Assembly: GCF_900115615.1 (NCBI RefSeq)
Contig: NZ_FOXB01000022.1
Location: forward strand, 1 to 37,068
DNA length: 37,068 nucleotides
DNA from: Hydrogenimonas thermophila
Lineage (GTDB): Bacteria > Campylobacterota > Campylobacteria > Campylobacterales > Hydrogenimonadaceae
Reading direction: 5' to 3'
In this document: one piece after another, positions 1 to 37,068 of the stretch
How the letters are laid out: each line of letters begins with the position of its first letter
Numbering within the stretch: position 1 is the stretch's first letter
The notes under the pieces: generated by a model
Told to the model about the DNA's origin: nothing
Seen by the model: the letters and a program-made list of their open reading frames with translations, nothing else
Databases searched by the model: none
Made by a program: the position numbers and the translations under genes

Positions 1-20
1 GGTTGTCTTACCCCTCTTTG

Positions 21-137
21 TCTCGGTGCCTATAGCGAGGGGGTCATACCCGGTCCCATCCCGAACCCGGAAGTCAAGCCCCTCTGCGCTGATAATACTG
101 CTCCCCTCGGGAGTGGGAAGGTAGGTCGGTGCCGGGT
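21..137 (+). rRNA. rrf: 5S ribosomal RNA
   Basis: This is a 5S rRNA of about 117 nt. The closing helix is visible: CTCGGTGCC at 22-30 pairs with GGTGCCGGG at 128-136, with G-U pairs. Internally it has the conserved GGTCCCATCCCGAACCCGGAAG stretch (about 52-73) of loops B/C and the GGGAGTGGGAAGGTAGG segment of helix IV and loop E. Bases 1-20 would be the 23S-5S spacer, so the window opens at the end of an rRNA operon. No clear intrinsic terminator hairpin follows. From 138 to about 345 the sequence is very AT-rich and I see no gene in it. Confidence 0.96.
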
Positions 138-347
138 CGGAGGTTCTTTCTTATTTATATTTTTACCTCCTAATAAATCTTTTATCTTCTTTAATCATTT
201 ATCTTTTAGCATTAAATGTCTCTTTTTTTATCATTTTTTCCATATAATCTTTTGTATATTACTATTCAATTCATACTAAATCAACTTTAGCCGAAATTTT
301 TCTGTTACTATAAATCTTTATATCCCATAAAACTTTTTATTATAAAC

Positions 348-376
348 TTGTAACAAAGCACTCTATTTGATACAAT
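348..376 (+). promoter_or_regulatory. sigma70-type promoter of argH
   Basis: A TTGTAA -35 box at 348-353 is separated by 17 nt from a TACAAT -10 box at 371-376. A TG dinucleotide at 368-369 makes it an extended -10. Transcription would start near 383, giving a leader of about 20 nt that carries the AGGAG ribosome binding site (391-395). Confidence 0.6.
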
Positions 377-402
377 ATCGAACTTATTTTAGGAGCTGTA
401 AT

Positions 403-1788
403 ATGGGTAAAATGTGGTCTGGAAGATTCAGTGAAAATGCATCAACTCTTTTAGATGAGTTTAATGCATCTTTGAATTTTGATAAAAAATTATATCAGTA
501 TGATATATTGGGCTCTATGGCTCATGCTAAGATGCTAGGTTGTCAAGGTATATTGACAGATGAAGAGGTAAACTCAATAATTAATGGTCTTGAAAAAGTT
601 AGAAGTGAGATAGAATCGGGTGATTTTGAATTTAATATATCTGATGAAGATATACATATGGCTATCGAAAAGCGCTTGACTGAGCTCATTGGAGATGCTG
701 GAAAAAAGCTGCATACAGCTAGAAGTCGAAATGATCAGGTTGCACTTGATTTTAGGCTATATGTACAGGATCATAATAAAACAATACGTAAGCTTATCCT
801 AAATCTTATAGAAACACTTATTTCGGTAGCAGATAAAAATAAAGAAACTCTGCTTCCTGGAATGACTCATCTTCAACATGCACAACCGATAAATTTTGGT
901 TACCATATGATGGCATATGCATCTATGTTGAAACGAGATTATGAGCGTTTTGAGAGCAGTTATAAAAGAAATAATTTATCTCCTATTGGCTGTGCTGCAC
1001 TTGCAGGTACTCCACATCCTATAGATCGTAACGCTACTGCAAAAGAGCTTGGTTTTGATGCTCCTACACTGAACTGTCTTGATACAGTAAGCGATCGTGA
1101 TTTTGCTCTTGAAATGCTTTTTAATATTGCTACAATGATGATGCATATTTCAAGACTCTCTGAAGAGCTTATTATATGGTCTAGTTCAGAATTTGGCTTT
1201 ATTACACTTAGTGATGCTTACTCAACTGGTAGTTCTATTATGCCTCAAAAGAAAAATCCGGATGTACCTGAACTTCTAAGAGGAAAGACTGGAAGAACAT
1301 TTGGAAATCTAATATCACTTTTAACTGTAATGAAGGGGCTTCCACTTGCTTATAATAAAGATATGCAAGAGGATAAAGAGGGAACATTTGATAGTGTAGA
1401 GACTGCTGAAATCTCTTTAACTATTTTAAATGAAGTTATTAAAACAATGCAAGTCAATAAAGATAAAATGGAAAAAGCTTGCATGGTTGGTCATTTAAGT
1501 GCCACTGATTTAGCTGACTATTTAGTAGAAAAGTGTTCTATCCCATTTAGAGAAGCTCATTTTATTACAGGACGTGCAGTTGCTCTTGCTGAACAAAAGA
1601 AGTGTGATTTAAGTGAGTTAAGTGCTCAAGATTTACAATCAATTGATGAAAGAATCAATGATGATGTTACAGACTATTTATCTATCAGATACTCTATGAA
1701 CGCTAGAAATTCTCAAGGTGGTACGGCAACTAGCAAAACTGCTGAACAAATTGAGTACCTTAAAAGTTGGATTCAAAGTATAAAATAA
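403..1788 (+). CDS. argH: Argininosuccinate lyase
   Basis: ArgH splits argininosuccinate into arginine and fumarate, the last step of cytosolic arginine synthesis. The product is 461 aa, usual for the family, and starts [11 protein letters not shown]. The fumarase/aspartase superfamily signature [12 protein letters not shown] lies about 60% along, and HTARSRNDQ and THLQHAQP supply substrate-binding residues. I chose the ATG at 403 rather than an in-frame upstream start near 367 because an AGGAG site ends 7 nt before it, the promoter -10 box overlaps the upstream alternative, and the family's MWxGRF start follows. It stands alone between a good promoter and a strong terminator, so it is probably monocistronic. 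Identification is secure. Confidence 0.97.
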
Positions 1789-1813
1789 GATTGGTGAAAC
1801 ACCAATCTTATTT
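1783..1813. terminator. bidirectional intrinsic terminator between argH and the HIT gene
   Basis: A perfect 14-bp stem (1783-1796 with 1800-1813) has a 3-nt AAA loop. The plus-strand 3' arm ends in a T-run, and the minus-strand transcript also ends in a T-rich stretch. The argH stop codon (1786-1788) lies inside the left arm, and the HIT stop (1814-1816) abuts the right arm, so one hairpin serves both convergent genes. Confidence 0.85.
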
Positions 1814-2170
1814 TTAAAGACTTTTATGAGTATCGTTTTCAGTTAAGTGTGTCCACTTCAATTTAGCTCCACCCAATAAATGAAAATGTAGGTGTGGAAC
1901 TTCTTGTCCACCATCTTTTCCATTGTTTGTAACAAGGCGGTATCCATTTTTATCAAGACAAAGCTCTTTTGCTACATCCTGGATGAAAGATGTCATCTTC
2001 GCCATAAGTTCTGGTGTTACAGACTGAAAGTTTTCTACATGTTTTTTGGGAATTATAAGAATATGAACAGGTGCAACTGGGTTTATATCGTGAAATGCAA
2101 TAAACTCATCATTTTCTAATACTTTGTTAGATGGAATCTCTCCAGCTACAATCTTACAAAATATACACAT
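1814..2170 (-). CDS. HIT-family (histidine triad) hydrolase
   Basis: This is a 118-aa HIT-domain protein of the HinT type: a small cytosolic hydrolase acting on nucleoside phosphoramidates or related nucleotides. The triad is visible near residue 94 as HLHFHLLGG, preceded by the N-terminal CIFCKIVAGEIPS segment typical of HinT; its Cys pair is often part of a zinc site in this branch. An AAGAAGGA site lies upstream of the ATG. Its position next to pheS, in the opposite direction, matches what I recall for H. pylori HP0404 and C. jejuni Cj0898. The physiological substrate is not predictable. Confidence 0.93.
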   Translation of the reverse strand: MCIFCKIVAGEIPSNKVLENDEFIAFHDINPVAPVHILIIPKKHVENFQSVTPELMAKMTSFIQDVAKELCLDKNGYRLVTNNGKDGGQEVPHLHFHLLGGAKLKWTHLTENDTHKSL

Positions 2171-2202
2171 AATATTATCCTTCTTTTTATGATTTTTTAT
2201 AC

Positions 2203-2208
2203 ATTATA
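2203..2208 (-). promoter_or_regulatory. -10 box for the HIT gene
   Basis: On the minus strand TATAAT lies about 33 nt upstream of the HIT start. No convincing -35 box is seen at 17 nt, which is common in Campylobacterota promoters. The plus strand of the same 141-nt gap holds AT-rich -10-like sequences near 2267-2284 that could serve pheS. Confidence 0.45.
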
Positions 2209-2311
2209 CCAAATCATTAGTTTAAGTACACTGCAAAATATGTCAGCATAGTGTAATGAACTTTATTATACAATCGCTTAAAATTTGCCACTATTACAAT
2301 AAGGAATTGGT

Positions 2312-3304
2312 GTGGAGAACTGGATAGATAAAATTAAGTCAGTAGTAGACTTACAAGAATTAGAAAAAGTTCGTATTGCTATCTTTGGAAAAAAGGGAGA
2401 GTTAGCAAAAGCTTTTGCTAATATGAAAAATGTTGATCCTAAAGAGAAGCCTAAAATAGCAAAAGAGCTTAATCAACTTAAGCAGAGATTGACAAAAGCT
2501 TTTGAAGAGAAGAAAGCTGAACTTGAAGAGTTGGCTCTTCAAAAAAGGTTGGAATCTGAAGCAATTGATGTTTCATTATACTCTCCACGGTCTGAAAGTG
2601 GTGCATTGCATCCTGTAATGCAGACAATGGATAAAATTATCGACTATTTTACTGCACTGAATTTTTCAGTTGAGACAGGTCCATTGGTTGAGGATGAGTT
2701 TCATAACTTTGAGGCATTGAATCTGCCTGATTACCATCCAGCAAGGGATATGCAAGATACATTCTATTTTAAAGATGGAGGGCTTTTAAGAACCCATACA
2801 TCTCCTGTACAGATTCGTACAATGATGAATCAGAAGCCTCCTATTCGTATGATTAGTCCTGGTGCAGTATTTCGTCGTGATTTTGACTTAACCCATACTC
2901 CTCAGTTTCATCAGGTTGAAGGGTTAATGGTAGATGAAGAGGGAAAAGTGTCATTTGCTAATCTCAAGTGGATTTTGGAAGACTTTCTTCAAACAATGTT
3001 TGGTGATGTAGATGTACGCTTTAGACCAAGCTTTTTCCCATTTACTGAACCTTCAGCAGAAGTTGATATAAGCTGTATCTTTTGTGGTGGAAAAGGTTGT
3101 AGGGTCTGCTCTCATACCGGATGGCTAGAAGTACTTGGTTGTGGTATGGTTGATCCTAATGTTTTTAAAGCTGTTGGATATGAAAATGTTAGTGGGTATG
3201 CGTTTGGATTGGGTGTAGAGCGTTTTGCAATGCTTATGCACCAAATTCCAGATTTACGATCTTTATTTGAAGGGGATCTTCGTTTGTTGGAGCAGTTTCA
3301 ATGA
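2312..3304 (+). CDS. pheS: Phenylalanine--tRNA ligase alpha subunit
   Basis: PheS is the catalytic subunit of the (alpha-beta)2 phenylalanyl-tRNA synthetase, which charges tRNA-Phe. It is 330 aa, normal length: an N-terminal coiled-coil (about 1-85) followed by the class II core. The core shows motif 2 ([12 protein letters not shown], then the PGAVFRRD region) and motif 3 ([10 protein letters not shown]). Translation starts at GTG (2312), with AAGGAA 5 nt upstream. Four cysteines at about C255, C258, C263 and C266 form a CX2CX4CX2C knuckle just before [11 protein letters not shown]. coli PheS lacks this, so a structural zinc site is likely. The stop overlaps the pheT start as ATGA, implying translational coupling and balanced subunits. 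Confidence 0.97.
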
Positions 3305-5634
3305 TAGTTACACGTCGATGGTTGGAAGAGTGGGTCGATTTAAAAGGAATATCAACAGAAGATATTTGTAAAAAGCTAAACAGTCTTGGTTTGGAAGTTG
3401 ACTCTCTACAGCAAATTACTATTCCTAAAAAAATAGTTGTGGGGTTTGTCAAGTCTTGTGAAAAACATCCAGATGCAGATAAGCTAAGTGTATGTCAAAT
3501 AGATTTAGGAACAGCAGTTAGACAAATTGTTTGTGGTGCAAAAAATATTCGTGAAGGATTGTATGTTCCAGTTGCTACGGTTGGGGCAGTTATGCCTAAT
3601 GGTATGAAGATTAAGCACGCAAAATTAAGAGGTGTTGAAAGTGATGGAATGGTCTGTTCTGCAACTGAGCTTGGTCTTCCTGCTATCGAAAATGGTATTT
3701 TAGAGTTAGATGAGAGTATAGGTCAGCTTGAAATAGGTAAAGAACTTTCAGAGTATCCGCTTCTTAATGATGATGTAATAGAGATAGAATTAACTGCAAA
3801 CCGAGGGGATTGTTTAAGTATTTACGGGGTTGCAAGAGAACTGTCAGTTGCTTTTGATCGTACATTAAAAAAACCTCGTTATGAAGAGGATGATATTCAG
3901 CATAAAGGCATAGGTAGAATTTTGCAGTTTTCTCATATAGGAAACCATTCTGTAAGTCTTGTGTACAAGGCATTAGATGCAACAAATTTACAGACTCCTT
4001 TGCTTATTAAGTTTCGATTGGCATTGATTGATCAAGTTAAGCAAAATAGTATTGACTCATTTTTGCAATATACTATTCATTCTACTGGTGTAATTCTTAG
4101 AGGATACAGCTTTAAAAAATTGGCTGGGGATAATGAAAAAGCCAGGCTTGTATTAAAAGAAGATGAGAGAGGATTGGGGATTGTTTTATCTGAAGATAAA
4201 GCAGTTTCTATTGTTGGTATATCTCAATCTGAAGAGGTGAAAGCCACAGATTCAGATACTACAACTTTGATAGAAGCAAGTTATGTACAGCCTGAACTGA
4301 TTGCTCCAATTGTAAAAAAAGAGCAGCTTAAAACTGATCCACTCTATTATCGTACATCAAGAGGCAGTGAACCAGATTTAACGTTTGGACTGGATTTTCT
4401 TTTTAAAACATTAGAAGAATATAATGAAATTGACCTTTATGCAGGTAGCAGCGAGTTTATAACGCAAAAAGAGACATTGAAACTTGATCTCTCTATTAAT
4501 GAAATAGAAAAACTAATAGGTCAGCCAATAGAGCTTAGTCAGGTAGTTTTGATTCTAAGCCGATTGGGATTTGAGATTATTAAAACTGAAGATGAAAAGA
4601 TTATTTTAAAAGTTCCTCCATTTAGGCACGATATTGCAAACAGACAGGATGTTATTGAAGAGATTGTAAGAGTTGTAGGAATAGATAATATTAAATCCAA
4701 ACCAATCTGTTTTGAAGAGTCTAATCGTTTGACATATTCGTATGAACACTATAAGTATTTACGTCAGCTTCGTTTTAAAGCTGTTGGAAATGGATTTTAT
4801 GAGACGGTTCACTATATCTTTTGTGATAATAAACGTCTTGAAGAGTTTGGGTTTAAGACTATATCTGAAGAGTTGGCACTAATCAATCCTATAACAAATG
4901 AGATGGATGGTCTCAGACCTATGCTTATGGTCAATATGCTTGACTCATTACAACGAAATGTACGTATGTCAAAAAAACGTATACCTCTTTTTGAAATAGG
5001 AACTGTATTTGATGCAAATCGTCAAGAAAGTCAACACATGCTTTTTGCTTTCAGTGGTGAAGAGAGTTTAGACACTGTTCCAAATAGTGGGAAGCCATCA
5101 TCTATTGACTTTGCATCATTTGTTAAAAAAGTTGCTGCAATTATAGGTCAGTTTGAGTTAGTAGAATCAGAAGAAAAAAATGGTTTAATGCACCCTTATC
5201 AATCAGCAGATATTTTAATTGATGGGCAAAAGGTTGGTATTGTTGCACAACTTCATCCAGTAATTCAGGAAAAGTTTGATCTTCCAAAAACTTTTTTTGC
5301 AGAAATTGATACCAAATATCTTGTTGCTAAACACATTAATGCTAAAGCAATAAGTAGCTTTACTCCAATACAAAGAGATTTAAGTATAGTTGTTAAAAAG
5401 ACATTGCTATTTAGTGAAATTCGAAAAACTCTAAAAGACTCTTTACCTGATGGTGTTCAGTCATTCTATCCAATAGATAGATATGTTGATGAGTCATTGG
5501 GTGATGAGATGAGTTTGACACTTAGATTTGTAATATCTTCTATGGAAAAGACATTGCAAGAAGATGAGATTAATGCAATGATGGATGAAATTTTGTCACT
5601 ATTAGAAAAAAATTGTAATGCGAGATTACGATGA
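3301..5634 (+). CDS. pheT: Phenylalanine--tRNA ligase beta subunit
   Basis: PheT is the non-catalytic beta subunit, with editing and tRNA-binding modules. At 777 aa it is close to the usual size of about 800. In order it has an N-terminal domain, the EMAP-like tRNA-binding fold (about 40-150, with [13 protein letters not shown] and [10 protein letters not shown]), the B3/B4 editing region (about 205-360), the B5 domain (about 400-470), a pseudo-catalytic core, and the C-terminal anticodon-binding FDX-ACB domain (about 685-777, [13 protein letters not shown]). The B3/B4 part looks divergent from E. coli, so editing activity cannot be judged by eye. It overlaps pheS by 4 nt upstream and aroA by 4 nt downstream. 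Confidence 0.97.
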
Positions 5635-6914
5635 AGATAATGAAAGTTTTTTCAGCTAATAAGCCAGTAAATATGGTGTGTGACAAGATTGCAAGTGATA
5701 AGTCAATCTCACACCGTTGTGCTATGTTTTCACTTTTAAGCGACCAACCAAGCAAAATATGCAACTTTTTAAAAGCAGAAGATACGCTTAATACTTTGAA
5801 GATTGTTGAAAAATTGGGTGCAGATGTAAGTATTGATGGAAACATAGTAAATATTGTTCCACCTAAGAAAGTTCATGAACCTGATGATGTTTTGGATTGT
5901 GGTAACTCTGGAACAGCTATAAGGCTATTTTGCGGTTTTTTAAGTAGTCTAGATGGCCATTTTGTATTAACAGGCGATAAATATTTAAGACGCAGACCAA
6001 TGCGTCGGGTTACTGATCCATTAAGGAAAATTGGTGCAAAGATAGATGGAAGAGAAGATGGTAATCTAGCACCTATTTCCATTAGAGGAAAAGAACTTAA
6101 ATCATTTCATTTTGAAAGCAAGATTGCTTCAGCACAGGTTAAAAGTGCAATGATTCTTGCTGCATTGCGTGCAGATGCTCCTTCAACATATAAAGAGCCT
6201 GAGCTAACAAGAGATCATACAGAACGTATGTTACGTGGTATGGGAGCAAAGATTGAAAGTTCAGAAGTTATTAAAATAGAGCCAATTACAAAGCCTCTTA
6301 ATCCTCTTGATATTACTGTACCTGCCGATCCTTCTAGTGGCTTTTTCTTTGCTGTTGCAGCGGCAATTGTACCTGATAGCAAAGTAGTAATAAAAAATAC
6401 AACATTGAACCCTACACGCATTGAAGCATATAATGTATTAAAAAGAATGGGTGCTAAAGTAGAATTAATAGAAAAAGATAACCGTTACGAACCTATTGGT
6501 GATATTGTAGTTTCATATAACGGTAAACTAAAAGGTGTTGAAGTTTCGCAAAAGATCTCTTGGTTAATTGACGAATTGCCTGCTCTTGCTATTGCAATGG
6601 CTGTAGCAGATGGAAAAAGTATTGTCAAAAATGCTCGTGAATTAAGAGTAAAAGAATCAGATCGCATAAGCTGTGTTATTGAAGGATTAAAGCGGTGTAA
6701 AATTGTGTGCAGTGAAATGGAAGATGGTTATACTATAGAAGGAGGCAATTTACACTCTGCTACAATTAATAGCTATGGAGACCATCGTATTGCGATGAGT
6801 TTTGCTATTGGAGGATTGCTTGCAGATATGGTAATTGAAGATATAGACTGTATAGCTACATCTTTTCCAAACTTTATAGAACTGCTCAAAGAGTTGACAG
6901 AGGTTAATTGCTGA
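5631..6914 (+). CDS. aroA: 3-phosphoshikimate 1-carboxyvinyltransferase (EPSP synthase)
   Basis: AroA transfers the enolpyruvyl group of PEP to shikimate-3-phosphate, the sixth step of the shikimate pathway. The 427-aa protein shows the DKSISHR motif, the GNSGTAIRL signature (about residue 88), RRRPM and ESDRI near the C-terminus. The start is ambiguous: the ATG at 5631 overlaps the pheT stop as ATGA, but a second ATG at 5640 gives MKVFSANKP. Neither has a strong ribosome binding site, so coupling to pheT translation is likely. The pathway's shikimate kinase (aroK) lies 12 kb away on the other strand. Confidence 0.96.
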
Positions 6915-6923
6915 AAATTAAAA

Positions 6924-7031
6924 ATGTTTCATTCTTGCCCAAAGGGCAAAGCTTCAGTGAGAGGAATTTTTGCTAAAGCTTGCTTTCTTAAAGAGAGTAC
7001 AAGCACAAGAGCAAAAAGGAGATTTAAATAA
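6924..7031 (+). other. ispH leader: palindrome and 35-codon ORF, possible dispersed intergenic repeat
   Basis: The 116-nt gap between aroA and ispH is unusual for this tightly packed operon. It contains the hairpin TTGCCC-AAA-GGGCAA (6936-6950), two copies of AAAGCTT, and a 35-codon ORF whose TAA overlaps the ispH ATG by one base. That ORF would be cysteine- and lysine-rich and starts MFHSCPKGK; the minus strand is also open here. I do not believe it is a conserved protein. An open reading on both strands in a GC-richer patch looks more like a dispersed repeat or a structured leader. Confidence applies only to the patch being distinct. Confidence 0.35.
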
Positions 7032-7861
7032 TGAAAATTGAATTAGCTGAAAGTTACGGTTTCTGTTTTGGTGTAAAACGTGCAATCAAAATTGCTGAAG
7101 AGAATCCGGGCAGTGCTACACTTGGCCCATTAATTCACAATAATATGGAGATAGCGCGTCTAAAAAGAGATTTTAATGTTTCTTTGGTGGAATCTTTAGA
7201 TGATGTAAAGCCTGGCAGTGCAACTGTAATTAGAACTCATGGTATTCCTAAAAATGACTTAAAAGAGCTTTTAGCGAAAAATACTAAAGTGATTGATGCG
7301 ACATGCCCTTTTGTTACAAAGCCTCAGCAAATTGTAGAAGAGATGAGCCAAGAGGGGTATGACATTGTTATTTTTGGAGATAAAAACCACCCAGAAATAA
7401 AAGGTGTTATGAGTTATGCTACAGGACCAGTTTATGCAGTATTAAGCATTGAAGACCTTGAAAAAATTCATTTACGTGAACGTGTAGCTGTTATAGCTCA
7501 AACTACACGTAAGATTGAAGAGTATAATAAAATTGTAAATTGGCTTGTACCAAGACATAAAGAGGTTCGTGTTTTTAATACAATCTGCAATGCTACTTTT
7601 GAAAACCAGGATGCTGCTAAAGAGTTAGCAAAAAGAGCAGATGTAATGATAGTTGTTGGTGGAAAACAGTCATCAAATACAAAACAATTGCACTCAATAT
7701 GTAAAAGTTTTTGTCCTGATTCATATCATATTGAATCTAAAGATGAGTTGCAAAAAGAGTGGTTTGATGGTAAAAAGTTGTGTGGTGTTACAGCCGGTGC
7801 ATCAACTCCAGAGTGGATAATTGAAGAGATTATTGGAAAAATAAGAGAATTTAAAGTATAA
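7031..7861 (+). CDS. ispH: 4-hydroxy-3-methylbut-2-enyl diphosphate reductase
   Basis: IspH (LytB) is the [4Fe-4S] enzyme that reduces HMBPP to IPP and DMAPP, the last step of the MEP isoprenoid pathway. It is 276 aa, the short form typical of Campylobacterota (E. coli has about 316). The three cluster cysteines are C12 (GFCFGVKRA), C92 (ATCPFV) and C186 (TICNAT). The substrate-binding histidines (IRTHGIP, KNHPEIKG) and the SSNT motif are present. An AAGGAG site precedes the ATG. It sits between aroA and rpsA, as recalled for H. pylori HP0400. Confidence 0.96.
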   Translation: MKIELAESYGFCFGVKRAIKIAEENPGSATLGPLIHNNMEIARLKRDFNVSLVESLDDVKPGSATVIRTHGIPKNDLKELLAKNTKVIDATCPFVTKPQQIVEEMSQEGYDIVIFGDKNHPEIKGVMSYATGPVYAVLSIEDLEKIHLRERVAVIAQTTRKIEEYNKIVNWLVPRHKEVRVFNTICNATFENQDAAKELAKRADVMIVVGGKQSSNTKQLHSICKSFCPDSYHIESKDELQKEWFDGKKLCGVTAGASTPEWIIEEIIGKIREFKV

Positions 7862-7894
7862 TAACGCACTTTAAAATCGGAAAAGGAATCAGGT

Positions 7895-9562
7895 ATGGAT
7901 AAGGCCTCAATGGAAGAGTTTGATAACATGGAGGAAGATTTTGCGTCAATGCTAGACGCATATGAGAAAAAGGAGCAGGGCGGAACTATTTCAGATGGTG
8001 TCATTGTAGAGGTTCGTGAGAGCGATAATCAGGCATTAGTAGATGTCGGTCGTAAGCAAGAAGCTGCTGTTAATCTTGATGAGTTAAAAGATGAAAACGG
8101 TAACCTTAAATTCAATGTAGGTGATGCTATTCCTGTTGTTATTACAGGGTATAGAAATGAGCGTCCTCAAGCATCATATTTAAAAGCTGTACGAAAAGCA
8201 AATATTCGCAAATTTATTGAAGAGCATGAGAATGATGCTGAAAACATGGTTGTTGAAGGAAAAGTTGTACGTAAAAATCGTGGCGGCTATTTTGTAATTG
8301 GCAAAGATAACATTGAGTTTTTTATGCCAATGAGTCAAGCTGCATTTGCTGCAGGTAAAAACCCTGTAGGTAAAGAGATTAAAGCTGTAGTTTTAAAGCT
8401 TGATAAAGATCGTGATTCAATTGTTATTTCACGAAGAAAATATCTTGATCAAATTCGTAAAGAGCGTAAAGAGATTGTTGATAGATTGATGCAAGATGAT
8501 AAAATTGTTGAAGGTACCATCAAAAAAATCACAAGCTATGGAATGTTTGTTGATGTTGGGGGAATTGAAGGGCTTGTTCACTATAGCGAAATTAGTTATA
8601 AAGGACCAGTTAACCCGGCAACTCTCTATGAAGAAGGTGATAAAGTAGAAGTTAAAGCGATTGGGTATGATCCAAAGAAACGACATCTTTCACTATCCAT
8701 TAAGCAAACCATGCCTGATCCTTGGGAAGAGATTATAGATCAACTTGAAGAGGGTGATGCAATTAAAGTAATTGTTAGCAATATTGAACCATATGGTGCA
8801 TTTGTTGATCTTGGAAATGATATTGAAGGCTTCTTACATGTTTCTGAAGTATCTTGGGATAAAGATATCAAAAATCCAAAAGATTACTTAAGCGTAGGTG
8901 ACGAAATTGATGTTGAAGTCATAGAGATAAATCCTGAAGCTCGTCGCCTTCGTGTATCTTACAAAAACTTACAACCTAAACCTTTTGAAGATTTCTTACA
9001 GAGTCAAAAAGAGGGTGATGTTGTTAAAGGTGTTATAACAACTATTACAGATTTTGGTGCATTTGTAAAAATAGGAAAAGTAGAGGGTCTGCTTCATAAT
9101 CAAGATGCATCTTGGGACAAAGGTGTCAAAGTTAAAGATATTATGAAAAAGGGTGATGAAGTAGAAGTTAAAATCATCAAAATAGACCCTGAACAAGAGC
9201 GTATCAGTTTAAGCAAAAAAGCTCTTGAAGAGAGTCCTATAGATCGCTTTGCAAAAGAGCATAAAGTCGGTGATATTGTAAAAGGAAAAATCCGTGATAT
9301 CAAAGATTTTGGAGTCTTTGTAGAGCTCCAAGATGGTGTTGATGCACTGATTAGAAAAGAGGATGTATCACCTTTAAAAATAGATGAGCTAAATAAAGGT
9401 GATGAGATTGAGGGTGTAATTGTAATGTTAGATCCATCATCAAATAAAATTAGACTCTCTGTACGTAGACTAGAGAGACAAAAAGAGCGTGAAGCTTTAA
9501 ATGAGTTCAATAATAGTGATGATCGTTTGACCATCGGAGATATTATTAAAGACCAACTTTAA
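7895..9562 (+). CDS. rpsA: 30S ribosomal protein S1
   Basis: S1 binds mRNA on the 30S subunit and helps initiation on structured or weak-SD messages. The 555-aa protein has an acidic N-terminal segment (1-30, the likely ribosome anchor) and six S1/OB repeats at about 33-96, 114-180, 197-268, 285-355, 371-441 and 458-527. Repeats 3-6 carry clear GxFVxxG-type cores such as SYGMFVDVGG and DFGAFVKIG. An AAAAGGA site precedes the ATG. Length and repeat number match the Gram-negative form. The gap to ispH is 33 nt and to the next gene 16 nt, so it is probably cotranscribed. Confidence 0.96.
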   Translation: MDKASMEEFDNMEEDFASMLDAYEKKEQGGTISDGVIVEVRESDNQALVDVGRKQEAAVNLDELKDENGNLKFNVGDAIPVVITGYRNERPQASYLKAVRKANIRKFIEEHENDAENMVVEGKVVRKNRGGYFVIGKDNIEFFMPMSQAAFAAGKNPVGKEIKAVVLKLDKDRDSIVISRRKYLDQIRKERKEIVDRLMQDDKIVEGTIKKITSYGMFVDVGGIEGLVHYSEISYKGPVNPATLYEEGDKVEVKAIGYDPKKRHLSLSIKQTMPDPWEEIIDQLEEGDAIKVIVSNIEPYGAFVDLGNDIEGFLHVSEVSWDKDIKNPKDYLSVGDEIDVEVIEINPEARRLRVSYKNLQPKPFEDFLQSQKEGDVVKGVITTITDFGAFVKIGKVEGLLHNQDASWDKGVKVKDIMKKGDEVEVKIIKIDPEQERISLSKKALEESPIDRFAKEHKVGDIVKGKIRDIKDFGVFVELQDGVDALIRKEDVSPLKIDELNKGDEIEGVIVMLDPSSNKIRLSVRRLERQKEREALNEFNNSDDRLTIGDIIKDQL

Positions 9563-9578
9563 GAAGGTTGTAAATTAG

Positions 9579-10070
9579 ATGGGGCGTCTACTATTAATTG
9601 TCGCCGGTACAATTATTACAGTAGCGCTCCTAATACTTTTTCTGCTATTATATAGATATGCAACACAGGATGCTGAAGGAAGTAATATCCATATTAGAAG
9701 TGATACAAAGAGAGCAGACATTGTTAATAAGCCACAAGTATCAAACAAATGGATAGAAGAGCTTGCTCAAAAAAAACGACCAAGTTTTAGTTACCCTGTT
9801 AAAGAGATCCAAATAGAACTACCTCTTGTAAAAAAATCAAATATTAAAGAAACATATCGTCTAGTTTTAAAAAAAATGGATGATTACAAACTGTTTTGTA
9901 TAAAACAGATATTTAATAGCAGAAATCTTCCATTTGCACTATATGCAGAAAAAGAGCAAACAGTAGTGATTGTACATAATGTAGGTTTAACTAAACTTAG
10001 TAATATTGCCAAATATGTAAAATCATATGGTATAGATTTGCAAATAGAAAACTATGAAAAAAAGGATTAA
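9579..10070 (+). CDS. membrane-anchored hypothetical protein of the rpsA-serA interval
   Basis: This is a 163-aa protein with a single N-terminal hydrophobic helix (about 4-26) and a soluble, lysine-rich remainder. Since the residues just after the helix are mixed in charge, topology is uncertain; a periplasmic-facing or membrane-tethered domain is likely. No motif I recognise is present. From memory, H. pylori (HP0398) and C. jejuni (Cj0892c) carry an uncharacterised gene at the same position between rpsA and serA, so this looks like a conserved lineage-specific family. It starts 16 nt after rpsA with an AAGAAGG site and ends 2 nt before serA, which argues for operon membership and coordinated expression. 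Confidence 0.85.
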   Translation: MGRLLLIVAGTIITVALLILFLLLYRYATQDAEGSNIHIRSDTKRADIVNKPQVSNKWIEELAQKKRPSFSYPVKEIQIELPLVKKSNIKETYRLVLKKMDDYKLFCIKQIFNSRNLPFALYAEKEQTVVIVHNVGLTKLSNIAKYVKSYGIDLQIENYEKKD

Positions 10071-10072
10071 TT

Positions 10073-11659
10073 ATGCATAAGTACACAATTATGGTTTGTG
10101 ACCATATACATAAAAGTGGGTTGGAAATGTTGGCATCTCAGCCAGATATCAATTTTATAAATGCAGCAGATCTTCCAAAAGATGAGCTTCTTAAAGAGAT
10201 CCATAAAGCTGATGTTGCTATTACACGTAGTTCAACAGAAGTGAATGAAGCTTTCTTAAATGCTGCTACAAACCTCAAAGCTCTTGTAAGAGCAGGTGTT
10301 GGTGTAGATAATGTCGATATTGATGGTTGTAGTAAGCGTGGAATTATTGTAATGAATGTTCCAACTGCAAATACAATTGCTGCCGTAGAGCTTACAATGG
10401 CTCATATGTTATCTTGTATGCGTGCATTCCCATATGCTCATAACCACTTAAAGCTTGAGCGTATTTGGAAAAGAGAGGAATGGTATGGATATGAGTTAAA
10501 AGATAAAAAACTTGGAATCATTGGTTTTGGTAATATTGGTAGTCGTGTAGGTAAGCGTGCAAAAGCTTTTGAAATGGATGTAGTTGCATATGACCCATAC
10601 ATAAATCCAAGCAAAGCTACAGACTTGGGAATAGAATATACTACAAATTTTGATGATATTCTTGCTTGCGATATTATTACTATTCATACTCCTAAAACGC
10701 AAGAGACAATCGGTATGATTGGTAAAAAAGAGATTGAAAAGATGAAAGATGGCGTTGTACTCATTAACTGTGCACGCGGTGGACTTTATGATGAAGAAGC
10801 TCTTTATGAAGGTTTAAAAAGTGGTAAAATCCGTTTTGCAGGTATTGATGTATTTATTAAAGAGCCGGCAACTGATCATCCATTGCTAGAACTTGATAAT
10901 GTTACTGTCACACCTCACCTTGGTGCAAATACATATGAATCTCAATACAAAATTGCCACACAAGCAGCACAGCAGGCACTTGATGCTGCTAGAGGGATAA
11001 GTTATCCAAATGCATTAAACCTTCCAATACGTGAAAATGAGATTCCTGAATTTGTAAAACCATATCTTGAACTTATGCAAAAAATAGGCTTCCTTGCAGC
11101 ACAGGCGAATAAAGGAGCTATTAAATCTCTAAAAGTTACAGGTAATGGTGAGATTAGTAAATATATCGATTCTCTTGCTACATTTGCAACTGTAGGTGCA
11201 CTAAAAGAGTCACTTGGAGAAAGTATAAATTATGTTAATGCAGATTTTGTTGCCAAAGAGCGTGGAATTGATGTACAAAAAGTATCTTCTCCTGCATCTG
11301 GAGCATATAAAAATCTTATTAGTTTAAGATTAACAACTGACAAAGAGGTTGTTGAAATTTCAGGAACAATCTTCAATGATGATGTTCAAAGAATTGTAGA
11401 GATAAATGGTTTTGCTCTAGATGTTGAACCAAAAGGAAGAATGATCTTATTCAAAAATACTGATGTTCCTGGCGTAATAGGTGATGTTGGGCAAATTTTG
11501 GCGAAACATAATGTCAATATTGCAGATTTTAGACTTGGTAGAGATAAAAGTGGTCTTGCTTTAGCTATAATTTTAGTAGACAATGATGTAAGTGAGGATG
11601 TTTTGAAAGAGCTTGATGCGCTAGATGCATCAATATACGTAAAATACGTAATTCTTTAA
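10073..11659 (+). CDS. serA: D-3-phosphoglycerate dehydrogenase
   Basis: SerA oxidises 3-phosphoglycerate to 3-phosphohydroxypyruvate with NAD+, the first committed step of serine synthesis. The 528-aa protein is the long form. It has a substrate-binding/NAD-binding core (1-310) with GIIGFGNIGSRVGKRA, the catalytic INCARGG (Arg) and the TPHLGANTYES histidine; then an intervening ASB-like domain (about 320-450); then a C-terminal ACT domain (about 455-528, with PGVIGDVGQILAKHNVNI). The ACT domain suggests serine feedback, although this long form is not always inhibited. An AAAGGA site precedes the ATG, 2 nt after the upstream hypothetical gene. Confidence 0.96.
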   Translation: MHKYTIMVCDHIHKSGLEMLASQPDINFINAADLPKDELLKEIHKADVAITRSSTEVNEAFLNAATNLKALVRAGVGVDNVDIDGCSKRGIIVMNVPTANTIAAVELTMAHMLSCMRAFPYAHNHLKLERIWKREEWYGYELKDKKLGIIGFGNIGSRVGKRAKAFEMDVVAYDPYINPSKATDLGIEYTTNFDDILACDIITIHTPKTQETIGMIGKKEIEKMKDGVVLINCARGGLYDEEALYEGLKSGKIRFAGIDVFIKEPATDHPLLELDNVTVTPHLGANTYESQYKIATQAAQQALDAARGISYPNALNLPIRENEIPEFVKPYLELMQKIGFLAAQANKGAIKSLKVTGNGEISKYIDSLATFATVGALKESLGESINYVNADFVAKERGIDVQKVSSPASGAYKNLISLRLTTDKEVVEISGTIFNDDVQRIVEINGFALDVEPKGRMILFKNTDVPGVIGDVGQILAKHNVNIADFRLGRDKSGLALAIILVDNDVSEDVLKELDALDASIYVKYVIL

Positions 11660-11671
11660 CTTCTTCTCTCC

Positions 11672-11694
11672 TATCAAGGCTTTTTGCCTTGATA
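11672..11694 (+). terminator. probable terminator hairpin after serA
   Basis: A 9-bp perfect stem (TATCAAGGC 11672-11680 with GCCTTGATA 11686-11694) closes a TTTTT loop 12 nt after the serA stop. There is no T-run after the stem, so termination efficiency is uncertain. Confidence 0.5.
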
Positions 11695-11734
11695 ACTCCA
11701 GCTTATAAATAATATAACTTTAAATTTTCTCTTG

Positions 11735-11740
11735 TATAAT
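11735..11740 (+). promoter_or_regulatory. -10 box of the efflux operon
   Basis: A perfect TATAAT preceded by TTG lies 50 nt upstream of the TolC-like gene. The region upstream is AT-rich without a recognisable -35. An AAAGGAG site follows, 6 nt before the ATG at 11791. I see no obvious operator palindrome or adjacent TetR-type regulator. Confidence 0.5.
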
Positions 11741-11790
11741 TCTTCTACATTGTTGTAAAATGAATGACTTTTATCGTCAAAGGAGTGGGT

Positions 11791-13149
11791 ATGAAAAAAA
11801 CTTTGTTGGCAATGGTTCTGGCTTTGCCGCTTTTTGCCGTTCAAGAACATTTAACGCTTGAACAGGCATTAACACTGGTTAAGCAGAACAATCTAGAAAT
11901 TAAAGTGGCACAGGATGATGTCCGTATGAAAGAGTTGGATATCGATGTAGCCAAAGGGTACAATTATGGTAGTCTCGACCTTGTCATAAATGCATTGCGA
12001 TCAAATGATGCTGGTAATGTTTTTGGATTTAAGCTTCAGAGCAGGGAAGCTACATTTGGAGATTTTGGATTTGCAGATTTTTTAAATCCTCCACCTGGAA
12101 CAACAGATCCTTTAGTTGTACAACCTAAAGACTTGAATCATCCAGAAGCACGTAACCATTTTCAAGAAAAGATTCAGTACCAAGTTCCTCTTTATGTTGG
12201 AGGAAAGCTTAACAAGTATGGTCAGATTGCACAAAAGATGGCAGAGATGAGCCGACTTGACAAGCAAAAAGTTGTAAATGAAAAGATTTTTCAGACAAGA
12301 AAAACTTTTTATGATATTGCACTAGTTAATAGTTATATAAAAAATTTGAAGATTATATTGAATAATGTTGAAGAACTTGAAGATACAGTTGCTAATATGG
12401 TTAAAGAAGGATATGCTTTAGATATTGATCTTTTACAGGTAAAGTCTAAAAAAGCTGATGTTCTTAGAATGCTTAATCAAGCAAAACTGAATCGTGATTT
12501 AGCTTACCAATTTTTATCATTTCTTGTTGATGACAAAGTTGAGTCTGTCGCAATTGCCGATAAAGATGTCCCAATGCCAATAATGAGCAAGGAAGAGATG
12601 TTAAATAGAAATATTGATATTCAAAAAGCTAAAATGGGTTTAAAGATAACTGATTTGGCATTAGGTGTTGAAAGAGCCAGCTTTTATCCTCAAATAGGTG
12701 CATTTGCTGAATATGGAAGTGCAGATGATCAATTTATGAATGATTTTTCTGATAAAGATGCTTATACTGTCGGAGTTCAATTGAAGTGGAATATCTTTAA
12801 TGGTTTGATAGATAAGTCTAAATATGAAAAAGCCCGTGTGCAAAATTTGAAAGTAAGACATCAAGTAGAGCTTGCAAAAAAAGGTATTGCTCTAAAAATA
12901 GATAAAATCATTACTGAGATTAAGAGTAAAGAGTATGATATTAAATCACTACAAGAGAAGGTAAAACTTGCTCGACGTGTTTATGAGAACTACTATAACC
13001 GTTATAAAGAGGGTCTGATCTCCATTAACGATGTACTCATTAAAAACAGTGAAGAGATACAGGCTGTTTTGAAATTGGCTGAAACACGCAATGCAAGAAA
13101 TGACAAAGTCTTTGAACTTGAAAATATCATAAATAAAGGAACGCTATGA
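11791..13149 (+). CDS. TolC-family outer-membrane efflux protein
   Basis: This is a 452-aa TolC/OEP-family protein: the trimeric outer-membrane channel and periplasmic tunnel of a tripartite efflux or secretion system. The N-terminus MKKTLLAMVLALPLFA is a clean signal peptide cleaved near residue 16. The LTLEQALTLVKQNNLEIK repeat start and long amphipathic helices are typical, and both OEP repeats appear present. I chose the ATG at 11791 over an upstream in-frame ATG (11764) because AAAGGAG lies just before it and the signal peptide begins there. Its stop overlaps the next gene as ATGA. Substrate range is not predictable. Confidence 0.93.
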   Translation: MKKTLLAMVLALPLFAVQEHLTLEQALTLVKQNNLEIKVAQDDVRMKELDIDVAKGYNYGSLDLVINALRSNDAGNVFGFKLQSREATFGDFGFADFLNPPPGTTDPLVVQPKDLNHPEARNHFQEKIQYQVPLYVGGKLNKYGQIAQKMAEMSRLDKQKVVNEKIFQTRKTFYDIALVNSYIKNLKIILNNVEELEDTVANMVKEGYALDIDLLQVKSKKADVLRMLNQAKLNRDLAYQFLSFLVDDKVESVAIADKDVPMPIMSKEEMLNRNIDIQKAKMGLKITDLALGVERASFYPQIGAFAEYGSADDQFMNDFSDKDAYTVGVQLKWNIFNGLIDKSKYEKARVQNLKVRHQVELAKKGIALKIDKIITEIKSKEYDIKSLQEKVKLARRVYENYYNRYKEGLISINDVLIKNSEEIQAVLKLAETRNARNDKVFELENIINKGTL

Positions 13150-13940
13150 AAAAGATTGCTCTTTTAATAACACTGTTTGCTGCTATTTTAAGTGCAGCTG
13201 ATTTGACGTTGACAGGTAGTGTGGTCTCTGACAATCAAAAGATGATGACCAGTCGCTATATGGGGTTTGTAAAGAAGGTATATGTTGTTGAAGGTGAGCG
13301 TGTCAAAAAAGGACAGCTACTTTATACTATTGATTCAAAAGAGATTGATAGTGCAAAATCACAGGTAGAGTTGGCTATATCTCAAGCAGAGCTTGCTTTA
13401 CAGATGAACCGTAACCAATATAACAATATTTTAACTAACCTTGCACGCCATGAACGTCTTTTTAAAAAAGGTATGGTTTCAAAATATGAGTTGGAAAACT
13501 TGCAGCTTGCAGCTGAAAATACAAAAGCTATGATAGAGATAGCAAAAAAGCAGGTAGAACAGGCAAAAGCAAAGCTTAAAGAGGTTCTTAACCAGTATAA
13601 ATATTTAGATGTTCGTGCACCTAACAGCGGTGTTGTTGTTGAAAAAAGAATTAATGCAGGTGAAATGGCAATTCCTGGTATGCCAGCTATTATTTTAACA
13701 GATTTAAGCAGTCTGAAAATAATGACAGAAATTTCTGAGAGTAATCTCAAAGATGTAAAAGTAGGACAAAAGGTTAAGGTCTCTATTCCTTCAATAGGCT
13801 ATGAGAAAGAGGGTGAAGTCTATGCCATTATTCCTAGCTCTAACCCTATGACACATCAGTTTAGAATAAAAGTATCATTCGACTATAAAGGATATAGAGT
13901 CTATCCTGGGATGTATGCCCAAGTTACAATCAGTAAATAA
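13146..13940 (+). CDS. RND efflux membrane-fusion (periplasmic adaptor) protein
   Basis: This is a HlyD/AcrA-type periplasmic adaptor that joins the RND permease to the TolC-like channel. It has an N-terminal signal peptide (MKKIALLITLFAAILSA), a first half of the lipoyl domain (about 32-62), a long coiled-coil hairpin (about 65-140), the second lipoyl half (about 145-180, with VRAPNSGVVVEKRINAGE) and a beta-barrel domain to the end. At 264 aa it is short; the C-terminal membrane-proximal domain of AcrA is largely missing. There is no lipobox cysteine, so it is probably secreted or peripherally attached. It overlaps the outer-membrane gene by 4 nt. Confidence 0.92.
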   Translation: MKKIALLITLFAAILSAADLTLTGSVVSDNQKMMTSRYMGFVKKVYVVEGERVKKGQLLYTIDSKEIDSAKSQVELAISQAELALQMNRNQYNNILTNLARHERLFKKGMVSKYELENLQLAAENTKAMIEIAKKQVEQAKAKLKEVLNQYKYLDVRAPNSGVVVEKRINAGEMAIPGMPAIILTDLSSLKIMTEISESNLKDVKVGQKVKVSIPSIGYEKEGEVYAIIPSSNPMTHQFRIKVSFDYKGYRVYPGMYAQVTISK

Positions 13941-13951
13941 AAGGATAGCAT

Positions 13952-15583
13952 ATGAAAGAAGTTAAACGCTATCAGCCAAAGGATGTTGCAGGAAAACTTG
14001 CAGTTGGTTTTCTGCATAATCCATTAACACCTATTCTTGGTATATTTTTATTAATAATTGGATATATATCGCTAGAAATTATGCCTCGTGAAGAAGACCC
14101 ACAAATTGCTGTGGCAGGAGGTACTATAATTGTACCTATGCCTGGTGCGACACCAAGAGAGGTGGAAAATATTATTGTCAATCCTCTAGAGAGAAAAATT
14201 CGTGAGATAAAAGGGGTTGAACATGTTTATGGCATAGCCATGAACAATGTTGGTGTTGTTAATGTTATGTATTTTATTGGAGAAGATAGAGAGAAAGCAA
14301 ATTTAAATCTGTATGATAAAGTTATGCAAAATATGGATCTTCTTCCAAAAGGTACAATGCAGCCGATTGTAAAGCCTTTTGATGTTGATATTGATATTCC
14401 GATTATGTCGATTACTTTTTATAAGAAAGATAGTGCATCTATAAGTGATGCAGAACTATTTAAAATTGTACGTGAAATTCAGCAAGATCTAAACCGAATT
14501 GAGAATGTTTCAAAAACAGAGATAAAAGGTGGTCGTAAAGAACAGTATAATATTGAAGTCGATCTTGGAAAGCTTTCTGGGTATCACCTTTCACTTGGTC
14601 AGATTGTTCAGGCTATTAAAGCATTGGCAGTTGATGTTCCTGATGTTAAAGGGAGAACACAAGATGGCAAACTTGTAATTTTTGGAGTAAAAAATGCTAT
14701 TGAAAGTGTGCATGATGTTGAAAATTTGATTGTTGCACAATATAGAGGTTCTCCAATATATTTGAAAAATATTGCAAAAGTAAGTGCAGGAAGTGATATA
14801 CAAAACTTTAAAAGTGTAGAGATCTCTGAAAGAAAAGGTGATACTTTTACACCTCTTAAACCGGCAGTTACATTAACACTGGGTAAATTGGCAGGTGCAA
14901 ATGCTGTTGTAATTGCTGATGAAGTAAAGATGCGTATGCAAGAGTATAAACCTCTTTTGGAAAATAATGGCATTGGTTTTACAATTACCAGAGATTATGG
15001 TAAGCGGGCTAATGATGCGGTTAATGAGCTTGTAGATCATATTCTTATTACTATTGTCATTATCTCTGTAATGCTTGTATTCTTCCTTGGATGGAAAGAG
15101 TCTATTATTGTTACATTTACAGTTCCTGCAATTCTTGCTATTACTCTATTTATAGCATACCTTAGCGGGCAAACTATCAACCGTATTACACTATTTGCAT
15201 TTTTACTCTCATTGGGACTTTTGGTTGATGCTGCAATTATTGTTATTGAAAATATTCACAGACATCTACATAACCACGATGCTGTAGATAAAGATATGGA
15301 CGAGATAATGGTTGAAGCTACTGATGAGATTGGTGCTCCAACAAACATAGCTACATTGGCTATTATTCTTACAATGGTCCCTATGGCATTTGTAGGTGGT
15401 ATGATGGGACAGTTTATGAAACCTATTCCTGCAAATGTACCTGTTGCATTAGTAGCATCATTGATAGTTGCTTATATCTTTACTCCATATCTTGGACGCA
15501 GACTACTTAAAAAGCCACATATGCATCATCATAAGCACCATTTTCAAAAAGATGAGGTACAGGCACAAGGAGGTGCTAAGTGA
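13952..15583 (+). CDS. RND efflux permease, N-terminal half (split gene)
   Basis: This is the first half of an inner-membrane proton-driven RND transporter. The 543 aa hold one complete RND repeat: TM1 (about 25-46), a large porter region with MPREEDPQI and PGATPREVENIIVNPLE, then TM2-TM6 (about 365-515). TM4 carries GLLVDAAIIVIENI with D426; the second Asp of the AcrB pair is Ala, a variant also found in CusA-like and other subfamilies. The protein ends at the linker after TM6 with a His-rich tail (HMHHHKHH, 523-530). Its stop overlaps the GTG start of the other half, which has its own strong ribosome binding site. This is a genuine two-gene arrangement rather than a frameshift. Confidence 0.92.
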   Translation: MKEVKRYQPKDVAGKLAVGFLHNPLTPILGIFLLIIGYISLEIMPREEDPQIAVAGGTIIVPMPGATPREVENIIVNPLERKIREIKGVEHVYGIAMNNVGVVNVMYFIGEDREKANLNLYDKVMQNMDLLPKGTMQPIVKPFDVDIDIPIMSITFYKKDSASISDAELFKIVREIQQDLNRIENVSKTEIKGGRKEQYNIEVDLGKLSGYHLSLGQIVQAIKALAVDVPDVKGRTQDGKLVIFGVKNAIESVHDVENLIVAQYRGSPIYLKNIAKVSAGSDIQNFKSVEISERKGDTFTPLKPAVTLTLGKLAGANAVVIADEVKMRMQEYKPLLENNGIGFTITRDYGKRANDAVNELVDHILITIVIISVMLVFFLGWKESIIVTFTVPAILAITLFIAYLSGQTINRITLFAFLLSLGLLVDAAIIVIENIHRHLHNHDAVDKDMDEIMVEATDEIGAPTNIATLAIILTMVPMAFVGGMMGQFMKPIPANVPVALVASLIVAYIFTPYLGRRLLKKPHMHHHKHHFQKDEVQAQGGAK

Positions 15584-17262
15584 AAAAGTTTGAACAGTTT
15601 GTTTTTAATATTTTAGGCTCAAAATCAAAGCAGTGGATGGTAATCTTCCTTACTCTTGCTGCATTGGTAGGATCAGTTATGATGCTTCCTACAAAGATTG
15701 TTCTTGCAAAGATGCTTCCAGGAAAGAGTGCAAACACATTTTCAATCTATGTAAATGCACCTACAGACAGTTCAATTGAAGAGACAAAAAAGATAAGTGA
15801 ATGTGTTGTATCTTTTTTGCAAAAAGAGAAAGAGGTAACTGACACTGAAGTCTATCTTGGTCAAGGCGCTCCACTAGATTATGCTGGGCTTGTAAAAGGA
15901 TCTGCATTTAAAAACAGTGAAAATGTTGCTGAAATAGTTGTAAACTTAACAGATAAACATGAGCGTGAAGAGCCATCTTTTATGATGGTTCACAGATTGC
16001 GTCCAATTATCAAAACCAATTGTGAAGCCATTAAAGAGGGTACTGTTATTCAGATGGTAGAACAGCCTGCAGGACCTCCTACACTAGCAGCTGTTGTTGC
16101 AGAAATTTATGGAAAAGACCATAAAAGCACCTATGCATTGAGTCAAAAAATTGCTAAAATTTTTGAATCTACAGATGGATTGGTAGATGTCGATATTATG
16201 GCAGATGATCCATACAAAAAGTATGAGTTGATTCCAAATCCAGATAAAATAGCACGATCAGGGTTAAGTGTAGAACAGGTTAATAAGATACTATATTTAG
16301 CATTTGAAGGTATGGTTGTTGCACATAAAAACAGTAAAAACTATCCTGATCAGATAGGTCTTTTTGTACGTTTGAGTGATCTAACAAGACGTTTGCATGA
16401 TAAAAGTAAAGAGTCTCTTCAGAGTAAATTGGCTTCACTTAAATTGATGAATAAAAAAGGTATGCTTGTACCTATGAGTGAGGTTGTTACAATTAAAGAG
16501 GTAGATGCTTCACCTACAATTATGCAGAAAAATTTACGTAGAATGATCAATGTAACTGCTGAAACTGACCTTGTTTCTCAAGTATATCCACTACTTGATG
16601 CAAGAAGTAGAATTATGGAAGAGCTTAGTGACCAATATGAGATCACAACAACTGACTATCTTTTCAATCTTCGTTTAAAAGATAAGAAGACAGGTGAAGT
16701 GTTTGATCTAAAATGGGATGGTGAGATGAAAGTAACACTTGATACATTTAGAGATCTTGGTGCTGCTTTCATTGCTGCTCTTGTATTGATCTTCCTACTT
16801 TTGGTTGTCTACTATAAAAACTTTACAATTAGCGGTATAGTGCTTGCTGGAAGTTTCTTATCTATTATCGGGGTTATTGTTGGTCACTGGGTTGCTGATC
16901 TTGTAACTGAGCATACATTCTTCCTGACAGCTACATCTCTTATTGGCTTTATTGCATTGATGGGTATCAGTTCTCGTAACTCACTACTTCTTATAGATTT
17001 TGCTAAGTCGTTAATGGTTGAAAAAGGGTTTGATAAACAGCATGCTATTGCAGTAGCAAGTGCAACAAGAGCTAAGCCTATTATGCTAACAGCTATTGCA
17101 ATTATTCTTGGTTCTGCACTGCTTGCAAGTGACCCAATTTTTGGTGGTCTTGGTGTTGCGCTTATTTCAGGAACAGTAGCAGCTGTTGTTGTATCACTTA
17201 TTTTTATTCCTGTTTTAATGTATCGTGCAAAAGCTATGGATTTTAAGGAGCAAAATGCCTGA
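15580..17262 (+). CDS. RND efflux permease, C-terminal half (split gene)
   Basis: This is the second RND repeat, 560 aa. It has TM7 (about 18-36), a second porter region (about 45-385) with QMVEQPAGPPTLA, and TM8-TM12 (about 390-550). TM10 carries MGISSRNSLLLIDFAK, where the AcrB Lys940 position reads Arg, a known subgroup variant. Translation starts at GTG (15580), which overlaps the stop of the first half; AAGGAGGT at 15567-15574 provides the start signal. The two products (1,103 aa together) should assemble into one AcrB-like permease trimer with the adaptor and channel encoded upstream. Its 3' end overlaps the DUF2905 gene by 8 nt. Confidence 0.92.
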   Translation: MKKFEQFVFNILGSKSKQWMVIFLTLAALVGSVMMLPTKIVLAKMLPGKSANTFSIYVNAPTDSSIEETKKISECVVSFLQKEKEVTDTEVYLGQGAPLDYAGLVKGSAFKNSENVAEIVVNLTDKHEREEPSFMMVHRLRPIIKTNCEAIKEGTVIQMVEQPAGPPTLAAVVAEIYGKDHKSTYALSQKIAKIFESTDGLVDVDIMADDPYKKYELIPNPDKIARSGLSVEQVNKILYLAFEGMVVAHKNSKNYPDQIGLFVRLSDLTRRLHDKSKESLQSKLASLKLMNKKGMLVPMSEVVTIKEVDASPTIMQKNLRRMINVTAETDLVSQVYPLLDARSRIMEELSDQYEITTTDYLFNLRLKDKKTGEVFDLKWDGEMKVTLDTFRDLGAAFIAALVLIFLLLVVYYKNFTISGIVLAGSFLSIIGVIVGHWVADLVTEHTFFLTATSLIGFIALMGISSRNSLLLIDFAKSLMVEKGFDKQHAIAVASATRAKPIMLTAIAIILGSALLASDPIFGGLGVALISGTVAAVVVSLIFIPVLMYRAKAMDFKEQNA

Positions 17263-17455
17263 TATAGGGCGTTTGCTTATAGGTCTTGGAATTGTACTAA
17301 TTCTCTTTGGGCTATTTGTCTTTTATATAGGCAAATTGCCCGGAGATATTGTGATTAAAAAAGAGAACTTTACTTTTTATTTCCCAATTACAACTTCTAT
17401 TCTTATTTCTCTCATTCTTTCTATTATCTTTTACCTTTTCTCCAAGTTTTTTTAG
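17255..17455 (+). CDS. DUF2905-family small membrane protein
   Basis: This 66-aa protein matches the DUF2905 pattern: MPDIGRLLIGLGIVLILFGL, then GKLPGDIVIKKENFTFYFPITTS, then a second hydrophobic helix. It has two transmembrane segments (about 6-26 and 45-64) joined by a short conserved loop with the LPGDI motif. The function of the family is unknown. I chose ATG 17255 because AAGGAG lies 5 nt upstream and the family begins there; the longer frame from 17225 is unsupported. It overlaps the permease gene by 8 nt, so it is likely cotranscribed with the pump, although DUF2905 genes occur in many other contexts. Confidence 0.88.
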   Translation: MPDIGRLLIGLGIVLILFGLFVFYIGKLPGDIVIKKENFTFYFPITTSILISLILSIIFYLFSKFF

Positions 17456-17456
17456 G

Positions 17457-17462
17457 TAAAAT
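17457..17462 (+). promoter_or_regulatory. -10 box of efp
   Basis: TAAAAT lies 25 nt upstream of the efp ATG, so transcription would start near 17469. A GAGGAG ribosome binding site follows within the short leader. The box begins 2 nt after the DUF2905 stop. Confidence 0.5.
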
Positions 17463-17487
17463 AGCCTCAAAATTTTGAGGAGTAACT

Positions 17488-18057
17488 ATGGCAACAATTG
17501 GTATGGGTGACCTGAAAAAAGGTATCCGATTAGAGATTGATGGACAACCTTATCGTGTTGTTGAGTATCAGCACGTTAAACCTGGTAAAGGTGCGGCTTT
17601 TGTTCGTATTAAGATTAAGTCTCTTTCAACAGGTCGAGTTATTGAAAAGACTGTTCATGCTGGTGATAAGTTTGAAACACCAAATCTAGAACAAAAGACT
17701 ATGCAGTATCTTTATGATGATGGTGAAATGTTGCAGTTTATGGATACAACAACTTATGAGCAAATCGGTTTGACTCACGAGCAAGTAGGTGATGATGTCA
17801 TTAAGTTTATGGATGAAGGTTTTACTGTAGACATTCTTTTCCATAATGGAAAACCTATTACTGTTGAGCTTCCACAAGTTGTTGAACTTGAAGTTGTTGA
17901 AACCCCACCAAACTTCAAAGGTGATACATCAAGCGGAAGTAGAAAACCAGCTACACTTAAAACTGGTGCTGTTGTACAGGTTCCATACCATATTTTGGAA
18001 GGGGATAAGATTCGCGTCGATACGACAGAAGGAAAGTATCTCGACAAGGTTAAGTAA
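17488..18057 (+). CDS. efp: Translation elongation factor P
   Basis: EF-P relieves ribosome stalling at polyproline by binding between the P and E sites. The 189-aa length is standard, with three domains: a KOW-like N-terminal domain (1-65) and two OB domains (about 66-128 and 129-189). Loop I reads [10 protein letters not shown] with the tip Lys at residue 34, the residue that EpmA/EpmB modify in E. coli. No epmA or epmB is in this window, so the modification state is open. The signature near residue 150 and the GKYLDKVK C-terminus are typical. A GAGGAG site precedes the ATG. Confidence 0.97.
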
Positions 18058-18087
18058 TTTAGTAGCCAACATAAAAGGAGGTTTCAT

Positions 18088-18639
18088 ATGGCAAAAGTGT
18101 GTGTACCGTTAGCGGAAGGGTTTGAAGAGATTGAAGCCATTAGTTTGATCGATGTTATGCGACGAGGCGGGATTGAAGTTATTGTTGCAGGTGTTGATAA
18201 AGATTTAGTAACAGGTGCTAATGGCATCACAGTTAAAGCTGATACAGATATAAAGGAAGTCAAGGCTGATGATCTTGATATGGTAGTTCTTCCAGGCGGA
18301 TGGGGAGGAACACACATTCTTGCTGAAAATGAAACTGTTCAGCAACTTCTTCGTGAAATGAAAGAGAAGGAGAAGATTGTTGGTGCTATTTGTGCTGCAC
18401 CGTTTGCTTTAAAGCAAGCAGGTGTACTAAATGATCGTTATACATGTTATCCAAGTGTTGAAGAACAGATTGGAACAGATGGATATACTGATAAAGAGAA
18501 GGTTGTTATTGACGGAAATGTAATGACTTCACGTGGTCCTGGTACATCTATCTGCTTTGGTTTGGCTATTGTACGTAAACTTGTTGGTGAAGATGTATAT
18601 GAGCAGTTAAAAGGTGGACTTCTAGCAGATTACTGCTAG
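18088..18639 (+). CDS. DJ-1/PfpI/ThiJ-family protein
   Basis: This is a 183-aa DJ-1 superfamily protein with the nucleophilic-elbow cysteine C102 in VGAICAAPFAL and the conserved glutamate in AEGFEEIE near residue 17. Members act as deglycases, glyoxalases or oxidative-stress proteins, and the exact activity cannot be read from sequence. The MAKVCVPLAEGFEEIEA start resembles proteins annotated ThiJ in C. jejuni (Cj0899c), which I recall sitting beside the HIT-pheS block. AAAGGAGG precedes the ATG, 30 nt after efp, so cotranscription with efp is likely. Its stop overlaps the convergent aroK stop by 4 nt. Confidence 0.9.
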   Translation: MAKVCVPLAEGFEEIEAISLIDVMRRGGIEVIVAGVDKDLVTGANGITVKADTDIKEVKADDLDMVVLPGGWGGTHILAENETVQQLLREMKEKEKIVGAICAAPFALKQAGVLNDRYTCYPSVEEQIGTDGYTDKEKVVIDGNVMTSRGPGTSICFGLAIVRKLVGEDVYEQLKGGLLADYC

Positions 18640-19157
18640 AGAGTCGCTTTTAAAATCTTTTCTACTATTTTAGAAAACTCATCACTGCTGACATCCATAA
18701 TGATGTCAGCAGCTTTTTCATACCCTTCCAATCTTTCATCATAAAGTTTTTTAGCCTTTTTAGGATCTTGAAAGAGAGGTCTTTTTTTCAACTTTTTCTT
18801 TGCATTGTGAGCATTTAAAATTCTATTTAGTATCCACTCAAAATCTGCTTTTAGATAGACCACTGTTCCAATCTCTTTTAAATTATTTACCTTGTAAAAA
18901 CCACCACCTGTTGATATAACAGCATTTTTAACACTGTTTGCTAGCCAATCAGCAGTTTTTTGTTCAAGAGCTCTAAATGCATCTTCTCCAGCAGTTGCAA
19001 ATATCTTTTTTATCTTAGTATTTGTATAGCTTTCTATCATATCATCTGTATCGAGTGTATAAAAAGATGTGTTTTGTCTTACTATCTCTCTAGCAAGTGC
19101 ACCTTTTCCAACACCCATAAACCCGATTAAAACGATATTGTTATTTTTATGCTTCAT
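18636..19157 (-). CDS. aroK: Shikimate kinase
   Basis: Shikimate kinase phosphorylates shikimate at the 3-OH with ATP. It is 173 aa, the usual size. It has a P-loop at GFMGVGKGA, the shikimate-binding LDTDDMIE and FRALE residues, the STGGGF motif, and the LID arginine in KKRPLF. The P-loop is odd: Gly-Ala replaces the Ser/Thr that normally follows the catalytic Lys and coordinates Mg2+. All other motifs look intact, so it is probably still an active kinase. AGGAT lies before the ATG, and the start is 17 nt after the Uma2 stop, consistent with a two-gene transcript. Its last codons overlap those of the convergent DJ-1 gene. Confidence 0.9.
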   Translation of the reverse strand: MKHKNNNIVLIGFMGVGKGALAREIVRQNTSFYTLDTDDMIESYTNTKIKKIFATAGEDAFRALEQKTADWLANSVKNAVISTGGGFYKVNNLKEIGTVVYLKADFEWILNRILNAHNAKKKLKKRPLFQDPKKAKKLYDERLEGYEKAADIIMDVSSDEFSKIVEKILKATL

Positions 19158-19174
19158 ATTCTTATCCTAATTTT

Positions 19175-19723
19175 TTACCAAATTTTACTAAAATCAAACT
19201 CTTTTAAATCATCACATTTATCTATCTTGAATTTAAACCTTTCATCACTAAAATCTCCAGCTTTTATATATTTACCATCTTTTAATTCATAAACTTTTGC
19301 TACTTCATCATCAGGGTTTACAATGCAGTAGTACTTTACACCTTCTTTTTCATAAAGCTCAAATTTTACAGTTAAATCTTTTTTAGCAGTTGATTTAGAA
19401 AGAATCTCAAAAATTATAACAGGAGCTTTTGTTAGATATTTTTCATTTTTCGGTTTGTGGCATATAACAAGATTATCAGGTTGGACTATTGTATCTTCAC
19501 TTATTTTCCAATCGACAAAAATAGTAGCAGTGCAAAAAGAGCAATCTTTAAATATATTATTTAATTCCCAAGCAATATTGTTTGAAATCTTTTGATGCTT
19601 TATTGTTGGAGCAGGTGCCATTGAGTAGGCTATGCCATTTATCAACTCCCATCTATCTTCCCAATTGATATAGTCGTCATAAGTATATCTAGGGTAAATA
19701 TCTTCTACTCTTAAAGCTCCCAT
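19175..19723 (-). CDS. Uma2-family (DUF820) putative PD-(D/E)xK nuclease
   Basis: This 182-aa protein belongs to the Uma2/DUF820 family, predicted restriction-endonuclease-fold proteins abundant in cyanobacteria and patchy elsewhere. The N-terminal part (YTYDDYINWED, WELINGIAYSMAPAP) and core (IVQPDNLVICHK, then VIIFEILSKST, then YEKEGVKYYCIVNPDD) match the family. Candidate catalytic residues are the Asp of QPDN (about 99) and the Glu of FEILS (about 121). Substrate and role are unknown. No insertion-sequence or toxin partner is visible nearby. It is followed by aroK on the same strand. Patchy distribution suggests transfer, but base composition looks like its neighbours. Confidence 0.85.
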   Translation of the reverse strand: MGALRVEDIYPRYTYDDYINWEDRWELINGIAYSMAPAPTIKHQKISNNIAWELNNIFKDCSFCTATIFVDWKISEDTIVQPDNLVICHKPKNEKYLTKAPVIIFEILSKSTAKKDLTVKFELYEKEGVKYYCIVNPDDEVAKVYELKDGKYIKAGDFSDERFKFKIDKCDDLKEFDFSKIW

Positions 19724-19754
19724 AGGTAATCCTTTATTTTGGAAGTTTAGGAAG

Positions 19755-19811
19755 ATTATACTATAACTCTTTGTAAAAATTCTATGTAAGATAACCTATT
19801 TTTGCTATAAT
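19755..19811. promoter_or_regulatory. divergent promoters for Uma2-aroK and dnaE
   Basis: On the plus strand TGCTATAAT (TATAAT at 19806-19811, with extended TG) lies 44 nt before the dnaE ATG. On the minus strand TATAAT is complementary to 19755-19760, about 31 nt before the Uma2 ATG. Neither has a convincing -35 box. Confidence 0.55.
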
Positions 19812-19855
19812 CCTCTCAAAGATTGAAGCAGAGTATGCCAAAATAGAGAGTATAT

Positions 19856-22800
19856 ATGAAACCAAGATTTACACATTTACATTTACATACAGAGTATTCA
19901 CTGCTTGATGGTGCCAATAAAATTTCTAAACTTGCCGGACGGCTTAAAGAGCTTGGTATGGATTCGGTTGCTATAACCGATCACGGCAATATGTTTGGAG
20001 CGATAGATTTTTACCAGCAGATGAAAAAAGAGGGGATAAAGCCAATTATTGGAATGGAGGCTTACCTTCATAATCAAGATGATATAGGCGATAAAAGTAC
20101 ACGTCAGCGTTTTCACCTCTGTCTTTATGCAAAAAATGAGATTGGTTATAAAAACCTGATGTATCTAAGCTCTCAAGCATACATTAACGGCTTTTACTAC
20201 TATCCTCGTATTAACAAAAAGTTGCTTCGTGAGCATAGTGAAGGGTTGATATGCTCATCAGCCTGTCTGCAGGGTGAAGTAAACTGGCATATGAATCTGA
20301 GTGAAAGAAATGTCAAGTTTGGCGCAAAAGGGTATGAAAAAGCAAAAGAGATAGCACTGGAATATAAAGAGATTTTTGGCGATGATTTCTACCTTGAATT
20401 GATGCGTCACGGTATAGGTGATCAGCATGCTATTGATGAGCAGGTTATTAGACTAAGTATTGAAACAGGGATCAAAATAGTAGCTACAAATGATACACAC
20501 TATCTATATCCGGATGATGCAGAGCCTCATGAAGCGTTTATGTGTATAGCTATGAACAAACTCTATGATGATCCAAATCGTTTGCGCCACTCAGTTCATG
20601 AGTTTTATCTCAAATCGCCAGAAGAGATGGCTGAACTTTATGCCGATATTCCTGAAGCTTTGGAAAACACACAAGAGATTGCTGATAAGTGTAACCTTGA
20701 ATTAAACCTTGGTAATCCAACTCCTCCAAACTTTAAATTTGCAAGAGAGTATGCTGCCAAAGTTGGTTTGGAAGTGCCTGAACCAGAAGAGCAAAACAGT
20801 TTTGCAAATGATGAGGCACTCTTTATTCACGAATGTCGTAAAGGACTTGAAGAGCGTTTGAAATATGTTGATCCTTCACGCCACGAAGAGTATAGAGAGC
20901 GTCTGGAAACTGAGATGAAGATCATTAACCAGATGAAATTCCCAGGATATATGTTGATCGTTTGGGATTTCGTGCGTGAAGCAAAAGAGAGAGGAATTCC
21001 AGTTGGACCAGGGCGTGGTTCTGCTGCAGGAAGCCTTGTCGCATATGCTCTGAAGATTACCAATATTGATCCAATGAAGTATGATCTTCTATTTGAGCGT
21101 TTCTTGAACCCTGAGCGTGTAAGTATGCCCGATATCGATATGGACTTTTGTCAGGCAAGACGGGGTGAGATTATAGATTATGTTGTAGAGAAGTATGGTC
21201 GTTTTAATGTTGCACAGGTTATTACTTTTGGTTCTCTTCTTGCCAAGGGAGTTATACGGGATGTTGCACGGGTTCTTGGAGTAAGTTACGCTGAAGCTGA
21301 TAAGATGGCAAAGCTTATTCCTGATGAACTGGGAATTACTCTTAATGGAAAAGGTAAGGAAGGAACTGACGGGTTTAAACCTGGAGCTTACCAGAAAGAG
21401 CCAAAACTTAGAGAACTCATTGAAACAAATCCTACTGCTGCTAGGGTATGGAAGTTTGCATTGGCTCTTGAAGGTCTAAAACGAAATGCCGGTATGCATG
21501 CAGCCGGTGTTGTTATCTCTAACGAAGAGTTATGGCACAAAACACCACTCTACAAACCTTCAGGTGAAGATACGCTTGTAACGCAGTATTCACTGAACTT
21601 TCTTGAAGATGTCGATTTGATTAAGTTTGACTTTCTTGGTCTTAAAACACTTACCGTAATTGATAATGCTGTTAAGCTTGTTAAAAAACGTCATAACATT
21701 GATGTAGATCTTGATAATTTACCGATGGATGACAAAAAAGTTTATGATACGATTCAAAGTGGAGAGACTGTTGGAATGTTCCAGATAGAATCCGGCGGAA
21801 TGCAGCAGTTAAACTCTAAATTAAAGCCTAGTAACTTTGAAGACCTTGTAGCGGTACTTGCACTATATCGTCCTGGTCCTATGGAATCAGGGATGCTTGA
21901 TGATTTCATTGAGCGTAAGCATGGACGGCAAGAAATTACCTATATGTTCCCGCAGCTTGAGGATATTCTTAAGCCAACTTATGGTGTCATTGTTTACCAA
22001 GAGCAGGTTATGCAGATTGTTCAGACAATCGGTGGTTTTAGTCTTGGTAAAGCAGATATTGTCCGCCGTGCGATGGGTAAGAAGAAGTTTGACTTGATGC
22101 AAAAATATAAAGAGGAGTTTGCACAGGGAGCAAAAGCTCAAGGGCTTGATTATGACAAAGCGGCAGAACTTTTTGACTTGATTGAAAAATTTGCTGGTTA
22201 CGGTTTTAACAAGTCTCACTCAGCAGCTTATGCAATGGTTACCTACCAGACAGCTTGGCTGAAAACCCACTATCCGGCTGAATTTATGGCAGCGCTTTTA
22301 ACAAGCGAAAAAGATAATACCGACAAAGTTGTCAAGTATATTGATGAGGTTAAGCGTCTTGGTATTAAGTTACTGGCTCCAGATATTAACAGATCAGCAC
22401 TAGAGTTTACACCAGATAGTAATGACGATGAAGAGAATGAAGTTATTCTATTTGGACTAGGAGCAATTAAAGGTGTTGGAGAAGCTGCTGTAAAGAGTAT
22501 TTTAGAGGCAAGAGAGAAGGGACCATTTGAGTCATTAAATGATTTTGTATCTCGTATCGATACTCAGAAGGTAAACAAAAAAGTCATTGAATCTATGATC
22601 AAAGCTGGTGCGCTAGATAGCTTTGGTTATAGCCGTCGTGCACTGCTTGAGTCGATAGATGCAATTATAGAAGCTATGCATGAATCAGCAAGAGCGCAGC
22701 AGATGGCTGTTGGTTCACTTTTTGGCGACGATGAAGAGATGGTAAATATCAAAGTAGATATTATGCCTATGGATGAGTATGATCAAAAGTCTATACTTGA

Positions 22801-23425
22801 GCTTGAAAAGGAGTCTTTAGGTTTTTATGTTTCTGGTCACCCTTTAGACCCATTCCGTGATGAACTTTCTAAAATAGACTATACTCTCTCTAGTGACATG
22901 GATCAGATTGCTGATGGCTCAGATGCTCTTTTAATAGGCAAAGTAGAAGAGATAACTACAAAGATAAGTAAAAAGGGTAATAAGTTCGGTATTGCTAACG
23001 TAATGGACCTTCATGGCAACATTGAGATTACACTTTTTGAGAGACAGCTTGAACAGCTTGAGGGTATGAATCTTGATGAACCGATAGGATTTAAAGTCTC
23101 CATTACAAGAGATGGAGATTTTACACGAATGCGTGTCCACAAAATTATGGAACTTAAAGCGTGTAAAAAAGAGAAAGTAGAGACACGTATGGTTGAAAAA
23201 CCAGAAGAGCCTATGATAATTCGCCTAAATCTAGATCACGAAAAGATGAGAATTTTAGAAGAGATTTACAGACTTGCACAGAGTCATCCAGGCAGAAAAC
23301 CTCTTAAACTATTACTATGTTCAAAACTGCAAGATGTAGAGATTGAATCATCAATTTACGTTAATGAGCAGATGGAAGAGCGGCTTAAAGAGATGGAAGA
23401 AGTAGAGATTTTAGCATCAGCTTAG
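19856..23425 (+). CDS. dnaE: DNA polymerase III alpha subunit
   Basis: DnaE is the replicative polymerase catalytic subunit. At 1,189 aa it is a standard DnaE1. It has an N-terminal PHP domain (HLHLHTEYSLLDGA, then ITDHGNMFGA), the palm with GPGRGSAAGSLVAY and the catalytic PDIDMDF (D426 and D428), fingers, a helix-hairpin-helix region (about 860-930), an OB domain (about 1000-1080) and a C-terminal tail. Retention of the PHP histidines suggests a metal-binding PHP domain. The start at 19856 puts MKPRFTHLHLHT at the N-terminus, as in the family, though the upstream AGAGAG is a weak ribosome binding site. It has its own extended -10 promoter. Confidence 0.97.
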   Translation: MKPRFTHLHLHTEYSLLDGANKISKLAGRLKELGMDSVAITDHGNMFGAIDFYQQMKKEGIKPIIGMEAYLHNQDDIGDKSTRQRFHLCLYAKNEIGYKNLMYLSSQAYINGFYYYPRINKKLLREHSEGLICSSACLQGEVNWHMNLSERNVKFGAKGYEKAKEIALEYKEIFGDDFYLELMRHGIGDQHAIDEQVIRLSIETGIKIVATNDTHYLYPDDAEPHEAFMCIAMNKLYDDPNRLRHSVHEFYLKSPEEMAELYADIPEALENTQEIADKCNLELNLGNPTPPNFKFAREYAAKVGLEVPEPEEQNSFANDEALFIHECRKGLEERLKYVDPSRHEEYRERLETEMKIINQMKFPGYMLIVWDFVREAKERGIPVGPGRGSAAGSLVAYALKITNIDPMKYDLLFERFLNPERVSMPDIDMDFCQARRGEIIDYVVEKYGRFNVAQVITFGSLLAKGVIRDVARVLGVSYAEADKMAKLIPDELGITLNGKGKEGTDGFKPGAYQKEPKLRELIETNPTAARVWKFALALEGLKRNAGMHAAGVVISNEELWHKTPLYKPSGEDTLVTQYSLNFLEDVDLIKFDFLGLKTLTVIDNAVKLVKKRHNIDVDLDNLPMDDKKVYDTIQSGETVGMFQIESGGMQQLNSKLKPSNFEDLVAVLALYRPGPMESGMLDDFIERKHGRQEITYMFPQLEDILKPTYGVIVYQEQVMQIVQTIGGFSLGKADIVRRAMGKKKFDLMQKYKEEFAQGAKAQGLDYDKAAELFDLIEKFAGYGFNKSHSAAYAMVTYQTAWLKTHYPAEFMAALLTSEKDNTDKVVKYIDEVKRLGIKLLAPDINRSALEFTPDSNDDEENEVILFGLGAIKGVGEAAVKSILEAREKGPFESLNDFVSRIDTQKVNKKVIESMIKAGALDSFGYSRRALLESIDAIIEAMHESARAQQMAVGSLFGDDEEMVNIKVDIMPMDEYDQKSILELEKESLGFYVSGHPLDPFRDELSKIDYTLSSDMDQIADGSDALLIGKVEEITTKISKKGNKFGIANVMDLHGNIEITLFERQLEQLEGMNLDEPIGFKVSITRDGDFTRMRVHKIMELKACKKEKVETRMVEKPEEPMIIRLNLDHEKMRILEEIYRLAQSHPGRKPLKLLLCSKLQDVEIESSIYVNEQMEERLKEMEEVEILASA

Positions 23426-23437
23426 GTTTATTAAGAA

Positions 23438-23467
23438 TATAGAATCCCTTAATAAAGGGATTCTATA
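23438..23467. terminator. hairpin terminator between convergent dnaE and flgS
   Basis: A perfect 13-bp stem (TATAGAATCCCTT 23438-23450 with AAGGGATTCTATA 23455-23467) has a 4-nt AATA loop. It lies between the ends of two convergent genes. The downstream flanks are AT-rich without a long T-run, so it may act mainly as a 3'-end stabiliser in one direction. Confidence 0.6.
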
Positions 23468-23493
23468 AATTATCAAAAATCAAATATTACATT

Positions 23494-24522
23494 TTAAGTC
23501 TTCTCAAAAGGAAGAACTATCTTAAACTGTTTTGGTTTAGCTTGTACTTCCAGTTTACCACCGTGTGCTTCAACAATCTGCCTTGAAAGAATTAATCCAA
23601 GACCGTGTCCTTTTGTTTTTGTGGTTTGGAATGCTTCAAATAGGCGTTCAGGGTTTTCCAATGCTATACCGCTATCTTCAATTATAAAGATTATCTGATT
23701 CTCTTGAATTTCTGTTTTGACCCAAACATCTCCAACATCACTTTCGTCTTCTTCAATTGCATCAATTGCATTGAAAAGCAGGTTTTGAAGAGCTAGTGAG
23801 AGCAGTCCTAAGTCTGCTTCTATTGTTAGAGTTGGAAGATTATAATGAAACTGTATATCTTTAGTATAGCTGTAAGATGCTACTGCTGCACGGCACTCTT
23901 TTTCTAGACGTTCTAGAGTTATTTGAGTTAAGTGTGGTTGAACTCCTTTTGAGTACATTAGTGTTGTTTTGATGATCCTCTCAACTCGAAACAGGGAACG
24001 TCTTATCTCATCAACAATTGGTTGATTTTTTGGTACTACACGTTTTGCCAGTGAAGAGGCAAGTAGGGCAATTGAACCTATTGGGTTTCTGATTTCGTGT
24101 GCAAGGTGTGCTGCCATTTGCCCCATCGATGCAAGTCTCTCTTTTCGTTTTTGTTCTGTAATATCTGTAGCACTTATGATTTTTTTGTCATCATTATGTG
24201 TTGATTTTATGAGAAAGTAGCGTCCATCAAATGCAACTTCTGTCTCTTCTAGCTTTGAAGGAAGCATTTGAAGAAGTCCATCTAGAGCTTCTGCTTCACT
24301 GTTTTGTAAAAAGATAGAACCATCTTTATTTATAACCCACAAGGCATTGGGCAGTGCTTCGATGATCTGTTTTATGAGGCTTTGAAGCTGGTTATAAGAG
24401 TTTGTAAGGGTTATGTACTCTTTCTCTACACTGTAAGTCTGTTCTATTAGGTTTTGTAATTGAGATAATAGTGTCTCTTTTTCATCATCTCCCAAAGACT
24501 TTGGAAGTTTGAACTCATTCAT
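23494..24522 (-). CDS. flgS: FlgS-like flagellar sensor histidine kinase
   Basis: This is a soluble two-component histidine kinase of 342 aa: an N-terminal coiled-coil (about 13-55), a degenerate PAS domain (about 55-120, ALPNALWVINKDGSIFLQN), HisKA with the phospho-acceptor H142 in AAHLAHEIRNPIG, and HATPase_c with the N box (LQNLLFNAIDAI), G1 (EDSG) and G2 (KGHGLGL) motifs. It has no transmembrane helix. The PAS wording, the length and a His near 141 resemble FlgS of C. jejuni and H. pylori, which senses assembly of the flagellar export apparatus and phosphorylates FlgR to activate sigma54. The family call (kinase) is certain and the FlgS assignment probable. No flgR is in the window. It overlaps the upstream DUF234 gene by 8 nt. 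Confidence 0.85.
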   Translation of the reverse strand: MNEFKLPKSLGDDEKETLLSQLQNLIEQTYSVEKEYITLTNSYNQLQSLIKQIIEALPNALWVINKDGSIFLQNSEAEALDGLLQMLPSKLEETEVAFDGRYFLIKSTHNDDKKIISATDITEQKRKERLASMGQMAAHLAHEIRNPIGSIALLASSLAKRVVPKNQPIVDEIRRSLFRVERIIKTTLMYSKGVQPHLTQITLERLEKECRAAVASYSYTKDIQFHYNLPTLTIEADLGLLSLALQNLLFNAIDAIEEDESDVGDVWVKTEIQENQIIFIIEDSGIALENPERLFEAFQTTKTKGHGLGLILSRQIVEAHGGKLEVQAKPKQFKIVLPFEKT

Positions 24523-25423
24523 ATGGCGATATCCTTAATAATTTTTCAAAATCTTTTAAGTCAAAACAGAGAAGTGTTGGATCATTTGAGTTTTTAAGCT
24601 CTTTGCTAAATCCGCTTTTAGAAAAGAGGGCAAGGTAATCTGGATTAAGTCCTGACTTTTCACATTTTGATTTAAGTTTACTGACAAGACTTTTGCACAC
24701 TTTGCTTCTTTTCCATTTACACTCTCCAATAATCATACGGTTGTTTTTGGTTTTTGCAAGTAAATCAAATTCATTATGCCTATCCCAGTAAGTTCCCTTT
24801 TCAGATACGGGATCTTTTTTTTCAAATGTCTGTTTAATCAAGGCGTTGGATAGTTCTTCAAAAGTGAAACTTACATATCTGTCAAATGAAGTTTCAAGTG
24901 AAATAAAAAAAGGTTCAAACTCTCCTTTCTCAATCTCTTTTGCGTGAGGTTCAACAAATGTGTACCAAAATCTGTAAAAAGGGTGGGTAAATTTTATTTT
25001 TGCTTGAACTGTGTATCTACGCTCTTCTTTTTTCTTTTTTTGTCCTGGCAGTTTAACTGGTGGTGTTTCACGAGAGAGCTCTTTATGCAGCATTCCTATT
25101 TGGCTAAGTAGCTGGTATGTTTCATAGCCTCTTGATCTTGATAATCTTGCACGTTTAAATACATTGATTGTTTTACCATCTGATGTGGCAACAGCACAAA
25201 GCATTCTACGGCTCTCATCAGTCAAGCTTACAGGAGGCAAAATTTTGGTTTTTAAAAAATTGAAATTGACTAAAATATTTGAGTGGATAGATTCAAACAG
25301 TGAGTCACTGAAGTTTAGAGTAGTATATTTTTCAAGACCACCAAATACGGCATAATGCTCAATTAACTGCTCTATCTCCAAATGTGGAAAATGTTGGTAA
25401 AAGTAGCGAAATTTTTCTATAAT
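24515..25423 (-). CDS. DUF234-like protein with PD-(D/E)xK-type C-terminus, probable ATT start
   Basis: The N-terminal and middle parts look helical, with an apparent winged-helix-like segment (SRSRGYETYQLLSQIGML). The C-terminus has the DUF234 signature YWDRHNEFDLLA followed by IIGECKWKR, a restriction-endonuclease-like D...ExK arrangement. DUF234 normally ends archaeal/bacterial STAND-like ATPases, but no P-loop is present here. The first conventional start is TTG at 25381, without a ribosome binding site. The frame stays open upstream and reads a plausible continuation (FRYFYQHFPHLEIEQ). An ATT codon at 25423-25421 sits 7 nt after AAGGAAGG and about 20 nt after the predicted transcription start, so I prefer it. 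It overlaps flgS by 8 nt; I recall a similar neighbour (Cj0794) in C. jejuni. Function is unknown. Confidence 0.75.
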   Translation of the reverse strand: MIEKFRYFYQHFPHLEIEQLIEHYAVFGGLEKYTTLNFSDSLFESIHSNILVNFNFLKTKILPPVSLTDESRRMLCAVATSDGKTINVFKRARLSRSRGYETYQLLSQIGMLHKELSRETPPVKLPGQKKKKEERRYTVQAKIKFTHPFYRFWYTFVEPHAKEIEKGEFEPFFISLETSFDRYVSFTFEELSNALIKQTFEKKDPVSEKGTYWDRHNEFDLLAKTKNNRMIIGECKWKRSKVCKSLVSKLKSKCEKSGLNPDYLALFSKSGFSKELKNSNDPTLLCFDLKDFEKLLRISPYE

Positions 25424-25450
25424 TTCTCTTCCTTCCTTTAATCTTTAACT

Positions 25451-25473
25451 ATTATAACATATCGTGGTAAAAT
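25451..25473. promoter_or_regulatory. overlapping divergent promoters, DUF234-flgS and CYTH-CHAD
   Basis: On the minus strand, TGTTATAAT (TATAAT opposite 25451-25456) drives DUF234-flgS. On the plus strand, TGGTAAAAT (TAAAAT 25468-25473) drives the CYTH-CHAD gene. The two -10 boxes are only 11 nt apart, so each polymerase footprint covers the other's core and the promoters should compete. The plus box ends 6 nt before the ATG, predicting a leaderless message. Confidence 0.6.
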
Positions 25474-25479
25474 AAGAGT

Positions 25480-26964
25480 ATGAGTAATTTAGAAATCGAA
25501 CGAAAATTTTTACTGTATCCTTGTTCTATGAAACGCTTCCTCAAAAAAGAGGGGCTGGATTGGAAGGCTGTTAAAATTGAACAGTTTTATCTTTTAGCAG
25601 GTGAAAATGGTGCAGAGCGTTATCGTAAATATGGTAACAAATATATCAAAACTATCAAGAGAGGCTCTGGACTTATCAGAGAAGAGAGAGAGGTAGAAAT
25701 ATCTAAAACTCTTTATGAAGAAGCAAAACGTCAAAATAGCGGTGGAGTAATTAAAAAGATTAGACGAGTTGTAAAATTTGATGAACATACTTTTGAAATA
25801 GATAGTTTTAAAAATCCTTTTAAGGGTTTCAATCTGCTTGAAGTAGAGTTTAAAAGTGAGGCTGATGCAAAAGCATTTGAACTGCCTGATATATTTAAAG
25901 AGATTTTAGTTGCTGAAGTAACTGAAAATAGAGACTTTACCAATGGAGCTTTATCTAGGTCTATGAAGCTTCCTTCTATTGAGACAGATTTAAAAGATAT
26001 TTTTGCTCAAGTAGACAAAAGAGAGGATTTTTTAAAAGCCTCTACAAATGTAGTCTTTAATGCTTATGAGAGTGGTTCTCATGCTGTTAAAGCCCTTGTT
26101 TATACACTGTTAAAGACTATAGAAGCTAATCGTGATGCGATTTTGCATAAAGAGTATGAACCTGAAAGGTTGCATCAACTTAGAGTAGCAATGCGTAAAC
26201 TAAGAGCACTGCTTTCTCAAATGAAACCTCTTTTTTCTCCTACTTGGCGTGATGAGCATAAAGAGAAACTTGCTTATTTGATGCGTCAAACAGGCAGTCA
26301 GCGAGATATAGATGTTTATCTTGAAGCAATTCCAAACTACAAGCAGATGTTGCCTAAAGATCTTCAAGATGGATTGGATGCTTTGGAAGATTATCTTACT
26401 CAAAAGTCTAAAGAGAGTAAAGATGAGTTGATTAACTTTTTACAAAGTGATCCTTTTAATAAAGAGATAGAGACTCTTTTTGAATTTTGTCATAATGAAG
26501 AGAGTATAGGGCTTTCTAAAAGAAGCAGTGGTCCTGTTATCATTGAAGTAAAGCATGCATTGCGTAAACGGTATAAACGTATATTGAAAAAAGGGAATGC
26601 TTTAAATAAAAACTCTTTGGCAGATGAGTATCATCTTTTACGCATAGATGTAAAAAAACTTCGATATATGATAGAGTTTTTTTCTTCTTTGTTTAATAAA
26701 GATGCTTATGATAAGATGCTTAAACGGCTTAAAACAATTCAGTCGATTTTAGGGGAACATCAAGACTTGGAAGTTCAAAGTCAGCATCTTAAAGAGTTAA
26801 GTCAGCTTCCAGAATTGCATAATGACAAAACTATGGCTGCTTTGAATGAGTTGCGTAAAACAATGGCGCAAATGGAAGAGCAAAAGCGTCTTGAATTTAG
26901 AGATACATTTAAACTTTTTGCAAAAACAGAAGATCTTTTCTTGGAGATGATCTGTAAATTTTAA
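25480..26964 (+). CDS. CYTH and CHAD domain protein
   Basis: The 494-aa protein fuses a CYTH domain (about 1-150) with a CHAD domain (about 190-480). CYTH enzymes are triphosphate tunnel hydrolases; the ExExK signature is seen as EIERKF at residues 5-10, and alternating Arg/Lys/Glu strands follow (ERYRKYG, EEREVEI). CHAD is a helical, conserved-histidine domain (LHQLRVAMRKLRALLSQMKP, LLRIDVKKLRYMIEFF) that binds inorganic polyphosphate. A role in polyphosphate or tripolyphosphate metabolism is a family-based inference. The gene has no ribosome binding site and looks leaderless. It lies 12 nt before pta, so it probably leads the pta-ackA operon. Confidence 0.92.
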   Translation: MSNLEIERKFLLYPCSMKRFLKKEGLDWKAVKIEQFYLLAGENGAERYRKYGNKYIKTIKRGSGLIREEREVEISKTLYEEAKRQNSGGVIKKIRRVVKFDEHTFEIDSFKNPFKGFNLLEVEFKSEADAKAFELPDIFKEILVAEVTENRDFTNGALSRSMKLPSIETDLKDIFAQVDKREDFLKASTNVVFNAYESGSHAVKALVYTLLKTIEANRDAILHKEYEPERLHQLRVAMRKLRALLSQMKPLFSPTWRDEHKEKLAYLMRQTGSQRDIDVYLEAIPNYKQMLPKDLQDGLDALEDYLTQKSKESKDELINFLQSDPFNKEIETLFEFCHNEESIGLSKRSSGPVIIEVKHALRKRYKRILKKGNALNKNSLADEYHLLRIDVKKLRYMIEFFSSLFNKDAYDKMLKRLKTIQSILGEHQDLEVQSQHLKELSQLPELHNDKTMAALNELRKTMAQMEEQKRLEFRDTFKLFAKTEDLFLEMICKF

Positions 26965-26976
26965 AGGATCATTATT

Positions 26977-29055
26977 ATGCCTTCAAGCTCTCTTTACATT
27001 ATTTCAAAAGAGCCACAAGCAGGGAGCTTGTTTATTGCTATTGGGCTAATGGAAATTTTGAAGCGTAGTTATAAACGTGTTGCCGTTTTTAAACCTGTTG
27101 TTTTACAGAAAAAAGATGAAGATGTTAAAACTATTTTAAATATTTTCAATTTAGACCAATCTTTAGAAGATGGTTGTGGCATAACTCTTAAAAAAGCAGA
27201 AGAGTTGTTTGCATATGGAGAAAAAGCGAAACTTTATGAAGATTTGATTACTAGTTTTGAATCTCTTTGCAGTAAGTATGATTTTGTTTTATGTTTAGGA
27301 TTTAGCAACCAACATTTTAAAGAGATAATAGATTTTGATTTGAATCTGCAAATTGCAAAAAACTTCTCCTCATCAATAGTTGGTGTTATAAGTGCAAAAG
27401 ATAAAACGGTTGAGTCTATAGGTGAAGAGCTTCTACTTTGGGAGAGAGGTTTAAAAGAGGAGGAGCTTAAACCATTTGCATTTTTTATCAATCATATGAA
27501 AGACAAACTCTCTTGTGAGGTAAACAGTATCAAGCCTTTTAAAGAGATTCCCTGTTTTCCTATTCCTTACGAAAAAGAGTTAGACAAACCAACTATTCTT
27601 GATTTTTTAGATGTCAGTGGTGGTGAAGTTTTAAATATTAAAGATGAGAGAAAGCTTGAACAGACAATAAATAAACCACTGATCGCTGCAATGCATCCTG
27701 AACACTTTCTAGATCATTTTGAAGATGGCGATTTGGTTATAGTTCCTGCAGACAGAAGTGACATACTGCTTACAGTAATGGCCGCTAATCAGACCAAAGG
27801 CTTTCCAAGTGCTTCTGCAGTTGTAATAGGGGGACAAGCTCCAATCTCTAAAAATATTTTAAAACTGCTATCTTCAAATGATAACTTTAATGTTGTACTT
27901 ATAAAGGTGCCTTTGGATACTATGCAAATTTCTATGCAGGCACTTAAAAGTGTAGCTAGAATAACTTTCAAACATAGAAGAAAAGTAGCATTGGCATTAG
28001 GGCATTTTGCAAAGTATGTAGATACAGAACTCATTGAAAAATCCCTTGCAAAGAGTAGTGTAAATATATTAACCCCTGCAATGTTTCAACATAGACTGTT
28101 TGCTCGTGCTTCAAAACATAAGGTACGTATTGTTTTGCCTGAAAGTATGGATGAGAGGATTTTAAGAGCTGCTGAAATAGTCCATAGACGTAATCTTGCC
28201 AATATTATTTTACTTGGAAAAAAAGAGACTATTTGTAATAATGGCAAAGCTTTAGGGATTAATTTGGATGGACTAGAGTTTATAAATCCACAAGATAAAA
28301 ACCTTCTAGAAAAGTTTACGCAAAATTTGTATGAACTTCGCAAAGAAAAAGGGATAACCATTGAAGCTGCTAGAGATAGAATGAAAAACTGGACCTATTT
28401 TGCCACAATGATGGTTGAGCAGGGGTTGGCAGATGCTATGGTTGCAGGGGCTTCTCATTCAACAGCTGAAACTGTTCTTCCAGCTTTACAAATTATAAAG
28501 ACCAAACCCGGCATAGAGATAGTCTCTAGTATCTTTTTTATGTGTCTTGATACAAAAGTTTTGGTTTATGGTGATTGTGCCATTGTTCCAGACCCAAACC
28601 CTAAAGAGTTGGCTCAGATAGCTGTAGAGTCTGCTTTGAGTGCTAAGGCGTTTGGTATAGAGTCGATTGTTGCTATGCTTTCATACTCAAGCGGAGAGAG
28701 TGGAAAAGGTGAGGATGTAGAAAAGGTTCGTGAAGCAGTAAAGATCGCTAACAGTATGCGTCCTGATCTTTTAATAGAAGGTCCCATACAGTACGATGCG
28801 GCGATAGATCCGGAAGTTGGTAAAAAAAAGATGCCCGGAAGTAGGGTAGCAGGTCGCGCTACTGTCTTTATTTTTCCAGATTTAAATACAGGTAACAATA
28901 CATACAAAGCTGTTCAAAGATCAACAAATGCCATTGCAATAGGTCCTGTTTTGCAAGGTTTAAGAAAGCCTGTAAATGATTTAAGCAGAGGGTGCAGTGT
29001 AGAAGATATTGTCAGCACTATAGCTATAACAGCAGTTCAGGCACAACAGTTATGA
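26977..29055 (+). CDS. pta: Phosphate acetyltransferase
   Basis: Pta interconverts acetyl-CoA and acetyl phosphate. The 692-aa protein is the long, E. coli-like form. It has an N-terminal P-loop-NTPase-like domain (about 1-190; its first segment is SKEPQAGSLFIAIGL, a degenerate nucleotide motif), a DRTGG domain (about 215-320) and the catalytic PTA_PTB domain (about 365-690) with VRIVLPESMDERILRAAE, DAMVAGASHSTAETV and GSRVAGRATVFIFPD. AAAGGATC lies ahead of the ATG. The stop overlaps the ackA start as ATGA, so the Pta-AckA pair is translationally coupled. Confidence 0.96.
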   Translation: MPSSSLYIISKEPQAGSLFIAIGLMEILKRSYKRVAVFKPVVLQKKDEDVKTILNIFNLDQSLEDGCGITLKKAEELFAYGEKAKLYEDLITSFESLCSKYDFVLCLGFSNQHFKEIIDFDLNLQIAKNFSSSIVGVISAKDKTVESIGEELLLWERGLKEEELKPFAFFINHMKDKLSCEVNSIKPFKEIPCFPIPYEKELDKPTILDFLDVSGGEVLNIKDERKLEQTINKPLIAAMHPEHFLDHFEDGDLVIVPADRSDILLTVMAANQTKGFPSASAVVIGGQAPISKNILKLLSSNDNFNVVLIKVPLDTMQISMQALKSVARITFKHRRKVALALGHFAKYVDTELIEKSLAKSSVNILTPAMFQHRLFARASKHKVRIVLPESMDERILRAAEIVHRRNLANIILLGKKETICNNGKALGINLDGLEFINPQDKNLLEKFTQNLYELRKEKGITIEAARDRMKNWTYFATMMVEQGLADAMVAGASHSTAETVLPALQIIKTKPGIEIVSSIFFMCLDTKVLVYGDCAIVPDPNPKELAQIAVESALSAKAFGIESIVAMLSYSSGESGKGEDVEKVREAVKIANSMRPDLLIEGPIQYDAAIDPEVGKKKMPGSRVAGRATVFIFPDLNTGNNTYKAVQRSTNAIAIGPVLQGLRKPVNDLSRGCSVEDIVSTIAITAVQAQQL

Positions 29056-30164
29056 AAATTTTAGTTTTAAATGCAGGAAGTTCATCTTTAAAATATAGAC
29101 TTTTTAAAGATTTAAAAGAGTTGGTTTCAGGTCAAATTGAGCATATTGGTGAAGATAGCGGAGTTAAAAACCATTATGAAGCTCTTTTACAGGTAGAAAA
29201 AGAGTTGACTTTTCGTGGACAAATGAGTTTTAAAGAGTTAGATGCCATAGGTCATAGGGTGGTTCACGGTGGAGAGAAGTTTACAGAGCCGGTGAAGATT
29301 AATGACAATGTAATAGAGGCAATTAAGGAAGTTTCATCCTTAGCTCCACTTCACAATCCGGCAAATCTTCAGGGAATTTTGATGATGAGAAAGCTTTTAC
29401 CAAATATTCCGCAAGTAGTAGTGTTTGATACTGCTTTTCATCAAACAATGGAGCCGGAAGCTTATCTTTATGCCATCCCTTATGAACTGTATGAGAAGTA
29501 TGGTATTCGTCGTTATGGATTTCACGGTACATCCCATGCATTTGTAGCAAAAAAGGCTTCAAAGCTTCTGAACAAACCATTAAAAAATCTAAATCTCATT
29601 ACCATTCATCTTGGAAATGGTGCAAGTGTATGTGCTATTAAAGAGGGGAAAAGTATTGAAACATCTATGGGATTTACACCTCTTGAGGGTTTGGTAATGG
29701 GAACAAGAAGTGGAGATACTGACCCTGAAATTCCTCTCTTTTTACAAAAGGTTGGTTTAAATGCTGATACAGTTTTAAATAAACAGAGTGGTTTGAAAGG
29801 AATTTGTGGTCAAAATGATATGCGAGAAGTAGAAAAGTTGGCTCTTAAAGGAGATGAAAAAGCCAAGTTGGCAATAAAGATTTTTGTACATAGAATTAAA
29901 AAATATATTGGAGCTTATAGCGCACTTCTTGGAAGGGTAGATGCAGTTATCTTTACTGCAGGAATTGGAGAGCATAGTTTACTTATTAGATCATTAGTTT
30001 GTGATGGTTTAGAGCCTATGGGAATGATTTTAGAGCAAGAACGAAATAAAAAAAATGAGACATTTATTTCAACAGATAATTCTATGGTAAAACTGATGGT
30101 AATACCGACAAATGAAGAGTTAGAAATTGCTCATCAAACAGAAATGGCTTTAAGGGATGATTAG
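29052..30164 (+). CDS. ackA: Acetate kinase
   Basis: AckA interconverts acetyl phosphate + ADP with acetate + ATP. With pta it provides acetate excretion or assimilation. The 370-aa protein is somewhat shorter than the usual 395-400 but has all landmarks: MKILVLNAGSSSLKY (phosphate 1), HRVVHGGEKF, the catalytic region VVFDTAFHQTM, GFHGTSHAFV, ITIHLGNGASVCAI (phosphate 2), MGTRSGDTDP and FTAGIGEHS. The shortening lies mainly in the N-terminal subdomain after residue 35. ATG 29052 is chosen because the family starts there and it overlaps the pta stop; the longer frame from 28992 lies inside pta. Confidence 0.96.
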   Translation: MKILVLNAGSSSLKYRLFKDLKELVSGQIEHIGEDSGVKNHYEALLQVEKELTFRGQMSFKELDAIGHRVVHGGEKFTEPVKINDNVIEAIKEVSSLAPLHNPANLQGILMMRKLLPNIPQVVVFDTAFHQTMEPEAYLYAIPYELYEKYGIRRYGFHGTSHAFVAKKASKLLNKPLKNLNLITIHLGNGASVCAIKEGKSIETSMGFTPLEGLVMGTRSGDTDPEIPLFLQKVGLNADTVLNKQSGLKGICGQNDMREVEKLALKGDEKAKLAIKIFVHRIKKYIGAYSALLGRVDAVIFTAGIGEHSLLIRSLVCDGLEPMGMILEQERNKKNETFISTDNSMVKLMVIPTNEELEIAHQTEMALRDD

Positions 30165-30165
30165 T

Positions 30166-30171
30166 TATAAT
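30166..30171 (+). promoter_or_regulatory. -10 box of gap
   Basis: A perfect TATAAT directly follows the ackA stop, 38 nt before the gap ATG. AAGGAG at 30198-30203 is the ribosome binding site. There is no clear -35, so read-through from ackA is also possible. Confidence 0.5.
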
Positions 30172-30208
30172 TTTTATAAACATTTACATATTTTTTTAAG
30201 GAGAATAG

Positions 30209-31204
30209 ATGGCAGTTAAAGTAGCGTTAAACGGGACGGGGCGTATCGGTCTATGTGTCATCAAGATCGTGATGGAACGTGACGATATGGAGCTTGTTGC
30301 ATTAAATACAACAGCAAAGCCTGAAATGCTTGAGTATCTTTTAAAGTATGACACTGTTCATAAAGGAATTGATGCAAAAGTTATTGATGATGAAACTATT
30401 GAGATTGCAGGCAAACCTGTTAAGATGTTCAGTGAACGTGATATTACAAAATTAGACTTTGGATCAGTTGGAGCTGAGGTTGTTGCAGAGTGTACAGGTG
30501 TGTTTTTAACAACAGAAAAAGCTCAACACTATCTTAAAGGAAGTGTAAAGAAAGTTGTTCTCAGTGCGCCTGCAAAAGATGATACACCAACTTTTGTTAT
30601 GAATATCAATACAGATACTTATGCAGGTCAGGCAATTGTTTCTAATGCAAGCTGTACTACAAATGCACTGGCACCGGTTTGTAAAGTACTTGATGATGCA
30701 TTTGGTATTGAAAATGGTCTTATGACTACGGTTCACTCTTACACTAACGACCAAAATCTTTTAGATGTAAAACATAAAAAAGATTTCCGCCGTGCTCGTG
30801 CCGCTGCGATGAATATGATTCCTACTTCAACAGGTGCAGCAAAGGCTATTGGTCTTGTTATGCCACACTTAAAGGGTAACTTGAACGGTTTTGCAATGCG
30901 TGTTCCAACAGCTGATGTATCTGTTGTTGATCTGACTGTTAATTTGAAAAAAGATGTAACAGTCGAGAGTATTAATGAAGCTTTTGTAAAAGCTAGTGAG
31001 AGTAACTTTAAAGGGCTTATAGAGATCGACAACGATAAGAGAGTCTCCGGTGACTTTATAGGATCAACTTATAGCTGTACTTTTGTACCAGATCTTACAC
31101 GTGTTGTTGGTGAGAAAACTGCAAAAGTGATAGCTTGGTATGACAATGAGTGGGGATATAGCTGCCGTATGGTAGATATGATGCATTTTGTTGCAACTCA
31201 CTAA
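30209..31204 (+). CDS. gap: Glyceraldehyde-3-phosphate dehydrogenase
   Basis: GAPDH interconverts glyceraldehyde-3-phosphate and 1,3-bisphosphoglycerate. The 331-aa protein shows the catalytic C149 in SNASCTTNALAP, the TVHSYT loop, RRARAAAMNMIPTSTGAAKA and YDNEWGYSCRM. The cofactor pocket differs from the textbook NAD form: the glycine motif is NGTGRIGL, not GFGRIGR, and the Asp that binds the adenine ribose is replaced (ALNTTAKPE, N33-T34). This suggests NADP+ or dual use, which would suit a gluconeogenic or autotrophic role alongside ppsA. Closely similar wording occurs, from memory, in C. jejuni GapA. Confidence 0.95.
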   Translation: MAVKVALNGTGRIGLCVIKIVMERDDMELVALNTTAKPEMLEYLLKYDTVHKGIDAKVIDDETIEIAGKPVKMFSERDITKLDFGSVGAEVVAECTGVFLTTEKAQHYLKGSVKKVVLSAPAKDDTPTFVMNINTDTYAGQAIVSNASCTTNALAPVCKVLDDAFGIENGLMTTVHSYTNDQNLLDVKHKKDFRRARAAAMNMIPTSTGAAKAIGLVMPHLKGNLNGFAMRVPTADVSVVDLTVNLKKDVTVESINEAFVKASESNFKGLIEIDNDKRVSGDFIGSTYSCTFVPDLTRVVGEKTAKVIAWYDNEWGYSCRMVDMMHFVATH

Positions 31205-31220
31205 TATCTTCTTTTTCTCT

Positions 31221-31245
31221 ATCAGGCGGTTAAAAACTGCCTGAT
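31221..31245. terminator. terminator after gap
   Basis: An 11-bp stem (ATCAGGCGGTT 31221-31231 with AACTGCCTGAT 31235-31245, one G-U) has a 3-nt AAA loop. It lies 17 nt after the gap stop and is followed by TAATTTGTATTATAG. The convergent 25-aa ORF ends 18 nt beyond it, so it may serve both strands. Confidence 0.7.
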
Positions 31246-31262
31246 TAATTTGTATTATAGTT

Positions 31263-31340
31263 TTACTTAGCTACTACAAATGCCTCATAGCTAAAAAATA
31301 GAATTACTGATAAAATTATTATCCCTATTAAAATTTCCAT
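31263..31340 (-). CDS. 25-aa single-helix membrane microprotein
   Basis: This is a tiny ORF: MEILIGIIILSVILFFSYEA continuing to the end FVVAK. Residues 2-17 form an uninterrupted hydrophobic helix long enough to span or insert in the membrane, with a short polar C-terminus ending in Lys. AGAGGAG (opposite 31350-31356) lies 9 nt before its ATG, an optimal site formed by the last codons (Leu-Glu-Glu-Leu) of the upstream 75-aa gene, and only 3 nt separate the two genes. It resembles KdpF- or CydX-type helper peptides in form only; I do not recognise the sequence. The strong start signal and tight coupling are what support it. Confidence 0.6.
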   Translation of the reverse strand: MEILIGIIILSVILFFSYEAFVVAK

Positions 31341-31343
31341 ATA

Positions 31344-31571
31344 TTATAGCTCCTCTAATGATTCAATTTTTTTTAAAATATTTTTATTTAAAAAATGGAT
31401 AGAAATAACTAACCAAATAATACCTACTACAGAGAGTAAAAATCTTATAGTTGAAATTTCATCATAATGAGAACTCAACCATCCAATAAGGCTAATTAGT
31501 GTAACTATAAATACACCCAACCACACTTTCAAATAATTTATTTTTTCTTTTACTACATCAATCTTTGCCAT
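31344..31571 (-). CDS. 75-aa two-helix membrane protein, possibly leaderless
   Basis: This small protein has two transmembrane segments (about 13-34, YLKVWLGVFIVTLISLIGW, and 43-63, FLLSVVGIIWLVISIHFL), separated by a short acidic turn (SSHYDEIS), and a charged C-terminal tail (KKIESLEEL). I do not recognise a family. The ATG at 31571 is preferred to the upstream TTG (31586), because TGATAAAAT ends only 5 nt before it: a promoter -10 box sits where a ribosome binding site would be, pointing to a leaderless transcript. It is followed at 3 nt by the 25-aa microprotein gene. It is convergent with gap and divergent from the LOG gene. Confidence 0.7.
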   Translation of the reverse strand: MAKIDVVKEKINYLKVWLGVFIVTLISLIGWLSSHYDEISTIRFLLSVVGIIWLVISIHFLNKNILKKIESLEEL

Positions 31572-31704
31572 AGAGTATTTTATCAAAAGGGAATTGATAA
31601 AGCAAACTATGTATATTTTTTATTCTTCAAATTGTATACTACTTATTAAATAGTTGGTTTAATTTTTTCTATATTTGGTTAAAATAAAAAAAGTGAGGAA
31701 AAAA

Positions 31705-32625
31705 ATGAGAAAAAAATATAGTAGTATACATTCAGAGTTTCCGTGGGAACACCCTAAATCAAAAAGTGAAGATCCAAAAGCTGTAAAGTTGGTTAAGCGG
31801 TTGATGGAGAGTGCTACTTATCGTCTTGCAGAAGATGATCCAGACTTTATGAAATCTTATGAGGCAAGAGGTGTTAGGTTAGAGATAGACTACCTTAAAG
31901 CTGAACTTGCTATGCAGAAGTTTGGGATCAAACATACTATAGTAGTATTTGGTAGTGCTCGCATAAAAGAGCGCAAGACAGCAATGTCAGAGCTTAAAGA
32001 GATACAAAAAAAGATTGAAGCACATCCAGAGAATAAAGAGCTTCTTGAACAACTGCGAATAGCAGAGAGAATGGTAGAGAAGAGTATCTACTATGATGAT
32101 GCCAGAATGTTTGGACGCTATATTGGAGAGAGTGGTAAGGGTCCTGATGATAGCCGGGTTGTATTAATGACTGGTGGAGGTCCTGGCATTATGGAAGCAG
32201 CTAACCGTGGATCTTATGATGTTGGTGCACGATCTATTGGACTTAATATTCGTTTGCCTCATGAACAGTTTCCAAACCCATACATTACACCGGAGTTATG
32301 TTTTCAGTTTCGATACTTTGCCATTCGTAAACTACACTTCTTTTTAAGATCAAAAGCTTTGGTTGTTTACCCTGGCGGATTTGGTACATTAGATGAACTT
32401 TTTGAAATTTTGACACTGGTACAGACACAAAAGACAAATATCATTCCTGTGGTTATGGTTGGAAAAAAGTATTGGAAAAAAGCGATTGATTTTGACTTTT
32501 TAAAAGAGGAAGGTGTTATAACTTCTCAAGATTTGGAGATATTTAAGATAGTAGAAAATGCTACTGAAGCTTGGAAGTATATTTTGGATTGGCATAAGCA
32601 TAAAGATACGCATCTGTTTATATGA
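31705..32625 (+). CDS. LOG-family (lysine decarboxylase-like) protein
   Basis: This is a 306-aa Rossmann-fold protein of the LOG/TIGR00730 superfamily, related to cytokinin-activating nucleoside-5'-monophosphate phosphoribohydrolases and to PpnN-like nucleotide hydrolases. The diagnostic PGGFGTLDELFE is present, preceded by RKLHFFLRSKALVVY with the conserved Arg, and by MTGGGPGIMEAANRG. The N-terminal 90 residues and a charged insert (about 95-140, SELKEIQKKIEAHPENKEL) make it longer than LOG itself. ATG 31705 has GAGG 8 nt upstream; the TTG at 31675 overlaps a TAAAAT -10 box (31680-31685) and is unlikely. It is 10 nt before ppsA, so the two are probably cotranscribed. The substrate is probably a nucleotide such as AMP. 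Confidence 0.88.
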   Translation: MRKKYSSIHSEFPWEHPKSKSEDPKAVKLVKRLMESATYRLAEDDPDFMKSYEARGVRLEIDYLKAELAMQKFGIKHTIVVFGSARIKERKTAMSELKEIQKKIEAHPENKELLEQLRIAERMVEKSIYYDDARMFGRYIGESGKGPDDSRVVLMTGGGPGIMEAANRGSYDVGARSIGLNIRLPHEQFPNPYITPELCFQFRYFAIRKLHFFLRSKALVVYPGGFGTLDELFEILTLVQTQKTNIIPVVMVGKKYWKKAIDFDFLKEEGVITSQDLEIFKIVENATEAWKYILDWHKHKDTHLFI

Positions 32626-32635
32626 AAGGAAAATA

Positions 32636-35038
32636 ATGAAGAATTATATCAAGTGGTTTGAAGAGATAACTATTGACGATGTACCTGAAGTAGGTGGTAA
32701 AAATGCTTCACTTGGAGAGATGTATCAAAATTTGAGTGAAGAGGGTGTTTTGGTTCCAAATGGATTTGCAATTACAGCTTCAGCCTATAAGTATGTGTTG
32801 GACTACAACAATGCATGGTCAAAACTTCATGCCTTGCTTGATGATTTGGATCCTGATGATGTAGAGCAGTTGCAAGCACGCTGTAAAGAGTGTAGAGATA
32901 TTATCTACTCTTGTGAACTACCTAATGACCTTAAAAAAGAGATTTTGTCAGGTTATGCGGAATTGAAAAAAGAGTATGGAGAGAGTGTTTCTCTAGCAGT
33001 ACGATCTTCTGCAACCGCAGAAGATTCACCTGAGGCATCTTTTGCAGGACAAAATGATACCTATCTTAATATATCTAGTGAAGATGCTCTTCTTGATGCA
33101 TATAAACGTTGTCTGGCTTCTAACTTTACAGATCGCTCCATACACTACAAGTATGATAATGGATTTGATTATCTTAAAGTATTGTTATCTGTTGTTGTAA
33201 TGAAAATGGTACGGTCTGACATTGGCTCAAGTGGTGTAATGTTTACACTCGATCCAGAGACTGGATTTAGTGACGTTATTTATATAAGTGCTTCTTATGG
33301 CTTGGGTGAAAATATTGTACAAGGTACTATAGACCCAGACAGTTTTTATGTGCATAAACCTACATTTAATAAAGGTTATCGTGCAGTACTTAAACGACGG
33401 TTAGGGAAAAAAGAGCTTAAGATGGTCTTTTCAGAAGAGCTTTTAAGAGACAATATTTCAATTGAATATACAAAAAATATATCTACAAAAGAGGATGAGC
33501 AAAAGAGGTTTTGCATCAGCGATGCAGATATTATGACTTTAGCTTTCTATGCTATTAAAATTGAAAATCACTACTCAAAGAGAGTTGGGCGCAGTATGCC
33601 TATGGATATAGAGTGGGCTAAAGATGGTATAGATGGGCAGATCTATGTGGTGCAGGCACGTCCTGAAACGGTAGAGTCTCAAAAAAGCGGAACAACTCTT
33701 GAAATTTACAAACTTAAAAGTAGGGGAGAACTGCTTGTAAGTGGTCACGCTGTTGGTATGAGAATAGGGACGGGCAGAGTAAGAGTCATTAAAAGTGTAG
33801 ATGAGTTGAGCCAGTTTAAGCCGGGTGAAGTATTGGTTACAGATACCACATCTCCAGACTGGGAGCCTGTGATGAAGACAGCTTCAGCCATAGTTACCAA
33901 CAGAGGCGGCAGAACCTGTCATGCGGCTATAGTCTCAAGAGAGCTTGGTATTCCTGCTGTTATTGGTGCTGAAGATGCTACAGATACTCTTAAAAATGGA
34001 ATGGAGGTGACTGTAAGTTGTGCAGAAGGGGAGGTGGGTTATGTTTATAATGGAAAGTTAGATTATGAGATAGAAAAGACAGATCTTTCTAAACTCTCCA
34101 AACCAGAAACAGAAATAATGATGAATCTTGGCAATCCAGATATAGCTTTTAGTTTGGCAAATCTTCCTGTTGATGGAGTAGGGCTTGCACGTATGGAGTT
34201 TATAATAAATGAGTATATAAAAGCCCACCCTATGGCGTTGATCCACCCAGAAAAGGTAGATGAAGAGACAAGAGCTAAACTTGAAGAGTTGAGCAAAGCC
34301 TATGAGAGTATGACGGAGTTTTTTGTAAAAACACTCTCTGAAGGTGTTGCAACAATTGCGGCTTCGGTCTATCCAAAACCGTGCATTGTTCGTATGAGTG
34401 ACTTTAAAAGCAATGAGTATGCAACTCTTTTAGGTGGAAAGTTCTTTGAGTTTGATGAAGAGAACCCAATGCTTGGTTTTAGAGGTGCGGCTCGTTATAC
34501 TCATCCTGCTTATGAAGAGGGGTTTGCGCTTGAGTGTGCTGCTATGAAACGTGTACGTGAAATAATGGGCTTTGATAATGTTGTTTTAATGATTCCTTTT
34601 TGCAGGCGTGTTGACGAGGGAAAAAAAGTGGTTAAAACGATGGCTAAGTATGGTTTGAAAAGGGGTGAGAATGGATTGAAGATTTATGTAATGTGCGAAA
34701 TTCCAAATAATGTTATTCAGATAGATGCTTTTAGTGAGGTTTTTGACGGATTTAGCATTGGAAGCAATGATTTAACTCAATTGGTACTTGGTGTAGATCG
34801 TGACAGTGAAGTTGTAGCATTTGATTATGATGAGCGTGATGCAGGAGTTCTTAAAATGGTAGAGTTGGCAATTGAAGGCGGCAAAAGAAATGGACGGTAT
34901 GTAGGTTTTTGTGGACAGGCACCATCAGACTACCCAGAGATAGCAGAGTTTCTTGTAAAACAAGGGATAGATTCAATAAGTTTAAATCCTGATACTGTTT
35001 TAAAAACATTGCAAGATATGGGAAAATATACAAGTTGA
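32636..35038 (+). CDS. ppsA: Phosphoenolpyruvate synthase
   Basis: PpsA converts pyruvate + ATP to PEP + AMP + Pi, the entry to gluconeogenesis. The 800-aa protein has the N-terminal ATP-grasp domain (about 1-345, VGGKNASLGEMY, VRSSATAEDSPEASFAGQ), the swivelling phosphohistidine domain with H429 in GGRTCHAAIVSRELGIPAV, and the C-terminal TIM barrel with the catalytic C759 in GFCGQAPSDYPE and SIGSNDLTQLVLGVDRD. Gly-Gly-Arg-Thr-Cys-His matches PEP synthase rather than pyruvate phosphate dikinase, as does the length. AAAGGAAA precedes the ATG at 32636. Together with gap, pta and ackA it links acetate and C3 metabolism. Confidence 0.96.
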   Translation: MKNYIKWFEEITIDDVPEVGGKNASLGEMYQNLSEEGVLVPNGFAITASAYKYVLDYNNAWSKLHALLDDLDPDDVEQLQARCKECRDIIYSCELPNDLKKEILSGYAELKKEYGESVSLAVRSSATAEDSPEASFAGQNDTYLNISSEDALLDAYKRCLASNFTDRSIHYKYDNGFDYLKVLLSVVVMKMVRSDIGSSGVMFTLDPETGFSDVIYISASYGLGENIVQGTIDPDSFYVHKPTFNKGYRAVLKRRLGKKELKMVFSEELLRDNISIEYTKNISTKEDEQKRFCISDADIMTLAFYAIKIENHYSKRVGRSMPMDIEWAKDGIDGQIYVVQARPETVESQKSGTTLEIYKLKSRGELLVSGHAVGMRIGTGRVRVIKSVDELSQFKPGEVLVTDTTSPDWEPVMKTASAIVTNRGGRTCHAAIVSRELGIPAVIGAEDATDTLKNGMEVTVSCAEGEVGYVYNGKLDYEIEKTDLSKLSKPETEIMMNLGNPDIAFSLANLPVDGVGLARMEFIINEYIKAHPMALIHPEKVDEETRAKLEELSKAYESMTEFFVKTLSEGVATIAASVYPKPCIVRMSDFKSNEYATLLGGKFFEFDEENPMLGFRGAARYTHPAYEEGFALECAAMKRVREIMGFDNVVLMIPFCRRVDEGKKVVKTMAKYGLKRGENGLKIYVMCEIPNNVIQIDAFSEVFDGFSIGSNDLTQLVLGVDRDSEVVAFDYDERDAGVLKMVELAIEGGKRNGRYVGFCGQAPSDYPEIAEFLVKQGIDSISLNPDTVLKTLQDMGKYTS

Positions 35039-35057
35039 ATGGGCGGAAGTTTAGAAG

Positions 35058-35104
35058 TGGTGGGCCAACCAGGACTCGAACCTGGGACCATCCGGTTATG
35101 AGCC
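35058..35104 (-). other. attachment site: 3' half of tRNA-Met(CAT)
   Basis: Read on the minus strand, this 47-nt piece is GGCTCATAACCGGATGG, a T-arm CCAGGTTCGAGTCCTGG and the acceptor end GGCCCACCA. The CAT anticodon is opposite 35098-35100. The 3' half of the tRNA is complete with encoded CCA, but 5' of the anticodon loop only GG of the stem is left; the sequence beyond 35104 gives neither the D-arm nor the 5' acceptor strand. It cannot fold as a tRNA. An integrase follows at 35255, so this is best read as the duplicated tRNA end left by site-specific integration with crossover near the anticodon loop. Confidence 0.9.
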
Positions 35105-35161
35105 TCTTTAAAGCACTTTTCTACATTTTATTAAACTTTCATCAAATTATATCTAAATCCC

Positions 35162-35191
35162 TTGAAATCGTTGTTTTAAAGATGTTATACT
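35162..35191 (+). promoter_or_regulatory. integrase promoter
   Basis: TTGAAA (35162-35167) is followed after 18 nt by TATACT (35186-35191) with an extended TG at 35183-35184. The predicted start is near 35198, leaving a leader of about 57 nt. The boxes lie between two copies of TCATCAA (35139-35145, 35193-35199) and an inverted pair ATTAAACTT (35130-35138) / AAGTTTAAT (35198-35206), so recombinase or repressor binding here would cover the promoter. Confidence 0.6.
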
Positions 35192-35231
35192 ATCATCAAG
35201 TTTAATCAATAAAAAGCTACTTTTTTAAATT

Positions 35232-35253
35232 TAGGGTAGCAATAGGGTAGCAA
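35232..35253 (+). repeat. tandem 11-bp repeat abutting the integrase start codon
   Basis: TAGGGTAGCAA occurs twice, head to tail with no spacer (35232-35242 and 35243-35253), one base before the ATG at 35255. It covers the position where a ribosome binding site would be, and no better Shine-Dalgarno is present. Short direct repeats beside an integrase are typical of arm-type recombinase sites; an autoregulatory role is inference. Confidence 0.8.
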
Positions 35254-35254
35254 A

Positions 35255-36370
35255 ATGGCAAGAGTAAGAAGTAAAAAGTATCCGGGCGTATATCTTAACA
35301 AGTTAGAAAATGGAGATATTAGCTACTCAATAACTTATAAAGATGAGCAGGATAAAAAAGTATGGCTAACAGTTGGCAGGAAAAGCCAAGGTATAACAGA
35401 GCCTTTTTGTAATCAAAAGCGTAATGAGATATTAAATAAAATTAGACTTGGAGAGGATATACCAGTAAAACATAAAAAGAGAAATCGCTACACTCTACAA
35501 AATGCATTTGATGATTATATAGAGTGGGCAAAAGTTAATAAGAAAACGTGGGAGAAAAATGACAAAGGAACATATGAGAAACATATAGAGCCAGATTTTG
35601 GAAAACGTGGACTTACCTCTTTAACATCAGAGGACTTTGAAAAGCTAAAAACTAAGAAGCTACAAGAGGGATTATCTCCAAAGACAGTACAGCATATACT
35701 TGGAACTGCAAGACAGATTATAAACTATGCTATCCGTAACAAAAAGGTTAAAAACTTTGAAAACCCGATAGGTAACGGACGGGTAAAAATGCCAAAGATA
35801 GATAACCAGAAATTAGGATTTTTTACAAAAGAGCAGGCTACAGAGCTATTAAAAAGGCTAAAGCAACTAAAGTCAAAGAGGATGTATTATCTAACTCTTA
35901 TTTTACTGCATACTGGAGCCAGATTCAGTGAAGTGGCATCTCTTACTTGGCAGGATGTAAACTTTGATAATAATCTGATTTACTTCAAAGCTACAAAAGA
36001 TGGCAAAGCACGTCATATTGTTATGAGTGAACCTCTAAGAGAAGCTATAGAGGAACTATACGAAAACAGAACATCAAACCTTGTTATACCAAGTAAGAAT
36101 GGAGAGCAGATTGCACAAATGCCAAGGCAATGGCAGTTAATAGTAGATGAGCTGATACAAGGTAACAGTAAAGCAGGAAAGTATCGCTTAACAGTCCATA
36201 GTTTACGGCATACACACGCTAGTTGGTTAGCAATGGCAGGGATGGATTTAATGCATATACAACAACAGCTTGGACATAAAACTATTGAGATGACGCAACG
36301 ATACAGCCATTTAATACCAGATAAAAGGCACGAAATGACGCAAGAGATTTTTAAAAAGGTTGAGGTATGA
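35255..36370 (+). CDS. int: tyrosine recombinase (integrase)
   Basis: This is a 371-aa phage/ICE-type tyrosine recombinase. It has an N-terminal arm-binding region (about 1-65, beta-rich, starting MARVRSKKYPGVYLNKLENG), a SAM-like core-binding domain (about 80-180) and a C-terminal catalytic domain. The catalytic residues are visible: R223 in HTGARFSEVASL, H315 and R318 in HSLRHTH, H341 in GHKTIEMTQRY and Y350. It is complete and apparently intact. It presumably catalyses integration at, and excision from, the tRNA-Met fragment 150 nt upstream. Its start codon is preceded by a tandem 11-bp repeat rather than a usual ribosome binding site, and its stop overlaps the next gene as ATGA. Confidence 0.95.
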   Translation: MARVRSKKYPGVYLNKLENGDISYSITYKDEQDKKVWLTVGRKSQGITEPFCNQKRNEILNKIRLGEDIPVKHKKRNRYTLQNAFDDYIEWAKVNKKTWEKNDKGTYEKHIEPDFGKRGLTSLTSEDFEKLKTKKLQEGLSPKTVQHILGTARQIINYAIRNKKVKNFENPIGNGRVKMPKIDNQKLGFFTKEQATELLKRLKQLKSKRMYYLTLILLHTGARFSEVASLTWQDVNFDNNLIYFKATKDGKARHIVMSEPLREAIEELYENRTSNLVIPSKNGEQIAQMPRQWQLIVDELIQGNSKAGKYRLTVHSLRHTHASWLAMAGMDLMHIQQQLGHKTIEMTQRYSHLIPDKRHEMTQEIFKKVEV

Positions 36371-36936
36371 AATATAAAACTCCAGTATCTTTAACTTTTT
36401 ATGAGCTTGAAGATGGTTATTCAATGATAAGAGAAGCTATAGAGGAGGCTAAAAGATATTTAAAAATGAAAATTATACATCCTTGTAATTATCTACCTGA
36501 TAACTGTAAGGAAAAGAGAAAAATAGAGAAGATGATCGAATCTGAAAGTAAAGAATATTTATACAAATTAGAGAATCTTGCAAAAGATAGTTTTCTTGAA
36601 GAAATTCTTTTGACTGGAGGAACTGAAGCAATAGAGATAGTTAGTGATAGACTGATATATAACATTGTTTCAAAATCGGCTTTTATTGATAGTATTATTT
36701 TTCAGATTTATTCTACAAGGAATAGAATAGGATGTTATAAAGCATTATATAGAGAGTTATCAGATATAAATGAATGTATGAATTATGGATTCTATGATAA
36801 AACTATTCGCAAGGTTACTGCAAATATCACTTCAAAAATTTGGGGAAAAGAAACATCAATAAGAAATAAAGTTATAAAGAGATATTCCTCGTCATATTAT
36901 CTACCCTCGTATAATACATTTATAGAAATAATTTAG
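36367..36936 (+). CDS. unknown protein translationally coupled to the integrase
   Basis: This 189-aa protein is unrecognised. Its start overlaps the integrase stop (ATGA), so it is almost certainly cotranslated with it. The product is rich in Lys, Ile, Glu, Ser and Tyr, without signal peptide, transmembrane helix, P-loop or Cys-pair zinc motif. The first half is strongly helical (YSMIREAIEEAKRYLK, then KRKIEKMIESES); the C-terminal third is basic and tyrosine-rich (RNKVIKRYSSSYYLPSY). It is too long for a typical excisionase. Possible roles include recombination control, immunity or cargo, but none is supported by a motif. The stop at 36934-36936 is inside the window, so the gene is complete. 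Confidence 0.8.
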   Translation: MKYKTPVSLTFYELEDGYSMIREAIEEAKRYLKMKIIHPCNYLPDNCKEKRKIEKMIESESKEYLYKLENLAKDSFLEEILLTGGTEAIEIVSDRLIYNIVSKSAFIDSIIFQIYSTRNRIGCYKALYRELSDINECMNYGFYDKTIRKVTANITSKIWGKETSIRNKVIKRYSSSYYLPSYNTFIEII

Positions 36937-37068
36937 AGATTTTCATCCAAAAAGGATTGAAAAATTAACTCTAAATTATTACTATCAAGAATGAAGAAAT
37001 TAGACTTCAGATCTTTAACTTAATCACAGTCTAACCAAAGAGCTAAAAAGTCTTTTTATACCCCCTGT

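Follow-up and report, generated by a model that had tools for sequence, protein, structure and literature searches.

Class II holins and antiholins of the phage 21 S type are two-helix hairpins of 65–95 aa with a charged C-terminus and a membrane partner peptide. TisB, Fst and AapA1 are small membrane toxins of type I toxin-antitoxin (TA) systems, and in TA modules in general antitoxin-first is the commoner gene order. The helper microproteins KdpF, CydX and CcoS are encoded by short single-helix ORFs at operon ends.

In this study, we analyzed a pair of small membrane protein genes, here termed A and B, located in a stretch of 37,068 nucleotides from Hydrogenimonas thermophila (contig NZ_FOXB01000022.1; the window). 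The two genes make up a self-contained unit that is horizontally mobile and belongs to an uncatalogued family; the gene pair, its coupling layout, its conservation and its mobility are well supported. The features of the locus are listed in Table 1. As described in the sequence-only reading, A is followed by B on the minus strand with a gap of 3 nt according to the sequence and the ORF list, and the start signal of B is made from the last codons of A. These codons (TTA GAG GAG CTA TAA) contain the motif AGAGGAG at a distance of 9 nt from the ATG of B. Upstream of A the order is TGATAAAAT-ACTCT-ATG; this −10-like box was absent from the sequence-only reading. The program-made ORF list puts the start of A at a TTG (31586), while the family alignment favors the ATG given in Table 1. 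The pair sits between gap (ending at 31204) and a LOG-like gene, both named from their translations and both on the plus strand, and is antiparallel to the two. The hairpin between gap and B is terminator-like for gap on the plus strand; read on the minus strand, it comes right after the end of B and has no T run. No tRNA was found at 30000–37068 of the window, and an Rfam search of 31000–31900 for structured RNA gave no match. Near the right edge of the window, about 3.7 kb from the pair, a plus-strand gene (35255–36370) encodes a 371-aa protein that by eye resembles a tyrosine-recombinase-like integrase.

Table 1. Features of the A/B locus in the window
Feature	Position	Strand	Description
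ORF A	31344..31571	−	75 aa, predicted two-helix hairpin membrane protein; ATG at 31571, TAA at 31346–31344
ORF B	31263..31340	−	25 aa, predicted single-helix membrane protein; ATG at 31340, TAA ending at 31263
AGAGGAG, Shine-Dalgarno sequence of B	31350..31356	−	inside the last codons of A
TGATAAAAT, extended −10-like box	31577..31585	−	ends 5 nt before the ATG of A; predicts a leaderless mRNA
Hairpin	31221..31245		between the convergent gap gene and B; 1 found, 0.3 expected

To count B, 153 distinct A proteins were collected, 29 of which were not intact and two too near a contig end, leaving 122. A hydrophobic B-like ORF (20–50 aa, −13 to +15 nt from A) follows 119 of these 122 intact homologues, whereas among 952 control genes taken from these loci only 21 have one; with ATG and a Shine-Dalgarno (SD) core in addition, such an ORF is found behind 3/952 control genes. 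The three cases without B are a frameshifted A with intact B (L015), an apparent A-B deletion fusion (L157) and a divergent A (L049). Among the 119 pairs, B starts with ATG in 116 and with GTG in three, its median length is 29 aa, and the commonest spacing is −1 (TAATG overlap; 59/119). An SD core (GGAG, AGGA or GAGG) precedes B in 108 pairs and in 105 it also precedes the stop codon of A. The nested start signal, regarded in the sequence-only reading as a selected feature, is thus family-wide, and because the SD core lies inside the coding end of A, the conserved A ends LEEL and LKDL are partly the start signal of B.

Purifying selection acts on both frames, with pooled pN/pS values of 0.25 for A and 0.32 for B in the nine-member window clade (pN<pS in 36/36 pairs) and of 0.31 and 0.46, respectively, in 13 poribacterial pairs, these values being rough since synonymous sites are near saturation (pS near 0.7). 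Furthermore, the distance matrices of A and B correlate (r=0.59, 119 pairs; maximum of 500 permutations 0.065). Joint inheritance of two small linked genes is a trait of TA modules, and the co-occurrence and the correlation indicate it for A and B. Hence, both the co-occurrence and the codon-level conservation that had been proposed as checks were observed, and stops or frameshifts of B in relatives keeping A, named beforehand as evidence against a conserved B frame, did not appear.

From a −10 box located 5–6 nt before the ATG, many A genes are predicted to be leaderless. An exact TATAAT ends 0–9 nt before the ATG of A in 45 of 117 pairs, in 41 of these at 5 or 6 nt; TGn precedes the box in 32/45, and one-mismatch boxes add a further 16 of the 117. 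For control genes the corresponding counts are 18/897 (exact) and 55/897 (one mismatch). An SD sequence before A is present in 22/117 pairs vs 324/897 control genes. With a transcription start 6–7 nt downstream of the −10 box, the first base of the transcript would be at the ATG of A. In Poribacteria, the exact TATAAT-ATG layout occurs in 0/13 pairs. Leaderless genes with gnTAnaAT directly before the ATG are known from Epsilonproteobacteria and reportedly show little conservation from one species to the next (PMC3847290); by this account, a family carrying its own leaderless start would be unusual.

With A as query, matches at E≤1 were obtained in 42 of 60 related genomes, many of them by chance, with about 20 places at E≤1e-3. 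A 17-row A profile (E≤1e-3) matched in 108 of 397 Campylobacterota genomes and 43 of 68 genera, including some fragments and some matches with stops; the highest numbers per genome were ten (G089) and eight each (G191 and G296). Across 84,980 named species genomes, 80 loci were retrieved, 49 in Campylobacterota, 18 in Poribacteria and 13 in others, namely Thiosymbion, Methylococcaceae and relatives, Hydrogenovibrio, a betaproteobacterium, Binatia and Nitrospinota as well as Patescibacteria, Parcubacteria and Bacteroidales bins, which may be misbinned. The nearest A proteins are 65–79% identical and come from other genomes, including Nitratifractor (L116) and Sulfurovum (L124, L117). Within the genus (18 genomes), full-length A members are confined to the genome that contains the window; in the other 17 no full-length A was found, the matches being partial, within longer frames and at E≥5e-4. 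The own genome contains a second pair between rmlA and rmlB (G000:C1:4815, L050) and a third, divergent one (L184; G000:C72, minus strand near 1897–2061), whose B ends ...KKHWKIADIL. The B type of L184 recurs in arrays of two other genomes, G416 and G050.

Plasmid addiction as the main habitat was rejected, as only 2 of 72,556 plasmid records match. The 3.7-kb Campylobacter coli plasmid pN29710-2 (L159), with rep and mob genes, carries an A homologue; A is unannotated there, and the stop of B is immediately followed by another ATG frame that looks like B. Further homologues are located on another small plasmid, in Helicobacter prophage records and on one viral-collection contig (L078).

The genes next to the 119 pairs are on the same strand on both sides in 59 cases, and both on the other strand in 12. 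Several copies are tightly embedded in operons, the junctions measuring −11 to +22 nt (gene names from translations): pgk-[AB]-tpiA (L131), tpiA-[AB]-fabI (L090), rmlA-[AB]-rmlB (L050, L147) and one rml operon with two modules (L105), in which one junction is longer; further operon seats follow gltX (L019) and hom (L138). As the gap-LOG gene order is not conserved across the genus, the window copy offers no clean comparison with an empty site, and insertion sites were compared for the operon copies instead. In relatives L216–L245, where both genes were found, the pgk/tpiA junctions are empty (about −6 to +27 nt, no A detected), and in L230 another gene lies between pgk and tpiA. In the same way, rmlA and rmlB abut or overlap without A in L188, L189, L191, L192, L196, L199, L205, L208, L209 and L215, and the gaps are longer, still without A, in L193, L201 and L214. 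Compared with its relative L216, L131 has a shorter pgk end, and the pgk stop codon is part of the TGATATAATG box. A helper microprotein should show constant association with genes of a complex, and here the neighbors are unlike between loci. The idea of a KdpF/CydX/CcoS-like helper of one membrane complex, raised in the sequence-only reading, was therefore rejected as the main reading; in addition, several copies occur per genome and same-genus relatives lack the pair.

AlphaFold2 (101 rows) predicted A as a hairpin with helices at 3–34 and 41–74 (mean pLDDT 93.2, pTM 0.72). Foldseek searches of PDB and BFVD with this fold gave nothing at E≤1e-3, the best matches (0.42 in PDB, 0.17 in BFVD) being generic helical hairpins. 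In a read-through A-B fusion alignment, B-only rows aligned to the first helix of A, so that a fold based on it would be meaningless. The number of K+R in A is about 3.5 in the first 16 residues, about 3.9 in the last 16 and 1.2 in the loop; in B it is about 0.1 in the first six and about 1.6 in the last nine residues. From these charges and the positive-inside rule, we infer that both ends of A and the C-terminus of B are cytoplasmic.

Neither window product matched Pfam at E up to 1, and NCBIfam and PHROGs gave chance-level matches only. In Pfam, NCBIfam, PHROGs, PADLOC and PDB, searched by sequence, neither a convincing match for the pair nor a match to a known TA family was obtained, so that the earlier impression of a pair resembling no known family holds for these libraries; its absence from them is probably due to B being below annotation length. 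Among 106 A members, phrog_785 (holin) matches six (best E 1e-5; window A itself without match), SLATT_4 seven (best 0.0027) and SLATT_5 one (0.00023), and the best PADLOC match is 0.00026. Such weak holin or effector matches are what any hydrophobic helix can give, and no convincing match to a SLATT/2TM effector profile was among them. Searches of the open-access literature found no paper on the A/B pair or on the repeat described below as a cassette border.

Decaying copies were classed by eye. In 11 of them (L102, L128, L094, L118, L121, L095, L007, L071, L034:1836, L015 and L008), A is broken by a frameshift, stop or internal deletion and B is intact; in L156:2435 and L134:1145, the 5′ part of A is lost and B is likewise intact. 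The A start is altered in L026, L111 and L150, and both genes are lost or fused in L092, L041, L146, L113:8846 and L157. The decay state of L103, L062:696, L148, L123 and L132 is ambiguous by eye, L091 and L104 turned out to be intact on inspection, and contig ends truncate L045, L075 and L129:3360. L049 contains two divergent A without B; this lineage aside, an intact A with a clearly destroyed B was not seen among the decayed copies inspected. Behind 5 of 118 pairs there are additional B copies that lack their own A, and one unit of the L253 array resembles an A remnant with an intact B end. This pattern fits a B that is harmless or useful without A and an A that is not kept without B. Considering lengths alone, 11 of 11 breaks falling on A corresponds to p about 0.03, and the asymmetry does not settle which protein is toxic, since an early stop in A would also silence the coupled B.

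Judging from its behavior in genomes, we tentatively favor, while stopping short of calling it probable, that A/B is a membrane TA-like addiction or defense module with A as effector and B as neutralizer. A would probably be made from a leaderless mRNA starting at or next to its ATG, and B would be translated by ribosomes finishing A, via the SD sequence inside the end of A, so that B would be made whenever A is. A would be a helical hairpin whose charged ends both face the cytoplasm, as in class II holins or small effectors with two helices, and B would form a single helix with its positive end inside. A may assemble in the membrane and perturb it, whereas B would pair with A inside the membrane and keep it inactive; loss or stress unbalancing the pair would then release A. 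This reading draws on the layout shared by 119/122 homologues, the purifying selection on both genes and the A-B distance correlation, on the element-like distribution (patchy, up to 10 matches per genome, plasmid and prophage copies), and on the 11 broken-A/intact-B copies, the predicted hairpin and the weak holin, 2TM/4TM and SLATT matches. Against it stand the small number of plasmid records, below what a plasmid addiction module would lead one to expect, weak decay statistics from copies classed by eye, the poribacterial copies without the TATAAT-ATG layout, and the rml-operon seats shared by several subfamilies in different genomes. Of the roles that the sequence-only reading had left open, toxin/antitoxin or defense fits the distribution better than complex subunit.

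Some modules are accompanied by short repeats. GGTGTCAGGCAC or GGGGTCAGACCC repeats occur within 200 nt downstream of 13 of 112 modules with enough flank vs 2 of 858 control genes, the repeat pattern for this count having been chosen after seeing some cases; most modules are without such a repeat, and none is present in the window. An array in G416 (L253:10809-13409, G416:C1) consists of five consecutive modules with several A types, all on one strand. Each has TATAAT or TACAAT 5–6 nt before the ATG, and a GGTGTCAGGCAC repeat (unit of about 60 nt, 7–8 copies) comes after every module. In G050 (L252, G050:C17), 25 repeats were counted over 20 kb, of which all but two (23) fall within the first 8.3 kb, among seven A-like genes, one of which is broken and for not all of which B was detected, and a RAYT-type Y1 transposase (L252:7113-7853; PF01797, 4e-17). 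The transposase gene is itself preceded by a repeat and a −10 box adjoining its ATG. Eight genomes were tested: Y1_Tnp is present in G000, G050 and G416 and absent from the other five, and no integron integrase over the cut-off was found in six, including the same three. With an integrase in only two genomes (G049 and G296), integrons were rejected as a general habitat. On contig G296:C44, the integron integrase lies about 12 kb from a broken A copy; no other convincing repeat was found between the modules of G296. For the A type starting MKKETLKE no relationship to the family profile could be detected, and for others it is marginal.

A wider reading, possible but doubtful, is that the pair belongs to a class of interchangeable mobile two-gene membrane cassettes, an integron-like world without an integron, and represents a new kind of TA system, composed of two tiny integral membrane proteins. 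Several unrelated-looking A/B types would then share one design, i.e. a −10 box abutting the ATG, a two-helix A, a nested start and a one-helix B. The cassettes would move between bacteria and seat at gene junctions of housekeeping operons, and some Campylobacterota would accumulate them in arrays that are bordered by repeats and associated with a Y1 (RAYT-type) transposase.

The purifying selection on both genes would also fit a membrane micro-complex of ordinary physiology, such as a KdpF/CydX-like stress or transport helper, that spread horizontally. A recurrent seat adjoins rmlB (L050, L105, L147, L048), the rml-operon seats of several subfamilies (L050, L105, L147) could mean that the function is tied to that pathway, and further surface-sugar neighbors were read as hldD-like (L143) and NeuB/PseI-like (L040). 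However, the neighbors elsewhere are unrelated (pgk/tpiA, tpiA/fabI, gltX, recR, hom, nuo-like), the same operons have empty junctions in relatives, and several paralogues occur per genome, and we consider this explanation unlikely.

The decay pattern would also arise with reversed roles, B (25–33 aa) being a membrane toxin and A a membrane-embedded antitoxin or immunity protein made first, as a broken A would silence the coupled B. In its size, single helix and cationic C-terminus B resembles type I toxins, and the gene order would be the usual antitoxin-first one; this arrangement nevertheless seems rather improbable to us, with extra B copies persisting after 5/118 pairs without an own A and with the apparent A remnant beside an intact B end in the L253 array. 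An equally low probability is assigned to a phage defense (abortive infection) pair, in which B would hold a two-helix membrane effector A until its release on infection. The patchy, multicopy and mobile occurrence, the weak matches of A to 2TM/4TM effector, SLATT and CARF-TM models, and the TA-type genes (YoeB, HicB, HEPN/MNT, AbiEii, PIN) that make up five of ten hand-picked neighbors scanned would suit this role, but the effector matches are unspecific (E about 1e-4 to 0.1), the pair is not accompanied by a sensor gene, and copies sit in housekeeping operons. Finally, that B is an untranslated chance ORF, which its 25 aa below annotation limits might suggest, is already contradicted by the co-occurrence counts and pN/pS of B and is hardly credible.

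The A/B pair occurs in roughly a quarter of the sampled Campylobacterota genomes and in other phyla without having an entry in the main family libraries. If the TA-like reading is true, it would be a TA type in which the contact between the partners takes place within the membrane, the first gene is leaderless and the coupling is hard-wired. Moreover, the clean operon seats together with the repeat-punctuated arrays would provide a tractable case of very small genes moving and surviving.

Compared with known systems, the G416 and G050 modules are reminiscent of integron arrays and REP/RAYT elements by their arrangement with a short repeat and by the Y1 transposase in L252, but no integrase over the cut-off is found in these two genomes and the window copy is without repeat. 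B is like KdpF, CydX and CcoS in being a short single-helix ORF at an operon end, whereas its partner is another small protein instead of a large complex and its neighbors are unconserved. With type II-style bicistronic TA systems the pair shares short overlapping genes, mobility, decaying copies and several copies per genome; it differs in that both products are membrane helices without a TA family match. SLATT and 2TM/4TM CBASS-type effectors resemble A in their two membrane helices and weak profile matches, but A is a stand-alone protein of 75 aa with no nucleotide sensor noticed beside it. Type I toxins and B are alike as tiny cationic single helices with multicopy, patchy occurrence, while A/B consists of two coupled proteins and the region is without an Rfam match. 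Class II holins, finally, resemble A in the two-helix hairpin predicted for it, the charged C-terminus and the putative membrane partner (phrog_785 weak, 6/106). No lysis cassette was noticed beside the loci read, and in contrast to the holins A/B is found in bacterial operons and arrays, and its partner is a separate one-helix ORF with a nested start signal.
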